This document shows, in pieces, positions 1-64,000 of a stretch of DNA of 64,000 bases. This stretch comes from Polaromonas sp. (GTDB taxonomy: Bacteria; Pseudomonadota; Gammaproteobacteria; Burkholderiales; Burkholderiaceae_C): the NCBI GenBank assembly GCA_030654695.1, contig JAURWY010000009.1:124001-188000 (forward strand). Reading direction: 5' to 3'. The notes below the pieces were generated by a model that searched no databases, was not told the DNA's origin, and saw nothing but the letters and a program-made list of their open reading frames with translations. How positions within the stretch are numbered: position 1 is the first letter of the stretch; the number at the start of each line of letters is the position of its first letter. A program made the translations under genes and the position numbers.

Positions 1-345
1 AGGCACGCCATTGGCGGCGGCTTTGGCGATGATGGCTTGCAGCTGCGGCACTTGCGCCGGATGCGTGGCGACGATCAGCTTGCCGCAGCGGTTGTGCCCG
101 ATGCCGCGCTCAACGGCGTAGGCGTAGAGTTGGTTTTTACCATCAACGCACAGCCGCGCTTTAAGTGATCCCTGCGGGTAATAAATACCGGCGTGAATCA
201 CCTCGCTGTTGCGCGAACTGGTGCCCGTGCCAATGGCATTCTCAGCCTCTAACAGCCACACTTCGCGGCCTTGTAAAGCCAGCGCTCTAGCCACAGCTAA
301 GCCGACCACACCCGCACCGATCACCACTGTGTCGACCTGTTCCAT
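1..345 (-). CDS. FAD-dependent oxidoreductase, partial (LhgO-like)
   Basis: N-terminal 115 residues of a protein cut by the window edge; the ORF track omits it because it has no stop here. I translated it by hand: it opens with a Rossmann FAD-binding motif ([16 protein letters not shown]) followed by an acidic residue ending the second strand (LLEAE) and the stretch [15 protein letters not shown]. That combination is typical of the DAO-fold family containing L-2-hydroxyglutarate oxidase LhgO and glycine oxidase-like enzymes. It lies 40 bp downstream of the amidohydrolase gene on the same strand, so the two are probably co-transcribed. The substrate cannot be told from the N-terminus alone. 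Confidence 0.8.
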
Positions 346-385
346 CACTGTCCTTGGTTTTCTTGATTTTGTTCGACTGCTGAGC

Positions 386-1234
386 TTAAAGCTGCCGCGG
401 ATCGGTATTTCGCAGCACGTCCACCAAGGAACGCAAATGAGCCTTGAGTGGCGCATAACCAGCGTTCAACTCGAAGGTTTTCTCGTCCATGTAGAGCTTG
501 CGATTGACTTCCACCTGAACGCTGTGCCGGTCTTGCTCTGGCGCGCCAAAACGGCGCACCAGCTCGACACCTTTGTAAGGATGGTTCAACGAGACTTGGT
601 AACCTAGGCTGCTCAGGTGATCACGTACAAGCTGCGCCAGCGCTGGGCTGCACGTCGTGTGGTCGCGGTTACCAATCACAAAATCAGCATGCGCTTCACC
701 TGGAAACTCGGTGGCGTAACTGGACGCGATCGCCGGCATGGAATGGCAGTTGACGTGGATGCTGTAGCCATGTTGGGCATGCGCCGCATCGATCGCCTCA
801 GCCAGCGCCGCGTAATACGGCTGCCAGCAGTTCACGATGCGCGCCTGCACCTCAGCAACTGTTAATTTTCGATCATAAAGTGGTACACCGTCATCCGTCG
901 TGCGCCAGATCAAGCCCTTGCCGAGCCTGACTTTAGAGAGAGTTTTAGGGTCGGTCGCAACAGGGTGCGGCCACGGCGCATCCAGCAAACTGACGTCGAT
1001 TTCAGTGATGTCGCGGTTCGCATCCAAGTAGCTGCGCGGGAACATCGCCTCAATCCAGTGCACACCGAGCCCAGGGGCAAAGTCGTAAAGCTTGTCGACG
1101 TGCGTATCTTCAGCGCTGCGCAGCGCTTGCAAAGTACAGGCATAGGCAAAATCGGCGGGGTAGTCAGTGCCGCTGTGCGGCGAGTCCAACACCAGCGGGC
1201 TGCTACCAGGGAGATAACGAATGGAGGAGGTCAT
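386..1234 (-). CDS. N-formylglutamate amidohydrolase family protein
   Basis: A 282-aa zinc hydrolase-like protein of the N-formylglutamate amidohydrolase family (HutG type), which releases formate from N-formyl-L-glutamate at the end of one histidine degradation route. The signature LDSPHSG near residue 17, a following DTHVDKLYD segment and VNCHSMP in the middle fit the family. The ORF runs upstream to 1330, but the family N-terminus ([12 protein letters not shown]) starts shortly after the ATG at 1234, so I use that start. No other hut genes lie nearby; its neighbour is an FAD oxidoreductase, so the physiological substrate may not be formylglutamate. Confidence 0.85.
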
Positions 1235-1403
1235 ATGCCTATTGTGGCCTGTCAGTGGCCGTCGAAACACGAACCGCCAAGCAGATGAGGAGGTTTGTCC
1301 TACAAGCCATCTCCCCTGCCGCCGACACATTCAATCCCGCATCATCAAGACAATGGGAGATTCAGTTGTTATCTGAAACGTTCTATTCACCGAAGGAGTT
1401 ATT

Positions 1404-1985
1404 GTGAAAAAATACACATCTATTCGCCCACTCTCAGCCGTTGCGCTAGCTTTTGCCGCTTTGGTAATGGGATCTGCAGCTCATGCCCAGAGCGCTTCCT
1501 CGTCGACAGGCCTGTCGAGTTCGAATTGGATTCCGGCTGCAGGGCAGCGGTACATTGGCTTGAACGGTGGCAATACGGACCTCCGTCTGGGCGATAACTC
1601 CACGGCCTATGACATTTATGCAGGTGGTTTGTGGAACAAGAATTTTGGCTTAGAGCTCGGTATGACTGACTTTGGCAAAATTCGCCGCCCCGACAATTCT
1701 GTCGAGGCCTATGGCTTTAGCGTCAAGGCTGTCGGCATGATGCCGCTCACTCAATCGTTCGGTGCTTTTGTCAAGCTGGGGACCATGTACACGCGCACCA
1801 AAGTAAGTACGGTAAGCAGTGACGTCAGCGACAACGGTTGGGGCGCCACTTATGGCTTAGGCCTGAACTTCGACATCACACGACAGTTTGCAGCAGTTCT
1901 GGAGTGGGATAGGACGAACATGAATTTAGCCGGCAGCAGCGATCACATCAACACCACTTCGGTGGGTTTGAAGTACCGGTTCTGA
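1404..1985 (+). CDS. Outer-membrane beta-barrel protein (OmpA/OmpW-like)
   Basis: 193-aa secreted protein with a clear signal peptide (residues 1-28, cleavage after AHA). The mature part has alternating hydrophobic and polar strands and ends in an aromatic C-terminus (VGLKYRF), the usual outer-membrane barrel signature. Phrases such as YIGLNGGNTDL and AYGFSVKAVGMMPL resemble small 8-stranded porin-like barrels of the OmpA/OmpX superfamily. The start is GTG, supported by a strong AAGGAG Shine-Dalgarno site 6-7 nt upstream. It is followed by a hairpin and a short T run, so it is probably a single-gene unit. Function beyond membrane barrel is unknown. Confidence 0.82.
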   Translation: MKKYTSIRPLSAVALAFAALVMGSAAHAQSASSSTGLSSSNWIPAAGQRYIGLNGGNTDLRLGDNSTAYDIYAGGLWNKNFGLELGMTDFGKIRRPDNSVEAYGFSVKAVGMMPLTQSFGAFVKLGTMYTRTKVSTVSSDVSDNGWGATYGLGLNFDITRQFAAVLEWDRTNMNLAGSSDHINTTSVGLKYRF

Positions 1986-1999
1986 CCTTGTTGTCATTT

Positions 2000-2054
2000 C
2001 CCATTGAAAAATGGGGCTACCAGCCTGTTGCCGTGAAAGAGGCCGCAGGCTTTT
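2000..2054 (+). terminator. Candidate terminator after the barrel gene
   Basis: Two stacked hairpins follow the barrel gene stop codon: CCCATT-GAAA-AATGGG, then AGCCTG...CAGGCT (with an inner GCC/GGC) running into TTTT. The second has the form of a weak intrinsic terminator. Confidence 0.5.
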
Positions 2055-2177
2055 CTGCGCTTAACTTGACCCTTTCCATATCTTCTGTAACTAAGTGTCA
2101 GAGGTGGCAGACAAATGCGACAACTGGCCTTTTGATCCCTCAGAATTGGCCTTGTTACATATAGAAATTTGAGCACC

Positions 2178-2909
2178 ATGTCCCAACTCAACACCCGCGC
2201 CGACAAAATTTTGGTCCTTGACGACGATGCACGCATTCGTGATCTGCTGCGCCGCTACCTGACCCAAGAAGGCTTTGAAGTCATTTTGGCTGAAGACAGC
2301 AAAGCCTTGAACCGCATCATGATGCGCGATGCCGTTGACTTGATCGTGCTCGACCTCATGATGCCCGGCGAAGATGGTTTGTCGATCTGCCGGCGCTTAC
2401 GCGCAGCCAATGACCGCACGCCGATCATCATGCTGACGGCCAAAGGCGAGGACGTTGACCGCATCGTGGGTCTGGAAGTTGGCGCAGACGACTACCTCGC
2501 CAAGCCTTTTAACCCGCGCGAACTGTTGGCCCGCATCCATGCGGTGCTGCGCCGACGTCCTGCTGTAGAAGTACCCGGAGCGCCTTCGTCTGACCAAGAG
2601 CTGGTCAAGTTCGGCCCCTTCTCATTTGACATGGGGCTACGGACGCTGCACAAAAATGGCGAAGAGTTGCCTTTGACCACGGGTGAATTCGCCATGCTTA
2701 AAACCTTGGTGCGCCATCCGCGTCAACCGCTGTCGCGTGAAAAGCTGGCGCAAATGGCGCGCGGACGCGAGTTCGAGCCCTTTGACCGAAGCCTCGATGT
2801 CCAAGTCTCACGCCTGCGCAAGCTGATTGAAGTTGATGCCGCTGTGCCACGCTTTATCCAAACGGTCTGGGGTATCGGTTATGTGTTTGTACCGGACGGC
2901 ACGAACTGA
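2178..2909 (+). CDS. ompR: OmpR-family response regulator
   Basis: 243-aa winged-helix response regulator. The receiver domain (about 10-125) shows the acidic pair in VLDDDARIRD, the phospho-acceptor Asp59 in IVLDLMMP, and the Thr/Lys switch residues in MLTAKG and AKPF. The C-terminal half (about 145-240) is a trans_reg_C winged helix ending in FIQTVWGIGYVFVP, very close to OmpR. The ORF track begins at a TTG at 2169; I prefer the ATG at 2178. The histidine kinase that follows 111 bp downstream is its likely partner. The expected role is control of envelope and osmotic genes, by analogy with OmpR. Confidence 0.9.
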   Translation: MSQLNTRADKILVLDDDARIRDLLRRYLTQEGFEVILAEDSKALNRIMMRDAVDLIVLDLMMPGEDGLSICRRLRAANDRTPIIMLTAKGEDVDRIVGLEVGADDYLAKPFNPRELLARIHAVLRRRPAVEVPGAPSSDQELVKFGPFSFDMGLRTLHKNGEELPLTTGEFAMLKTLVRHPRQPLSREKLAQMARGREFEPFDRSLDVQVSRLRKLIEVDAAVPRFIQTVWGIGYVFVPDGTN

Positions 2910-3020
2910 CCGCCACGCTTGACTGAGGCGGTTCAAGTCCGCCTGCGCTGAGTCTCCAAGCTTCAGCGGCACAATGCCCTTTTGGCCTCCTCAATCCTGC
3001 CCATCCATCTAGATCCCACA

Positions 3021-4397
3021 ATGAGCACGTCTCGCCAGAGCCTTCTGGAAAATACCCCTGCGGCACTGGACGTCTTGCCAAAACCTGGCATCAGCTTGTT
3101 TTGGCGAACTTTTTTCTTTTTAGCGGTGCTGCTGCTCGCCTCCATCGTGACGTGGCTGCAAACCTTCAGCTCGCTGGAGTCCGAGCCCAGAGCGATACAA
3201 AATGCCCAGCAAATCGCCTCACTGGTGAACCTCAGCCAAGCGGGTCTTCGCTACGCTGACGCGATCGCGCGGGTCTCACTGATTAAAACTTTGGCCGAAC
3301 AAGAAGGCGTGCGCATTTCGCCGCGCAAGTCAGGTGATCGCTACCTCCCACTGGGAACTGACCCGCTGAGTTTTCGCATCAGCGAAGAGCTTTACAAACG
3401 CATGGGCAGCGGCACCGTGGTGGCGAAATCCGTCAATGGGCAGCCGGGCTTGTGGGTCGGTTTTCTCATTGACGAAGAGGCCTACTGGCTGCAGACAGAT
3501 CTGGAACGGGTCGGACCTGCACGCACCAGCACATGGGCCATTTGGTTGACCACGGCGGCCTTGTTGTCGCTGGCTGGCGCCGTCTTTATTGCGGGGCTGA
3601 TCAACCGGCCGCTGAAGCAACTCTCTTATGCAGCAGCACGCATGCGCGAGGGCGATTTCGACGCCAGCCTGCTGGATGAACAGGCCACCACCAGCGAAAT
3701 CCGTGAAGTCAATATCAGCTTCAACCGCATGGCCGAACAATTGTCCAAGATGGCCACCGACCGCGCCATCATGATGGCCGGCATTTCACACGACCTGCGC
3801 ACGCCACTGGCCCGTCTGCGGCTGGAAACAGAAATGAGCGTAGGCGACGAAAGTGCCCGGGCGCACATGGCCGCCGACATCAGCCAACTCGACGCCATCA
3901 TCGACAAATTCATGGATTACGCCCGACCCAATCAGACGAAACTGGAAACCATTGATCTGAACGCCACTGTTGAAGCCGCCGTTTACACCTTGGCCGACAA
4001 CAACGATCTGCATGTCACCGTGCAGATACCACCAGAGCTGACAGTGAAAGCCGACAAGGTAGAGTTGTTGCGCGCCATTTCCAACTTGTTGGAAAACGCC
4101 CGCCGCTACGGGAAAAGCCCCGGTGCGTCATTTGCCACGGTGGAAATCGAAGCAAAGACCAGCGGACCTTGGGTGCATCTGAAAATTTTGGACCACGGCA
4201 CTGGGGTGCCAGAAGACAGCTTACGCAAGTTGACACGGCCGTTTTACCGAGGTGATGCTGCGCGCACCTCGGCCACAGGTGCGGGTTTGGGATTGGCCAT
4301 CGTTGAAAAAACCATTGTCAGCATGGGTGGCGTCTTTTCACTCGCCAATTCGGACACCGGCGGGCTGGCCGCACACATCAAATTACGTCAAGGCTGA
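3021..4397 (+). CDS. envZ: EnvZ-type sensor histidine kinase
   Basis: 458-aa inner-membrane kinase. Transmembrane segment 1 is at about 25-47 and segment 2 at about 173-197, enclosing a periplasmic sensor region of about 125 residues. A HAMP domain follows ([18 protein letters not shown]), then HisKA with the phospho-accepting His257 in [13 protein letters not shown]. The ATPase domain has an N box ([10 protein letters not shown]), a G1 box (DHGTGVP) and a G2 box (GAGLGLAIV). The ATG at 3021 is chosen over the TTG-led extension in the ORF track. It pairs with the upstream OmpR regulator. Its last 20 bp overlap the end of ispF on the opposite strand. Confidence 0.9.
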
Positions 4398-4908
4398 CCA
4401 GCAAGACAACCGCCCTCGCTTCCATGCTGAGGCCTTCGCCGACTGGTCCCATCTTTTCGGCCGTCTTGGCTTTGACATTCACTTGGTCAAACGCCAAGCC
4501 TAGCGCGGCGGCAATGCTGCGCTGCATGGCAGGGATGTGAGGCGCGAGCTTAGGTGCTTGCGCGATCACCGTGCTGTCGATGTTGCCAATCAACCAGCCT
4601 TTCTCACGGACTCGCCTAGCCGCTTCGACCAACAAGACGATGGAGTCAGCACCCTTGAACTGCGCATCGGTGTCAGGGAAATGCCGACCAATGTCGCCCA
4701 AAGCGGCAGCACCCAGCAGCGCATCGGTGATGGCGTGCAACAAGACGTCTGCATCCGAATGCCCCAACAAGCCGCGCTCGTAGGGCACATGCACACCGCC
4801 AATGATCAGCGGCCGACCGGCGACCAGCGCATGAGTGTCCCAGCCTTCGCCGATGCGGAATCGCGGAACGGATGGCGGCGACGGTGAGGCGGGTTGAGGC
4901 AATGTCAT
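4378..4908 (-). CDS. ispF: 2-C-methyl-D-erythritol 2,4-cyclodiphosphate synthase
   Basis: 176-aa enzyme of the MEP isoprenoid pathway, converting CDP-methylerythritol 2-phosphate to the cyclic diphosphate with release of CMP. Diagnostic elements are the metal-binding GEGWDTH, the block [27 protein letters not shown] with FPDTD, and the C-terminal [14 protein letters not shown]. About 16 residues rich in Pro/Ser precede the conserved core, so the true start could be slightly downstream. It follows ispD by 42 bp on the same strand, an ispD-ispF operon. The 3' end overlaps the envZ-like gene convergently by 20 bp. Confidence 0.96.
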
Positions 4909-4950
4909 GAGGTCTTGATGTCTTGAGTCTGGATGAATGCGAGTTCTGAT

Positions 4951-5751
4951 TCAGCTTTGGCGGCTCAGCAGAATAGCTTCAGCCAAGGCAAAGTCTTCAG
5001 AATAAGTGATCTTGATATTGTGGACGCTGCCGCGAACCAATTTTGGCGACAAGCCCAAGGCTTCCATCGCGCTCGACTCATCGGTCACGGCGAGTCCGTT
5101 TTGTTCGGCTTGCTTCAGCGCCTGCAGCAGGGCACCGATGCGAAACATCTGCGGCGTTTGCGCCAGCCACTTACCGGCACGGTCTAAAGTGGCACTGACC
5201 CGCGCACCCGTCTCGTCGAGTTGTTCAGACTTCAGCGTGTCGGCCAAGGGCTGGGCCAACAAACCACCCACCGCATCGCCGCAGCAGCTGCTGATCAAGG
5301 CCTGAATTTGCGTCGGCGTGATCAGGCAGCGCGCCGCATCATGCACCAGCACCCAGTCATTGGCAGCGGCAGCACCGGGCGTGCTCAGCAAGGCCTGCAG
5401 GCCATTTTTCACCGAGGCTGCACGGGTCGCTCCGCCGGCCCGCAACAAGTGCTCACCTTCGGCATTAAAGCCGGGGAAAACGTCTTCGAAGTCGCTATCT
5501 TCTGGCGAAATCACCAGCCAAAGTCCAGCCAAAACCGGCCCGAGTGCCCTGAAAGCCTCGACCGTGTGGATGATCATGGGTGTGCCGGCGATCGGTAGGT
5601 ATTGCTTCGGCAAACCGGCAACGCCATCACTGCTAGGTAAGACGGCGCGGGAGCCCTGCCCGGCACACGGAATCAAGCCGAAGACTCGGGCAGACGCGTC
5701 TGCATCTTCAAAGGCGGGTGAATTCCGGGATTTTTCGACGTTCTCGCTCAT
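4951..5751 (-). CDS. ispD: 2-C-methyl-D-erythritol 4-phosphate cytidylyltransferase
   Basis: 266-aa cytidylyltransferase that makes CDP-methylerythritol from MEP and CTP. It shows the nucleotidyltransferase loop (LIPCAGQGSRA), KQYLPIAGTPMIIHTVEAF, VHDAARCLI and the terminal DFALAEAIL. The ORF extends upstream to 5994, overlapping mfd on the other strand; the ATG at 5751 puts the conserved glycine-rich loop about 26 residues in and gives a normal family length. It is divergent from mfd across a 97-bp gap that contains a strong hairpin, and is followed by ispF. Confidence 0.95.
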   Translation of the reverse strand: MSENVEKSRNSPAFEDADASARVFGLIPCAGQGSRAVLPSSDGVAGLPKQYLPIAGTPMIIHTVEAFRALGPVLAGLWLVISPEDSDFEDVFPGFNAEGEHLLRAGGATRAASVKNGLQALLSTPGAAAANDWVLVHDAARCLITPTQIQALISSCCGDAVGGLLAQPLADTLKSEQLDETGARVSATLDRAGKWLAQTPQMFRIGALLQALKQAEQNGLAVTDESSAMEALGLSPKLVRGSVHNIKITYSEDFALAEAILLSRQS

Positions 5752-5781
5752 GAACTCATCATAGATTCTAAAATCACGTTT

Positions 5782-5809
5782 GCACCCCCATTCGTCCGTT
5801 TGGGGGTGC
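5782..5809. repeat. Perfect inverted repeat between ispD and mfd
   Basis: GCACCCCCA and TGGGGGTGC are perfect 9-bp arms separated by 10 nt, placed 31 bp upstream of the ispD start and 40 bp upstream of the mfd start. No T tract follows on either strand. It could be a 5'-UTR stem-loop for one of the divergent transcripts or a protein-binding site. Confidence 0.7.
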
Positions 5810-5848
5810 TTGGCGTTTCCGCCGCTTATTTGGATGTCTTGAGTACCC

Positions 5849-8800
5849 ATGGATTTACCGAAACTCGTTCCAGGCAAACGTTTCACGCTGCCCCAACCTG
5901 TCGGCTCAGCCGACGCTTTATTGCTGGCCCGGCTCGGCCTGCGCGAGAAAGCGCAAGGCAAACTCACGGCCATCATCACGCCGGATGCCAGCACGGCCCA
6001 GCGCCTGCTCGACGAGTTGGTGTTTTTTGCCCCTGAGCTGCGCTGTGTGATGTTCCCCGACTGGGAGACCCTGCCCTACGACGCCTTTTCACCGCACCAA
6101 GACTTGATCAGCGAGCGGCTGGCGACGCTCTGGCGCATCAGCCAGCGCGACAAAGACACTGGCGCCGACTTGGTGATCGTGCCCGCCACCACCGCGCTGT
6201 ACCGGCTTGCGCCGCCGAGCTTTTTGGCCGGCTACACCTTTGAATTCAAGGTCAAACAAAAGCTCGACGAAGCCAAGCTCAAGGCGCAGCTGACGCTGGC
6301 CGGCTACAGCCATGTCACTCAGGTGGTGAGCCCCGGCGAATACGCCGTGCGCGGCGGCTTGATTGACCTGTTCCCGATGGGCTCGTTGGTGCCTTACCGG
6401 GTGGACCTGTTCGACGACGAAGTCGACAGCATTCGAACCTTTGACCCGGACAGCCAACGCAGTCTGTACCCGGTGCCCGAAGTGCGGCTGCTGCCGGGTC
6501 GTGAATTTCCGATGGACGACGACGCCCGCGCCAAGTTCAGACACCGCTGGCGTGAACTGCTCGACGGCGACCCGACCAAAAGCCGCATTTACAAAGACAT
6601 GGGCAATGGCGTGGCCACGGCCGGCATCGAGTATTACTTGCCACTGTTCTTTGAAGAAACCGCCACCGTCTTTGACTACCTCGGCAGTCGGCCTGAGGAC
6701 GCCACCATCGTGCTGCATGGCGACCTAGAACCCGCCTTTCAACGCTTCTGGCAAGACACCAAAGACCGCTACCGCTTGGTCCAAGGCGTGCCAGAAAGGC
6801 CGGCGCTGCCGCCGGAGTCCTTGTTCCTCAGCATTGAAGAGTTTTACACCCGCGCCAACCATTACCCGCAGCTCGCCTTGCGGGCATCCGTCTCGGATGT
6901 GGCCGACAGCGCACACTTTCAAAAGCTGCCCGAGATGGCCGTGGTGCGCGGCGCAGAAGACCCGCTTGGCCAACTCAAAAAACACATCAACAGCACGGCG
7001 CACCGTGTTTTGATCTTGGCTGAAAGCGACGGCCGGCGCGAGAGCCTGCTTGATTTTTTGCGCGCCAGCAGCGTCATCCCGCCAGCCTTTGATTCGCTGG
7101 AAGACTTTCAGACCAGTCCCGAAAAGCTGGGCATCGCCACGGCAGCGCTGGCCGAAGGCTTCAGCTGGCCTGAAGAAGCGATTGACTTCGTCACCGAGAC
7201 GGAGCTCTTTGCCGCCGGCGTGACCATTCGCCGTCGCAACAAAAAGCAAGAACAGGTCAGCGATGTTGAAGCGCTGATCAAAGACTTGTCAGAGCTCAAC
7301 GTCGGTGACCCCGTGGTCCACAGCGCACACGGCATTGGCCGCTACAAAGGCCTGATCAACATGGATTTGGGTCAAGGGCCCAGCGAGTTTTTGCACCTGC
7401 AATATGCCGACGACGCCACGCTGTATGTGCCGGTCGGCCAGTTGCACCAGATCAGCCGCTACACCGGCGTCAGCGCCGACGAAGCGCCGCTGCACCGATT
7501 GGGCAGCGGTCAATGGGAAAAAGCCAAACGCCGAGCGGCCGAACAAGTGCGAGATTCAGCCGCTGAGCTGCTGAATATTTACGCCCGTCGGGCCGCCCGC
7601 GAAGGCCATGCGTTTCGCTACTCACCCAACGACTACGAGACCTTTGCCAACGACTTCGGCTTTGAAGAAACCGCTGACCAGCGCGCCGCTATTCACGCGG
7701 TGATTCAAGACATGATCAGCCCGCGCCCGATGGACAGGCTGATCTGCGGCGACGTCGGTTTTGGCAAAACCGAAGTCGCTTTGCGCGCCGCCTTCATCGC
7801 TATCACCGGCGGCAAGCAAGTCGCCCTGCTGGCGCCGACCACGCTGCTGGCCGAGCAGCATTACCAAACACTGGTCGACCGCTTTTCCAAGTGGCCGGTG
7901 AAGGTCGCCGAGATGAGCCGTTTCAGGTCGGCCAAAGAAATCACCGCCGCCATGAAAGGCATTGCCGACGGCACGGTGGACATCGTCGTCGGCACGCACA
8001 AGCTGCTCAGCAAGGACGCGAAGTTCCAGCGCTTGGGCCTGCTGATCATTGACGAAGAGCACCGGTTTGGTGTTCGTCACAAAGAGACCATGAAGGCATT
8101 TCGCGCTGAGGTTGATGTGCTGACGATGACCGCCACACCGATCCCGCGCACGCTGGGCATGGCCCTCGAAGGCCTGCGCGACTTGAGCGTGATTGCCACC
8201 GCGCCGCAGCGGCGTCTGGCCATCAAAACCTTTGTGCGCAGCGAAAGCAATGGCGTGATCCGGGAAGCCGTGCTGCGCGAACTCAAGCGCGGTGGTCAGG
8301 TTTACTTTTTGCACAACGAAGTCGACACCATCCAGAACCGGCGCGAGAAACTGGAAGCCTTGCTGCCAGAAGCACGCATCGCCGTGGCGCATGGCCAGAT
8401 GCCAGAGCGCGAACTCGAAAAGGTCATGAAGGATTTTGTGGCGCAACGCTACAACCTGCTGCTCTGCTCAACCATCATCGAGACGGGTATCGACGTGCCG
8501 ACCGCCAACACCATCGTCATGGCGCGCGCGGACAAGTTCGGTCTTGCGCAGCTGCACCAACTGCGTGGCCGCGTGGGCCGCAGCCACCACCAAGCTTATG
8601 CCTACTTGATGGTGCCCGACATTGAAGGCCTGACCAAGCAAGCCAGCCAGCGGCTTGACGCGATTCAACAAATGGAAGAACTCGGTTCAGGCTTTTACCT
8701 CGCCATGCACGACTTAGAGATTCGCGGTGCGGGCGAAGTGCTGGGAGAAAACCAGTCCGGCAACATGCTCGAAGTCGGCTTCCAGCTCTACAACGAAATG

Positions 8801-9340
8801 CTGTCAGAGGCCGTGCGCTGCCTGAAAGCCGGCATTGAGCCTGACCTGCTGAATCCGCTCCACGTGGGAACGGAAATCAACCTGCATGCGCCGGCACTGC
8901 TGCCGGATGACTATTGCGGCGACGTGCATTTGCGCTTGAGCTTTTACAAAAAACTCGCTGTCGCCAAAACCGCCGATCAAATCGACAACTTGCTCGAAGA
9001 AATCGTCGACCGCTTTGGCAAGTTACCGCCGCAGGGCCAGACACTGATTGATATGCACCGCTTGCGTGTGCTGGCCAAGCCGTATGGCGTGGTCAAGGTC
9101 GATGCGGCACCCGGCGTGATCAACATCACCTTCCAAAAAGACCCACCGATCGAGAGCATGGCGATCATGCATTTGATCCAAAAAAACAAGCACATCAAGC
9201 TCGCCGGCAACGACAAACTGCGCATTGAACGCGAACTCCCTGAGCCGAAAGACCGGGCCCAGATGGTCCGCGATGTGCTGCGCTCGTTGGGCCAGCCTCG
9301 CACGGATGCAACCCCTGTTGTGCCTGCAAAAATCGCTTGA
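5849..9340 (+). CDS. mfd: Transcription-repair coupling factor Mfd
   Basis: 1163-aa SF2 translocase that dislodges RNA polymerase stalled at DNA lesions and recruits UvrA. The N-terminal third is the UvrB-like module (PDWETLPYDAFSPHQDLISERL). The RNA-polymerase-interacting Tudor-like domain begins at VGDPVVHSAHGIGRYKGL. The helicase core has Walker A GDVGFGKTEVALRAAF, the DEEH box IIDEEHRFG, TMTATPIPRTL and LRGRVGRSHHQAYAY. The C-terminal TRCF domain is present, so the length matches the family. The gene is divergent from ispD and is followed 43 bp later by serB, probably in one transcript. Confidence 0.97.
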   Translation: MDLPKLVPGKRFTLPQPVGSADALLLARLGLREKAQGKLTAIITPDASTAQRLLDELVFFAPELRCVMFPDWETLPYDAFSPHQDLISERLATLWRISQRDKDTGADLVIVPATTALYRLAPPSFLAGYTFEFKVKQKLDEAKLKAQLTLAGYSHVTQVVSPGEYAVRGGLIDLFPMGSLVPYRVDLFDDEVDSIRTFDPDSQRSLYPVPEVRLLPGREFPMDDDARAKFRHRWRELLDGDPTKSRIYKDMGNGVATAGIEYYLPLFFEETATVFDYLGSRPEDATIVLHGDLEPAFQRFWQDTKDRYRLVQGVPERPALPPESLFLSIEEFYTRANHYPQLALRASVSDVADSAHFQKLPEMAVVRGAEDPLGQLKKHINSTAHRVLILAESDGRRESLLDFLRASSVIPPAFDSLEDFQTSPEKLGIATAALAEGFSWPEEAIDFVTETELFAAGVTIRRRNKKQEQVSDVEALIKDLSELNVGDPVVHSAHGIGRYKGLINMDLGQGPSEFLHLQYADDATLYVPVGQLHQISRYTGVSADEAPLHRLGSGQWEKAKRRAAEQVRDSAAELLNIYARRAAREGHAFRYSPNDYETFANDFGFEETADQRAAIHAVIQDMISPRPMDRLICGDVGFGKTEVALRAAFIAITGGKQVALLAPTTLLAEQHYQTLVDRFSKWPVKVAEMSRFRSAKEITAAMKGIADGTVDIVVGTHKLLSKDAKFQRLGLLIIDEEHRFGVRHKETMKAFRAEVDVLTMTATPIPRTLGMALEGLRDLSVIATAPQRRLAIKTFVRSESNGVIREAVLRELKRGGQVYFLHNEVDTIQNRREKLEALLPEARIAVAHGQMPERELEKVMKDFVAQRYNLLLCSTIIETGIDVPTANTIVMARADKFGLAQLHQLRGRVGRSHHQAYAYLMVPDIEGLTKQASQRLDAIQQMEELGSGFYLAMHDLEIRGAGEVLGENQSGNMLEVGFQLYNEMLSEAVRCLKAGIEPDLLNPLHVGTEINLHAPALLPDDYCGDVHLRLSFYKKLAVAKTADQIDNLLEEIVDRFGKLPPQGQTLIDMHRLRVLAKPYGVVKVDAAPGVINITFQKDPPIESMAIMHLIQKNKHIKLAGNDKLRIERELPEPKDRAQMVRDVLRSLGQPRTDATPVVPAKIA

Positions 9341-9383
9341 ACATCCCTCTAATTCACCTGGCCACCCACACCAATTGACCGCT

Positions 9384-10106
9384 ATGACCAGCCATACTGC
9401 CCACACTTATGCCCCCGGCCTTGACGTCAAACCGGGCGTCAACAAGCGCCCACTCAGCGACTTCAAACTGATCGCTTTCGACATGGATTCGACGCTGATC
9501 AACATCGAATGCGTTGACGAAATTGCCGATGCAGTCGGCCGCAAGGCCGAAGTCTCCGCCATCACTGAAGCGGCGATGCGCGGTGAAATAACGGACTACA
9601 AAGAAAGCCTGCGCCAGCGGGTCGCGCTGCTCAAAGGCGTGCACGCTGACAGCATGGAAGGTGTTTACCGCGAGCGTCTGCGTCTGAATCCCGGTGCGGC
9701 TGAGTTGGTGTCTGCATGCAAAAAAGCCGGCATGAAAGTGCTGTTGGTGAGTGGTGGTTTCACGTATTTCACTGACCGTGTGCGCGACGAGCTGGCAATT
9801 GACTTCACGCGCTCCAATGTCCTCGAGATCGAAGACGGTCTGCTGACAGGTCGGATGGTGGATCAGCCTTGGGGCGACATTTGCGATGGCGATGAGAAAA
9901 AGAAAATGCTCTTGCAAACCTGTGCTCAGCTGGGCATCAGCCCATTGCAAGCCATTGCCATGGGCGACGGCGCCAACGACCTGCCCATGATGAGCGTGGC
10001 CGGGCTGTCCGTGGCCTATCACGCCAAGCCGCAAGTGCGCGAACAGGCCATGGTAGCGATCAACGCAGGTGGGCTAAACCGGCTACTTGAAGTACTACAG
10101 CCTTGA
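9384..10106 (+). CDS. serB: Phosphoserine phosphatase
   Basis: 240-aa HAD-superfamily phosphatase catalysing the last step of serine synthesis (O-phospho-L-serine to serine). Motif I is FDMDSTLI with the nucleophilic Asp, the substrate-specific segment is ECVDEIADAVG, motif II is LLVSGGFTYFTD, and motif III/IV is AMGDGANDLPMM. The ORF extends upstream into mfd; the ATG at 9384 is the first sensible start after the mfd stop. The protein is shorter than E. coli SerB because it lacks the N-terminal regulatory extension, as in many relatives. Confidence 0.95.
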   Translation: MTSHTAHTYAPGLDVKPGVNKRPLSDFKLIAFDMDSTLINIECVDEIADAVGRKAEVSAITEAAMRGEITDYKESLRQRVALLKGVHADSMEGVYRERLRLNPGAAELVSACKKAGMKVLLVSGGFTYFTDRVRDELAIDFTRSNVLEIEDGLLTGRMVDQPWGDICDGDEKKKMLLQTCAQLGISPLQAIAMGDGANDLPMMSVAGLSVAYHAKPQVREQAMVAINAGGLNRLLEVLQP

Positions 10107-10194
10107 CCACTTAAATTGATTTAATCATTACTAATATCTTCACCTCATCCTTAAATGTTAATATAACGTTACATCTAACGTATTAAAATATTTA
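10107..10194. promoter_or_regulatory. AT-rich region upstream of the secreted protein gene
   Basis: 88 bp between serB and the secreted hypothetical gene, strongly AT-rich, holding small palindromes (TTAAATTGATTTAA, TAACGTTA). It probably carries the promoter of the downstream gene, but no confident -35/-10 pair was identified. Confidence 0.35.
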
Positions 10195-10641
10195 ATGATT
10201 AATTTACTGAAGAGCAACTACCTACTATCGGCATTGACTCTTTTCTTGCTATCGCCTGCGACACAAGCAAGCACTTGGTTTGCACTGGAAGCCGTGGAAA
10301 GCATCAACGGCATCACCGTTGAAGTTGATCTTGAATCTCTTCGCAGTCTCGGTGAAAAGCGCGAATTGATGACGCGCATTACTTTTTCGCAGCCCCAAAA
10401 AGAACAAGACATCAGCTATCAGTCTGTCATTGCAGAACTTGAGATTTCGTGCAACAGTGAATCAGACTTTTGGCGCAGCATCCGCTTCTTCCTCGGTAGC
10501 AGTGCAGAGGGAAAACAGCTCAGTTCTGCAAATTTCGGAGCCTCTGGACTGCCCAGAAGCGTTTTGATGATATTGCCAGAGAAAATTTGGGTCACTTTGC
10601 AAAGAAGCGCCTGTGGCAGGGCCGCCACAGCAGCGCACTGA
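10195..10641 (+). CDS. Secreted hypothetical protein, surface-adhesin E-like
   Basis: 148-aa protein with a signal peptide (about 1-25, ending QAS). The mature part opens STWFALEAVESINGITVEVDLESLRSLGEKRELMTRITFS and contains one later Cys pair (ISCNSES and RSACG). The pattern of a first strand, a declared residue type and then a strand of R-x-x-x-R-I-x-F resembles small periplasmic proteins annotated as surface-adhesin E family, but the match is weak. Gene and upstream 88 bp are more AT-rich than the flanking genes, a possible sign of separate origin. It converges on the Hsp70-like gene. Function unknown. Confidence 0.6.
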   Translation: MINLLKSNYLLSALTLFLLSPATQASTWFALEAVESINGITVEVDLESLRSLGEKRELMTRITFSQPQKEQDISYQSVIAELEISCNSESDFWRSIRFFLGSSAEGKQLSSANFGASGLPRSVLMILPEKIWVTLQRSACGRAATAAH

Positions 10642-10657
10642 CTACTGCGACTTGACT

Positions 10658-11932
10658 CTAATGTGAGCCAAACTTGCGCGCCGCATCAATCGCCAAGCCC
10701 GCACCAATACTGCCAAACAAATCACCTTCAATGCGTTGCGCTTTCGGCAGCAGTTCCCCCACACGCAGGCGCAGCAGCGGCACGCCGCTGGAGCCGCCTG
10801 TGAAAAATACCGTGTCAACTTGATCTGCGGCAACGCCTGCATCGCGTAACAATTGGTTGACCGTTACGCCAATGCGGCCCACCAAAGGCCCAATGGCTTC
10901 ATCAAAAATGCTCCGCTGCAACAGCAGCTCTTTCGACGCGCCAATGCGGCTCAAATCCATCGCCGCTTCAGGCGCCGTGGACAAACTGATCTTCGCCAAC
11001 TCGACCTGCATTGCCAACCAATGGCCGTCTTTTTGCTGAACCAAATTTTGCAAGACTTGCAGTTTTTCCGGCTCGCTGCCTTCACGCGTCACCTCGACAA
11101 TTTGCGCCCAAGCCTTACGCGTGTAGGCTTGGTTGATGGTGTGCCAAGTCGCCAAGTTGAAGTACGTTGACGACGGCACCTGCAAGCCACTTTTAAGTTG
11201 GCTGCCCAGCCCCAACAAGGGCATGACGCCGGCCAAGCTGAGGTGTTTGTCAAAGTCGGTGCCCCCAATGTGCACACCGCCGCTGGCCAAAATATCGTCT
11301 TTGCGCTCCAGCTTGCCAGCCCGCTCAGGGCCGAGTCGAACCAGCGCAAAGTCCGAGGTGCCGCCGCCAATGTCGACCACCAACACCAGCTCTTCGCGGC
11401 TGATCTGTGACTCGTAATCAAACGCCGCAGCAATCGGCTCGTACTGAAATTCAATATGACGCAGACCCGTTGCACGGGCAATCTCAGCGAGCGTGTTTTC
11501 GGCCACCGTGTCGGCTTGTGGGTCATCATCGACAAAGAAAACCGGACGCCCGAGCACCGCGCTGCTAAAGCTTTGTCCGGCAGACGCTTCCGCCCGGCTT
11601 TTGAGCTCACCAATGAAAAGCGCCAACAACTCCCGAAACGGCAACACGCGGCCCGCGACTTCGGTGAAGTCGTCCATCAATGACGTCCCAAGCAGGCTTT
11701 TCAGGGAGCGCATGAGCCGGCCTTCGTCGCCGCTCAGGTAGTCGGCCAAAGCCGCGCGGCCGTAGCTGGTGACGCTGTCTTCCGCATGAAAAAAGACGAC
11801 AGACGGCAAGGTCAGCTTGTCGCCCTCCAAGGCCAGCAGCGCGGCTTGGCCAGGCCGGCTCCAGCCAACCGTTGAATTGGACGTGCCGAAGTCAATGCCG
11901 CAGGCCTGGGCTGCGCCCCTCACATGAGTCAT
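10658..11932 (-). CDS. Hsp70-family ATPase (YegD-like)
   Basis: 424-aa actin/Hsp70-fold ATPase. The phosphate-1 loop is GIDFGTSNSTVGW, phosphate-2 is VVDIGGGTSDFALVRLG, and the adenosine motif is VFFTGGSSGVPLLR. It lacks the long substrate-binding and lid domains of DnaK, so it resembles the short YegD type, whose cellular role is not established. The ATG at 11932 is preferred to 11971 because it lies just after the upstream gene's stop. The gene is 5 bp downstream of a conserved hypothetical gene and probably co-translated with it. Confidence 0.85.
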   Translation of the reverse strand: MTHVRGAAQACGIDFGTSNSTVGWSRPGQAALLALEGDKLTLPSVVFFHAEDSVTSYGRAALADYLSGDEGRLMRSLKSLLGTSLMDDFTEVAGRVLPFRELLALFIGELKSRAEASAGQSFSSAVLGRPVFFVDDDPQADTVAENTLAEIARATGLRHIEFQYEPIAAAFDYESQISREELVLVVDIGGGTSDFALVRLGPERAGKLERKDDILASGGVHIGGTDFDKHLSLAGVMPLLGLGSQLKSGLQVPSSTYFNLATWHTINQAYTRKAWAQIVEVTREGSEPEKLQVLQNLVQQKDGHWLAMQVELAKISLSTAPEAAMDLSRIGASKELLLQRSIFDEAIGPLVGRIGVTVNQLLRDAGVAADQVDTVFFTGGSSGVPLLRLRVGELLPKAQRIEGDLFGSIGAGLAIDAARKFGSH

Positions 11933-11937
11933 CCCTG

Positions 11938-12444
11938 TCAGCCCGGCTTCTTGAATTGCTTGTCTGCCCAAGCAATCGCGCTGCTGCGGCTGAGCTTGAA
12001 CGACGACGCCACACGCACCTCGGCCAGTAGCTCGCCAGCGTCATCATGCGCACTCAACGTGGCATAGGGGTTGTCTTCATCGGGCACGATGTCCAGCGAC
12101 ACCGTGACGCGCGCAGACCCGGCGGTGACGGTGATGCTCTGATGCAGGGAGGCATGCAATTGCTGCTCGTGCCGACGCACGAATTCAGAGGCGGTCTTCA
12201 CCAAGGTGTTGAAGGCGGTGCCGTCGAGCGGCTTCGGATTTTTCTTGTCGCGGCCCATCGTCCAAGGCCCGATCAAGGCCGGCTCGGGTTCGCCGTTTTT
12301 GATCATCGCCACCGCCCAGCCATCGTCGTCTTCATTTTTCAGCACGCGCGCCGTCCAGCCATCGTCCTGCCACAAGCGCGGTTGCTGGACCAATTCGGGT
12401 TCTTCAGGCGTGTAGGAGGTATCGGATGGGTTCAAGGAGTTCAA
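11938..12444 (-). CDS. Conserved hypothetical protein preceding the Hsp70-like gene
   Basis: 168-aa soluble, acidic protein with no signal peptide or membrane segment. The middle part (DDGWTARVLKNEDDDGWAVAMIKNGEPEPALIGPWTMGRDKKNPKPLD) and the basic C-terminus (SSAIAWADKQFKKPG) have no family I recognise. No ATG occurs before residue 47; the open frame starts after an in-frame stop and the first usable codon is TTG at 12444, so translation probably starts at TTG. It stops 5 bp before the Hsp70-like ATG, which suggests the two proteins work together, for example as client adaptor and ATPase (inference). It is divergent from trxC. Confidence 0.7.
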   Translation of the reverse strand: MNSLNPSDTSYTPEEPELVQQPRLWQDDGWTARVLKNEDDDGWAVAMIKNGEPEPALIGPWTMGRDKKNPKPLDGTAFNTLVKTASEFVRRHEQQLHASLHQSITVTAGSARVTVSLDIVPDEDNPYATLSAHDDAGELLAEVRVASSFKLSRSSAIAWADKQFKKPG

Positions 12445-12578
12445 ATCAAGTAAAAATCAGGCAAAAGCCTCAGGGCGCTCGATTCTAAAGGTCTTAGGGA
12501 CGACTGGACTTCTTGGGGGGCTGAACGTCCACCAGCTTTCCGGCTTGAAGCGCAGCGCGGTGTCCCCAAATAAACGAC

Positions 12579-13049
12579 ATGACAACTTCAACATCTCAAG
12601 CAACCACCAGCTCTGTGCACATTGTTTGCCCGCACTGCCAGACCACCAACCGCGTCGCCAAGACCGATCTGGGCAAGGCAACCGACTGCGGACAATGCCA
12701 CCAAGCGCTGTTCAGCGGCCAGTCCGTAGCCATGTCGGAAGCGGCTTTTGACAAACACTTACAACGCGATCAAATTCCGGTACTGGTGGATTTCTGGGCC
12801 CCTTGGTGCGGGCCGTGTCGCCAGATGGCGCCAGCCTACGAGCAAGCCGCGCAGCAATTGGAGCCGCAGGTGCGGGTCGCCAAGGTCAACACCGAAGAAG
12901 CCAAAAATTTAGGCGCCCGCTACAACATCCGCAGCATTCCGACCTTGGCGCTGTTTTTGAATGGCCAAGAGATCGCCAGACAGCCGGGTGCCATGGGCGC
13001 GGCTGACATCGTGCGCTGGACGCAGTCACAGCTGTCGCAACACCGCTGA
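12579..13049 (+). CDS. trxC: Thioredoxin 2
   Basis: 156-aa thioredoxin of the TrxC type. An N-terminal zinc ribbon is formed by CPHC (about 21-24) and CGQC (about 40-43), and the thioredoxin fold carries the active site FWAPWCGPCRQ. The cis-Pro loop is IRSIPTLALF. TrxC reduces cytoplasmic disulfides, and its zinc domain is linked in E. coli to oxidative-stress responses. Transcription is divergent from the Hsp70 pair, and it ends 8 bp before the convergent rhlE-type gene. Confidence 0.95.
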   Translation: MTTSTSQATTSSVHIVCPHCQTTNRVAKTDLGKATDCGQCHQALFSGQSVAMSEAAFDKHLQRDQIPVLVDFWAPWCGPCRQMAPAYEQAAQQLEPQVRVAKVNTEEAKNLGARYNIRSIPTLALFLNGQEIARQPGAMGAADIVRWTQSQLSQHR

Positions 13050-13057
13050 ACTGAGGT

Positions 13058-14332
13058 TCAGGCGTCGTCCCCAGTCGCCTGCTGGGCTGCCGCGCGCAGC
13101 TTGTCTTTCTTGCTGGGCCGCTTGCCTTTGAGGCCGCCAGTAGACTCGCCCGCAGCACTGCGGCTCTCAGTGGCAGCCAGCACAGGCGCCACGTCAGTCG
13201 GTTCAAAACCGGGCACCTGCTCGCGTGCGACGCTCAAGCCTTGCCGCTTTTCAATCAACCTGAAGTGCGCTTCGGTCGCTGCGCTGACAAAGCTCACCGC
13301 CAAACCAGATTCGCCTGCGCGCCCAGTCCGGCCGATGCGATGCACGTAGTCCACCGCCGAGCGCGGCAAGTCGTAATTGACGACCACCGGCAGCAGTGCC
13401 ACGTCCAAGCCGCGCGCCGCCACATCGGTCGCGATCACCACCTTGACGTCTGAATTTTTAAAGTCGAGCAGCACCTGCGTGCGCTTGCCTTGGCTCAACT
13501 CACCATGAAAAGGCTCGGCTTGCAAGCCGACTTTGCGCAGCTTGTCGGCGACCATCTCGGCAGCGTGTTTGGTGGCCACAAAGACCAGCACACGGCTCCA
13601 TTTTCTTTGCGCGATCAGGTGCCGCAGCAACTGGGTGCGCCGGCTGCTGTCGACCTCAATTGCCAGCTGGGCGATAGCGCTGATTTCAAGCACCTCGGGC
13701 AGCACTTCGACCCGCGCCGGAGACTGCAGCAAACCAGCCGCCAAAGCCTGTACCGGCGCAGGCAAGGTGGCCGAGAAAAACAGGTTTTGCCGACGAGCAG
13801 GCAACAAGGCCAGAATCCGCTTGAGCTCTTCATCAAAACCGAGATCAAGCAACCGATCGGCTTCGTCCAACACCAGCGTCTCCACCGACGACAAGTCCAG
13901 CGCGTTGTGGTCAATCAGGTCCAGCAAGCGGCCGGGCGTCGCCACCACCCAGTCGGTGCCGCTGCGCAGCCCCATCATCTGTGGATTGATCGAAACACCG
14001 CCAAAGACGACAGTGACTTTGAACTCGGGCGCTACTTGCAGCGCCAGTTGGCGTGCGACTTCGCCAATCTGCACGGCCAGTTCACGGGTTGGCACCAAAA
14101 TCAGCGCCCTCACCCGCCGTGGCCGAGTACTTGGAACAGCCGCCAGCATTTGAAGAATCGGCAGGCAAAACGCCGCCGTCTTGCCGGAACCGGTTTCGGC
14201 CGACGCCAGCACGTCGCGGCCCGCCAAAATAAGCGGAATGGCCGCCGCTTGCACAGGCGTGGGCTGGGTGTAGTTCAGACCCGCCAAGGCGCGAAGAAGG
14301 GGCGGCGACAAGCCAAGTGTGGAGAAAGACAT
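13058..14332 (-). CDS. rhlE: DEAD-box RNA helicase (RhlE-like)
   Basis: 424-aa ATP-dependent RNA helicase. All core motifs are visible: Q motif (YTQPTPVQAAAIP), I (AETGSGKTAAF), Ia (PTRELAVQ), Ib (TPGRLLD), II (DEAD in VLDEADRLLD), III (SAT), V (ATDVAARGLD) and VI (HRIGRTGRAG). A short basic, Lys-rich tail (KGKRPSKKDKLRAAAQQ) follows the core and may help bind RNA. RhlE-type enzymes act in ribosome maturation and RNA turnover. RhlE is the best family guess among DEAD-box paralogues. Confidence 0.9.
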   Translation of the reverse strand: MSFSTLGLSPPLLRALAGLNYTQPTPVQAAAIPLILAGRDVLASAETGSGKTAAFCLPILQMLAAVPSTRPRRVRALILVPTRELAVQIGEVARQLALQVAPEFKVTVVFGGVSINPQMMGLRSGTDWVVATPGRLLDLIDHNALDLSSVETLVLDEADRLLDLGFDEELKRILALLPARRQNLFFSATLPAPVQALAAGLLQSPARVEVLPEVLEISAIAQLAIEVDSSRRTQLLRHLIAQRKWSRVLVFVATKHAAEMVADKLRKVGLQAEPFHGELSQGKRTQVLLDFKNSDVKVVIATDVAARGLDVALLPVVVNYDLPRSAVDYVHRIGRTGRAGESGLAVSFVSAATEAHFRLIEKRQGLSVAREQVPGFEPTDVAPVLAATESRSAAGESTGGLKGKRPSKKDKLRAAAQQATGDDA

Positions 14333-14501
14333 GCAGGGGGTGTTCTGAAAGCGAAAGGGGCGATTTTAAGCGCCAGTCGATCGCGCCAGCGCTTGAGGCC
14401 GCATAATCATGGCCTTCCGACAGGCTGGCGCAAGACGCCGCACTGCATCCCTCTGCGCTAGACCGCAACAACACCCAATCAACATCAAATTTAAGGCGCC
14501 C

Positions 14502-14849
14502 GTGAGAAAAACGTTCAAACTTCAGGTCGAAGGCAAAAACCCGGACCGCGTGCTGGACGCCCACAAACACGAGATCCGCAAGTACGTCAAACGCCAACGC
14601 CGAGTGCCCTTGCCATCCGCTGTGGACTTTTGGGATTTCGACTGCAAATTCGGCAGCACGGAAGAATCAGCCGAAGTCGTGCATTTGGCTGAGATCATCA
14701 CACGCATCGACGCCGCTGTGGCCGAAGGCGCAGAGCAGTTCTTTGTTGAGGCTGTCGCCAAAGAAGGCCACCGCCGTACGCGGCCGGCCGGTGAGTCCAC
14801 CGCGCATCAAGACAATGGCTTCGACGAAGGTGACGACCTCACGCCCTGA
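14502..14849 (+). CDS. DUF6172 family protein
   Basis: 115-aa protein, RKTFKLQVEGKNPDRVLDAHKHEIRKYVKRQRRVPLPSAVDFWDFDCKFG..., which I recognise as the DUF6172 family. It is small, highly charged and cytoplasmic; the function is unknown. The ORF track starts at 14409, but conservation begins at the GTG at 14502, which has a TTAAGG Shine-Dalgarno site at good spacing. The last 11 bp overlap convergently the end of the 100-aa gene of the psd operon. Confidence 0.8.
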   Translation: MRKTFKLQVEGKNPDRVLDAHKHEIRKYVKRQRRVPLPSAVDFWDFDCKFGSTEESAEVVHLAEIITRIDAAVAEGAEQFFVEAVAKEGHRRTRPAGESTAHQDNGFDEGDDLTP

Positions 14850-15141
14850 TGTCAAATTCCGCTTCGCCCATGTAGCGATGCGGACCCAAGGCCGCCGTCA
14901 AAGCGGCCGATTCAGCGGCTTGCCACTGGTTGAAAATTTCCAGCTCTTCGTTGCTCAAAACATCGGCTGAAGGCGACTCGCCATACACAGCCACCAGTTT
15001 GCGGTACATCGAATACACCGGCAACACCAGCGACGCATCGCCTAAGGCTTCATTCAAGGCTGTGCAAAAACGCTTTTCTGCCGCGCGTTTTTCAAGCTCG
15101 CTGACATCTTCATAGGCAAACAAACGAACGCTGTAGCTCAT
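14839..15141 (-). CDS. Small conserved hypothetical protein, last gene of psd operon
   Basis: 100-aa cytoplasmic protein (MSYSVRLFAYEDVSELEKRAAEKRFCTALNEALGDASLVLPVYSMYRKLVAVYGES...). No signal peptide, membrane segment or known motif is seen. Its ATG overlaps the stop of the upstream lipoprotein gene as ATGA, so it is translationally coupled to the psd-MCE operon. It may be a helical accessory factor, but the family is unknown to me. Confidence 0.65.
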   Translation of the reverse strand: MSYSVRLFAYEDVSELEKRAAEKRFCTALNEALGDASLVLPVYSMYRKLVAVYGESPSADVLSNEELEIFNQWQAAESAALTAALGPHRYMGEAEFDIRA

Positions 15142-15818
15142 GGGGCGGCAACGTCCATGCGGCGGCGCAGGCGTTTTGCCTCGTCCATGTCACCCGCTTG
15201 CTCGGCACGCAAAGCCTGCACACCGAGCCAAGCCAGCAAGGGGCGACGCCAGCCTTGGGCCGACGCGGTCTCTACGGCTTGCGACATGGCGGCTGGACTG
15301 GCTTGCCCCGTGCGCATCAGCACACCCGCACCGACCAGCCGTGACAGCGGCTCGTCCATGGCCTGCATCACGCTGGCTTGTGCCGTGGGCGCAGCCGAGG
15401 CCAAGCGTTGCTGAGCAGCCGGCAACAGCGCAGCGCTCTGAGCTGTGACGCGGCCAGCCAAATAATCGGCATAGGCGAGGTCAGCCGCCGACGCATCGGC
15501 GCGCAGCAACTCAAAACCGGCACACGGTTCCAGCACCAAACTGGCGACGCGGGTGGCGCAGCGCAGCAGTTCAAGCCGGGCCAAGGCGTCTGGCCTGCCG
15601 GTGCTGGACAGTGCCTGCCGAGCCTTGTCGAACTCCAACGCCTCGACACGTGTGTTGCCCGTCAGATAAGCGCTGACAAAACGGTCGCTGGCGCTTTTGG
15701 CACTGAGTTGCCAATCCGGCACGGCTGGATGGCTGGCGCAGCCTGGTAATAACAACGCCGACAACAACAAACCCACAGCGGACGCAAGTGTAAAAAATCG
15801 AGAACGGAAAACAGTCAT
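15138..15818 (-). CDS. Lipoprotein of the psd-MCE operon
   Basis: 226-aa protein with a lipoprotein signal peptide; the lipobox LLPGC places the acylated Cys near residue 27. The mature domain is Ala/Leu-rich and helical, reminiscent of helix-turn-helix repeat (TPR-like) folds, with no recognised family. MCE transport operons commonly carry an auxiliary lipoprotein, and this gene occupies that place. It overlaps the MCE gene upstream by ATGA and the 100-aa gene downstream by ATGA. Confidence 0.7.
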   Translation of the reverse strand: MTVFRSRFFTLASAVGLLLSALLLPGCASHPAVPDWQLSAKSASDRFVSAYLTGNTRVEALEFDKARQALSSTGRPDALARLELLRCATRVASLVLEPCAGFELLRADASAADLAYADYLAGRVTAQSAALLPAAQQRLASAAPTAQASVMQAMDEPLSRLVGAGVLMRTGQASPAAMSQAVETASAQGWRRPLLAWLGVQALRAEQAGDMDEAKRLRRRMDVAAP

Positions 15819-16777
15819 GGCAACTTCACCTCAGTATCACGGGCAAACGGCCATTTACGATTGATCTCATTGACCAAGCTTTCGACCTTAATCAAACTGC
15901 TCTCCACTTCAGCGCGCAAGGTGCCGAGGTCGGCTGTGGCAACTCGGGCATTGGCACCCACCGCTTGGGCTTCGACCAGCACCGCATCAACCCGCTTCAG
16001 GCTGCCGCGGGCTTCGCCCAACAAGCCGTTGAGCTGAACAATGGTGGCGCGGGTTTCGGGCATCACGCCGCCGGGACCAAACACCTGTGTGTCGGCGCGC
16101 AAGGTCAACCCGTCCAGCCGCGCCAGCAAGGTGTTGGTGCGCTCCAGTGTCAGCAGTAATCTTTTGGCTTCCGCGTCATTGCCGAGCAACACACCGAGCG
16201 CGCCGGTCGGTCCTTTGAGTTTGTCAGTCAGCTGCTGCACATTGGCCAAACTGGCACCCAGAGCACCTTGGTTGCTGACCAGTGTTTGCACGCTCTCCAC
16301 CAGTTCGCGGGCGGCCGACATCAGGCGCGGAATATCGGCAGACGCGTCGCCTCGCAAGACCTCACGCACAGCACCATCGGGCAAGGGCGGGTCGGCCAAA
16401 ATGCCGCTGTAAGCGCGGATATTGGTGTTGCCCACCAAGCCCCGAACCAACGTGAAGACGCTCGACTGGCGCAACCAATGGGCTTGTTTCAGCGGCACAT
16501 CGACCAAGATGCGCGCCCTGCCATCAGGGGCCAGTTCGATGCGGCTCACGCGGCCAATCGCAAAGCCTGCAAAAGTCATGTCCATGCCGACCACCACGCC
16601 TTCAGAATCATCGCTGACCAGCACGAGTTTTTGGGTGGATTCAAACGCACCACGCGCATACAAGACGTAAACGGCAGAGCCCAGTACCAGCGCTAGCATG
16701 AAAGCCAGCAACAGCAAGGCCTTGAGCTCAAGGCGGCGTGCAGGCGGCACGGGTTCAGCGTCGCTCAAAGATGACAT
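15815..16777 (-). CDS. MCE-family lipid-transport protein (MlaD-like)
   Basis: 320-aa protein with one N-terminal membrane anchor (about 18-42) and a periplasmic MCE domain (about 45-125: DDSEGVVVGMDMTFAGFAIGRVSRIEL...). The long helical, coiled-coil-prone C-terminal region (about 140-310) is longer than in E. coli MlaD and closer to the extended MCE proteins that form tubes. MCE proteins form hexamers that shuttle lipids between membranes. It lies 28 bp downstream of the MlaE-like permease. No MlaF-like ATPase gene is in this operon. Confidence 0.88.
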   Translation of the reverse strand: MSSLSDAEPVPPARRLELKALLLLAFMLALVLGSAVYVLYARGAFESTQKLVLVSDDSEGVVVGMDMTFAGFAIGRVSRIELAPDGRARILVDVPLKQAHWLRQSSVFTLVRGLVGNTNIRAYSGILADPPLPDGAVREVLRGDASADIPRLMSAARELVESVQTLVSNQGALGASLANVQQLTDKLKGPTGALGVLLGNDAEAKRLLLTLERTNTLLARLDGLTLRADTQVFGPGGVMPETRATIVQLNGLLGEARGSLKRVDAVLVEAQAVGANARVATADLGTLRAEVESSLIKVESLVNEINRKWPFARDTEVKLP

Positions 16778-16805
16778 TCAGATCCTCTGGAAATCAACAC
16801 AAAAT

Positions 16806-17576
16806 TCAATAATAGTTGCCGACAAGTGAGACCACTTCGATCAGCAAGATGACCACAAACATGCGCGCCAGCGCGCGCAATTCAGCACCATGCCGGATGC
16901 CGCCTGGGGCTTCGTCCAACATGGCTGAGGCCATCGGCATCAGCGCCACGGCCAAGCTGAAAAACAGCGTCTTCAAGACAAAAATCAGCGTGACTGCCGG
17001 GGTGAACACCTGGCCAAAAAGTCGCGTGTAGGCGGGTAGTGCCGACACATTGAAACCATACACGGCCACATATGCCAACACCAGCGCGACCACACAACTC
17101 AGCGCCGCCAAGGTAACGCTGGCAAAGACACCGGCCACCACACGCGGCATGACTTCTTGCCGCAGCGGATCACGGCCTTGCGCGCTGATGGCCGCCAACT
17201 TGCCATGCCGGCGCATGTCGGACAGCTCAGCGCTGCTGGCCATGGTGGTGCGCAAAGCGACGAACAACGCCGCACTCAATGGAATCAGCTCCAGCACCAG
17301 CACCCGAATAATCACCTGCAGCGCGTATTGCGAAAGGCCATAACTCTGCGCCGTGACCACCACGATGCGCGTGATCACCAAGGTGATCAGCGCACTCAGC
17401 AGCGTGAACCAGACCAAAATTGGCGCGGTGCCTTGCACCATGTGGCGGGCCAGCAGCACGCGGTTGCTGGCCGAATAACTGGCCGGCGAAAAAGTCAGCA
17501 CCAAGATTTGGGCGCCGAAATACAGCACACGCCACCAACCGACAAACCAGTTGATGATGAGTGCCGCCGCCGTCAT
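16806..17576 (-). CDS. MlaE-like ABC permease
   Basis: 256-aa inner-membrane protein with about five or six hydrophobic helices. The central segment ELIPLSAALFVALRTTMASSAELSDMRRHGKLAAISAQGRDPLRQEVMPRVVA matches the MlaE permease signature (ExTPxxxALxxAxRxxxAxxAELxxM...DP...PR) but is divergent; for example, the usual second Gly of the coupling helix is replaced. Its ATG overlaps the psd stop (ATGA), tying its translation to phosphatidylethanolamine synthesis. It should pair with the MCE protein just downstream and a nucleotide-binding subunit that must be encoded elsewhere. Confidence 0.85.
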   Translation of the reverse strand: MTAAALIINWFVGWWRVLYFGAQILVLTFSPASYSASNRVLLARHMVQGTAPILVWFTLLSALITLVITRIVVVTAQSYGLSQYALQVIIRVLVLELIPLSAALFVALRTTMASSAELSDMRRHGKLAAISAQGRDPLRQEVMPRVVAGVFASVTLAALSCVVALVLAYVAVYGFNVSALPAYTRLFGQVFTPAVTLIFVLKTLFFSLAVALMPMASAMLDEAPGGIRHGAELRALARMFVVILLIEVVSLVGNYY

Positions 17577-18439
17577 GCGCTGACCTGCTCGCTGGCCGTA
17601 GCCATCACTTGGCCCAGCTGCACCGGTCCGCCAGCTTGCCAGTCAGGATTGAACTGCAAAGGCCCGGCCGGGAGCAGCAACACCACGGTGGAGCCGAGTA
17701 AAAACCGGCCCATTTCGTCGCCTTTTTTCAGCGTCACTGGCGGCGATGCGTCCGCGTAATGCCATTCGCGCACCGTGCTTTGACGCGAGCGGTTCACCAC
17801 GCCATGCCAGACTGTTGCCATGCTGCCGACAATCGTCGCACCCACCAAGGTCAAGACCATGGCCCCGTGTGGTGTGTCAAAAACACAGACCAAACGTTCG
17901 TTGCGGGCAAACAAACCCGGCACGCCGCGCGCGGTAACCGGATTCACAGAAAACAGATCGCCCGGCACATAAATCATGCGCAGCAAACGGCCATCACACG
18001 GCATGTGAATGCGGTGGTAATCACGCGGGCTCAAGTAGATCGTGGCAAAGCTGCCGCCTTTGAACTGCTCGGCCAGTTGCGCGTCGCCGCCGACCAGCGC
18101 GGTGGTCGAATAGTGATGCCCCTTGGCCTGAAAAATCTGATCATTCTCAATCCGGCCAAACTGGCTGATGGCGCCATCGACTGGACAAATCCAAGCGGCA
18201 CTGGCCAGTGGCCTTACGCCCGGTTTCAAAGCACGGGTGAAAAAGTCGTTGAACGAGAGGTAGCTGGTGATGTCTGAGTTAGCCGCCTCACTCATGTTGA
18301 CGGCGTACTTGCCAACGAACCAACGAATCAGCGCAGTGGTGACCCAGCCGCGCTGGCGCGACGCCACGAAGCCCGCGAAAGTCGTGATGGCTTGCTTGGG
18401 CAGGAGGTATTGAAGAAGAACTTTGAAACGATCAGGCAC
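17573..18439 (-). CDS. psd: Phosphatidylserine decarboxylase proenzyme
   Basis: 288-aa pyruvoyl enzyme that converts phosphatidylserine to phosphatidylethanolamine at the inner membrane. The self-cleavage site is the Ser in FLLGSTVV near the C-terminus, preceded by the family segments PVDGAISQFG, IYLSPRDYHRIHMPCDG and FARNERL. The length matches the Psd type I family. The start codon is GTG. It is the first gene of a tight operon with MlaE- and MlaD-like transport genes, linking synthesis of a phospholipid with its probable transport. Confidence 0.95.
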   Translation of the reverse strand: MPDRFKVLLQYLLPKQAITTFAGFVASRQRGWVTTALIRWFVGKYAVNMSEAANSDITSYLSFNDFFTRALKPGVRPLASAAWICPVDGAISQFGRIENDQIFQAKGHHYSTTALVGGDAQLAEQFKGGSFATIYLSPRDYHRIHMPCDGRLLRMIYVPGDLFSVNPVTARGVPGLFARNERLVCVFDTPHGAMVLTLVGATIVGSMATVWHGVVNRSRQSTVREWHYADASPPVTLKKGDEMGRFLLGSTVVLLLPAGPLQFNPDWQAGGPVQLGQVMATASEQVSA

Positions 18440-18493
18440 ACAGACTCACGGAAGTGGATGGACGACGGCCATTTTATAGAGCCGCAGCACGGC

Positions 18494-19675
18494 TCAGTTC
18501 GGCAGCACGCGCAACAGACGGCCTTGAGGGCTGTCGGTCAACACGTAAAGCCAGCCGTCCAGTCCTTGCCGCACATCGCGGACACGACCGACACCTTCGA
18601 GCAGCTTGTGCTCGCGCTGCACGCGGCCTTTGAAAGGTGCGTCAAGCTCGATCCGGTTCAGGTAGCCAAACTTCAAGGAACCGACAAAAAGATTGCCTCG
18701 CCAAGCCGCGCCATAACGGTCGCTGGTCAAGAAGGTCATGCCCGACGGCGCGATAGACGGCGTCCAGTGGTGCAAGGGCTGCTCCAAGCCAGCGCGCTCG
18801 TTAATGCCTGCACCGATTTTTCCACCCCCGTAATTGACGCCGTGCGTGATGACGGGCCAGCCGTAGTTGCGTCCCGCCTGCGGCAAGTTGATCTCGTCAC
18901 CGCCTTGCGCGCCATGCTCATGCGCCCACAAAGTGCCATCGGGTGCGAGCGTCGCGCCCTGCACGTTGCGGTGGCCCCAACTCCAGATTTCGGGCAAAGC
19001 GCCAGCGCGCTTCAGCAACGGGTTGTCGGCCGGCACCGAGCCGTCTTTGTTGATGCGAACGATCTTGCCAATGTGGTTGTCCAGCTTTTGCGCATCGTCC
19101 ATGCGTGAATAGCGGTCTCCCAAGGTCAAAAACAACGTGTCGTCGGGCTGACCGCTTTTCTGGCCTTCCACGATCCGGCAACCGAAGTGGGCGCCGCTAT
19201 CTACCTTGGGCTTTTGGCTGAAGATCACCTTGAGGTTTTGCAAGGCTGTGTTGTCAGCGCTCAGCGTCGCCCGGGCCAAGGCCGTGCTGTTGCCACGCCC
19301 GCCTGAGGCAGGTTCTGAAAAACAAAAGGACAGTGCACGCGTCTGTTCAAAGTCGGCATCCAGCAAGACGTCGAGCAAACCACCCTGCCCGCCTGCGGCA
19401 ATGGCCGGTAAGCCCGAAATCGGCGCACCGCGCTTGCCGTCGGGGCTGATCACGCGCATGCGGCCAGGGCGCTCCGTCACCAAGAAATGCTGGTTTGGTA
19501 AAAACGCCAGCGCCCACGGATTTTCCAAGCCGCTGGCCACCACCTCGGCACGCACGCTTTGGGCCGCTGCGGGAGTTGCGACAGCGAGCATTGAGGTCAT
19601 GAGCCCAAGCGCGCGCAAGGACCGAAGCCTTAAAATCCAAGAGCAACTCAACATTTTCGTAACCATCCAACGCAT
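18494..19675 (-). CDS. PQQ-dependent sugar dehydrogenase family protein
   Basis: 393-aa periplasmic six-bladed beta-propeller of the soluble aldose-sugar dehydrogenase (YliI/Asd) type, which oxidises sugars using pyrroloquinoline quinone. A signal peptide occupies about 1-38 (ending PAAAQS). The family landmarks VTERPGRMRVI, WSWGHRNVQGATLAPDGTLWAHEHGAQGGDEIN and NYGWPVITHG are present. The ATG at 19675 is preferred over 19705 because of an AAGGA site 7 nt upstream. No PQQ biosynthesis genes are in the window. Confidence 0.9.
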   Translation of the reverse strand: MRWMVTKMLSCSWILRLRSLRALGLMTSMLAVATPAAAQSVRAEVVASGLENPWALAFLPNQHFLVTERPGRMRVISPDGKRGAPISGLPAIAAGGQGGLLDVLLDADFEQTRALSFCFSEPASGGRGNSTALARATLSADNTALQNLKVIFSQKPKVDSGAHFGCRIVEGQKSGQPDDTLFLTLGDRYSRMDDAQKLDNHIGKIVRINKDGSVPADNPLLKRAGALPEIWSWGHRNVQGATLAPDGTLWAHEHGAQGGDEINLPQAGRNYGWPVITHGVNYGGGKIGAGINERAGLEQPLHHWTPSIAPSGMTFLTSDRYGAAWRGNLFVGSLKFGYLNRIELDAPFKGRVQREHKLLEGVGRVRDVRQGLDGWLYVLTDSPQGRLLRVLPN

Positions 19676-19807
19676 GGCAATTCCTTGAAAATTCAAACGA
19701 ATCAAAAGTTACTATGCCACGGTTATTTCCGCGGAGTTTGCCGAGGGGCAAGGTCTGAAGATCATTTTTGGCTTGACGCTGAGCCCTCTCGTCAGTAAGC
19801 TCCGTCG

Positions 19808-20449
19808 ATGCGTTTTGAACCGGCCAAGCCCTCTTTTTCCCCTCGCTACACCTTGCTCACTCTGGTGCTGGGCCTGTTGCTCAGCACAGGTGCGCATGCC
19901 GCACCAGCCGCTGATGACTTGGACAATTGGCTGACCGACAAAGGCCTGATGTCAAAAATCGAGCAAGTTCGGCAAAACGTCAGCCTGAAAGCCTCCGAGC
20001 TTGTGGTCCACGCGATCGGTTTTTTAGGAGTCCCCTACCAACGCGGCGGCAACACGGTGGAAACTGGTTTTGACTGCAGCGGTTTCGTCAAGGCCATCTA
20101 CGAACAGACCGTCGGTTTGGTCTTGCCGCGTCGCGCAGAGCAGCAGGCGGCAGCCACGCAAAATATCGAGCGCAAAGAATTGCTGCCGGGCGACTTGGTT
20201 TTTTTCAACACCATGCGCCGAGCCTTCAGCCATGTCGGCATCTATATTGGTGATGGCAAATTCATCCACTCACCCAAGCCTGGCGCTGAAGTACGCGTGG
20301 AGAGCTTGGCGGCGGCGTATTGGAACCGACGCTTTGACGGCGCGCGTCGGGTTGATGCGGCGCAAGATGACGCCGGCCCGGCAGTGGCTGCGGCGCTGGC
20401 ATCTATCGCCAAGCCAAGTTCACTGGCCGGCGCGCAGCCCACACGCTAG
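19808..20449 (+). CDS. NlpC/P60 peptidoglycan hydrolase
   Basis: 213-aa secreted C40 cysteine peptidase, expected to cut peptide stems in peptidoglycan. The signal peptide spans about 1-31 (ending AHAAP). The catalytic Cys is in FDCSGFVKAIYEQ, the His in SHVGIYIGDGKFIH. A short helical linker precedes the domain and an Ala-rich tail follows. It is divergent from the sugar dehydrogenase gene and convergent with the small membrane protein. Confidence 0.92.
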   Translation: MRFEPAKPSFSPRYTLLTLVLGLLLSTGAHAAPAADDLDNWLTDKGLMSKIEQVRQNVSLKASELVVHAIGFLGVPYQRGGNTVETGFDCSGFVKAIYEQTVGLVLPRRAEQQAAATQNIERKELLPGDLVFFNTMRRAFSHVGIYIGDGKFIHSPKPGAEVRVESLAAAYWNRRFDGARRVDAAQDDAGPAVAAALASIAKPSSLAGAQPTR

Positions 20450-20465
20450 TCTCTTTGGGAGGCGC

Positions 20466-20897
20466 TTAGTTTTCAGGCTCGGCGTCAACCGCTATAGCCT
20501 TGCGGTACAGCTCGTTCACTTTCGGCAAGCGCGCCAAAATATCTGTCCATTCCAGGTCAAACGGCAAGCCCATCCAATCGCCTAACTTTTTGAGCTGTGC
20601 AGTACAGACCTTGATGGTTTTACTGATCTGGTCAATGTTAACCAGCTCTTCAGGCGTCAGTTCTTCGCGCGGATTGTTGGTCAGATCAGCTTCCAGCAGC
20701 ATCAGCTGGTCATGCGACATAGCGCGTTCACGGCGAATCGCCTCCGCATTTTTTTTGGGCGCTGGCGGCGGCTGCAGCGCGATATTGAGGCGAGCGGTGA
20801 TGTCTCTAAGGCTTTGCTGCGTGAAAAAATAAAACAACAAAAAGCAAATCAGCAGCAGCATGAGCAGCAAGATGACGACTAGAAGAGCAGTGTCCAT
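20466..20897 (-). CDS. Small membrane-anchored hypothetical protein
   Basis: 143-aa protein with one strongly hydrophobic N-terminal helix (about 4-27, LLVVILLLMLLLICFLLFYFF) and a charged cytoplasmic-type domain (RREAxxHDQLMLLEADLTNNPREELTPEELVNIDQISKTIKVCTAQLKKLGDWMGL). No family is recognised. It stands alone, convergent with the NlpC/P60 gene. The protein ends 16 bp from that gene. Confidence 0.65.
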   Translation of the reverse strand: MDTALLVVILLLMLLLICFLLFYFFTQQSLRDITARLNIALQPPPAPKKNAEAIRRERAMSHDQLMLLEADLTNNPREELTPEELVNIDQISKTIKVCTAQLKKLGDWMGLPFDLEWTDILARLPKVNELYRKAIAVDAEPEN

Positions 20898-21332
20898 GGG
20901 ACTCCTGAGGGTGTGCGCTTGACTGGAAATTCCGAACCTCTAGCGTATCCAGTTTTCAATGCATAAAACGGTTGCTTGAAAAGTTTCGTCAAGCTGCTAA
21001 ACAAGCACTGCGAAATATTCAAAGGTATTGACGATTAATATAATTAATACTTAATATGTATAATGCATGTCTGAATCACCTTTTAAAGCTGGGTTAACCA
21101 AGCTTTTTATACACACTAATCAGGTTACTGGGCCTTTGCACCAGTCTCGCTGATCCCACAGTCAGTCCAGATCTTCGCGCAGAGCAAGGTGGACGCGACA
21201 TCAAATAACCCACGGATAAAACGGCTACGCCGCAGAACCCTCCGCATGGTTTTTTCATAGTTTCTTCAGCGGCCATCGCGCCACCAAGGACTTGATTGAG
21301 TCATTCACCAACCAAAAGAGATCCCACCTCGT
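20898..21332. promoter_or_regulatory. Long AT-rich leader of proVWX
   Basis: 435 bp without a credible gene. About 270 bp upstream of proV lies an AT-rich block with two TATAAT hexamers (21039-21044, 21059-21064) and a TTGACG at 21028, which marks a likely promoter zone, although no -35/-10 pair has ideal spacing. Just downstream is a 22-bp near-perfect palindrome. The remaining leader up to the proV ATG shows no ORF or known riboswitch. Confidence 0.5.
21085..21106. repeat. 22-bp near-perfect palindrome in proV leader
   Basis: AAAGCTGGGTTAACCAAGCTTT is self-complementary apart from one G/A pair. It sits about 20 bp after the TATAAT at 21059, a position suited to an operator, and is followed by TTAT. 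Confidence 0.65.
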
Positions 21333-22547
21333 ATGGCCAAACAAATCATCATCGACCATGTCTTCAAAGTATTCGGCGACGAACCCGAAGCCGCACTTGA
21401 ACTCGTGCGCCAAGGCTGCAGCAAAGAAGACATCCTCGCCCGCACCGGCGCGACGATTGGCGTTTTTGACGCCAGTCTGACGATCGAGGCCGGCGAAATT
21501 TTTGTCGTCATGGGCCTATCGGGCTCGGGCAAATCGACACTGGTGCGCCTGCTCAACCTGCTGATTGAACCCACAGCCGGCCACATCCTGATCGATGGCG
21601 TGGACATCAGCCAACTGAAAGATTCGCAATTACGCACGCTGCGCCGCAAGGACATCAGCATGGTTTTCCAGTCGTTCGCGCTGATGCCGCACATGACGGT
21701 GCAGGACAACACCGCCCTCGGCTTAGAACTGGCCGGCGTGAACCGCGCCGAGCGCCATGCGGCAGCTGACCAAGCGCTGGACCAAGTCGGCCTGGCCGGC
21801 TGGGGCGCCAGCTACCCCGACGAGCTGTCGGGCGGCATGCAGCAGCGCGTGGGCCTGGCCCGGGCGCTGGCCTCGGACCCGTCGATCTTGCTGATGGACG
21901 AGGCGTTTTCAGCACTTGACCCCATCATTCGCACCGAAATGCAGTCCGAACTGCTGCGCCTGCAGCAGGTCAAGCGCCGCACCATCGTCTTCATCTCCCA
22001 CGACTTGGACGAGGCCATGCGGATTGGCGACCGCATCGCCATCATGAAGGATGGCCAGGTGGTGCAAGTGGGCACGCCCGACGAAATTTTGCGCAACCCG
22101 ACTGACGACTATGTGCGCAGCTTCACCCACGGCGTCGATGCAGCGGCGGTCTTCAAAGCCGGTGACATTGCGCGGAAAACCCAAGTCGTGGTGTCTGAGC
22201 AATCCAGCAAGGGCGCGCGGGCCGCGCTCAAGATGCTCGAAGACCAAGACCGCAACTACGCGTTTGTGGTCAGCCCACTAAAGCAGTACCTCGGTGTTGT
22301 GTCTGCCGAATCGCTGCGGTCAGCGCTCGACGGTCACGTCGGTCCGCTAGGGCTGGCGCCCGCGTTTTTGCCAGATGTGCAGCCGATTGCCGCCGACCAG
22401 CCCGTCAACGGCCTGTATGGCCAAGTGGCGCAGTGCCCTTACCCCGTGCCGGTGACGACCCCTGACGGGAAGTTTCAGGGCGCTATCAGCAAGACCACCC
22501 TGCTGAAGTTCCTTGACCGCGAGACCCCTGCCGTGCCTGCGCAGTGA
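21333..22547 (+). CDS. proV: Glycine betaine/proline ABC transporter ATPase
   Basis: 404-aa ATP-binding subunit of an osmoprotectant importer. Walker A is GLSGSGKST, the ABC signature is [15 protein letters not shown], Walker B is [13 protein letters not shown], and the switch His is in ISHDLDEA. After the ATPase domain (to about 270), a C-terminal CBS-like region (about 280-390) should sense ionic strength, as in ProV/OpuA. It heads proV-proW-proX with short gaps (10 and 52 bp). Confidence 0.96.
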
Positions 22548-22557
22548 CCCCTAAAGA

Positions 22558-23760
22558 ATGCCCATGAACGACACCAACAACACCAGCACCACAGCCGCCT
22601 CCACGGGCGCAGCGCCGACAACTGCGCCCGTCCAACTTGACGCTTGGGGCATGCCCGTAGAAGCCGCTCCCGCCAGCGCCGCCGCAGACCCATGGCAAAC
22701 CGCCACGCAGCCGACAGAAGCTGTCAGCGGAAATAGCGACTGGCTCAATGCGCCCACCGTCGAAGCTGAAGCCGTCACGGGCTTTCAGATTCAGCAACTG
22801 TGGGACGGCTCGTTGCCTGTAGAAAGCTGGATCAATCAAGGGCTCGGCTGGGTCGTCGACAACTTCCGCCCTTTTTTCCAAACCGTGCGCGTCCCCATTG
22901 ACAGCACCCTGACAGGCGTAGAAGGCATGCTGCAAAGCGTGCCAGCGCTGGCAATGATTGCTTTCATCGGCCTGTTGGCTTGGCAGTTCGCCGGCCGCGC
23001 GCTGGCTGTGGGCGCCATCGTCTCGCTGCTACTTGTGGTGGTACTCGGTATTTGGCCTGAGGCCATGGTGACACTGTCGCTGGTACTGACATCGCTGGCG
23101 TTTTGTCTGGTAGTTGGCCTGCCTATGGGCATCTTGCTGGCCAGCAGCGACCGGGCCATGCGCCTAGCACGCCCGCTGCTAGACGCCATGCAGACCACAC
23201 CGGCCTTTGTTTATTTAGTACCCGTGGTGATGTTGTTCGGCATCGGCAACGTGCCCGGCGTGATTGTCACCATCGTCTTCGCGTTGCCGCCGCTGATTCG
23301 GCTGACCAACCTCGGCATCCGCCAAGTGCGGCCCGACCTGATCGAGGCGGCCCGCGCCTATGGTGCCTCACCGCTACAAATGCTGATTAAGGTGCAACTG
23401 CCGCTGGCGATGCCGTCCATCATGGCCGGTGTCAACCAGACGCTCATGCTGTCGCTGTCGATGGTGGTGATTGCCTCAATGATTGCCGTTGGCGGTCTGG
23501 GCCAGATGGTGTTGCGCGGCATTGGCCGGCTCGACATGGGCTTGGCCACCGTTGGCGGTTTGGGCATTGTGCTGCTGGCCATTACCTTGGACCGCATTAC
23601 CCAGTCCTTGGGCCAGCCGCGCCGCGGTGTGCGCCACTGGTGGCAAACCGGCCCGGTCGGCTTGGTCTGGGCGTTGCTCAAACCTACGCAGCCTTCGCCG
23701 CCAACCCAACCCATCGCTGCACCACTGACAAAGACAGCAACTACTGCAGTTGCGCAGTGA
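22558..23760 (+). CDS. proW: Glycine betaine/proline ABC transporter permease
   Basis: 400-aa inner-membrane permease. The first ~105 residues form a Pro/Ala-rich cytoplasmic or amphipathic extension, as in E. coli ProW, followed by six or so helices. The permease motif is the segment [39 protein letters not shown], matching the EAA loop. A short low-complexity tail ends the protein. ATG 22558 and ATG 22564 are both possible starts. It couples to ProV and receives substrate from ProX. Confidence 0.95.
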
Positions 23761-23812
23761 CTTTTCTGACGTTCCCATCACCATTTTTTTAACTAGAAAA
23801 GGATTTCCAACC

Positions 23813-24826
23813 ATGATGAAAACTCGACACTTCACCCGTACCCTGATAGCTAGCGGCCTGCTGGCTTTTGGCTTGGCTGCCCATGCTGCCGCTGACCTGC
23901 CCGGAAAAGGCGTCAAAGTGCAACCGCTGCAAAGTGCGATTGCCGAGGAAACCTTCCAGACCCTGCTGGTCAGCCGCGGGCTTGAAAAGCTTGGTTTTGA
24001 TGTGCAACCGATCAAAGAAATCGAAGCTGCTACCGGCCACGTTGCGATTTCCAACGGCGACGCCACTTTTCTGGCCGACCACTGGGACCCGCTGCATGCA
24101 GACTTCTACAAAAACGGCGGCGGTGAAGCCAAGCTGTTTCGCAAAGGCGTGTATTCCGACAATGCCGCGCAGGGCTACCTGATCGACAAGAAAACAGCCG
24201 AAAAGTACAACATCACGCACATCGACCAGCTCAAGGACCCCAAGCTGGCCAAATTGTTTGACGCCACAGGCGACGGCAAAGCCGACTTGACCGGCTGCAA
24301 TCCGGGTTGGGGCTGCGAACTTGTGATTGAGCATCAACTCACCGCCTTTGGCTTGCGAGACAACGTTTCTCATGCGCAAGGCAGCTACTCGGCGCTGATC
24401 GCCAACACCATCACGCGTTTCAACGCGGGTGAGCCAGTGCTTTACTACACGTGGACTCCATACTGGGTTAGCGGCGTGCTGCGTCCCGGCCAAGAGGTGG
24501 TCTGGCTGGAAGTGCCCTATTCATCGTTGCCGGGTGAACAAGCCAAGCTCGACACCCAACTGCCCAACGGCAAGAACTATGGCTTCACGCTGAACACCCA
24601 GCGCATCGTCGCCAACAAGACCTTCACCGACCAAAACCCAGCGGCAGCCAAGTTGTTTGAAGTGATGCAATTGCCGGTCGGCGACATCAATGCTCAGAAC
24701 CAGCGCATGAAAAATGGCGAAAACTCACAGCAGCAAATCGAAGGACACACTGACGCTTGGATCAAGGGCCACCAAACAACGTTTGACGGCTGGATTGCGC
24801 AAGCCTTGGCCGCTACCGCGCCATAA
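23813..24826 (+). CDS. proX: Glycine betaine-binding periplasmic protein
   Basis: 337-aa substrate-binding protein with a signal peptide (about 1-26, AHAAADLPG). Family phrases include [39 protein letters not shown] and [13 protein letters not shown]; the many Trp residues fit an aromatic cage for quaternary ammonium compounds. The ATG at 23813 is chosen because an AAGGA site lies about 9 nt upstream. It ends the proVWX operon and converges on the LysR gene 29 bp away. Confidence 0.95.
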
Positions 24827-24855
24827 GCACGGCGGCTAAGCGGACGCACGTCAGT

Positions 24856-25737
24856 TCAGCCTAAGGCCTTGGGGCCAGTCAGCATCTGCTGCAGCAACCA
24901 AGTCCCAGCCCGGCCTAGGGGCCGCTGACGTGACCAGACGGCGTCTACCGGCACACGTTGCGGCCAGCCGCGTGCGTCAAGCTCGTGCAGCGTGCCGACC
25001 GCAAAACGCGTGACCATCCAGCGCGGAATCGCGGCCCAGCCAAACCCCAGCACGGCCATCTCCAGCAGCATCAGATAGCTGGAGGCAGACCACGAACGAG
25101 GCGCTGCGGGCGTGAGCCGGTCAGCCCGCCCCTGATAGGTGTCGAGGCGGAGTTCACGGTAGTGGGCCAGCACCTCCGGCGTGATGTCCTTTAGACCGGC
25201 CAGCGCGTGGTTGGACGCCACAAAGAGCGTGATCTCTGACTGCTCGGCGATGGTGGCCGAGCCAATGTCCGACGGGTAGACGGCTTGCGCGCCAACGACA
25301 CCGATGTGCGCACGTCCGCTTTGCACCAAGGCCACAAGGTCGCCATGCTCGGCGATCAAGCACTCGAACTCTAGGTCGGGAAAGCGCTGCTCAAAAGCCG
25401 TCAGCATGACTTCGAAACCATCCGACTGGTAAGTGTCAGACCAGACCACGCTGAGCTTGGCCTCCAACCCGCCGCCGAGCTGGCTGGCCGACAAGTCGAG
25501 GCGGTCACTGGCCGCCAAAATTTCTTGCACCTTGCCCAGCATCACCCGGCCGTGGTCGGTCAGTGTGGGTTTGCGGCTGCTGCGGTCGAACAGGCTCAGG
25601 CCTAGGTCGATCTCAAGGTTGGCAATGGCACTGCTCACGGTGGACTGGCTTTTGCCCAGCTTGCGGGCAGCGGCGGAGAACGATCCCAGCGTGGCAGCTT
25701 CGGCAAAGGCGGTCAGGGCTTCAGGGGAATGGCGCAT
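24856..25737 (-). CDS. LysR-family transcriptional regulator
   Basis: 293-aa LTTR. The winged helix-turn-helix is at about 1-60 (FAEAATLGSFSAAARKLGKSQSTVSSAIANLEIDLGLSLFDRS), followed by a periplasmic-binding-like effector domain with RADRL and LGFGWAAIPRW segments. It is transcribed divergently from the PACE efflux gene, a common arrangement for an LTTR and its target; in Acinetobacter the PACE pump AceI is controlled by the LTTR AceR. The shared 118-bp gap contains T-N11-A type dyads. Confidence 0.93.
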   Translation of the reverse strand: MRHSPEALTAFAEAATLGSFSAAARKLGKSQSTVSSAIANLEIDLGLSLFDRSSRKPTLTDHGRVMLGKVQEILAASDRLDLSASQLGGGLEAKLSVVWSDTYQSDGFEVMLTAFEQRFPDLEFECLIAEHGDLVALVQSGRAHIGVVGAQAVYPSDIGSATIAEQSEITLFVASNHALAGLKDITPEVLAHYRELRLDTYQGRADRLTPAAPRSWSASSYLMLLEMAVLGFGWAAIPRWMVTRFAVGTLHELDARGWPQRVPVDAVWSRQRPLGRAGTWLLQQMLTGPKALG

Positions 25738-25766
25738 GGCTTGGGGCTCTCTTTATCGATTAACTT

Positions 25767-25791
25767 ATCTATTTTTCAGATGGTTATAGAT
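25767..25791. promoter_or_regulatory. Candidate LysR-type operator
   Basis: ATCT-N7-AGAT (25767-25781) fits the T-N11-A LTTR box and overlaps a second dyad ATCTAT-N13-ATAGAT (25767-25791). It lies in the gap between the LysR gene and the PACE gene. Confidence 0.5.
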
Positions 25792-25855
25792 TTTAAAGTA
25801 TTGAAATAAGCGATAAAAATACACGGCTTCATTTCTTTCGCCTATCAAAGTCCCC

Positions 25856-26308
25856 ATGAGCCTCCAGAAGTCCGTCCGTGAACGTTTTTTCCATGCATTT
25901 TGTTTTGAGGCACTGGCGATTGCCATTTGCGCGCCGCTGGGCGCCTGGCTGTTGGATTATTCGCTGGCCCACATGGGCGTGCTGACGCTCATGATCTCAA
26001 CCATCGCCATGCTCTGGAATATGGTCTTCAATGCCGCGTTTGACCGAGTCCAACTGCGGCTCGGCTTTCAACGCACGGTGGCAGTGCGCGCCGTGCATGC
26101 CGTGTTGTTTGAAATCGGTTTGGTGCTGGCCGTCGTACCCCTGGCCGCCTGGTGGCTGGGCATCAGTCTGTGGACTGCCTTTTTACTCGACATCGGCATC
26201 GTGTTGTTCTTTCTGCCCTACACCTTTGTCTATAACTTGGCTTACGACAGCCTGCGCGTCCGCGTCGTCGAATGGCAGCTGCGCAAGAAAGCACTGGCCA
26301 GCAGCTGA
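25856..26308 (+). CDS. PACE-family efflux transporter
   Basis: 150-aa inner-membrane protein with two tandem bacterial transmembrane pair (BTP) domains, giving four helices at about 15-35, 42-62, 87-107 and 115-135. The repeat signatures RFFHAFCFEALAI ... LWNMVFNAAFDR and RAVHAVLFEIGLVL ... FLPYTFVYNLAYDSLR are hallmark PACE motifs (proteobacterial antimicrobial compound efflux), including the Glu and Asn-Phe-D/R pairs. Relatives export biocides such as chlorhexidine or short diamines by proton exchange. It is divergent from a LysR regulator. Confidence 0.92.
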   Translation: MSLQKSVRERFFHAFCFEALAIAICAPLGAWLLDYSLAHMGVLTLMISTIAMLWNMVFNAAFDRVQLRLGFQRTVAVRAVHAVLFEIGLVLAVVPLAAWWLGISLWTAFLLDIGIVLFFLPYTFVYNLAYDSLRVRVVEWQLRKKALASS

Positions 26309-26335
26309 ACTCAATCGATGGGCTCATCGATGAGT
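26309..26335. terminator. Hairpin between convergent PACE and symporter genes
   Basis: ACTCAATCGATG-GGCT-CATCGATGAGT forms a strong stem with one bulged A in the only spacer between the two convergent genes. No T tract is present, so a terminator role is only plausible. Confidence 0.4.
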
Positions 26336-26354
26336 CAAGCGCCGCCCAAGGGGT

Positions 26355-27710
26355 TCAGCCTTCCCGGCGCTTGCGCTCAAAGTAGTCGTTGGTAACTTTG
26401 CTCACCACGGGCGACAACAACACCAGCGAGACCAAGTTGGGGAAAGCCATGAAGGCATTCAGCGTATCGGCCAGCAACCAGACGAAGTCCAAATGTGTGA
26501 CCGCACCGACCAACACAAACAACGTCCACAACGCCCGGTAAGGCAAGATGATCTTGCTGCCGAACAGGTAGCCCCAGCATTTTTCACCGTAATAGGCCCA
26601 ACCCAAGATGGTGGTGAAAGCAAACACGGTCAGCGCGATGGCCACAAAATACTGACCAAAGCCAGGCAGCGCTGCACCAAAGGCGCCCGAGCTCAGCGCT
26701 GCGCCTGACAGGCCGCTGCTCCAGAGCCCGGTGACGATGATCACCAGACCGGTCATCGTGCAAACGAGGATGGTGTCAATGAACGTGCCCATCATGCCGA
26801 CCATGCCGGACTCAGCGGCGTCCTTGGTCTGGCCGGCAGCTTGTGCAATACCGGCCGTGCCCAAACCAGCCTCGTTGGAGAAAATACCGCGTGCCACGCC
26901 ATAACGCATGGCCAGCATGATGGTGGCGCCGGTAAAGCCGCCCACAGCCGACAGCGGCGTGAACGCATGCGTGAAGATCAGACCGAAAGCCGCCGGAATC
27001 TCATTGGCATATATGCCCAGCACGAGCAGTGATGCCGCTATGTAACCGACGCACATGGCCGGCACCAGCTTGGCAGCCACCGCACCAATGCGCTTGACGC
27101 CGCCCAACAAGACGAAACCGGTGAGCACCATCAGCACCACACCCGAAACCCAAGGCGAGACGCCAAAGCTGGCGTCAAGTGCTGCGGCAATGCTGTTGGA
27201 CTGCACCATGTTGCCGATGCCGAAACCGGCCAGCCCACCAAACAGCGCAAAAGCCACACCGAGCCAAGCCCAACGCTTCCCGAGGCCGTTCTTGATTGCA
27301 AACATGGGACCACCCACATGCTCACCGCGGTCATCGACCTCCCGAAAATGCACCGCCAGCAGCACTTCGGCGTACTTGGTGGCCATGCCAACCAGCGCGG
27401 TCATCCACATCCAGAACAGGGCGCCCGGACCGCCGATGGCAATCGCCGTTGCCACGCCGGCAATGTTGCCGGTGCCGACGGTGGCGGCCAAGGCGGTCAT
27501 CAACGCGGCATAAGGCGTGATTTCACCCTTGGCACCAGCCTCCGCTTGGCGGCTTTTCCAGACCATACGAAAACCCATCAAAATTCGCCGTAGCGGCATC
27601 AACCCAAGCCGCAACTGCAAGTACAGGCCGGTGCCCAGAATCAGCACCAACATCGGTGGACCCCAGACGAAGTTGTTGATACCCGTGATGATCGCTGTGA
27701 GTGTTTCCAT
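26355..27710 (-). CDS. Alanine/glycine:cation symporter (AgcS family)
   Basis: 451-aa inner-membrane protein with about ten hydrophobic helices, belonging to the AGCS family that imports alanine or glycine with Na+ (or H+). Landmarks are the N-terminal FVWGPPMLVLILGTGLYLQLRLG, GTGNIAGVATAIAIGGPGALFWMW, the segment NEAGLGTAGIAQAAGQT and ILGWAYYGEKCWGYLFG. The ATG at 27710 matches the family start better than the one at 27749. It stands alone, downstream of the lpdA terminator. No glycine riboswitch is apparent in front of it. Confidence 0.93.
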   Translation of the reverse strand: METLTAIITGINNFVWGPPMLVLILGTGLYLQLRLGLMPLRRILMGFRMVWKSRQAEAGAKGEITPYAALMTALAATVGTGNIAGVATAIAIGGPGALFWMWMTALVGMATKYAEVLLAVHFREVDDRGEHVGGPMFAIKNGLGKRWAWLGVAFALFGGLAGFGIGNMVQSNSIAAALDASFGVSPWVSGVVLMVLTGFVLLGGVKRIGAVAAKLVPAMCVGYIAASLLVLGIYANEIPAAFGLIFTHAFTPLSAVGGFTGATIMLAMRYGVARGIFSNEAGLGTAGIAQAAGQTKDAAESGMVGMMGTFIDTILVCTMTGLVIIVTGLWSSGLSGAALSSGAFGAALPGFGQYFVAIALTVFAFTTILGWAYYGEKCWGYLFGSKIILPYRALWTLFVLVGAVTHLDFVWLLADTLNAFMAFPNLVSLVLLSPVVSKVTNDYFERKRREG

Positions 27711-27844
27711 ATTTCTCGCTTGGTATGGCTGTGATTGATAGCAGCACACTGTTAATTACCATCAATATAGTTCAATTAAATTTGAATTTTATTAAAATTA
27801 GTATTTTTGAATTATTTTATTCACATCTGCGCAAGCCACAATGC

Positions 27845-27879
27845 AAAAAAGCCCGAACCCTCACGGGCCCGGGCTTTTT
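27845..27879 (-). terminator. Intrinsic terminator after lpdA
   Basis: On the minus strand, AAAAAGCCCG...CGGGCTTTTTT forms a GC stem (with extra internal pairing GGGCCC/GGG) flanked by A and T runs, about 20 bp after the lpdA stop. It is near-symmetric and closes the pyruvate dehydrogenase operon. Confidence 0.85.
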
Positions 27880-27897
27880 CAGCCTACGAGCAGCTGA

Positions 27898-29754
27898 CTA
27901 CTTGCGCGCAGGTGGCAAATCGGTACAACTGCCATGCGCGACTTCCGCCGCCATGCCGATGCTTTCGCCCAGCGTGGGGTGTGGGTGAATCGTCTTGCCG
28001 ATGTCGATAGCGTCCGCGCCCATCTCGATCGCCAAGGCGACTTCACCGATCATGTCGCCGGCATGCGTGCCGACCATGCCGCCCCCCAGAATCTTGCCGT
28101 GACCGTGGGCTTCCGGGCTGTCGTCAAAAAGCAACTTCGTAACGCCTTCGTCGCGGCCGTTGGCTATCGCGCGGCCTGAAGCTGTCCACGGGAACAGGCC
28201 TTTTTTGACCTTGATGCCTTGCGCTTTGGCTTGATCTTCAGTCAGGCCAACCCACGCAATTTCCGGGTCGGTATAGGCGACGCTTGGAATCACTCTAGCG
28301 TTGAAAGCTGCACTGGCCAATTCCTTGTTGCCAAGCAATTCGCCAGCGATCACTTCAGCGGCCACATGCGCTTCATGCACGGCCTTGTGCGCGAGCATCG
28401 GCTGACCGACGATGTCGCCGATAGCGAAGATGTGCGGCACGTTGGTGCGCATCTGAATGTCAACCGGAATGAAACCGCGGTCACTGACGCTGACGCCCGC
28501 TTTGTCGGCAGAGAGCTTCTTGCCATTCGGCGTGCGACCAACCGCTTGCAAAACGAGGTCGTAGGTTTGCGGTGCAGGAGCGCCCTCTCCTTCAAAGGTG
28601 ACTTCAATGCCTGCCGGTGTCGCTTTGGCGGCCACGGTTTTGGTCTTGAGCATGATGTTGTCAAACCGCGGTGCATTCATTTTTTGCCAGATCTTGACCA
28701 AGTCGCGATCAGCGCCTTGCATCAGGCCGTCCATCATTTCAACCACGTCTAGGCGCGCGCCGAGGGTGCTGTAAACCGTGCCCATTTCTAAGCCGATGAT
28801 GCCGCCGCCCAAGATGAGCATGCGCTTCGGCACTTCCTTGAGGTTGAGAGCACCGGTCGAATCGACCACGCGCGGATCTTCTGGCATGAAGGGCAGGCGC
28901 ACGGCCTGCGAGCCGGCGGCGATGATGCACTTCTTGAATGCAATGGTTTGCTTCTTGCCGGTCTGCGCTTGCGCGTCGCCCGAGGTCTCGCTGACTTCAA
29001 CATGGTTGGCGCCAACAAAATTGCCGTAGCCACGCACCACGGTGACCTTGCGCATCTTGGCCATGGCGGCCAGGCCGCCGGTGAGCTTACCGACGACTTT
29101 CTCTTTGTGCGTGCGCAGCTTGTTGATGTCGAGCACAGGCTCACCAAAGCTGACGCCGAGCGAGTCGAAATGCTTGACCTCGTCCATCACGGCGGCGACG
29201 TGCAGCAAGGCCTTCGATGGGATGCAACCAACGTTCAGGCAAACACCGCCGAGCGTGGCGTAGCGTTCAACCAAGATGACTTTCAGGCCGAGGTCGGCCG
29301 CGCGGAAAGCCGCCGAATAACCACCTGGGCCAGCGCCTAGCACCAGCATGTCGCACTCTAGGTCGGCGCTGCCGACAAAGCTGGCAGCAGTAGGCGCTGC
29401 GGCGGCTGGTGCAGCCGGTGTAGCGGAAGCCGCGGCGGCACTGACCGGAAGCGTTGCGCTAACAGCGGGCGCAGCAACAGGTGCACTGGCAGCTGCATCG
29501 GCAACCTCAGCTGTTTCCAACATCAGCAGAACCGAACCTTCTTTGACGGCGTCACCGATCTTGACTTTGAGTTCCTTGACAACGCCGGCATGGCTGGCGG
29601 GGATTTCCATCGAGGCTTTGTCGCTCTCAACGGTGATCAGGCTTTGCTCGGCCTTGATAGTGTCGCCGGCCTTGACCAAGACTTCGATGATGGTGACTTC
29701 TGCAAAGTCGCCAATGTCGGGCACTTTGACTTCAATTAGATGGGTTTGACTCAT
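27898..29754 (-). CDS. lpdA: Dihydrolipoyl dehydrogenase with lipoyl domain (E3)
   Basis: 618-aa E3 component of the pyruvate dehydrogenase complex, reoxidising dihydrolipoyl groups with NAD+. An N-terminal lipoyl domain (about 1-85) carries the modifiable Lys in [10 protein letters not shown]; a long Ala/Pro linker (about 90-130) joins it to the flavoprotein. That part shows the FAD loop [13 protein letters not shown], the redox disulfide [16 protein letters not shown], the NAD loop [12 protein letters not shown] and the active-site His in [10 protein letters not shown]. Its ATG overlaps the stop of the Ntn hydrolase gene upstream (ATGA). Confidence 0.96.
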
Positions 29755-30341
29755 TTGCTTGCTTTCAACTTAAGGGTGAACACCTCCACCGGTCCGGCGG
29801 AGTTTTTGTCAAATTCGATGCCGGCTTGAATGCCAGCCAGCGCAACTTCGCGCGCTGTTTTGGCTTTGTCCCAGCTGCTGTGCATAGCACCCAGCGCAAA
29901 ACTGCGGCCGGAACCAATGCCCCAAAATTCTTTGAATTCAAAAATTTCGCGGTAGCTGTAAAGACCATAGATACCCGTCGCGTTGGCAATCACCACGCTG
30001 AACTGGCTGGACTCATACGGGTCGTTGTCATCTTCCTTGGTCTGCAAGAAAAAACTTTCTTTCAGAACAGGGTGCAGCAGCGTGAAGGTGTCAAAAACTT
30101 CGTCCTTGCTGCCAAAACGCAATTGGTCTCGCGGCAAAGAGACCAGCGCTTTGCGCAGCACCGGAAAGTGCGCCACTGTTCCGGCCATGCCGATGTAGCT
30201 GCTACCGGTCGGCGTGTCGATGTTGAAGATCTTGCTGTTCGACTCAAAGCGGCTGCTCAGCCGGGTATCGCCGAACGTCACCAAGGTGTCGGCGGCGATG
30301 GCCACCTGACCATTTTTTTTCACAACGACAAGGGTTGTCAT
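29751..30341 (-). CDS. HslV/proteasome-like Ntn hydrolase (BPH-type)
   Basis: 196-aa protein resembling the protease HslV and, better, the betaproteobacterial proteasome homologue (BPH). After loss of Met1 the first residue would be the catalytic Thr ([19 protein letters not shown], compare HslV MTTIVSVRRNGHVVIAGDG). Asp17 of the mature chain and a Lys at mature position 36 (RFESNSKIF) align with the HslV triad Asp17 and Lys33, with a three-residue insertion. Later, [16 protein letters not shown] matches the HslV GSG segment. The ATG at 30341 is required for Thr1 exposure; the upstream extension in the ORF track is spurious. No HslU-like ATPase is adjacent. It sits 10 bp after aceF and overlaps lpdA. 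Confidence 0.85.
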
Positions 30342-30351
30342 GCTGTGATGC

Positions 30352-31695
30352 TCAGAGCAGGACGCGACGGAAGTCACCCAGAATCTGACCCAAATAGACA
30401 TTGAAGCGGGCCGCAGCGGCACCGTCAATGACCCGGTGGTCATAGGTCAAACTCAGCGGCAACATCAGGCGCGGCACAAACTGCTTGCCATCCCACACCG
30501 GTTCCATCGTACTCTTGGAAACGCCCATGATGGCGACTTCAGGCGCGTTGATGATCGGCAGAAAATACTTGCCGCCAATCCCACCGAGACTGGAGATGGT
30601 GAAGGTAGCGCCGGTCATTTCAGCCGAACTCAACTTCCCGTCGCGGGCTTTCTTGGCCAACTCGCCCATTTCCTGGCTGAGCTGCAAAACGCCTTTTTTG
30701 TCGGCATCGCGAATCACCGGCACCATCAAACCATTCGGCGTGTCAGCAGCAAAGCCGATGTGCCAGTAGTTTTTATAGACGATGGCATCGCCGTCGAGCG
30801 AGCTGTTGAACTCCGGGTATTTTTTGAGTGTCGCCACGCAGGCTTTGATCAAAAAGGCCAGCATGGTGACCTTGAGGCCAGACTTCTCGTTCTCTTTGTT
30901 GGTCGAGACACGGAAGGCTTCGAGATCGGTGATGTCAGCGTCGTCATGGTTGGTGACGGCCGGAATCATGATCGCATTGCGCAACAGGTTGGCGCCGCTG
31001 ATCTTCTTGATACGGCTCATTTCCTTGCGCTCGATCGGACCGAACTTGGCGAAGTCGACCTTCGGCCATGGGATCAAGCCCAAAGCCGCGCCGTCGCCGC
31101 CTGCCGAACCAGCCGGTGCTTTGGCGCTCTGCGCTTGGGTCCGCATATCGCCAGCCATGACGGACTTGGCGAAACCCTGCACATCGTCTTGGGTGATGCG
31201 GCCTTTGAGACCACTGCCCTTGACTTCGGCCAGAGGGACGCCGATTTCGCGCGCGAATTTACGCACGGAAGGCGAGGCGTGTGGCAGTTGACCAGTGACA
31301 GCGGTGGGTTCATGAGCGGGCATGGCCTGAGCAGGGGCCGCAGCAGCAACCGGTGCAGCGGATGCGCTGGCCGCAGCCACAGGCGCAGCAACTGCGGCGG
31401 CTTGCGAGACCGGCGCAGATGCCGACTCAGCAGCAGGTGCAGCAGCAGCTGCCGAGGCATCAGCCTCCAGCACCAGCACGATCGAGCCTTGCTTGACCTT
31501 GTCGTCGAGCTTGACGCGGAGTTCTTTGACCACGCCGCCATGGCTCGATGGAATTTCCATCGACGCCTTGTCGGACTCGACGGTCAGCAGCGATTGGTCC
31601 GCCTTGACCGTGTCGCCGGGTTTGACAAGGACCTCAATCACGGTCACCTCGTCAAAGTCGCCAATGTCAGGAACCTGAATATCTATCAATGCCAT
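30352..31695 (-). CDS. aceF: Dihydrolipoyllysine acetyltransferase (E2)
   Basis: 447-aa core enzyme of the pyruvate dehydrogenase complex. It has a single N-terminal lipoyl domain (about 1-80) with the modified Lys in [15 protein letters not shown], an Ala/Pro linker (about 85-130), a peripheral subunit-binding domain (about 138-172, ASPSVRKFAREIGVPLAEV), and a catalytic domain ending in the active-site motif YDHRVIDGAAAARF. Many gammaproteobacterial E2 proteins carry three lipoyl domains; only one is present here, with another on LpdA. It follows aceE after a short gap of tandem 9-bp repeats. Confidence 0.95.
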   Translation of the reverse strand: MALIDIQVPDIGDFDEVTVIEVLVKPGDTVKADQSLLTVESDKASMEIPSSHGGVVKELRVKLDDKVKQGSIVLVLEADASAAAAAPAAESASAPVSQAAAVAAPVAAASASAAPVAAAAPAQAMPAHEPTAVTGQLPHASPSVRKFAREIGVPLAEVKGSGLKGRITQDDVQGFAKSVMAGDMRTQAQSAKAPAGSAGGDGAALGLIPWPKVDFAKFGPIERKEMSRIKKISGANLLRNAIMIPAVTNHDDADITDLEAFRVSTNKENEKSGLKVTMLAFLIKACVATLKKYPEFNSSLDGDAIVYKNYWHIGFAADTPNGLMVPVIRDADKKGVLQLSQEMGELAKKARDGKLSSAEMTGATFTISSLGGIGGKYFLPIINAPEVAIMGVSKSTMEPVWDGKQFVPRLMLPLSLTYDHRVIDGAAAARFNVYLGQILGDFRRVLL

Positions 31696-31712
31696 GTTGT
31701 TGTCTCCAATTC

Positions 31713-31739
31713 TTCAGTCGCTTGAGTCGCTTCAATCGC
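31713..31739. repeat. Three tandem 9-bp repeats between aceE and aceF
   Basis: TTCAGTCGC, TTGAGTCGC and TTCAATCGC stand in direct tandem in the aceE-aceF spacer; each differs from the consensus TTCAGTCGC at no more than one position. They may be a slippage product or an RNA-level spacer. Confidence 0.6.
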
Positions 31740-31753
31740 TATTTGGCCGAGGC

Positions 31754-34459
31754 TCAAGCGTAAAGTGGGTTGATTTTTTCGGTATTGATGCCGTACTTTT
31801 TGATCGCCTCGGCCACCTTGGCGACCGGCAACTTGCCATCTTCGCTGAGGGCCTTGAGCGCCGCCAACACGATGTAATGGCGGTCAATTTCAAAGTGCTC
31901 ACGCAACTTGCTGCGGAAATCGCTGCGGCCAAAACCGTCGGTGCCCAGCACTTTGTAATTGCGGCCCTTGGGAATGAAGGAGCGAATCTGTTCTGCATAA
32001 GCCTTCATGTAGTCAGTCGACGCAACGATCGGACCTTCGCTATTGCCAAGCTGCTGGCTGACAAAAGAAACACGCGGCTCAGAGGTCGGGTGCAGCAGGT
32101 TGTGACGCTCGCAGTCTTGGCCTTCGCGGGTCAGCTCGTTGAAGCTTGGGCAGCTCCAGACGTCAGCCGCAATGCCCCAGTCTTTTTCAAGCAACTCTTG
32201 CGCCGCCATGCTTTCGCGCAGGATGGTGCCGGAACCCAGCAACTGAACCCGCTGAGCTGACTTGCCGCCCGGCTTGCAAAGGTACATGCCCTTGATGATT
32301 TGCTCTTCGGTGCCAGCAGTCAAGCCAGGCATGGCATAGTTTTCATTCAGCAGCGTGATGTAGAAATACACGTTTTCCTGCTTTTCCACCATGCGTTTGA
32401 GGCCATGGTGCAGGATGACGCCGACTTCGTGCGCGAAGGTCGGGTCATAGCTGATGCAGTTGGGAATGGTGTTGGCCAAAATATGGCTGTGACCGTCTTC
32501 GTGCTGCAGGCCTTCGCCGTTCAGTGTGGTGCGGCCCGAGGTGCCGCCCAACAAGAAACCGCGCGCTTGCATGTCGCCGGCAGCCCAAGCGAGATCGCCA
32601 ATGCGCTGGAAGCCGAACATCGAGTAGTACACGTAGAACGGGATCATGATCCGGTTGTTGGTGCTGTACGAAGTAGCCGCCGCAATCCAGCTGCTCATGC
32701 CGCCAGCTTCGTTGATGCCTTCTTGCAGAATCTGGCCCTTTTTGTCTTCCTTGTAGTACATCACCTGGTCTTTGTCGACCGGCGTGTATTTCTGGCCATC
32801 CGGGTTGTAAATACCGATCTGGCGGAACAGGCCTTCCATACCAAAAGTACGGGCCTCATCAACCAGAATGGGGACCACGCGCGGGCCAATGGCTTGGTCG
32901 CGCAGCAACTGCGTGAGGAAGCGCACGTAGGCTTGGGTGGTCGAGATTTCGCGGCCTTCAGCGGTCGGGTCAATCACTGACTTGAAGGTGTCGAGCGATG
33001 GCACCGTGAACTGCTCGTCTGCTTTGACACGGCGATGCGGCAAGTAACCGCCGAGAGCCTTGCGACGCTCGTGCAGGTAACGCATTTCTGGCGTGTCTTC
33101 GGCTGGCTTGTAAAACGGAATGTCGGCCAACTGGCTGTCAGGAATTGGAATATTGAAGCGGTCGCGAAAGGCTTTGATGTCTTCGTCAGCCAGCTTTTTA
33201 GTTTGGTGTACGTTGTTCTTGCCCTCGCCAATTTTCCCCATGCCAAAACCCTTGACGGTCTTGATCAGCAGCACGCTCGGCTGGCCTGTGTGGTTCACGG
33301 CGGAGTGGAATGCGGCATAGACTTTTTGCGAGTCGTGGCCACCACGGCGCAGGTTCCAGATGTCGTCGTCGCTCATCTTGGAGACCATCTCCAGCGTCCG
33401 CGGGTCTTTGCCGAAGAAATGCTTGCGCACGTAAGCGCCGTCATTGGCTTTCAGGGCTTGGTAGTCACCGTCCAAGGTGTCCATCATGACTTTGCGCAGA
33501 GCGCCGTCTTTGTCACGCGCCAACAGAGGGTCCCAGTTGCTGCCCCAAATCAACTTGAGCACGTTCCAGCCGGCACCACGGAATTCGCTTTCGAGTTCTT
33601 GGATGATCTTGCCGTTGCCACGCACCGGGCCGTCAAGGCGCTGCAAGTTGCAGTTGATGACGAAGACCAAGTTGTCGAGCTTTTCGCGAGCGGCCAAGCC
33701 AATCGCACCCATCGACTCGACCTCGTCCATTTCGCCGTCGCCGCAGAAAACCCAGACCTTGCGGTTTTCGGTGTTGGCAATGCCGCGAGCGTGCAAGTAC
33801 TTCAGAAAGCGCGCTTGGTAAATCGCCATCAAGGGGCCAAGACCCATCGACACCGTTGGGAACTGCCAAAAATTAGGCATGAGCTTGGGGTGTGGATAGC
33901 TGGACAAACCCTTGCCATCGACTTCCTGGCGGAAGTTCAGCAACTGCTCTTCAGTCAGCCGGCCTTCCAGGTAAGCCCGCGCATACACGCCTGGCGAAAC
34001 ATGGCCCTGGATGTAGAGGCAATCGCCGCCGTGGTTTTCACTTTCGGCATGCCAGAAATGGTTGAAGCCCGCACCGAACATGCTGGCCAGCGAGGCAAAA
34101 GAGCCAATGTGTCCACCCAAGTCACCGCCATCAGCGGGGTGCAAACGGTTGGCTTTGACGACCATCGCCATAGCGTTCCAGCGCATGTAGGCACGCAGAC
34201 GGCCCTCAATTTCAAGGTTACCAGGCGAACGCTCTTCTTGATCAACCTCAATCGTGTTGACGTAGCCGGTGTTGGCAGAGAAAGGCATGTCGATGCTCTG
34301 CTGACGCGCATGCTCGAGCAATTGCTCCAGCAAAAAGTGAGCACGCTCGGGGCCCTCGCTCTCGATCACAGCGGACAGAGCGTCCATCCATTCACGGGTT
34401 TCTTGATTGTCCTTGTCGAGGGACGCGCCGTTGTCGGCTTGTTGGGGATTGGCAGCCAT
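31754..34459 (-). CDS. aceE: Pyruvate dehydrogenase E1, homodimeric
   Basis: 901-aa thiamine diphosphate enzyme that decarboxylates pyruvate and acetylates the lipoyl groups of E2. The TPP motif is GDGEMDEVESMGAIGLAAREKLDNLVFVINCN (GDG...N). The N-terminal segment ENHGGDCLYIQGHVSPGVYARAYLEGRLTEEQLLNFRQEV and the C-terminal GTDGFGRSDFRSKLREHFEID match the AceE type, not the two-chain type. The ATG at 34459 has an AGGAG site. It is the first gene of aceE-aceF-Ntn hydrolase-lpdA and is divergent from a two-component kinase gene. Confidence 0.97.
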   Translation of the reverse strand: MAANPQQADNGASLDKDNQETREWMDALSAVIESEGPERAHFLLEQLLEHARQQSIDMPFSANTGYVNTIEVDQEERSPGNLEIEGRLRAYMRWNAMAMVVKANRLHPADGGDLGGHIGSFASLASMFGAGFNHFWHAESENHGGDCLYIQGHVSPGVYARAYLEGRLTEEQLLNFRQEVDGKGLSSYPHPKLMPNFWQFPTVSMGLGPLMAIYQARFLKYLHARGIANTENRKVWVFCGDGEMDEVESMGAIGLAAREKLDNLVFVINCNLQRLDGPVRGNGKIIQELESEFRGAGWNVLKLIWGSNWDPLLARDKDGALRKVMMDTLDGDYQALKANDGAYVRKHFFGKDPRTLEMVSKMSDDDIWNLRRGGHDSQKVYAAFHSAVNHTGQPSVLLIKTVKGFGMGKIGEGKNNVHQTKKLADEDIKAFRDRFNIPIPDSQLADIPFYKPAEDTPEMRYLHERRKALGGYLPHRRVKADEQFTVPSLDTFKSVIDPTAEGREISTTQAYVRFLTQLLRDQAIGPRVVPILVDEARTFGMEGLFRQIGIYNPDGQKYTPVDKDQVMYYKEDKKGQILQEGINEAGGMSSWIAAATSYSTNNRIMIPFYVYYSMFGFQRIGDLAWAAGDMQARGFLLGGTSGRTTLNGEGLQHEDGHSHILANTIPNCISYDPTFAHEVGVILHHGLKRMVEKQENVYFYITLLNENYAMPGLTAGTEEQIIKGMYLCKPGGKSAQRVQLLGSGTILRESMAAQELLEKDWGIAADVWSCPSFNELTREGQDCERHNLLHPTSEPRVSFVSQQLGNSEGPIVASTDYMKAYAEQIRSFIPKGRNYKVLGTDGFGRSDFRSKLREHFEIDRHYIVLAALKALSEDGKLPVAKVAEAIKKYGINTEKINPLYA

Positions 34460-34720
34460 GTCTGTCTCCTGCTTATTAAAAGTACCGTTTCTTGAGCGGT
34501 TTTGCCAGCTATGCAAGCGAGTGAATACCTGCACAAATTAGGGCTTGTTCACAAATCAGTTTGTAAACGCTATTTCGACCACTTCTAAGAGTTTCTCATA
34601 TTTTTTCACGAATTTCAAATAGTGCTTATAGATTTCATATTAAGAAATTTTTGTAATTTTAATAATTTTTGAAAGGTCGCCACCTGCCGCTCACCTGCTC
34701 CTATAAACTTCGCGCTCTAC
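34460..34720. promoter_or_regulatory. AT-rich divergent region between aceE and the sensor kinase
   Basis: 261 bp that must carry the promoters of the pyruvate dehydrogenase operon and of the kinase-regulator operon. The kinase-proximal half is very AT-rich. A 22-bp inverted repeat lies at 34547-34568. No unambiguous sigma-70 promoter was found on either strand. Confidence 0.6.
34547..34568. repeat. Inverted repeat upstream of aceE
   Basis: GTTCACAAA-TCAG-TTTGTAAAC has 9-bp arms matching at 8 of 9 positions, 88-109 bp upstream of the aceE ATG. The shape and place suit a regulator-binding site. Confidence 0.6.
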
Positions 34721-37303
34721 ATGCCAGACAAAGAAACATCAAACCGCAAAGATCCAAGCCCAACAAAGCGCGCAAACACGGGCTGGATGATGGGGTGGCG
34801 CAGCTGGTGGGGCAAACAATCCCCGTCACGGCAAGACCGCTACATCACTCTGGGGCCACTGCTCTCAGTGATACTTTTTCTGGCGGCGGTGGTTGCCGCC
34901 TTTGGCTATTTACGGATTGAAGAAATCGACCGCGAGCAAGAAGCCGTTCGGCGCGACGTTGAGTATGCGCAACAGCGTTTGAGGCTTCGACTGCTGGAGC
35001 GACAAGAGCAACTGATGCGGCTCGGTCGCGACATCTCAAATAAAGAGGTGGACGAAGATGGGTTCGTCTCGCAAGCTGAATCGCTGATCAACCAATATCC
35101 GGAATTGATGGCGGTGACTTGGGTCGATGCACTGCGCCGAGTTCGCATTGCGTATGTGTCGCCAAGCGCCAACAATGCGCAATTCCGCACCCGCGGTGAG
35201 CAGCTCAAAAGCGGAGAAACCGACGGCACTTTCGGGCTCGCACACGACCTCCGACAACCCGTCTACTCAAGGCCACTGACCTTGCGCAACGACAGCGGCA
35301 CCATCGCACCCACACTGCAACTGCAGCTACCACTTGACGAACAAGGCAAATTCGACGGCGTCATTTTGGGAGAGTTTTCAATTGATGGCTTGTTGAGATT
35401 TGGCGTCCCCACCGAAGTCAGCGCCAAATACGCCGTCGCGCTGCTCGATGACAAGGGTGTCGTGCTGGCCGGTGGATTGCCCCCACAGCGAACGTCTGCA
35501 GCGCGACTTTTGCCATGGACCGACGAAGCCCCGGTGTACGAAACGCCCGTCTCGCCAGTGGGCAATGGTCTGTTGATCCGAGCGCAGGGTTATCGCGCCT
35601 CGCTTGGCGTGGTGGGGAGTGGATTCTTCTGGCTGGTCTCTGCTCTGAGCGCCTTAACGGTGTGGATGCTGCTCGGCACTTGGCGCCACACGCGTCGACG
35701 CGTGCAAGCGCAAGAGGCGCTGATCACTGAAACCAACTTTCGCCGGGCCATGGAAAATTCCATGCTGACCGGTATGCGCGCGCTCGACCTAGAAGGCCGT
35801 ATCACCTACGTCAACCCCGCCTTTTGCCAGATGACGGGCTGGAGTGAGGATGAGCTGGTGGGCCGCGTTGCCCCCTTTCCTTACTGGCCAGAACAGGACC
35901 GCGAATGGCTAGCAGGCCGACTGGAAGATGAACTCAAGGGTCGATCAACGCAAGGTGGATTTGAGGTTCGCGTCAAGCGCAAGGGCGGCAAGATCTTCGA
36001 CGCCCGCATGTATGTCTCACCCCTGATTGATCCTCGCGGTCAACAAGCCGGCTGGATGACGTCCATGACCGATATCACTGTGTCTAAGCAGATCCGCGAG
36101 GAACTCTCCCATTCTTACGAGCGCTTCACCACCGTGCTGGAAGGGCTGGACGCCGCCGTCTCAGTTGCACCACTCGGCTGCGAAGAGCTGCTGTTTGCCA
36201 ACAAGCTGTATCGCGCTTGGTTTGGCAGCGAGGTTTCAGGCCACATCAACCTGATTGCACAAGCCGGTATGCCCATCGTCACGCCCACCGTGGACGCTTT
36301 GGATGTGGACGGTTTGGCCGGCCTTCCAACTGACGAGCTGACCACCGCGCAATCTGAGAATGCTGAAATTTTTGTGCCCGAACTGGGCAAATGGTTGGAG
36401 GTTCGATCACGTTATCTGACCTGGGTTGATGGCCGGCTTGCACAAATGGTCATTGCCACAGATATCACACCGCGTCGGCAGGCAGAAGAGCAGTCTGCTT
36501 TGCAAGCTGAACGCGCGCAATCGGCCAGTCGGCTGATCACCATGGGCGAAATGGCCTCCAGTGTGGCGCATGAATTGAACCAGCCACTCACCGCCATCAA
36601 CAACTATTGCAATGGCATGGTGTCGCGTATCAAGGACAACAACATCAGCACTGACGACTTGCTTGGCGCACTTGAAAAGACAGCACACCAAGCGCAGCGG
36701 GCGGGTCAGATTATTCAGCGCATCCGTTCGTTCGTGAAGCGCAGCGAACCCAATCGCAGCATGTCAGACGTCGCGACCATGGTGAGCAATGCGCTAGAAC
36801 TCGCCGAGATCGAACTGCGCCGCCACCATGTCCGCCTGACACACTACATCGCAGCCCGCTTACCGCCCATTCTTGTCGATCCGATCCTGATTGAGCAGGT
36901 CCTGATCAACCTGATGAAGAACGCGGCGGAGTCGATTGAGCAGGCCAAGCGCCCGAGTTCACGCCGCAGCGTTGAACTGCGCGTGGTGCCCAAGCAGATT
37001 GAAGAACAGAGCGTGGTGGAGTTCTCGATCCTCGATTCAGGCAAGGGCCTGTCGCCGGAAGTCACGGCCAGACTCTATGAAGCCTTCTACTCGACTAAGG
37101 CGGAAGGCATGGGCATTGGCCTGAAGCTCTGCCGCAGCATCGTCGAGTCGCACCAAGGAAGAATGCAGGCGGAGAACCTCTACAATGCAGGCGAGGTTGT
37201 GGGCTGCCGGTTCACCTTCTGGCTCCCGGTCAAACCCCTGCTGACAACCGCATCCACGCCTGCAGAAATAGCAAGCGCGAAAAACGGAAAAAGCGCACAT
37301 TGA
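34721..37303 (+). CDS. PAS-containing sensor histidine kinase (DctB/FixL-like)
   Basis: 860-aa membrane kinase. Transmembrane helices lie at about 46-67 and 305-325, flanking a periplasmic sensor of about 235 residues (Cache-like by context). A PAS domain follows (about 340-450, NFRRAMENSMLTGMRALDLEGRITYVNPAFCQMTGWS) with a PAC segment ending MTDITVSKQ, then a second PAS-like segment (about 465-590). The HisKA His617 is in SSVAHELNQPLTAI and the ATPase motifs are LMKNAAESIEQ, LDSGKGLS and GMGIGLKLC. No haem-binding PAS His is evident, so oxygen sensing cannot be claimed. It is followed 16 bp later by a FixJ-type regulator. Confidence 0.9.
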   Translation: MPDKETSNRKDPSPTKRANTGWMMGWRSWWGKQSPSRQDRYITLGPLLSVILFLAAVVAAFGYLRIEEIDREQEAVRRDVEYAQQRLRLRLLERQEQLMRLGRDISNKEVDEDGFVSQAESLINQYPELMAVTWVDALRRVRIAYVSPSANNAQFRTRGEQLKSGETDGTFGLAHDLRQPVYSRPLTLRNDSGTIAPTLQLQLPLDEQGKFDGVILGEFSIDGLLRFGVPTEVSAKYAVALLDDKGVVLAGGLPPQRTSAARLLPWTDEAPVYETPVSPVGNGLLIRAQGYRASLGVVGSGFFWLVSALSALTVWMLLGTWRHTRRRVQAQEALITETNFRRAMENSMLTGMRALDLEGRITYVNPAFCQMTGWSEDELVGRVAPFPYWPEQDREWLAGRLEDELKGRSTQGGFEVRVKRKGGKIFDARMYVSPLIDPRGQQAGWMTSMTDITVSKQIREELSHSYERFTTVLEGLDAAVSVAPLGCEELLFANKLYRAWFGSEVSGHINLIAQAGMPIVTPTVDALDVDGLAGLPTDELTTAQSENAEIFVPELGKWLEVRSRYLTWVDGRLAQMVIATDITPRRQAEEQSALQAERAQSASRLITMGEMASSVAHELNQPLTAINNYCNGMVSRIKDNNISTDDLLGALEKTAHQAQRAGQIIQRIRSFVKRSEPNRSMSDVATMVSNALELAEIELRRHHVRLTHYIAARLPPILVDPILIEQVLINLMKNAAESIEQAKRPSSRRSVELRVVPKQIEEQSVVEFSILDSGKGLSPEVTARLYEAFYSTKAEGMGIGLKLCRSIVESHQGRMQAENLYNAGEVVGCRFTFWLPVKPLLTTASTPAEIASAKNGKSAH

Positions 37304-37319
37304 TGGTTAAAGGATTTGC

Positions 37320-37946
37320 ATGAGCTTGATTCCGAAAAAAGGCACCGTCTACGTCGTTGATGATGACGAAGGCGTTCGCGATTCGCTTCAGTGGTTGCTG
37401 GAAGGCAAAGACTATCGGGTGCGCTGCTACGACTCGGCAGAAACTTTTTTGAGCCGTTACGACCCGCGCGAAGTCGCCTGTCTGATCGTTGACATCCGCA
37501 TGGGCGGCATGACCGGTCTTGAGTTGCAAGACCGTTTGGTCGAGCGAAAATCACCCCTGCCCATCGTCTTCATCACCGGACACGGCGACGTGCCGATGGC
37601 GGTCGACACAATGAAAAAAGGGGCGATGGACTTCATTCAAAAACCGTTTCAAGAAGCTGCTTTGGTGAGCTTGGTGGAACGTATGCTCGACCAAGCCAAA
37701 GACGCTTTCAGCGAGCATCAACACTCGGCCAGCCGAGACGCCCTGCTGGCCAAGCTGACCTCGCGTGAAGCCCAGGTGCTGGAGCGCATCGTTGCCGGCC
37801 GACTGAACAAACAAATCGCCGACGACCTCGGCATCAGCATCAAAACGGTGGAAGCGCACCGCGCCAACATCATGGAAAAACTGAACGCTAACACCGTGGC
37901 TGACCTGCTGAAAATCGCTTTGGGTTCCAGCACCCCCAAGGCCTGA
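37320..37946 (+). CDS. FixJ/NarL-type response regulator
   Basis: 208-aa regulator. The receiver domain (about 8-120) has the acidic pair [11 protein letters not shown], the phospho-acceptor Asp58 in LIVDIRMGG, Thr in [12 protein letters not shown] and Lys in IQKPF. A LuxR-type helix-turn-helix (about 140-200) reads [43 protein letters not shown]. An AAAGGA site precedes the ATG. It forms a pair with the upstream kinase. The operon diverges from aceE, so the pyruvate dehydrogenase operon is a candidate target (inference). folD begins 4 bp after it. Confidence 0.92.
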
Positions 37947-37950
37947 ACGG

Positions 37951-38808
37951 ATGACCGCACAACTCATTGATGGCAACGCCATTTCAGCCCAACTGCGCGC
38001 CGATGTGGCACGTCGAGCAGCCGTACTCCGAGCCAAAGGCGTCATCCCCGGGCTGGCCGTTATTCTGGTGGGCGACAGCCCTGCCAGTCAGGTTTACGTG
38101 CGCAACAAAGTCAAAGGCTGCAACGACAACGGCCTGCACTCGGTACTAGAACAATACCCCGCAGACTTGAGCGAAGCCGCTTTGCTGGCACGCGTTGAGG
38201 CCCTCAACCAAGACCCCGCGATTCACGGCATCTTGGTTCAGCTGCCGCTGCCTAAACACATTGACGCGCAAAAAGTTATCGAAGCCATTTCACCGGCGAA
38301 AGATGTGGATGGTTTTCACGTCGCCAGTGCCGGCGCTTTGATGGTCGGTCAACCGGGCTTCTGGCCCTGCACCCCTTACGGTTGCATGAAGATGCTCGAA
38401 TCGCTGAATGGCGGCAAAGGCTACGACCTGCGCGGCAAGCATGCGGTGGTGATTGGCCGCAGCAACATCGTTGGCAAACCGATGGCGCTGATGTTGCTTC
38501 AACAAAACGCCACCGTCACGATCTGCCACAGTGCCACCGCCAACCTCAAAGCCATGACCTTGCAGGCCGATGTGATCGTCGCGGCGGTGGGCAAGCGCAA
38601 TGTGCTGACGGCCGACATGGTCAAACCGGGCGCGGTGGTGATTGACGTTGGCATGAATCGCAACGATGAAGGCAAGCTCTGCGGTGATGTTGATTTTGCC
38701 GGCGTCAAAGAAGTCGCCAGCTACATCACGCCGGTGCCGGGTGGTGTTGGCCCGATGACCATCACCATGCTGTTGGTCAACACCTTGGAAGCCGCCGAAC
38801 GGGCTTGA
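37951..38808 (+). CDS. folD: Bifunctional methylene-THF dehydrogenase/cyclohydrolase
   Basis: 285-aa enzyme interconverting 5,10-methylene-, methenyl- and 10-formyl-tetrahydrofolate with NADP+. Typical segments are [22 protein letters not shown] with the catalytic Lys, [24 protein letters not shown], the nucleotide-binding [14 protein letters not shown] and the C-terminal [16 protein letters not shown]. The length matches the family. It lies 4 bp after the response regulator and is probably co-transcribed with it. Confidence 0.97.
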
Positions 38809-38828
38809 CGAGCGGGAACGGTAAATGC

Positions 38829-39257
38829 TTAGCGGGCTGTGAACCGTGACAGGCGCCACAACAGCCAACTGGCACACAACCATTGCCCAAAGTACATGGC
38901 GCTGCCCAAGCCGTGCCAAAGTCGCAAGTTGCCGCCGGTGGAGCGGGCGCTGACAATCTGCGCCGCCACTCCAAACTCGACCAGCAAGGCCAATAGCATC
39001 CCAGCCACGACCCAAGCCATGGCGTTGCGCGATTCAGGCACCACTTCAACGTCATCTCTTTTGTTCAGCAACATCAGCAGCAGCATGGCGCAAACCACGG
39101 ACAGCCACGTTTGAGCTGTGAACAGTTTGGCGGCCATGGCCCCAGCTTCAGCCGGTGAGCCCAGATGGGTGAACAGCAAGGGCACCACGATAAACCCCAA
39201 ACCGCTCAGGCTACCCCACCACAGCGCCGACAGCAAGACAACGAAGCGCGGCTTCAC
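38829..39257 (-). CDS. DUF4149 integral membrane protein
   Basis: 142-aa protein with four predicted helices (about 5-25, 46-62, 80-100, 118-135). The pattern LSALWWGSLSGLGFIVVPLLF and LRLWHGLGSAMYFGQWL fits the DUF4149 family, which is common in proteobacteria and has no assigned function. The start codon is GTG. It follows greA by 8 bp, an arrangement seen in other Burkholderiales. Confidence 0.8.
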   Translation of the reverse strand: MKPRFVVLLSALWWGSLSGLGFIVVPLLFTHLGSPAEAGAMAAKLFTAQTWLSVVCAMLLLMLLNKRDDVEVVPESRNAMAWVVAGMLLALLVEFGVAAQIVSARSTGGNLRLWHGLGSAMYFGQWLCASWLLWRLSRFTAR

Positions 39258-39265
39258 AGCGGCAT

Positions 39266-39742
39266 TCAGATGTATTTGACTGCCATGATTTCGTAGCGTT
39301 TGATGCCGCCTGGCGCTCGCACTTCAGCGGTATCGCCCTCGCCCTTGCCGATCAAGGCTCGCGCAATCGGTGAACTGATGTTCACGAGTCCCAACTTCAG
39401 ATCCGCTTCGTCTTCACCGACGATTTGGTAGGTTACTTTGTCCCCAGTGTCTTCGTCTTCCAGCGCGACGGTTGAGCCAAAAACTACTTTGCCACCGGCA
39501 TCCACCGACACGGGGTCGATGATTTGCGCGGCCGACAACTTGCCTTCGATTTCCTGAATGCGGCCTTCGATGAAGCCCTGACGGTCTTTGGCTGCGTCAT
39601 ATTCAGCGTTTTCGCTGAGGTCGCCTTGCGCGCGTGCTTCGGCAATCGCACCGATGACCCAAGGGCGGTCAACGGTTTTCAACTGGTGCAGCTCGACTTT
39701 GAGTTTTTCTGCGCCGCGCGTGGTGATAGGAATAGTCGTCAT
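39266..39742 (-). CDS. greA: Transcript cleavage factor GreA
   Basis: 158-aa factor that rescues backtracked RNA polymerase by stimulating RNA cleavage. The N-terminal coiled coil (about 1-75) contains the acidic tip segment [22 protein letters not shown]; the C-terminal domain has [30 protein letters not shown]. The ATG at 39742 is favoured over 39760 by the GreA family start ([14 protein letters not shown]). It lies 27 bp downstream of a strong hairpin that separates it from carB. Confidence 0.96.
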
Positions 39743-39768
39743 GATTTTTGGCTCCAACAAATGCGAAA

Positions 39769-39792
39769 CCGCCGCCAGTCACCTGGCGGCGG
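39769..39792 (-). terminator. Strong hairpin between carB and greA
   Basis: CCGCCGCCAG-GTGA-CTGGCGGCGG is a perfect 10-bp GC stem with a four-base loop; on the minus strand it is followed by only TTTCG, a weak T tract. It may end most carAB transcripts or attenuate readthrough into greA. Confidence 0.65.
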
Positions 39793-39841
39793 CATGTTCT
39801 TCAAAAATTGAGTTTAATGCAAATACGCAGATCTACCTACG

Positions 39842-42800
39842 TCAAACCAGTTGAGCGTGTAACTCTTGCAGCGACACCACACTCAGGTTGTCCATGTGCA
39901 CCATGCCTTGTACGGCAGCTTCTGCACCCGCGATGGTGGTGAAGGTCGTCACCCGAGCCAACAAGGCCGAGGTGCGAATCTGCCGCGAATCGGCAATCGC
40001 ATTGCGACGCTCTTCAACCGTGTTGATGACCAGCACAATCTCGTTGTTCTTGATCATGTCGACCACGTGCGGTCGGCCTTCGGTGACCTTGTTGACGACA
40101 CCGCAGAGAATACCGGCAGCGTTGATCGCCGCGGCTGTGCCTTTGGTGGCCACCAGGTCAAACTTCAGCGCGACCAATGCACGAGCGACTTCAACGGCGC
40201 GCAGCTTGTCGTTGTTCTTGACCGTCAGAAAGACGCGGCCAGAGGTCGGCAGCTTGGTGCCGGCACCAAGCTGCGACTTCACAAAAGCCTCGCCAAAGGT
40301 CTTGCCAACGCCCATGACTTCGCCCGTCGACTTCATCTCAGGGCCGAGAATGGTATCGACGCCTGGGAACTTGACGAACGGGAACACCGCTTCTTTCACG
40401 CTGAAGTAAGGCGGCGTGACTTCTACGGTGATGCCTTGAGAAGCCAGTGACTGACCAGCCATGCAGCGCGCTGCTACCTTGGCCAACTGGATGCCGGTGG
40501 CCTTGCTGACAAACGGTACGGTGCGGGAAGCGCGTGGATTGACCTCAAGCACGTAAATCACGTCCAGGCCGTCGATGTGCTGAATCGCAAATTGCACGTT
40601 CATCAAGCCAACCACCTTCAGCGCCTTCGCCATGGCGGCGGTCTGGCGCTTGATTTCGGTGACGGTGTCTGCGCTCAAGGAATACGGCGGCAACGAACAA
40701 GCCGAGTCGCCGCTGTGAACGCCGGCTTGCTCAATGTGTTCCATCACGCCGCCGATGAAGGTGGCGCCAACGGAGTCACGAATGCAATCGACGTCGCATT
40801 CAATCGCGTCGTTCAAGAAACGATCCAGCAACACCGGCGAGTCATGGCTGACCTTGACCGCTTCACGCATGTAGCGCTCGAGGTCACGCTGCTCGTGGAC
40901 GATTTCCATGGCACGGCCGCCCAGCACATAGCTGGGGCGAACCACCAGCGGGTAACCGAGGGCGGCGGCTTTTTCAAGCGCTTCGGGTTCGGTGCGGGCA
41001 GTGGCGTTTGGCGGCTGGCGCAGCTTGAGTTCATGCAGCAGCTTTTGAAAGCGCTCACGGTCTTCGGCCGCATCGATCATGTCAGGTGAGGTGCCGATGA
41101 TCGGCACGCCGTTGGCTTCGAGGTCGAGCGCCAGCTTCAAAGGCGTCTGACCACCGTACTGAACGATGACGCCAAACGGTTTTTCTTTGTCGACGATTTC
41201 AAGCACGTCTTCCAGCGTCAGAGGCTCAAAGTACAGCCGGTCAGAGGTGTCGTAGTCGGTTGAAACCGTCTCCGGATTGCAGTTGACCATGATGGTCTCG
41301 TAGCCGTCCTCGCGCATTGCCATCGCGGCGTGGACGCAGCAATAGTCAAACTCAATGCCTTGGCCAATGCGGTTCGGACCGCCGCCCAAGACCATGATCT
41401 TCTTTTTATCCGTCGGCGCGGCTTCGCACTCGCTGCTGGTGTTGAGCGGGTGTGCAGACTCGTAGGTCGAGTACAGGTAGGCGGTGTTGGTTTCGAACTC
41501 TGCCGCGCAGGTGTCGACGCGCTTGTAGACCGGGCGCACGCCCAGCGCAATCCGCTTCTCGCGAATGGCGGTGTCGGTGGTCTTGAGCTGCCTAGCCAAG
41601 CGGCGGTCGGAGAAGCCTTTTTGCTTCAGCGCGCGCAGCGTGTCAGCATCGATCTTGTCGAGCGTCGTGGTTTCCAGTTCAAGTTCGATCTTGACGATCT
41701 GCTCGATTTGCACCAAAAACCAGCGGTCGATCTTGGTCAGTGCGAAGACTTCTTCAACGCTCAGGCCCATGGCAAACGCATCGCCCACATACCAAATGCG
41801 GTCAGGGCCTGGCGCGCCGAGCTCTTTCTCGAGCACTTCGCGGTCTTGGGTTTTCTCGTTCATGCCGTCAACGCCGACTTCCAGCCCGCGCAAGGCTTTC
41901 TGAAACGATTCCTGGAAAGTCCGGCCCATGGCCATGACTTCGCCGACCGACTTCATCTGCGTCGTCAAACGTGAGTCAGCGGTGGGGAATTTCTCAAACG
42001 CAAAACGGGGGATCTTGGTCACCACGTAATCGATGCTCGGCTCGAAACTGGCCGGCGTCGCGCCGCCGGTGATGTCGTTGCGCAGCTCGTCCAGCGTATA
42101 ACCAATGGCCAGCTTGGCGGCCACTTTGGCAATCGGAAAGCCAGTCGCTTTAGACGCCAAAGCAGAAGAACGCGAAACGCGCGGATTCATCTCGATCACG
42201 ACCATGCGGCCGTCATCCGGATTGATCGAGAACTGCACGTTCGAGCCGCCCGTGTCGACGCCGATTTCGCGCAGCACAGCCAAAGAGGCGTTGCGCAAAA
42301 TTTGGTATTCCTTGTCGGACAAGGTCTGAGCTGGCGCGACGGTGATCGAGTCCCCGGTGTGCACGCCCATCGGGTCCAAGTTTTCAATCGAACAGACGAT
42401 GATGCAGTTGTCAGCTTTGTCGCGGACCACTTCCATCTCGTACTCTTTCCAACCCAGCAGCGACTCTTCAATCAAGAGCTCGTTGGTCGGTGAGGCTTCG
42501 AGTCCGCGCTTGCAGATTTCCTCGAACTCTTCCGGGTTGTAGGCAATTCCACCGCCGGTGCCGCCGAGCGTGAAGCTGGGGCGAATGACGGTGGGGAAAC
42601 CCAGCGTTTTTTGCACGGTCCAGGCTTCGTCCATGGTGTGCGCAATGCCGGAGCGGGCCGAGCCAAGACCGATCTTGGTCATCGCATCTTTGAACTTCAG
42701 CCGGTCTTCAGCTTTGTCGATCGCTTCAGGTGTGGCACCGATCAACTCGACGCTGTATTTTTCCAAGACGCCGTTGCGCCACAGATCGAGCGCGCAATTC

Positions 42801-43087
42801 AGCGCGGTCTGTCCGCCCATGGTCGGCAAGATCGCATCAGGCCGTTCTTTGGCGATGATTTTTTCAACCGTTTGCCAAGTGATCGGCTCGATGTAGGTGA
42901 CGTCGGCGGTGGCCGGGTCGGTCATGATCGTGGCCGGGTTGCTGTTGATCAAAATGACCTTGTAACCCTCTTCGCGCAGCGCCTTGCAGGCTTGCACGCC
43001 GGAGTAGTCGAACTCGCAAGCCTGACCGATGATGATGGGGCCGGCCCCGATGATAAGGACTGATTTGATGTCTGTGCGCTTTGGCAT
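39842..43087 (-). CDS. carB: Carbamoyl-phosphate synthase large chain
   Basis: 1081-aa subunit that makes carbamoyl phosphate for pyrimidine and arginine synthesis, using ammonia channelled from CarA. Two homologous ATP-grasp halves are visible: the first opens [24 protein letters not shown], the second [22 protein letters not shown]. The C-terminal allosteric domain begins near [25 protein letters not shown]. The length is normal. Its ATG follows the carA TAA directly (TAAATG), so the two subunits are probably translationally coupled. Confidence 0.98.
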
Positions 43088-44275
43088 TTATTGAACTCCG
43101 GCTGGCGCTTGTGGCCCAGCTTCCATCAACGCCGTGAAGCGGTCAAAAAGATAGGCAATGTCGTGGGGACCCGGCGATGCTTCGGGGTGACCCTGGAAGC
43201 AGAAAGCCGGCTTGTCGGTGCGGACCAAGCCCTGCACAGTGCCGTCAAACAGGCTGACGTGCGTGGCACGCAGATTGGCCGGCAACGATTTTTCATCTAC
43301 CGCAAAACCGTGGTTTTGGCTGGTGATGCTGACGCGGTTGGTGTCCAGTTCCTTGACCGGGTGGTTGGCACCGTGGTGGCCAAACTTCATCTTGAAGGTT
43401 TTGGCGCCACTGGCCAAGGCCATGATTTGATGGCCCAGGCAAATACCGAAGGTCGGAATACCGGTCTCGATCAACTCGCGGGCAGCCGCAATCGCGTAGT
43501 CGCAAGGCTGCGGATCGCCCGGGCCGTTGGCCAGGAAAATGCCATCCGGCTTCAGTTTCAGGACGTCAGCTGCCGAGGTTTGTGCTGGCACGACAGTGAT
43601 GCGTGCACCACGTTCAGCCAGCATGCGAAGAATGTTTTTCTTCACGCCAAAGTCAAGCGCCACCACATGAAACTTAGGCTGGATCTGCACGCCGTAGCCC
43701 GAACCGAGCTTCCACTCGGTTTCGATCCATGTGTAGGCTTGGGGGGCGGACACAACTTTGGCCAAGTCGAGGCCCGACATGTTAGGCGCGGCTTGCGCTG
43801 CCGCAACGGCCTTGGCAATCAGCGCAGGCGTGGCGGACTCGCCAGCGGCCAGCGCCATGATGCAACCGTTTTGCGCGCCTTTGGAGCGCAGGTGACGCGT
43901 CAGCTGGCGCGTGTCGATGTTGGCAATCGCCACCGTGCCTTGGCTGACAAGGTAGTCAGACAGCGTGGCGGTGTGGCGAAAGTTTGACGCGATCAGCGGC
44001 AGGTCTTTGATGATGAGTCCGGCAGCATGGACTTTATCGGCTTCAACGTCCTCAAGATTGACGCCGTAATTGCCAATGTGCGGATACGTGAGGGTCACGA
44101 TCTGCTGGCAATAGCTCGGGTCCGTGAGGATTTCCTGGTAGCCGGACATGGCGGTGTTGAACACCACCTCGCCGACGGTGGAGCCTGCGGCTCCAATGGA
44201 ATTGCCGATAAAGACTGTGCCGTCTGCGAGCGCCAAAATGGCGGAAGGGGTAGTTCCCTGTAGAGACAAAAGCAC
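43088..44275 (-). CDS. carA: Carbamoyl-phosphate synthase small chain
   Basis: 395-aa glutamine amidotransferase subunit. The class I domain contains the nucleophile in [11 protein letters not shown] and the downstream His/Glu in [13 protein letters not shown]. The N-terminal CPSase_sm domain begins [18 protein letters not shown] choose the GTG at 44275, with GGAG at good spacing, over the longer ORF-track start, because the extension is not family-like. The operon is preceded by a good sigma-70 promoter. Confidence 0.96.
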
Positions 44276-44407
44276 TGGGTTCTCCGGGTGGTTACGGTTC
44301 GCCCAAGCGTGCGCAAAAAGGCCCCGGTAAGGACGCAAATTGACTGCTAAGTGAGGGTGTTGGCTTGACTCGGCGCTCGGGCAAAGCTGGGTTTAGAAAA
44401 GCTCCTG

Positions 44408-44436
44408 ATTATAGCCGAGCAAAACTCAATCGTCAG
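44408..44436 (-). promoter_or_regulatory. Sigma-70 promoter of carAB
   Basis: On the minus strand, CTGACG-N17-TATAAT gives a perfect -10 and a 4/6 -35 at ideal spacing. The -35 abuts the stop codon of the preceding methyltransferase gene. Transcripts would have a leader of about 125 nt before the carA GTG. Confidence 0.65.
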
Positions 44437-45201
44437 CTAGCGCAGTGCTGTTGTTGCACTCGCATACAGGCAGATCGCGGCGGCCGCACCCACATTCAGA
44501 GACTCTTCGCCGCCCGGCTGGGCAATCCGCACCGAGACTTGCGCCTGCGCCATCAGGGCGGGGCTCACGCCCTGACCTTCGTGGCCCATGACCCAGGCGC
44601 ACGGCGACGGCAAAACTTGCTCATGCAAATACGCGCCCTCGTGAGAACTCGTCACGACCAAAGGCACGCTCAAAGCGAGCAGTGCATCGGCTTCCAAGCC
44701 TTCAATCAGTTGCAGCCCAAAATGCGCGCCCATGCCAGCCCGCAGCACCTTGGGCGACCACAAGGCCGCCGTGCCCTTCAAGGCGACGACCTGCTTGAAG
44801 CCGAAGGCGGCGGCGCTGCGCAAGATCGAGCCCACATTGCCGGCGTCTTGCACGCGGTCCAGAATGACCGTTGAAACATCGGGTTGCAGCGGCGTTGCTG
44901 GAGGTAAAGCCATCACAAAACCCATGGGCGCAGGCGACTCCAAACCGCTGAACTCAGACCACAAGGCATCTGCAATCACAACTGTTTTACCGGCCGTCGC
45001 AGCCCACTCAGGCGGCGCCTTGGGCCAATAAGACTCCGAAAAAACAGCGATCTGCGGCGCCAGTCCGCGTGCCAGTGCGGCGCGGCACAAGTGGTCGCCT
45101 TCTAGCCAGACCAGACCTTCTTTGCGGTAAGCCGTGCTTTCATGAGCCAGCTTTTTCAGCGTCTTGATGAAAGGGTTGGCACGGGAGGCGATGTGCGTCA
45201 T
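44437..45201 (-). CDS. TrmH/SpoU-family RNA 2'-O-methyltransferase
   Basis: 254-aa methyltransferase of the SPOUT class, which methylates ribose in tRNA or rRNA with S-adenosylmethionine. The substrate-binding domain (about 1-90) begins [29 protein letters not shown]; the knot fold has [33 protein letters not shown] and the closing [11 protein letters not shown] in place of the usual SLNVSVAAGI. The ORF track starts much further upstream inside rnhB; the ATG at 45201 overlaps the rnhB stop as ATGA. The exact target nucleotide cannot be told. Confidence 0.92.
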
Positions 45202-45815
45202 TTCAGCACCTCGGCCACTGGGCGAAAAGTTCGCCGGTGTTGCGGACACGCGCCATGCGCGCGCAGCGCCGCCAAATGCTCGGCCGTGCCGTAACCCTTG
45301 TGCGTGGCAAAACCATACTGCGGATACTCCAAATGAAACTCTTGGCACCAACGATCGCGCCAGACTTTGGCCAGAATAGAGGCCGCAGAAATGGCCGGCA
45401 CCAACGCATCGCCACCGACAATCGCTTCCGCCACGATGACCAGCGTCGGGATGCGGTTGCCGTCGACCAGCACTTTGGACGGCTTGAGCCGCAAGCCTTC
45501 GACCGCGCGCTTCATGGCCAGCATCGTTGCCTGCAAGATATTGATCTCGTCTATTTCCTCGACCGTTGCTTGCGCGATCGAAAAGCACAAGGCCTTGGCG
45601 CGGATTTCGTCATACAGCTTGTCGCGGCGCAGCGCTGTCAGCACTTTGGAATCGGCCAAGCCTTTGATCGGGTGCAGATCATCGAGGATCACGGCCGCTG
45701 CCACCACCGGGCCCATCAACGGGCCGCGTCCGGCCTCGTCTACCCCGGCCACCAAGCCAGGCGTGTCCCAGACGAAAGGCGCTTGCTCAGCCTTCAAGAA
45801 TTTTTTGGATCGCAT
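45198..45815 (-). CDS. rnhB: Ribonuclease HII
   Basis: 205-aa enzyme that cuts RNA in RNA-DNA hybrids and removes misincorporated ribonucleotides. Catalytic residues are in [21 protein letters not shown] (Asp-Glu pair), [10 protein letters not shown] (Asp) and [17 protein letters not shown]. The ATG at 45815 lies 29 bp inside the end of lpxB and is the most likely start; the longer ORF is a read-through of lpxB sequence. It follows lpxB and precedes the methyltransferase, the usual lpxB-rnhB order in proteobacteria. Confidence 0.96.
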
Positions 45816-47001
45816 CGGTTGCCAACTGAGTTGTGTCGCGTTGCAGCTGCAGGTGCAAGGCGCTGAATTTATCTTGAACGTGGCGTATTTTCTCAGGCGC
45901 AGACACCGCTGCATCCAACCAGTCGATCACAGCCGCAGCCAGCGCAGGCGGCGAAGCTGCTTCTTGCAGCAACTCGGGCACAACGAACTCACCACACAAA
46001 ATGTTCGGCAGGCCCACCCAAGGCTGCAGCTGTTTGCGCCGCATGATTTGCCATGAAATCCAGTTCATGTTGTAGGCAATCACCATCGGGCGCTTGAACA
46101 AAGCGGCCTCCAGCGTGGCCGTGCCGCTGGCGATCAAGGTCACATCACAAGCGGCCAACACCGTGTGCGACTGGCCCACAACGATCTTCACCAGGTCCAG
46201 CACACCGGCAGCGGCTGCCGCGCGTTCGATGGCGGCCTTTAAAGCGGGAATGGCCGGCAGGACGAATTGCGTGCCGGGGCGGGCTTTGGCGATCAGGGCC
46301 ACCACCTTGAAAAAGCGGGCAGCCAAATACTGCACCTCTGATTGCCGGCTGCCTGGCAACACAGCGACCACAAGTTTGTCTGCCAACAAGCCCAACGCGG
46401 CGCGTGCAGCGGCTTGGTCTGGCTGCATCGGGATCACGTTGGCCAGCGGATGGCCAACATAAGTGGCGGCAATGCCATGCTGCGCCAGCAAGGCGGGCTC
46501 GAATGGAAAAATGCACAAGACATGGTCTACGCTGCGCCGGATTTTTTCAACCCGGTCAGCCCGCCACGCCCACACCGAGGGACTGACAAAGTGCACAGTT
46601 TTGATACCGGCCGCGCGCAAGGAAGCTTCTAAGTCCAGATTGAAGTCGGGTGCGTCAACACCGATGAACAGGTCTGGCCGACTGGCGAGCAGTTGAGTTT
46701 TGAGCTGTACGCGAATACCGACGATCTCGCGGTAATGCCGCAGCACCTCGACGTAGCCGCGCACCGCAAGCTTCTCGCTCGGCCAGTGCGCCTTGAAGCC
46801 ACGGGCCTGCATGTGTGGCCCGCCAATGCCTTCGGTTTGCACATCGGGCCAGCGCGCTTTGAAGCCGTCAAGCAACAAACCGGCGAGCAAGTCGCCTGAG
46901 GTTTCCCCGGCGACCATCGCCATGCGTGGTCCAAGCTTGACTGACGATGTGGGCAAGTCCCCGTGCGTCAGCCCGGCGGCTGAAGGCGGAGCGATAGACA
47001 T
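45787..47001 (-). CDS. lpxB: Lipid-A-disaccharide synthase
   Basis: 404-aa glycosyltransferase (GT19) that joins UDP-diacylglucosamine and lipid X to form the lipid A disaccharide at the inner membrane. The N-terminal [17 protein letters not shown] is the family hallmark, followed by [31 protein letters not shown] and [10 protein letters not shown]. The C-terminal helix region ends with [13 protein letters not shown]. It is 7 bp from lpxA and overlaps rnhB. Confidence 0.97.
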
Positions 47002-47008
47002 CCTAAAA

Positions 47009-47818
47009 CTAGCGGACGATGCCGCGTTGCGGCGAGGTCTCGGCCAAGAAGTCAGACATCATGGCGATATCGTCGACCGCTGTCGGATGACTCAAGGGCA
47101 GCTCGGCAATGCGGGCCTTGGCCTGCTCCAGCGTCAGGTCGTCGCGGTACAGCGCTCGCTGCATGGCCTTGACGGCGGCAACGCGTTCTGGCGAAAAACC
47201 ACGGCGACGCAAGCCCTCAAAATTCATCGAACGCGCAGCCGCTGGCTGACCCTGACACATCACGTACGGCGGCAAGTCAGCGAACAACAGCGAGCACATT
47301 GCCGTCATGCTGTGTGCGCCCAAACGAACAAACTGATGCACAACGGTGAAGCCACCCAAGATGACCCAGTCCCCAACATGCACATGGCCGGCCAGCTGCG
47401 AGTTGTTGGCAAAAATCGTGTGATTGCCGACCACGCAGTCATGCGCGAGATGCACGTAGGCCATGATCCAGTTGTCATTGCCAACGCTGGTCACACCGGT
47501 GTCGCCGGGCGAGCCAATATTGAGCGTGCAGAACTCTCGGATGGTGTTGCGGTCGCCGATGCGCAACTCGCAAGGCTCACCCGCGTACTTTTTGTCTTGC
47601 GGTATCGCGCCAATGGAGTTGAACTGAAATATCCGGTTGTCTTGGCCAATCGTGGTGTGGCCCTCGATCACGCAATGCGCGCCGACGGTCGTGCCGGCAC
47701 CGATCTTGACGTTCGGGCCGACCACGCTATAGGGCCCCACGCTGACAGAGCTGTCTAGCTGTGCGCGCGGGTCAATCAACGCAGTGGAATGGATACCGGT
47801 CACCACAGACTCCTCCAT
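47009..47818 (-). CDS. lpxA: UDP-N-acetylglucosamine acyltransferase
   Basis: 269-aa first enzyme of lipid A synthesis, adding a 3-hydroxyacyl chain to UDP-GlcNAc. The N-terminal two thirds are left-handed beta-helix hexapeptides ([32 protein letters not shown]...), with the catalytic His in [13 protein letters not shown]. The C-terminal helical domain is present. The ATG at 47818 overlaps the fabZ stop as TGATG. It belongs to lpxD-fabZ-lpxA-lpxB. Confidence 0.96.
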
Positions 47819-48258
47819 CAGGGCAACGTGCGCATGGTGCACATTAACTCGGCTTCACAAGCAACCAAGTCATTCACCCGAGCCGTCGCCTTGAACTTGA
47901 AGATGCCAGACTTCATGCGGTCCAGCGAGACTTCCATGATGAGTTGGTCACCGGGTTCCACCGGCCGCTTGAAACGCGCGCCGTCAATGCCGGCAAAGTA
48001 ATACACCGTCTTGTCGTCAGGCGTAGTGCCCAGCGTGTCAAATGCCAGCAAGGCAGCAACTTGCGCCATGGCTTCAAGAATCAGCACGCCCGGCATGACC
48101 GGGTGGTGCGGAAAGTGACCGCCAAAAAACGGCTCGTTGATGGTCACGTTCTTCAGCGCCTTGATGCGCTTGCCTTTTTCAATTTCAAGGACACGGTCTA
48201 CCAACAAAAATGGGTAGCGGTGCGGCAGCTGCTTGAGAATTTGGTGAATGTCCATCAT
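47818..48258 (-). CDS. fabZ: 3-hydroxyacyl-ACP dehydratase FabZ
   Basis: 146-aa hot-dog-fold dehydratase of fatty acid synthesis. The start [23 protein letters not shown] and the active-site His in [21 protein letters not shown] with its partner Glu are typical. It competes with LpxA/LpxD for 3-hydroxyacyl-ACP, so its place between lpxD and lpxA links fatty acid and lipid A supply. ATG at 48258 and 48255 are equivalent options. Confidence 0.97.
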
Positions 48259-48302
48259 GATTTATCCGTTGGTTGAGTTCGAAGCAGTTCTGGGGCTGCT
48301 CT

Positions 48303-49361
48303 TCAATCTGTTTTTTTAAGTTGTTCAGCGATCTGTTTTTCGACCTGTTTCAAACGGTCGCGCAAGGTATGCAGATGCTTCAGCGTGACTGCATTTTTTT
48401 CCCACACCGCATTGTCGTCGATGGGAAAGAAGCCGGTGTAGTGGCCCGGCTTGAGGATCGAGCGCGTGACCACAGAAGACGCTGAGATATTCACATGGTC
48501 GGCCAAGCGCAAGTGGCCCAACACCACGGCCCCGCCGCCAATCGTGCAGTGCGCGCCAATCTGCGCGCTGCCAGCCACACCGACGCAGCCGGCCATCGCT
48601 GTGTGCGCCCCGACATGCACGTTGTGGCCGATCTGAATCAGATTGTCGAGCTTGACGCCGTCTTCAATCACTGTGTCGCCGAGTGCACCACGGTCGATGC
48701 AAGTGTTGGCACCAATCTCCACGTCGTTGCCGATGCGCACGGCACCTAATTGTTCGATTTTTTCCCAGCGGCCAGCGTTTGGCGCAAAGCCAAAACCATC
48801 CGAGCCGATGACAACGCCAGCATGCAAAATGCAGCGCTCGCCCAACTCGCAGCGCTCGCCGAGCGTGACCCGTGACGCTAAACGACTGTGCGCGCCAACT
48901 ACGGCATCGCGGCCAACCACGCAGTGCTCGCCGAGGCGTGCGCCGGCCCCAATCACCGCGCCAGCATCAATGCAAACAAAGGCAGCCACCGAGACGCCTT
49001 CGCCTAGGTGCGCGGAGGGGTCAATGACTGCGGAGGGATGGATGCGCGCTGCCTGTTGCGGTTCGTGGTGCCGCTTCCAGACCTGCGTTACGCGGGCGAA
49101 ATACCGATAAGGGTCCGCCACCACAATACAACCACCACGCGTTAAGGCCGCGTCTTTCATCGCTGGCGAAACGATCACGCATGCAGCGCTAGATGAGGCC
49201 AGTTTTTTCAGGTATTTCGGGTGGCTGAGAAAGGACAGATCGGCCCGCCCGGCGGACTCAATCGGCGCGAGCTTGTCGATCAGGGCGTCAGGGTCGGCGA
49301 AAAGTGTGGCCTCGAACTCATCCACCAAAGAGTCAAAGATGGCGCCCAAGCGCAAGGTCAC
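48303..49361 (-). CDS. lpxD: UDP-3-O-(3-hydroxyacyl)glucosamine N-acyltransferase
   Basis: 352-aa acyltransferase for the third step of lipid A synthesis. An N-terminal uridine-binding domain (about 1-100, [15 protein letters not shown]) is followed by hexapeptide repeats (about 105-310) with the catalytic His near [23 protein letters not shown], and ends with a helix ([18 protein letters not shown]). The start codon is GTG. It lies 21 bp after the skp gene. Confidence 0.96.
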
Positions 49362-49382
49362 GCTGCGCCGTCCTGCCCGTGC

Positions 49383-49895
49383 TTATCGACCGTTGGCCGC
49401 ATTCAGCGACTTGATGACTTTGTCGGTGATGTCGTGCTTGGGGTTGACGTAGACGGCTTCTTGCACGATCAGGTCGTACTTTTCAGCCTCAGCCAAAGAC
49501 TTCACCACTCGGTTGGCGCGCTCAATCACCAATTGCAACTCTTCATTTTTGCGGTTGTTCAAGTCTTCCTGGAATTCACGCCGCTTGCGCTGGAACTCGC
49601 GGTCTTGGTCGACCAACTGGCGTTGACGGATGTTGCGCTGGCTCTCAGACAAGGTCGGCGCTTCACGCTCGAGCTTTTCAGACTGCGCTTTGATCTGTGC
49701 GCCGAACTCGGCGATTTCTTTTTCACGTTTGGTGAACTCTTGCTCCAGCTTGACTTGCGCGGCCTTGGCAGAGTTCGCTTCGCGGAAAATCCGGTCCAGA
49801 TTGACGATGCCCACCTTGAACTCTTGCGCGCTTGCTGCAGCAGCAGCCAAAGGCAAGAGGGCACACATAACGAGATGTCGTAGAGAGAGCTTCAT
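49383..49895 (-). CDS. skp: OmpH/Skp periplasmic chaperone
   Basis: 170-aa secreted chaperone that shields unfolded outer-membrane proteins on their way to BamA. The signal peptide spans about 1-23 (AAASAQEF). The mature part has the family strand FKVGIVNLDRIFREANSAKAAQ and long charged tentacle helices (QEFTKREKEIAEFGAQIKAQSEKLEREAP...). The ATG overlaps the bamA stop (TAATG), consistent with co-translation. Confidence 0.95.
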   Translation of the reverse strand: MKLSLRHLVMCALLPLAAAAASAQEFKVGIVNLDRIFREANSAKAAQVKLEQEFTKREKEIAEFGAQIKAQSEKLEREAPTLSESQRNIRQRQLVDQDREFQRKRREFQEDLNNRKNEELQLVIERANRVVKSLAEAEKYDLIVQEAVYVNPKHDITDKVIKSLNAANGR

Positions 49896-52210
49896 TAGAA
49901 GGATGTACCAATTTGAAATTGAACGGCTTGTATTCTATCTTCTGCTTTTTTACGGATCGGGCGAGCAAAGCCCAGCCGCAAAGGACCAACCGGCGAAATC
50001 CAGCTGATACCCACACCCACAGAGGCTCTCATGTCTGCCAAACTGTAAGACTGTGATTCGCTGAAGACATTGCCAGCATCAACGAAAGCAAACATCCGCA
50101 GCGTTCTGTCATTGCCAGCCCCCGGAAACGGCGCAATGAGCTCACCATTCAAGGTGATTTTTTTGGCCCCACCGATGGCAATGTCTGTCACGCCGTCTGG
50201 TCCTTTTTCTTGAGGGCCTAAGGAGCCTGGCGAAAATCCGCGGACGGAGCCCAGTCCACCTGAGTAGAAATTCTTGAAAATCGGATAAGGTCCGCCACCC
50301 AAGCCCTTGCCCCAGCCCAGCTCACCATTCAGGCCGACTGTGAACTGCTTGTTCAGAGGGATGTACTGCTGAATCTGGTAAACAGTCCGCAGGTATTTCA
50401 TGTCTCCGGCAACACCCCAGTCCGCATTGAGACGCTGATACGTCCCGCTGTTGGGTACCAAAGCACTGTCACGCTTGTCCCGCGACCAACCCAGCGTCAA
50501 AGGCACCGAGGTGCTGTCGAAACCATAATCTGTGACCTGCCGTTGCCAAGACGAAGGCAATGCTGTCACGCCCGGCTCAATGGTCAGCGCCTCAACACCA
50601 ACCCCAAAGTAAACCTTGTCGGTTTCAGTGAAGGGAACCCCAAAGCGGACACTGGCGCCTTTCGTCAGCAGCGCGTAATCGCCACCTTGACCGGTGTAAG
50701 GACGGTTGGTTCGGCTGTAAATATCAAAGGCTCGAGAAACACCATCGGTTGTGAAATAGGGGTCGACCGTGCTGAGCACGATTTGACGGTTGTACTTGCT
50801 GGTGTTGATGTTGATGCCAACGTAATGACCCGTTCCAAAAAAGTTCTCTTGCTGGATACCGGCCATCAGCGACAACTTGTCGGCACTTGAAAAGCCCAGA
50901 CCGAGCGATAAATTACCCGTCGGTTTCTCAGTCACACTCATCACCAGATCCACCTGGTCCGGCGCATTTGCCACGTCTTGGGTATCAATCGCCACGTTGG
51001 TAAAGTAGCCAAGCCGGTCAACCCGGTCTCTTGACCGTTTGATGTTGTCGCCGTCATACCAAGAGGATTCAAACTGCCGGAACTCCCGGCGAATTACCTC
51101 GTCTCGGGTACGGTTGTTACCGACCAAGTTGATACGCCGCACATAAGCTCGCCGCGACGGATCAGCCCGGAGCACAAAACTCACCAAATTGGTCGACCGA
51201 TCAATCTGAGGCACCGCTTCAACGCGGGAAAATGCAAATCCAAAAGTGCCGAAGTATTCATTGAAGGCCTTGGTGGTTTCAGCCACATGATCGGCGTTGT
51301 AAGAGGCGCCAGGCTTGATGGTCACGAGGGATTTGAACTCCTCTTCGTGGCCGAGGTAATTGCCTTCAAGACGCACGCTAGAGACAACGAAACGTTGGCC
51401 TTCTGTGATGTTCAGTGTGACAGTGATTTCCTGCTTGTCCGGTGAAATCGCCACTTGAGTCGAGTCAACACGAAAGTCAAGGTAGCCGCGCGTCAGGTAG
51501 TAAGAGCGCAAGGTCTCGATATCGGCATTCAATTTGACGCGCGAATAGCGGTCGGACTTGGTGTACCAACTGAGCCAGCCACCCGTGTCGAGGTCAAACA
51601 ACTTGCGCAACGTGGATTCACTGAAATCTTTGGTGCCGACCAAACGGATATCCTTGATCTTGGCTATCTCACCCTCGGTGATGCTGAACGTCAGGTTGAC
51701 GCGGTTGCGCTCAATTGGTGTGATGGTGGTGATCACCTGGACGGCATACAAGCTGCGATTGACATACTGTCGCTTGAGCTCCTGCTCGGCCTTGTCTGCC
51801 AGCGCTTTGTCAAAAGGTTGGCCGTCGTACAGGCCGGCATCACGCAAGGCCTTTTTCAAAATATCTTTGTCAAATTCCTTGCTGCCGACAAATTCCACAC
51901 CGGCGACGGTGGGACGTTCTTCAACGATCACCACCAACACGTCACCCGTCACTTCCAAGCGCACATCTTTGAAGAGACCCAAAGCGAACAGCGATCGAAT
52001 CGCGGCAGAGCCCTTGTCGTCGTTGTAAATTTCACCCACGCGCAAAGGAATGGAAGCAAAAATAGTTCCCGGCTCGACCCGCTGTAGACCTTCAACGCGA
52101 ATATCTCGCACCGTGAATGGGTCAACAGCCCAAGCCAAGTTGGCCGTCAGCATGCTTGCGGCCAAGACCGACAGCGCTCGGAATTTAAATCGATGGAGAT
52201 GGTGTTGCAT
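49895..52210 (-). CDS. bamA: Outer-membrane assembly factor BamA
   Basis: 771-aa outer-membrane insertase. A signal peptide (about 1-28) precedes five POTRA domains (about 30-430; e.g. FTVRDIRVEGLQRVEPGTIFASIPLRVGE), then a C-terminal 16-strand barrel. The barrel carries the VRGF loop 6 motif in GGLGSVRGFSPGSLGP and ends with the aromatic QFQIGTSF. It forms the core of the Bam complex and follows rseP after 101 bp, which probably holds no separate gene. Confidence 0.97.
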   Translation of the reverse strand: MQHHLHRFKFRALSVLAASMLTANLAWAVDPFTVRDIRVEGLQRVEPGTIFASIPLRVGEIYNDDKGSAAIRSLFALGLFKDVRLEVTGDVLVVIVEERPTVAGVEFVGSKEFDKDILKKALRDAGLYDGQPFDKALADKAEQELKRQYVNRSLYAVQVITTITPIERNRVNLTFSITEGEIAKIKDIRLVGTKDFSESTLRKLFDLDTGGWLSWYTKSDRYSRVKLNADIETLRSYYLTRGYLDFRVDSTQVAISPDKQEITVTLNITEGQRFVVSSVRLEGNYLGHEEEFKSLVTIKPGASYNADHVAETTKAFNEYFGTFGFAFSRVEAVPQIDRSTNLVSFVLRADPSRRAYVRRINLVGNNRTRDEVIRREFRQFESSWYDGDNIKRSRDRVDRLGYFTNVAIDTQDVANAPDQVDLVMSVTEKPTGNLSLGLGFSSADKLSLMAGIQQENFFGTGHYVGININTSKYNRQIVLSTVDPYFTTDGVSRAFDIYSRTNRPYTGQGGDYALLTKGASVRFGVPFTETDKVYFGVGVEALTIEPGVTALPSSWQRQVTDYGFDSTSVPLTLGWSRDKRDSALVPNSGTYQRLNADWGVAGDMKYLRTVYQIQQYIPLNKQFTVGLNGELGWGKGLGGGPYPIFKNFYSGGLGSVRGFSPGSLGPQEKGPDGVTDIAIGGAKKITLNGELIAPFPGAGNDRTLRMFAFVDAGNVFSESQSYSLADMRASVGVGISWISPVGPLRLGFARPIRKKAEDRIQAVQFQIGTSF

Positions 52211-52311
52211 GAGTTTCTTGAGTGAGAGCAGCTTTCAGCCAGGCGGCTGGAAGTGAAAATCGGTAGTGACTGAAATGTCCAATAAATGAAACCAGATACA
52301 CGCCGGGAAGC

Positions 52312-53691
52312 CTAACCGAGAAGCCGTTGCAAGTCATTGAAAAGCGCAATGGTCATCATCATCAACAAAATGGCGAGACCGCCACGGTGCAGTCGTGCCA
52401 TCCAGACTTCGGAGATGCTTCGGCCCGTCACTGCTTCCCAAAGATAATACATCAGGTGTCCGCCATCCAGCACCGGCAAAGGCAGCAAATTCAAGACTCC
52501 CAGACTGACGCTGATCAGCGCCAAGAATAACAAATAGGATGCCCATCCTAGTGACGCAGACTTGCCCGCGTAGTCAGCGATGGTGAGCGGGCCACTCAGG
52601 TTTTTCAGGGAGGCTTCGCCCACCAGCATTTTTCCCATCATTTGCAGCGTCAGCACTGAAACATCCCAAGTCCTGACGACTCCGCCCCAGAGACCTTCCC
52701 AAAAGCCATAACGCACGCTGACCATGGCCGGTGCAGAACCCACAAAGGCGCCTATTTTGGCGACCGGCAGATCGGCTTCCAGTTGGACTTGTGGTGTCAC
52801 CATCAGTATCAGGGTCTGACCAGCACGCTCAATTTGCCAGGACTGTGGTGTAACTCCCTGCCCAGCGGTAGATGCGGATGCCGATGCACGTATCATCTCG
52901 CGCAACTGCTGGCCGTCGGTGACCGGAAGATCATCCATGCGCAACACCAAATCGCCAGCCTGCAAGCCCGCCTTAGCAGCTGCTCCATCCGCCATCACGT
53001 CACCGATCAAAGGCTGCGTCAATGGGCCCATCAAGCCAATCCGGCGGAACAAACGGGCATCCACCTCGCTGACATCCAGTTGGCTCAAAGGCAATACCAG
53101 TTCGCGGGTCGGCGCTTGACTGGCGTCTTCTTGTGTCACCACCAAGCGCAGGTCTTGACCTGTCATGGCGCCCTGGGTCAGCCGCCAACGCAAGTCGGTG
53201 AAGGATCGCACATCCTCCAGCGGCTCATCATTGAAAGCGGCCTGAGCCACCCACTCACCGCCAACCAGTCCCGCGCGCGCAGCCATCGACTCCGCCACCG
53301 GCGTGGCCAGCACAGCCTTGGGTTCCTCAGTGCCACCCCAATTGACCACGGAATACAGCAGCGCCGCCAACAGCAAATTAGCCATCGGTCCGGCAGCCAC
53401 CACGGCGGCACGGGAGCGCAAGGGCTTGTTGTTAAAGGCCAGATGGCGCTCGGCCGCATCGACCGGCCCTTCGCGTTCGTCCAGCATCTTGACGTAGCCG
53501 CCCAGCGGCAAGGCGCTGATTGAAAACTCTGTCGGCTTGCCGGCGCAGCGCCAGGTGTAAAGGGGTTTGCCAAAGCCGATGGAGAACTTCAGCACCTTCA
53601 CACCGCAAGCCACGGCGACCCGGTAGTGGCCGTACTCGTGGATAGCGATCAGCAGACCCAGCGCGACCACGAAGGCAAGTAGCGTCAGCAT
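52312..53691 (-). CDS. rseP: Site-2 protease RseP
   Basis: 459-aa intramembrane zinc protease that cuts anti-sigma factors in the envelope stress response. The zinc site is HEYGH near residue 20, with the second motif LLPLPVLDGGHLMYYLWE near residue 405; two PDZ domains lie between (about 125-310). About four transmembrane helices are expected. The ATG at 53691 follows the dxr stop by 1 bp; the longer ORF is not family-like. Confidence 0.95.
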   Translation of the reverse strand: MLTLLAFVVALGLLIAIHEYGHYRVAVACGVKVLKFSIGFGKPLYTWRCAGKPTEFSISALPLGGYVKMLDEREGPVDAAERHLAFNNKPLRSRAAVVAAGPMANLLLAALLYSVVNWGGTEEPKAVLATPVAESMAARAGLVGGEWVAQAAFNDEPLEDVRSFTDLRWRLTQGAMTGQDLRLVVTQEDASQAPTRELVLPLSQLDVSEVDARLFRRIGLMGPLTQPLIGDVMADGAAAKAGLQAGDLVLRMDDLPVTDGQQLREMIRASASASTAGQGVTPQSWQIERAGQTLILMVTPQVQLEADLPVAKIGAFVGSAPAMVSVRYGFWEGLWGGVVRTWDVSVLTLQMMGKMLVGEASLKNLSGPLTIADYAGKSASLGWASYLLFLALISVSLGVLNLLPLPVLDGGHLMYYLWEAVTGRSISEVWMARLHRGGLAILLMMMTIALFNDLQRLLG

Positions 53692-53692
53692 T

Positions 53693-54871
53693 TCAAATCT
53701 CCATTCGCTTGACGTGCGCACTCGCCACAGCACGGGTTTGCTGGTCCAGCGCCAGCAGGTCTTCAATACCGTGGATCTCGCTTAACTTGCAGGCATCTAA
53801 GCTGTCACGGTTGACTTGGTGAATCTGGTCAAAGCGAATTTGACCGGCCAGAAAAGCGGCCACCGCCACTTCGTTGGCGGCGTTCAAAACCGCCGTGCTG
53901 CCGGTCGGTCCGTCCAGCACCTCCCAGGCCAGTTGCAAACCGGGAAAGCGCTGCGGGTCTGGCGTGTCAAAGGTCATGGTTGCGAGAGCCCGAAAATCAA
54001 GCGCGCGCGCGCCTGAAGCAATGCGCTCCGGCCAAGCCAAGCCGTAGGCAATCGGTACCCGCATGTCGGGTGTGCCGAGCTGGGCCACCACCGAGGTGTC
54101 GCGGTACTGCACCAAGGAATGGATGATGCTTTGCGGATGAATCACGACCTCGATCTGCTGCGGCGTGACGCCGAACAGATAACGCGCCTCGATGACCTCC
54201 AGCGCCTTGTTCATCATGGTCGCCGAGTCGACCGATATTTTTCGGCCCATAACCCAATTCGGGTGAGCGCAAGCTTGGTCAGGTGTGACATGCCGCAAAC
54301 TCTCTGGGTCGCGCTCTAGAAACGGTCCGCCAGAAGCAGTCAGGATGATTTTCTCAACCCGCTCAGACCAAGTGGCAGGGTCTTCTGGCAAGGACTGAAA
54401 AATAGCCGAGTGCTCGCTGTCAATCGGCAGCAGTTGCGCGCCACCTTGACGCACCGCCTCCATGAACACCTCACCACCGACCACCAAGGCTTCTTTGTTG
54501 GCCAGCAGCAAGCGCTTGCCGGCCTTGGCCGCAGCCAAGCACGGCGGCAATCCAGCGGCACCGACAATGGCGGCCATCACGGCGTGTACTTGCTCATGCG
54601 AGGCAATCATCTCTAGCGCTTCAGGGCCAGACAAAACCTGCGTTGAGAGGTTGTTGGCGCGCATTTTGTCAGCCAGCAATTGGCCATGCGGCAAACTCGC
54701 TATGACTGCAAAGGTCGGTTTGAAACGCTGACATTGGGCCAGCATGAGGTCGACCTGCGTAGCCGCACTGAGGGCAAAAACCTCGAAGCGCTCAGGGTGC
54801 ATAGACATGACGTCCAGCGTGCTGACGCCGATTGAGCCCGTTGACCCTAGAACCGTGACCCGTTGTTTCAT
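53693..54871 (-). CDS. dxr: 1-deoxy-D-xylulose 5-phosphate reductoisomerase
   Basis: 392-aa enzyme that commits carbon to the MEP isoprenoid pathway, together with ispD and ispF found earlier in the window. The NADPH site is VTVLGSTGSIGVSTLDV; metal and substrate residues lie in LLPIDSEHSAIFQSL, LTASGGPF and WVMGRKISVDSATMMNKALEVIEA. The first ATG after cdsA that matches the family is at 54871 (MKQRVTVLG). It is 16 bp from cdsA and 1 bp from rseP. Confidence 0.97.
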   Translation of the reverse strand: MKQRVTVLGSTGSIGVSTLDVMSMHPERFEVFALSAATQVDLMLAQCQRFKPTFAVIASLPHGQLLADKMRANNLSTQVLSGPEALEMIASHEQVHAVMAAIVGAAGLPPCLAAAKAGKRLLLANKEALVVGGEVFMEAVRQGGAQLLPIDSEHSAIFQSLPEDPATWSERVEKIILTASGGPFLERDPESLRHVTPDQACAHPNWVMGRKISVDSATMMNKALEVIEARYLFGVTPQQIEVVIHPQSIIHSLVQYRDTSVVAQLGTPDMRVPIAYGLAWPERIASGARALDFRALATMTFDTPDPQRFPGLQLAWEVLDGPTGSTAVLNAANEVAVAAFLAGQIRFDQIHQVNRDSLDACKLSEIHGIEDLLALDQQTRAVASAHVKRMEI

Positions 54872-54887
54872 TGAATGCATTTCAGGG

Positions 54888-55736
54888 TCACAAACTGGCC
54901 AGCATCATGGCCAAAGGCAACGCTGGCAACAAGGCGTCAACCCGGTCCAGTACACCACCGTGACCCGGCAGCAAGCCGCTTGAATCTTTGGCGCCAGCGC
55001 TGCGCTTGACCAGCGACTCGACCAGATCGCCGACCACACTCATGGCCGACAGAAAAACAACCGCGATCAACATCACGACCCAACCATGACGGTTGAGCAA
55101 CGATGAATAGATGCTTGGAATTTGCGTCGCGCCGCTACGGTCAAGCAAGACCCAGCCGAGCGCCAACAGCAACACGCAGACCATGCCACCCCAAACACCT
55201 TCCCAGCTTTTGCCGGGGCTGATAGACGCGGCGAGCTTGGTTTTGGTGAACTTGGTTCCGAAGGTTTTTCCAGCAAAGTAAGCGCCAATGTCAGCCGTCC
55301 ACACCAGCACCATGACCGACAGCAAGAAGTTGACACCGATGACGCGCGCCTGAGCCAAGGCCAGCCAAGCCAGCCAGATGGCCAGCGCGCCCAGCACCAA
55401 GCGCAAGGCCTTTGGAATCTGCGGCCAACCGCTGACGCCGCTGCGCAGCAACCAGCCACCAGCCAAGACCCAAGCGGCACCGACAACGCTCCACAACCAC
55501 GGCAACGACTGCGTCAACAAGCCGGCATACCAAGACAGCAGGCAGGCCAGCAAACACGCCAAGCCAAGCATCACGGACTGCGGCTGACTGCAGCCATTGA
55601 GTCGCCCCCACTCCCAGCCACCCGCAGAAATAAGCACCAAAGTGATGGCGCAAAACGGCACGTAGGAAGGATAAAACAGTGCGGGCAGCAAAATCGCCAG
55701 CAACACCACCGCAGTGATCACGCGCTGTTTCAACAT
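54888..55736 (-). CDS. cdsA: Phosphatidate cytidylyltransferase
   Basis: 282-aa inner-membrane enzyme making CDP-diacylglycerol, the precursor of all phospholipids including phosphatidylserine (substrate of the psd product at 18 kb). It has about seven hydrophobic helices and the C-terminal signature SLVKRSAGAKDSSGLLPGHGGVLDRVDAL. Its ATG overlaps the uppS stop (TGATG). Confidence 0.96.
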   Translation of the reverse strand: MLKQRVITAVVLLAILLPALFYPSYVPFCAITLVLISAGGWEWGRLNGCSQPQSVMLGLACLLACLLSWYAGLLTQSLPWLWSVVGAAWVLAGGWLLRSGVSGWPQIPKALRLVLGALAIWLAWLALAQARVIGVNFLLSVMVLVWTADIGAYFAGKTFGTKFTKTKLAASISPGKSWEGVWGGMVCVLLLALGWVLLDRSGATQIPSIYSSLLNRHGWVVMLIAVVFLSAMSVVGDLVESLVKRSAGAKDSSGLLPGHGGVLDRVDALLPALPLAMMLASL

Positions 55737-56479
55737 CAGGCGACCTTCACGGGTTGGCCAGAGACGGAGGGCGTGAGTTGCGCCGAAGTTTGGCCGAAGC
55801 GCCGCTCACGCGAGCGAAAAAAGGCAATCGCCTCATCCAAGGCCGTCTCGTCAAATTCGGGCCAGAGCTTGTCGGTGAAATACAGTTCGGCATAAGCCGC
55901 CTGCCACAGCAAAAAGTTGCTGATGCGCAGTTCGCCACCGGTGCGGATGAGTAAATCTGGATCCGCCACATGCGCCAGTGCCAGCGCACGGTCAAGCGCC
56001 AACTCGGTGATGGCTTGACCGCTGTCAGCGACTTTTTTTGCGGCCTGCGCAATATCCCAACGGCCGCCATAGTTAAAGCAGATGTTGAGTACCAAACCGG
56101 TATTGGATGCCGTGACGGCTTCGGCTTTGCTGAAGGCCGCTTGCATCGCGTCGGACAGACGTTGGCGGTCTCCGACGAAGTGCAAGCGCACGCCGTTTTG
56201 TTGGAGTTCGGTCACCTCACTGGCGACGGCACGGGCCAACAAGTCCATCAAACCAGAGACTTCTTCTTGGGGGCGCCGCCAGTTTTCTGAAGAAAATGCA
56301 AACACCGTCAAGACGCCAATGCCGCGCGCAACGCAGGCCTTGACGCAACGGCGCAGTGCCGTCACCCCTTGCTTGTGGCCGGCGATGCGTGGCAAAAAAT
56401 GCTGATGCGCCCAACGCCCATTACCATCCATGACGATGGCCACGTGATGCGGCATGGTGCTGAGCACGGGTATGGTCAT
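55736..56479 (-). CDS. uppS: Undecaprenyl diphosphate synthase
   Basis: 247-aa cis-prenyltransferase producing the C55 carrier lipid for peptidoglycan and LPS. The active site is VAIVMDGNGRWAHQ; further conserved regions are FAFSSENWRRP and DLLIRTGGELRISNFLLWQAAYAELYF. The ORF continues to 56572, but the ATG at 56479 (MTIPVLSTMPHHVAIVMDGNG) fits the family; 56455 is also possible. Confidence 0.95.
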   Translation of the reverse strand: MTIPVLSTMPHHVAIVMDGNGRWAHQHFLPRIAGHKQGVTALRRCVKACVARGIGVLTVFAFSSENWRRPQEEVSGLMDLLARAVASEVTELQQNGVRLHFVGDRQRLSDAMQAAFSKAEAVTASNTGLVLNICFNYGGRWDIAQAAKKVADSGQAITELALDRALALAHVADPDLLIRTGGELRISNFLLWQAAYAELYFTDKLWPEFDETALDEAIAFFRSRERRFGQTSAQLTPSVSGQPVKVA

Positions 56480-56516
56480 GGCTTTGAAGCCGTTGAGTTG
56501 CGAGTCAAGTGACGCG

Positions 56517-57077
56517 TCAAACGGCCATGATGTCTTGTTCCTTGCTGATGACAAGCTTGTCGACATCGGCAATGAAACGATCGGTGAACTTTTGAATGTC
56601 TTCTTGAGCGCGGCGCTCGTCGTCTTCAGAGGCGAGCTTGTCTTTCACCAGTTTCTTGACGCCTTCATTGGCATCACGGCGCAGGTTGCGAATGGCCACC
56701 TTGGCGTGCTCGCCCTCGCCTTTGACGATCTTGGTCATTTCACGGCGGCGTTCTTCGGTCATGGCCGGCATCGGCACCCGAATCAAGTCGCCCTGCGTGG
56801 CCGGGTTCAAACCGAGATCGGAGTCGCGAATGGCTTTTTCGATCTTTGCGCCCATGCCTTTTTCCCAAGGCGAGACGCTGATCGTGCGGGCGTCCAGCAA
56901 GGACACGTTGGCGACTTGGCTGATGGGCACCATCGAGCCGTAGTAGTCGACCTGCACGGTGTCGAGCAAGCCGGGATTGGCCCGGCCGGTGCGGATTTTA
57001 GTCAGCGCTTGCTTGAAATTCTCAAGCGACTGCTGCATTTTTGTTTCGGCGGTGGTTTTGGTGTCTTCGATGCTCAT
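56517..57077 (-). CDS. frr: Ribosome recycling factor
   Basis: 186-aa three-helix factor that, with EF-G, splits post-termination ribosomes. Typical sequence includes [35 protein letters not shown] and [30 protein letters not shown]. The ATG at 57077 has a GGAG site and matches the family; the ORF-track extension upstream is spurious. It lies 70 bp after pyrH. Confidence 0.97.
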
Positions 57078-57147
57078 GGGTGCTTCTCCGGCTACAACAA
57101 AATTCAAGTTTACAAAAGAAGGAAACAGACCGGCTGTTCCTTCAATT

Positions 57148-57858
57148 TCAAATGTGGACCAGCGTGCCTTCGTTCTCACCCATCACGACGCGCTTGAGCG
57201 CGCCAGGCTTGAAAATACTGAAGACTTTTACCGGTAGTTTCTGATCACGGCACAGGGCAAAAGCTGTGGCGTCCATGACTTCAAGATTCTGGCTCATGGC
57301 TTCGTCAAAAGTGATGGTGTCGTAACGCGTGGCGTTCGGCACCTTGCGCGGGTCGGCGCTGTAGACGCCATCGACCTTGGTGGCCTTCAAAACGATCTCT
57401 GCACCAATTTCTGCACCCCGCAGCGCTGCGGCGGTGTCGGTGGTGAAAAATGGATTGCCGGTTCCGGCCGCAAAAATCACCACCTTGCCTTCTTCCAGAT
57501 ACTGCAAAGCCTTAGGGCGCACATACGGCTCCACCACACGCTCAATCGCGATGGCCGACATCACGCGAGGCGTCAGCCCGGCTTTGTCCATGGTGTCACC
57601 CAAGGCCAGCGCGTTCATCACGGTGGCCAGCATGCCCATGTAGTCAGCTGTGGCCCGGTCCATGCCGACCGAGCCGCCAGCCACGCCGCGGAAAATATTG
57701 CCACCGCCGATGACGATAGCCATTTCAACCCCAAGACGCGAGACCTCTGCAATCTCCTCGACCATCCGCACAATCGTCGCCCGGTTGATGCCGAAAGCAT
57801 CATCACCCATCAAGGCCTCACCTGACAGTTTGAGCAAAATCCGCTTGTAGGCTGGCAT
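57148..57858 (-). CDS. pyrH: Uridylate kinase
   Basis: 236-aa amino-acid-kinase-fold enzyme converting UMP to UDP, regulated in relatives by GTP and UTP. Landmarks are [52 protein letters not shown] and [14 protein letters not shown]. It is placed between tsf and frr, the standard order in proteobacteria. Confidence 0.97.
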
Positions 57859-57914
57859 GGTGAGTCCGTGAGTGAGGGTTGATTGGAATGGAGTGGCGAT
57901 TGACCCGTGAATGA

Positions 57915-58829
57915 TCAGGCAGCTTTGGCAGCAGCGATCTGGGCGGCCACTTCGGCAGCGAAGTCGTCAACCTTCTTCTCGATACCTTCGCCGACCACGT
58001 ACATGGTGAAAGCTTTCACCGTGGTAGCGCGCTCTTTCAGCATCTGCTCAACCGTTTGCTTGTCATTTTTGACAAACGATTGGTTGAAAAGGCTGACTTC
58101 TTTGAGGTATTTCTGCACGCCACCGTCAATGCGTTTGGCCACGATTTCAGCGGACTGAACCGGCTTGCCTTCGGCTTGCGCTTTGGACGCATCTTCAGCT
58201 GCTTTGGCCGCGGCCACTGAGCGCTCTTTGGCGACCAGTTCAGCAGGCACATCCGCGCTGGACAGCGCGACAGGCTTCATGGCCGCTACGTGCATGGCCA
58301 CATCCTTGGCAGCGGCTTCGTCGCCTTCATATTCAACGACCACGCCAATGCGCGTGCCATGCAGGTAAGACGCCAGCGGGCTACCGGAAAAGCGCTTGAA
58401 GCGGCGCACGCTCATGTTCTCGCCGATCTTGCCGATCAGGCCTTTACGAACGTCTTCCACCGTCGGGCCAAAGCCATCGAGCGACAGGGGCATGGCACCA
58501 ATGGCGGCCACATCGGCCGGGTTGTTCTTGACGATGCCTTCGGCAACGGCTTTGGTGAAAGCCAGAAAGCTGTCGTTCTTGGTGACAAAGTCGGTTTCGC
58601 AGTTGATTTCAACCAGCGCGCCGACATCGCCTTCGCGGTGCGTCGCAACCACGCCTTCGGCGGTGATACGGGAAGCAGCCTTGCCGGCCTTGTTGCCGAG
58701 CTTGACGCGCAGAATTTCTTCGGCTTTGTCAAAGTTGCCTTCAGCTTCTGTCAGTGCTTTCTTGCACTCCATCATCGGTGCGTCGGTTTTTGCGCGCAGT
58801 TCAGCGACCATGCTTGCAGTAATTGCCAT
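57915..58829 (-). CDS. tsf: Elongation factor Ts
   Basis: 304-aa nucleotide exchange factor for EF-Tu. The N-terminal UBA-like domain contains [35 protein letters not shown] and the core begins [10 protein letters not shown], the EF-Tu-contacting segment. A GGAGA site precedes the ATG. It is separated from rpsB by a 150-bp gap holding an attenuator-like hairpin. Confidence 0.97.
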
Positions 58830-58914
58830 TTTTTTCTCCGTTTAACGTATTGACTTTGAGGGCGGACGCTAACGTCACGCCGGCCCTGAACATCGTCTAT
58901 CTATTCAAATTGTG

Positions 58915-58941
58915 AAAAAGGGGCTACGCGAGCCCCTTTTT
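58915..58941 (-). terminator. Terminator/attenuator between rpsB and tsf
   Basis: AAAAAGGGGCT-(5 nt loop)-AGCCCCTTTTT is a perfect 11-bp symmetrical stem with A and T runs on either side, a bona fide intrinsic terminator form, between rpsB and tsf. E. coli also has a partial terminator here, which limits tsf expression relative to rpsB. Confidence 0.85.
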
Positions 58942-58979
58942 CGCGTCTGGCAAAGCGCCAAAACTAACAGCGACCTGAC

Positions 58980-59732
58980 TTAGGCGGCTGCGTTCTGCAC
59001 TTCCACGAATTCGTCCGAGCTCTCGGCCGACACGGTCTTGACCAAGTCATTTCCGGCGCTAGCGCGGCCTTCGATGACCGCATCAGCGATACCGCGTGCG
59101 TACAGGGCGACTGCTTTGGACGAATCGTCGTTACCAGGAATCACGTAGTCAATGCCGATTGGCGAGTGGTTGGAGTCAACCACACCAATCAGCGGGATGC
59201 CCAGTTTCTTGGCTTCCAGAACCGCGATTTTGTGGAAACCCACGTCGATCACGAAAATGGCGTCTGGCAAGGCAGTCATATCCTGAATGCCGCCGATGTC
59301 TTTTTCAAGCTTGTCGATTTCGCGCTTGAAGGTCAGTTGTTCTTTTTTGCTGATGGCGTCAAGGCCGGCTTCTTGCTGGGCTTTGAGCTCTTTCAGGCGT
59401 TTGATCGAGGTCTTGACCGTCTTGAAGTTGGTCAGCATGCCGCCCAACCAGCGCTGGTCAACATAAGGAATGCCAGCACGCTTGGCTTCCATGGCAACGG
59501 TCTCGCGCGCGGTGCGCTTGGTGCCGACCATCAGGATGGTGCCGCGGTTGGCAGCGAGCTGCTTCGCGAACTTCATCGCTTCCTGGTACATCGGCAGCGA
59601 TTTTTCCAGGTTGATGATGTGGATACGGTTGCGATGGCCAAAAATGTACGGGGCCATGTTCGGGTTCCAGAAGCGGGTTTGGTGACCAAAATGGACGCCG
59701 GCTTCGAGCATTTCACGCATGTTTGTGGACAT
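58980..59732 (-). CDS. rpsB: 30S ribosomal protein S2
   Basis: 250-aa small-subunit ribosomal protein. The start [32 protein letters not shown] and [52 protein letters not shown] are typical. A GGAG site supports the ATG at 59732. It is the first gene of the long minus-strand block and has a structured leader that could mediate S2 autoregulation. Confidence 0.97.
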
Positions 59733-59832
59733 AATTAACTCCAAAGGTTGTGTCTAAAATCAGCGCTTATCGCCCAACAACCATTAATGCATATTAATAA
59801 AGCCGTTGGCCAACACCTTGTGTGGCTGATTT

Positions 59833-59861
59833 GCGATTTTCCCTGCAGGTAGCAAAATCGC
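59833..59861 (-). promoter_or_regulatory. Stem-loop in the rpsB leader
   Basis: GCGATTTT-(13 nt)-AAAATCGC is a perfect 8-bp stem about 100 nt upstream of the rpsB ATG; its loop contains the palindrome CCTGCAGG. By analogy with S2-regulated leaders in other bacteria it may be part of an autoregulatory RNA (inference). Confidence 0.45.
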
Positions 59862-59879
59862 CATCTGCAGAGCCCGCTG

Positions 59880-59888
59880 AGTATAACA
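59880..59888 (-). promoter_or_regulatory. Extended -10 promoter of rpsB
   Basis: On the minus strand TGTTATACT gives a TGn extended -10 with TATACT (5/6). The -35 region is poor (CTGATT at 17 bp) and would lie inside the start of the divergent amidase gene. The predicted leader is about 140 nt. Confidence 0.45.
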
Positions 59889-59899
59889 TCCCCCACCCC

Positions 59900-61255
59900 A
59901 TGAATCAGCCGAACCAGATCCCTTTCACAAGCGACCTTCATGCCACGCGCCAGGCCCTGCAAGCGGGCCAGACCAGCATCGAGGAGATCCTTGCGCACGC
60001 AGCCGCCATCGGCCAAAGCGATGCCTGCCGCCACGTTTTTATGCCGGCTACCGCAAAAAGCCGGCCTACAAGCGTCAACGTGCCGCCCCAAAACGGCCCT
60101 GGCCTTCTGTCGGGGATTCCCGTGTCTATCAAGGACCTGTTTGATGTGGCAGGCCAAACCACGACAGCGGGATCAACCGTGCTGGTCAGTGCAGCCCCGG
60201 CCCAGGCCGACTGCCCCGCCGTGGCGAGGCTGCGCGCGGCAGGCGCAGTGCTGGTCGGGCGCAGCAACATGGTGGAGTTCGCTTTTTCCGGGGTCGGCAT
60301 CAACCCGCACTACGGCACGCCGATCAACCCGGCCGACCGCGGCACGGACCGGATTCCGGGCGGCTCTTCGTCGGGCGCGGCGGTATCCGTTGCCACCGGG
60401 GCGGCGCTGATAGGGCTGGGGTCGGACACCGGCGGCTCGCTCCGCATCCCAGCCGCCTTGTGCGGCATTGTCGGCTTTAAAAGCACGGCACGCCTGGTGC
60501 CCACCGCAGGCGCGGTGCCGCTGTCAACCAGTCTGGACACCGTGGGCGCCCTGACCCGCTCGGTGCGCGACGCGGTCAGCGTGCACGAGGTGCTGACGGC
60601 ACGTCCTGTGCGGTTGGCGGGCAAACCCCTGTCAGCGTGCCGTCTCGCTGTGGCGCAAACGCAGATGCTGGATGGCCTGGACCCGACCGTGGCCCAGGCG
60701 TTTGAGCGCAGCCTGCAGGTGCTGCGCCAAGCCGGTGCCCAGGTTGAGGAAATCGCTCTTGCGGAAATCAACGACCTGGCAGCCATCAATGCCAGCGGCG
60801 GCTTGTCGGCCGCCGAAAGCTATGCCTGGCATCGGACACTGATGGCCCGGCATCAAGCCGAGTATGACCCCCGGGTAGCGCAGCGAATTTTGCGCGGCGC
60901 CCAAATGAGCGCGGCTGACTACATCGATTTGCTGGCGGCACGCCAGCAGTGGATAGTACGCATGGAAGCGCGTCTGAACGGCTTTGACGCCGTGCTGTCG
61001 CCGACCGTCGCCATCGTCGCCCCGCCCATCGCCAACGTACTGACGGATGATGCCGAGTTCTTCCGGATCAACGGGCTTTTGCTGCGCAACACGGCGGTGG
61101 TTAACATGCTCGACGGTTGCGCCATTTCACTGCCTTGCCACACCCCCGAGCAATTGCCGGTAGGCCTCATGATCTGGCATGCAGCGCTGCACGACGACGA
61201 GGTGCTGGACCTGGCGCTTCAGATCGAGTCTGCACTCGCCGGCTCACTACAATAA
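59900..61255 (+). CDS. Amidase (GatA/AtzF-like signature family)
   Basis: 451-aa Ser-cisSer-Lys amidase. The catalytic Lys is in PVSIKDLFDVAGQ, and the Ser-rich loop is GGSSSGAAVSVATGAALIGLGSDTGGSLRIPAALCGIVGFKST. These define the amidase-signature family that includes GatA, allophanate hydrolase and many catabolic amidases. It is not obviously GatA, since no gatB or gatC is adjacent; the substrate is unknown. It diverges from rpsB and starts the GC-richer terminal segment. The ATG at 59900 fits the family better than the upstream start. Confidence 0.92.
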   Translation: MNQPNQIPFTSDLHATRQALQAGQTSIEEILAHAAAIGQSDACRHVFMPATAKSRPTSVNVPPQNGPGLLSGIPVSIKDLFDVAGQTTTAGSTVLVSAAPAQADCPAVARLRAAGAVLVGRSNMVEFAFSGVGINPHYGTPINPADRGTDRIPGGSSSGAAVSVATGAALIGLGSDTGGSLRIPAALCGIVGFKSTARLVPTAGAVPLSTSLDTVGALTRSVRDAVSVHEVLTARPVRLAGKPLSACRLAVAQTQMLDGLDPTVAQAFERSLQVLRQAGAQVEEIALAEINDLAAINASGGLSAAESYAWHRTLMARHQAEYDPRVAQRILRGAQMSAADYIDLLAARQQWIVRMEARLNGFDAVLSPTVAIVAPPIANVLTDDAEFFRINGLLLRNTAVVNMLDGCAISLPCHTPEQLPVGLMIWHAALHDDEVLDLALQIESALAGSLQ

Positions 61256-61256
61256 T

Positions 61257-61301
61257 AATAGCACCTAACGCCCATTTATATTGGGCTATAGCCTCTTTTC
61301 T
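61257..61301. repeat. Dispersed repeat copy 1, intergenic after amidase
   Basis: AATAGCACCTAACGCCC...GGGCTATAGCC...TTTT aligns to the copy in the hydrate epimerase gene at 25 of 45 positions without gaps. It includes a small GCCCA...TGGGC hairpin that could also end the amidase transcript. Confidence 0.45.
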
Positions 61302-61365
61302 CCTATAAAACGATGAATATCAACCTCTCCGGCCCTCTTCCTTCGCTTCTGCCCGGCACAGCCCT

Positions 61366-62625
61366 ATGAGGGTCGCCGTCGTTGGCGCCGGCATCATCGG
61401 CATCACCACCGCCTACGAACTGGCTGCCGACGGTCACGAGGTCACCGTGTTTGAGCGCCGCGGCGCCGCGGCAGAAGAGACCAGCTTTGCCAATGCAGGC
61501 GTCGTCGCGCCCGGCTATGTCACGCCCTGGGCCGCGCCCGGCATGCCGGGCAAGGTGCTCAGCTACCTGTTCAGCCGCCATGCGCCAGTCAAGATCAGCC
61601 TGCCGCTGTCAGGCCGAGAACTGGCATGGATGTGGAAATGGCTGCGCGCCTGCAAGCTGGCACCCTACCTGGCCAATCGATCGCGCCTGCAACGCCTGGC
61701 GTTTTACAGCCGCGAACGGCTGCACCACCTGACCACTGAGCTGGAGCTGGACTACGAACGCAGCCCGGGCTACATGGTGCTGCTTCGCTCCGAAAAGGAC
61801 GCCCTGCTGGTTGAGCCCGGCCTGCAGGTGCTGCGCGATGCGGGCGTGGCCTTCAAGCAGATCAGCCCTGATGCGGTCCGCCAGATCGAGCCCGCGCTCA
61901 ACCCCGACACGGCATTTTTGGGCGCCGTGCACCTGCCCGACGATGAAGTGGCCAATTGCCGGCAGTTTGCGCTGCTGCTCAAGAACGAAGCCCAGCGGCT
62001 GGGCGTCATTTTTGAACTAAATACGACTGTAGCGCAACTGGGACGGGCGCAAGCAGCTAGCGTTTTAATAGCAGGCGAAGCCGCGCCGCGCGCCTTTGAC
62101 CGCGTGGTGGTGTGCGCCGGCCTGGCCTCGGCCGAACTCCTGAGGCCGCTTGGCCTGAAGATCCCCATGGCCGCCGTCTATGGCTACTCCATCAGCGCCA
62201 CGATTCGCGAACCGCTCAATGCCCCGCGCAGCGCGCTGATGGACGAACGCTACAAGGTCGCGATCTCGCGCCTTGGCAACCGCGTGCGCGTGGCCGGTGG
62301 CGCGGAAATCGGCGGTTCGCTTCAAAGCCGGCGCGCCTCCTCGCTGCAGACGCTGTACAAGGTGCTGCACGACTGGTTCCCCGGTGCGGTGCAGCATTCA
62401 AACGCCCACGGCAGCGTGCAGGAGTGGAAAGGCGCTCGGCCAATGCTGCCCGACGGGCCACCGATCATTGGCGACAGCGGCCGGCCCGGCCTCTGGCTCA
62501 ATCTGGGCCACGGCTCCAGCGGCTGGGCGCTCAGCTGCGGCAGTGCGCGCGCGCTGGCCGACCTGATGGCGGGCAGGCCCACGGAGATCGACATGGAAGG
62601 GCTGGACGTCAGCCGCTTGGGCTGA
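61366..62625 (+). CDS. dadA: D-amino-acid dehydrogenase
   Basis: 419-aa DAO-family flavoenzyme that oxidises D-amino acids (usually D-alanine) to keto acids, passing electrons to the respiratory chain. The FAD loop VAVVGAGIIGITTAYELAADGHEVTVFERR, the DadA stretch EETSFANAGVVAPGYVTPWAAPGMP and the C-terminal GPPIIGDSGRPGLWLNLGHGSSGWALSCGSARALADLM are characteristic. A repeat insertion encodes part of residues 215-237 (around FELNTTVAQLGRAQAASVLIAGEA). It precedes the hydrate epimerase gene by 45 bp. Confidence 0.93.
   Translation: MRVAVVGAGIIGITTAYELAADGHEVTVFERRGAAAEETSFANAGVVAPGYVTPWAAPGMPGKVLSYLFSRHAPVKISLPLSGRELAWMWKWLRACKLAPYLANRSRLQRLAFYSRERLHHLTTELELDYERSPGYMVLLRSEKDALLVEPGLQVLRDAGVAFKQISPDAVRQIEPALNPDTAFLGAVHLPDDEVANCRQFALLLKNEAQRLGVIFELNTTVAQLGRAQAASVLIAGEAAPRAFDRVVVCAGLASAELLRPLGLKIPMAAVYGYSISATIREPLNAPRSALMDERYKVAISRLGNRVRVAGGAEIGGSLQSRRASSLQTLYKVLHDWFPGAVQHSNAHGSVQEWKGARPMLPDGPPIIGDSGRPGLWLNLGHGSSGWALSCGSARALADLMAGRPTEIDMEGLDVSRLG
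62008..62073 (-). repeat. Dispersed repeat copy 2, inside dadA
   Basis: Read on the minus strand (TGCTATTAAAACGCTAGCTGCTTGCGC...GCGCTACAG...), it matches the copy in the hydrate epimerase gene at 31 of 45 positions in an ungapped hand alignment. The frame of dadA stays open through it. Confidence 0.65.
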
Positions 62626-62670
62626 ACCGGCCAGTTGGCAAGCGGCCGCATCAGCCCTCACAATGCGCTG

Positions 62671-64000
62671 ATGCACAGCATTTCCAGCACCCTGAGCCAG
62701 CCGCTTTACAGCATTGCGGCCACGCGCCAGATCGAACGGCAGGCCGCAGCCAGCCTGCCGCCGCACACCTTGATGCAGCGCGCAGGGCTTTCGGTGGCCC
62801 GTTTGGCGCTGGCGCTGGCGCCGCATGCCCGCTGCATCTGGGTCGCCTGCGGACCCGGCAACAATGGCGGCGATGGCTTTGAGGCAGCGCTGCACCTGCA
62901 CCAGTGGGGCAAAACGGTGTGCGTGACCTGGACCGGGCTGGCGTCCGGCAACGCTCAATTACCCCCGGATGCCCACGCCGCGCGCGCTCGGGCCTTGGCT
63001 GCAGGTGTGCCGATGGCCGCCGAGCCGCCGCCGGATTTTGATTTCTGCATCGACGCGCTGCTGGGCATTGGCGCCACGCTCAATCCCCAGCGCGCGGGCA
63101 ACGATCTGATGCAGCAGTGGCTGAACCGGATGCAGGCCAGCGGGGTGCCGCGACTGGCAGTCGATGTACCGAGCGGGCTGGATGCCGACACGGGCCGTTC
63201 AAGCGCTACAACATCGATAGCTGCTACCGCACGTGAAATAAGCGCCACAGGCATTTTTACCTTGAGTTTATTGACCCTGAAGCCGGGGCTCTTCACGGCC
63301 AGCGGCCGCGACAGCGCGGGCCAGGTGTGGTTTGATGATCTCGGCACCAAATCCGAGGACAGCACACCCTGCGCCTGGCTGCTGGGCGCCGACCGCGCCA
63401 GCCAGCCGCTGCGCGCACGCGCCGCGCACGCCAGCAACAAGGGCAGCTTTGGCGATGTCGCCGTGGTCGGCGGCCAGTCCGGCGCGGGCGCCGCAACCCA
63501 TATGACGGGTGCGGCCTTGCTGGCCGCCCGCGCGGCCCTGCACGCAGGCGCTGGCCGGGTATTTGTCGCCCTGCTGGGCAACGCCGGACCGAAGCTTGAC
63601 CCGCAGCAGCCCGAACTGATGTTTCGTGCGCCTGACGCCTTGGACTTGAAGCACCAGGTCGTGGTGTGCGGCTGTGGTGGCGGTGAAGCGGTCAAAACCG
63701 TGATCGCCCATATTTTGTCAACGGCAGCCCGCCTGGTGCTGGATGCGGACGCGCTCAATGCGATTGCTGCGGACCCGCAGTTACAAGCCTTGCTGGCGAG
63801 CCGCCAGCAGGACGGGTGCAGCACGGTGCTGACACCCCACCCGCTTGAAGCGGCGCGCCTGGCAGGGACAACCGCAGCAGAGGTACAAGCGGACCGTCTG
63901 GCGGCAGCGCGGCAACTGGCGGAGCGGTTTCAATGCGTGGTGGCACTCAAGGGGTCCGGCACCGTTGTGGCTGCTCCCGGCCAACAAACCGTCATCAACA
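62671..64000 (+). CDS. nnr: Bifunctional NAD(P)HX epimerase/dehydratase, partial
   Basis: Truncated by the window end (443 codons visible), so the ORF track omits it; translated by hand. The YjeF-N epimerase domain (about 1-230) has CGPGNNGGDGFEAALHL and LAVDVPSGLDADTGRSS; the C-terminal carbohydrate-kinase-like dehydratase domain shows GDVAVVGGQSGAGAATHMTGAALLAARAALHAGAGRVFVAL and LKGSGTVVAAP. The enzyme repairs NAD(P)H damaged by hydration. An in-frame repeat insertion lies at about residues 178-196. Confidence 0.93.
   Translation, partial: MHSISSTLSQPLYSIAATRQIERQAAASLPPHTLMQRAGLSVARLALALAPHARCIWVACGPGNNGGDGFEAALHLHQWGKTVCVTWTGLASGNAQLPPDAHAARARALAAGVPMAAEPPPDFDFCIDALLGIGATLNPQRAGNDLMQQWLNRMQASGVPRLAVDVPSGLDADTGRSSATTSIAATAREISATGIFTLSLLTLKPGLFTASGRDSAGQVWFDDLGTKSEDSTPCAWLLGADRASQPLRARAAHASNKGSFGDVAVVGGQSGAGAATHMTGAALLAARAALHAGAGRVFVALLGNAGPKLDPQQPELMFRAPDALDLKHQVVVCGCGGGEAVKTVIAHILSTAARLVLDADALNAIAADPQLQALLASRQQDGCSTVLTPHPLEAARLAGTTAAEVQADRLAAARQLAERFQCVVALKGSGTVVAAPGQQTVIN
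63202..63258 (+). repeat. Dispersed repeat copy 3, inside nnr
   Basis: AGCGCTACAACATCGATAGCTGCTACCGC...AATAAGCGCCACAGGCATTTTTA, in frame between the DADTG loop and the TLKPG strand of the epimerase domain. It encodes an extra Ala/Thr/Ser-rich stretch compared with the family. Confidence 0.65.

Follow-up and report, generated by a model that had tools for sequence, protein, structure and literature searches.

An MlaE-family permease operon without an ATPase, and a truncated ATPase remnant in related families

Background

Do MCE systems need ATP for phospholipids to cross the envelope? The question is raised by an operon of Polaromonas sp. that encodes an MlaE-family permease and an MCE protein and lies in a stretch of 64,000 nucleotides analysed as a whole (hereafter: the window). 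In the open-licence literature, which was not searched exhaustively, we came across no description of an MlaE-type permease that lacks an ATPase or is accompanied by a truncated remnant of one. We consider it rather probable that permease, MCE protein and lipoprotein (hereafter: the trio) are a trans-envelope, MlaE-type lipid conduit, the coupling of which to ATP was lost stepwise from an ancestral ABC transporter of the MCE type.

Results and discussion

Gene content of the operon

The operon consists of psd and the genes for the permease, the MCE protein, a lipoprotein and a protein of 100 aa, all on the minus strand (Table 1), as described in the initial annotation. Overlaps of 4 bp (ATGA) are found at three junctions, psd/permease, MCE/lipoprotein and lipoprotein/100-aa protein, and a gap of 28 bp separates the permease and MCE genes. 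Neither the open reading frames nor Pfam revealed an ATPase gene within the five-gene operon, and by gene content the partners MlaF, MlaB, MlaC and MlaA are absent from it as well. The nearest ABC ATPase of the window (21333-22547, plus strand) is part of a glycine-betaine-type transporter; an ABC transporter is marked by an ATPase of its own that carries the Walker A, signature and Walker B motifs, and the system of the window lacks one. A search of the plasmid collection yielded no match.

Table 1. Features of the operon in window coordinates
Feature	Position	Strand	Remarks
psd	17573..18439	minus	GTG start; PF02666
MlaE-family permease gene	16806..17576	minus	PF02405
Arg70 codon	17367..17369	minus	clade-specific arginine beside lipid pocket; E. 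coli Leu72
Degenerate coupling-helix segment of permease	17142..17255	minus	residues 108-145, equivalent to E. coli MlaE 110-147
MCE protein gene	15815..16777	minus	PF02470
MCE (MlaD) domain	16448..16636	minus	PF02470 match, residues 48-110
Lipoprotein gene	15138..15818	minus	lipobox LLLPGC; without Pfam family
100-aa protein gene	14839..15141	minus	last gene of operon; no family

The permease matches the MlaE family of Pfam (9.1e-30, 104.3 bits versus a cut-off of 22.5) and scores far under the cut-offs of the NCBIfam MlaE models, in line with its earlier description as divergent. A PDB profile search matched MlaE/YrbE only, and the best 15 Foldseek matches of the predicted model, the pLDDT of which is low (58), were all MlaE/YrbE (probability 0.97-1.00, TM ~0.34-0.50). 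On the profile matches the permease is placed in the MlaE family, as a member of a clade without ATPase. The genes of the trio are strongly constrained (dN/dS 0.04-0.08 versus L040).

The MCE protein has one TM helix, one MCE domain and a C-terminal region of ~190 residues, with a conserved C-terminus NEINRKWPFARDTEVKLP. Its match to MlaD (1.1e-5, 26.1 bits) is barely above the cut-off of 25.1 and is conserved across relatives. The conserved C-terminal end could dock on the lipoprotein; docking of this kind has been proposed for PqiB-PqiC and MpcD-MpcA (PMC12436622, PMC10897342). The lipoprotein itself has no match in Pfam or NCBIfam. Its AF2 model is all helical (pLDDT 65) and gave weak TPR-type matches in Foldseek; the body of the protein is perhaps all-helical and TPR-like, at low confidence. 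Alignment with hhalign to the PqiC-like lipoprotein of the same genome gave 4.6%, a PF03886 match is absent, and we regard the lipoprotein as unrelated to PqiC. The 100-aa protein matches no Pfam family and has few relatives (at 9 other loci), with a dN/dS of 0.025-0.066.

The psd gene at the head of the operon had suggested that phosphatidylethanolamine (PE) synthesis and transport are functionally coupled, and that newly made PE is carried outward. The gene encodes a PS decarboxylase of the E. coli type (PF02666, 3.8e-62; TIGR00163, 260 bits, above cut-off). An orthologue of 61-75% identity is found in ~55 of 61 family genomes, usually on another contig or distant from the permease, and the copy in the window is the family-wide housekeeping one; a second psd-like gene (33% identity) lies elsewhere in the same genome. 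Linkage as head of the trio occurs only in the window, in near-identical MAGs (L040-L045) and in a single MAG of Polaromonas (L046), and in G018 psd is a divergently placed neighbour of the trio. Since psd is a housekeeping gene that is linked to the trio only in close relatives, a coupling of PE synthesis and transport would be at most a local arrangement. The functional coupling is thus not borne out, and the proposed outward transport finds no support.

Distribution of the module

Orthologues of the permease were found in 70 of the 151 family genomes, and a dozen further families of the order have them as well; a phylum-wide sample contained none outside the order at E 1e-14. The flanks (~5 kb) of each orthologue were compared. 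In some families a truncated ATPase-like gene, the remnant discussed below, accompanies the permease. Of the 97 loci without remnant, 93 retain the order permease-MCE-lipoprotein, in varied neighbourhoods; a partner ATPase is found at none of the 97, and MlaF does not adjoin the permease at any. The trio is an order-wide module, and its recurrence in this arrangement, together with the strong constraint on its genes, goes beyond chance. The sole same-strand ABC gene within 2 kb at these loci, in L172, encodes an ATPase of the NitT type, which was rejected as a partner because it was not found beside the trio in L168 and L169 of the same genus. The absence of an ATPase that had been claimed for the operon thus extends to the relatives: an ATPase gene adjacent or fused in close relatives, which would have spoken against it, was looked for and did not occur.

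A truncated ATPase in related families

A gene of ~145-175 codons is located between the permease and mce genes in the families f24, f30, f35, f44 and f48 and in one f11 genome. It mostly starts inside the permease gene or right at its end, and 22 loci with it were found (E 4e-52 to 2e-63). A PDB search with the profile of this remnant gave 160 distinct sequences in all, and among the matches listed were only ABC ATPases (best E 1.9e-9). The NCBIfam matches are likewise ABC ATPases, 8 of 19 members matched Pfam ABC_tran at E values of 1 or lower, and an hhalign comparison with aligned MlaF sequences gave 95.6%; among the nearest ATPase relatives, however, MlaF does not stand out.

The alignment begins at the Q-loop region (LPLRANLSVLENIAL versus ALFTDLSVFDNVAF) and extends through signature and Walker B. 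The remnant lacks Walker A, has sequences such as LDREERFVAK in place of LSGG, reads DRP or ERP where Walker B has DEP (E to R), and has lost the switch histidine (DY.WN). On this evidence it is a truncated homologue of ABC ATPases that is without its active-site motifs and appears catalytically dead. Residues peculiar to the remnant are invariant (PLR.N, RD, RF..K, RP, L.D..YP and W....Y), which shows that it is maintained by selection in its present form.

In G483 (L171, f44) remnant, mce and lipoprotein genes are found together at ~6 kb from the permease, and a true loss of the remnant in L171 was consequently rejected; L165 and L166 of f44, where the remnant was likewise missing, were assumed to be alike. 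The protein of L083 that matched the remnant profile is an intact ATPase of the LolD type and was not counted as a remnant.

MlaF-type ATPases encoded elsewhere

The initial annotation had left two readings, a shared MlaF taken from another locus or a system that works without ATP hydrolysis. Borrowing of a canonical MlaF (with MlaB), in the way that the mycobacterial Mce1 and Mce4 systems share MceG, a documented common ATPase (PMC9947336), seems unlikely to us, although a strong MlaF match is present in 149 of the 151 family genomes. In the genome of the window, MlaE-type permeases and MlaD-type proteins number three each. One locus (L007) comprises the full canonical mla operon with MlaF, E, D, A, C and B. 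Another (L008) is Mpc-like, with a long permease of the STAS type, an MlaF-type ATPase, an MCE protein with long C-terminus and a PqiC-like lipoprotein; the PqiC-type match is just under the Pfam cut-off, and STAS was deduced from the length of the permease and not from a Pfam report. A genome-wide search with MlaF returned two MlaF-type ATPases (670 and 183 bits), each adjoining its own MlaE, and from the next match (131 bits) downwards generic ABC proteins. The check for a free-standing MlaF that had been suggested was thus carried out, and none was found in this genome.

The MlaF-type ATPase of the Mpc-like operon (MlaF2) is associated with the permease (47 shared genomes, odds ratio 6.2, uncorrected for kinship). 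It is missing from 23 of the 70 permease-bearing genomes, for which reason it was rejected as a dedicated, required partner. In G095, rated 100% complete, the permease is the only MlaE and no MlaF match was obtained. This genome is a draft of ~250 contigs and its congeners carry a canonical MlaE, so that an assembly gap could explain the missing MlaF; it is suggestive evidence against borrowing, and only that. In addition, MlaF of E. coli requires MlaB to stay with MlaE (PMC7367683).

Decay of the coupling helix

In canonical MlaE the contact with MlaF is mediated by a coupling helix between TM2 and TM3 (PMC7790496). We set this segment (E. coli residues 110-147) against the remainder of the protein and against windows of equal length, 179 in all. 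Pairwise identity in the coupling helix and in the core was 0.87 and 0.76 for canonical MlaE1, 0.62 and 0.48 for permeases with remnant, and 0.33 and 0.50 for those without. Among the 179 windows the coupling helix ranks 24 in conservation in the canonical proteins, 24 in those with remnant and 176 in those without, and indels were observed in 0/21, 0/14 and 16/89 sequences, respectively. The remnant-bearing permeases retain [TA]E[VIM]ALM, followed by NE[LI], whereas in the remnant-free permeases the ATPase-binding helix that typifies MlaE is no longer conserved. The segment is intermediate in f10, f11, f21 and part of f23, and most decayed in the group of the window.

Outside the coupling helix the permease stays conserved. 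Because of this conservation of the rest of the protein, and a dN/dS of ~0.05 versus the nearest relatives, the permeases are evidently working genes. On the permease tree, which was rooted with the long canonical branch and of which the rooting is unsure, only about two changes between presence and absence of the remnant are seen. The correlation between remnant and helix decay consequently represents one or two events, too few for statistics; likewise, an independent-pairs test had too few changes to decide.

These observations bear directly on borrowing. The segment is partly kept in many remnant-free permeases, with P144 and R145 mostly conserved, which speaks for borrowing. However, it is almost the least conserved part of the permease and tolerates indels, although the MlaF that it would have to bind is conserved, and the canonical EQL motif is without its E in 85 of 89 nonredundant remnant-free permeases. 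Moreover, the sister lineages have a dead ATPase-like protein, not MlaF, at the same position. The lack of a free-standing MlaF, the decayed coupling helix and the sister lineages with only a dead remnant together favour the second of the two earlier readings, that is, function without ATP hydrolysis, and disfavour the first.

The lipid pocket and other possible functions

Lipid photocross-link sites have been determined in E. coli MlaE (PMC7790496). Of five pocket positions that correspond to cross-linked residues of the E. coli protein (70, 77, 78, 81 and 99 in E. coli), four are near-invariant in the clade, which suggests that the permease still handles lipid. In this respect it seems improbable that the trio is no transporter at all but serves as a bridge or tether with a structural role, or to sense lipid, although the loss of the ATPase would fit such a role and an MCE protein with long C-terminus could, together with the lipoprotein, simply span the envelope.

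The position of Arg70, beside the pocket, is occupied by R in 87 of 95 remnant-free permeases and in 2 of 25 with remnant, and by L in 29 of 29 canonical MlaE proteins. Arg91, Lys202 and Glu247 are conserved in the clade too. Such membrane charges, gained in the clade, might have turned the permease into a secondary transporter, with the proton-motive force or another membrane protein as its driver. We give this little credence: neither a proton path nor a partner was identified, Lys202 is common to canonical MlaE, and the arginines may merely bind lipid phosphate.

Proposed loss of ATP coupling

If the trio is a lipid conduit derived from an ABC transporter, its history may have comprised two steps. 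In the first, the ancestral ATPase would have been cut to a domain of 145-175 aa in which the Q-loop and the helical region around the coupling-helix cleft were kept. Without the Walker A and LSGGQ motifs, and with neither the glutamate of Walker B nor the switch histidine, the reduced protein would act as a non-catalytic cap. In the second, this remnant too would have been lost in the lineage of the window, and the coupling helix, its partner gone, would have decayed. That an ABC-type lipid transporter became an ATP-independent conduit within one order in this way, through a preserved, truncated and dead ATPase that caps the permease in some families and was lost in others, with helix decay afterwards, is to our mind an evenly balanced proposition.

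In the present form the three proteins would assemble into one complex. Phospholipid would move by way of the permease dimer between the inner membrane and a hexamer of the MCE protein, the long C-terminal region of which would reach the lipoprotein, presumably in the outer membrane. Transport of lipid by such a complex would proceed independently of ATP, passively down a lipid gradient or by another driving force, and could have either direction. If this holds true, the MlaE pocket and the MCE bridge are useful without the ABC motor, and the operon shows how, in nature, a lipid pump with a motor became unpowered or differently powered. The permease without ATPase and its remnant-bearing relatives then allow coupled and uncoupled versions of a single fold to be compared directly as they occur in nature.

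Comparison with known systems

Solitary BioY of the ECF type, the membrane part of an ABC-type importer, has been described to function in the absence of the ATPase unit, with low-affinity uptake (PMC3246461). Fold and substrate of BioY are unrelated to those of the permease. We know of no dead ATPase intermediate in the case of solitary BioY.

The mycobacterial Mce1 and Mce4 operons share with the window operon the presence of a permease and the lack of an ATPase of their own. Their common MceG, however, is a free-standing intact ATPase, whereas the genome studied here has no such protein and the coupling helix has decayed.

The Mla system (MlaFEDB-C-A), intact in the same genome, has an MlaE-family permease and an MlaD-type MCE protein in common with the window operon, which differs in the absence of MlaF, MlaB, MlaC and MlaA and in the decayed coupling helix. 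Furthermore, the MCE protein has 320 aa, compared to 183 in Mla, and the lipoprotein belongs to a different family. Mpc (MpcEFDA) of Brucella is a chimeric Mla-Pqi system, proposed to form a trans-envelope bridge (PMC12436622). It resembles the system of the window in its MlaE-type permease, the single MCE domain with long C-terminal extension and the operonic lipoprotein, but the intact MlaF-type ATPase, the STAS domain of the permease and the PqiC-like lipoprotein of Mpc are all missing in the latter.

Finally, PqiA and LetA provide precedents for MCE systems without ATPase (PMC12436622; PMC10897342). PqiABC and LetAB likewise combine MCE protein and membrane protein, in the case of Pqi also with a lipoprotein. 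PqiB and LetB, however, contain 3 or 7 MCE domains, compared to one in the MCE protein of the window, and PqiA and LetA have another fold, whereas the membrane protein of the window system is an ABC-type permease of the MlaE family.

Truncated ATPase-like gene at the trio loci

At the trio loci (MlaE-type permease, MCE protein and lipoprotein) of some related families, a remnant of an ABC ATPase-like gene is found, which is truncated and lacks Walker A. This truncated form is itself conserved, and neither Pfam nor NCBIfam has a family model specific to it. At the split locus of genome G483, about 6 kb lie between the permease and its remnant-mce-lipoprotein block; this block is absent, within the fetched flank, at two loci from the same genus (L165 and L166). 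The draft genome G095 (L098 / L247), the completeness of which is rated 100%, contains the trio and lacks both canonical mlaE and mlaF; canonical mlaE is present in its congeners.

Features at the trio loci and elsewhere
Feature	Location	Description
Remnant	L173, L175, L178, L180, L183, L184, L187-L193, L195-L200, L162, L167, L174	between permease and mce
Split locus	L248 (G483), 427-2785 and 8557-9474	
100-aa protein	window 14839-15141	
Glucose/sorbosone dehydrogenase	window 18494-19705	same strand as psd, 54 bp upstream
Second psd-like gene	L244 (C29), 2384-3295	own genome
Divergent MlaE-type permease	L204 (G170 C97), 1609-2229	
Mpc-like operon	L008 (C24)	own genome; long STAS-type MlaE, MlaF-type ATPase, MCE protein with long C-terminus, PqiC-like lipoprotein

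Genes around psd

The glucose/sorbosone dehydrogenase gene may form one transcript with psd, which it likewise adjoins in several relatives. The additional psd-like gene of the own genome shares 33% identity with the window psd and lies beside an apparent UDP-glucose dehydrogenase gene; about 14 other genomes of the family carry a comparable second copy. The 100-aa protein has no family match and is strongly conserved, yet it was found in few relatives only; at L051 and L058 its gene is present without psd.

Other MlaE-type systems

A further divergent MlaE-type permease (G170; 119 bits to PF02405) falls outside the clade of the window permease. Finally, the operon resembling Mpc, the chimeric Mla-Pqi system of Brucella, co-occurs with the window trio in family genomes more often than expected (uncorrected for kinship).
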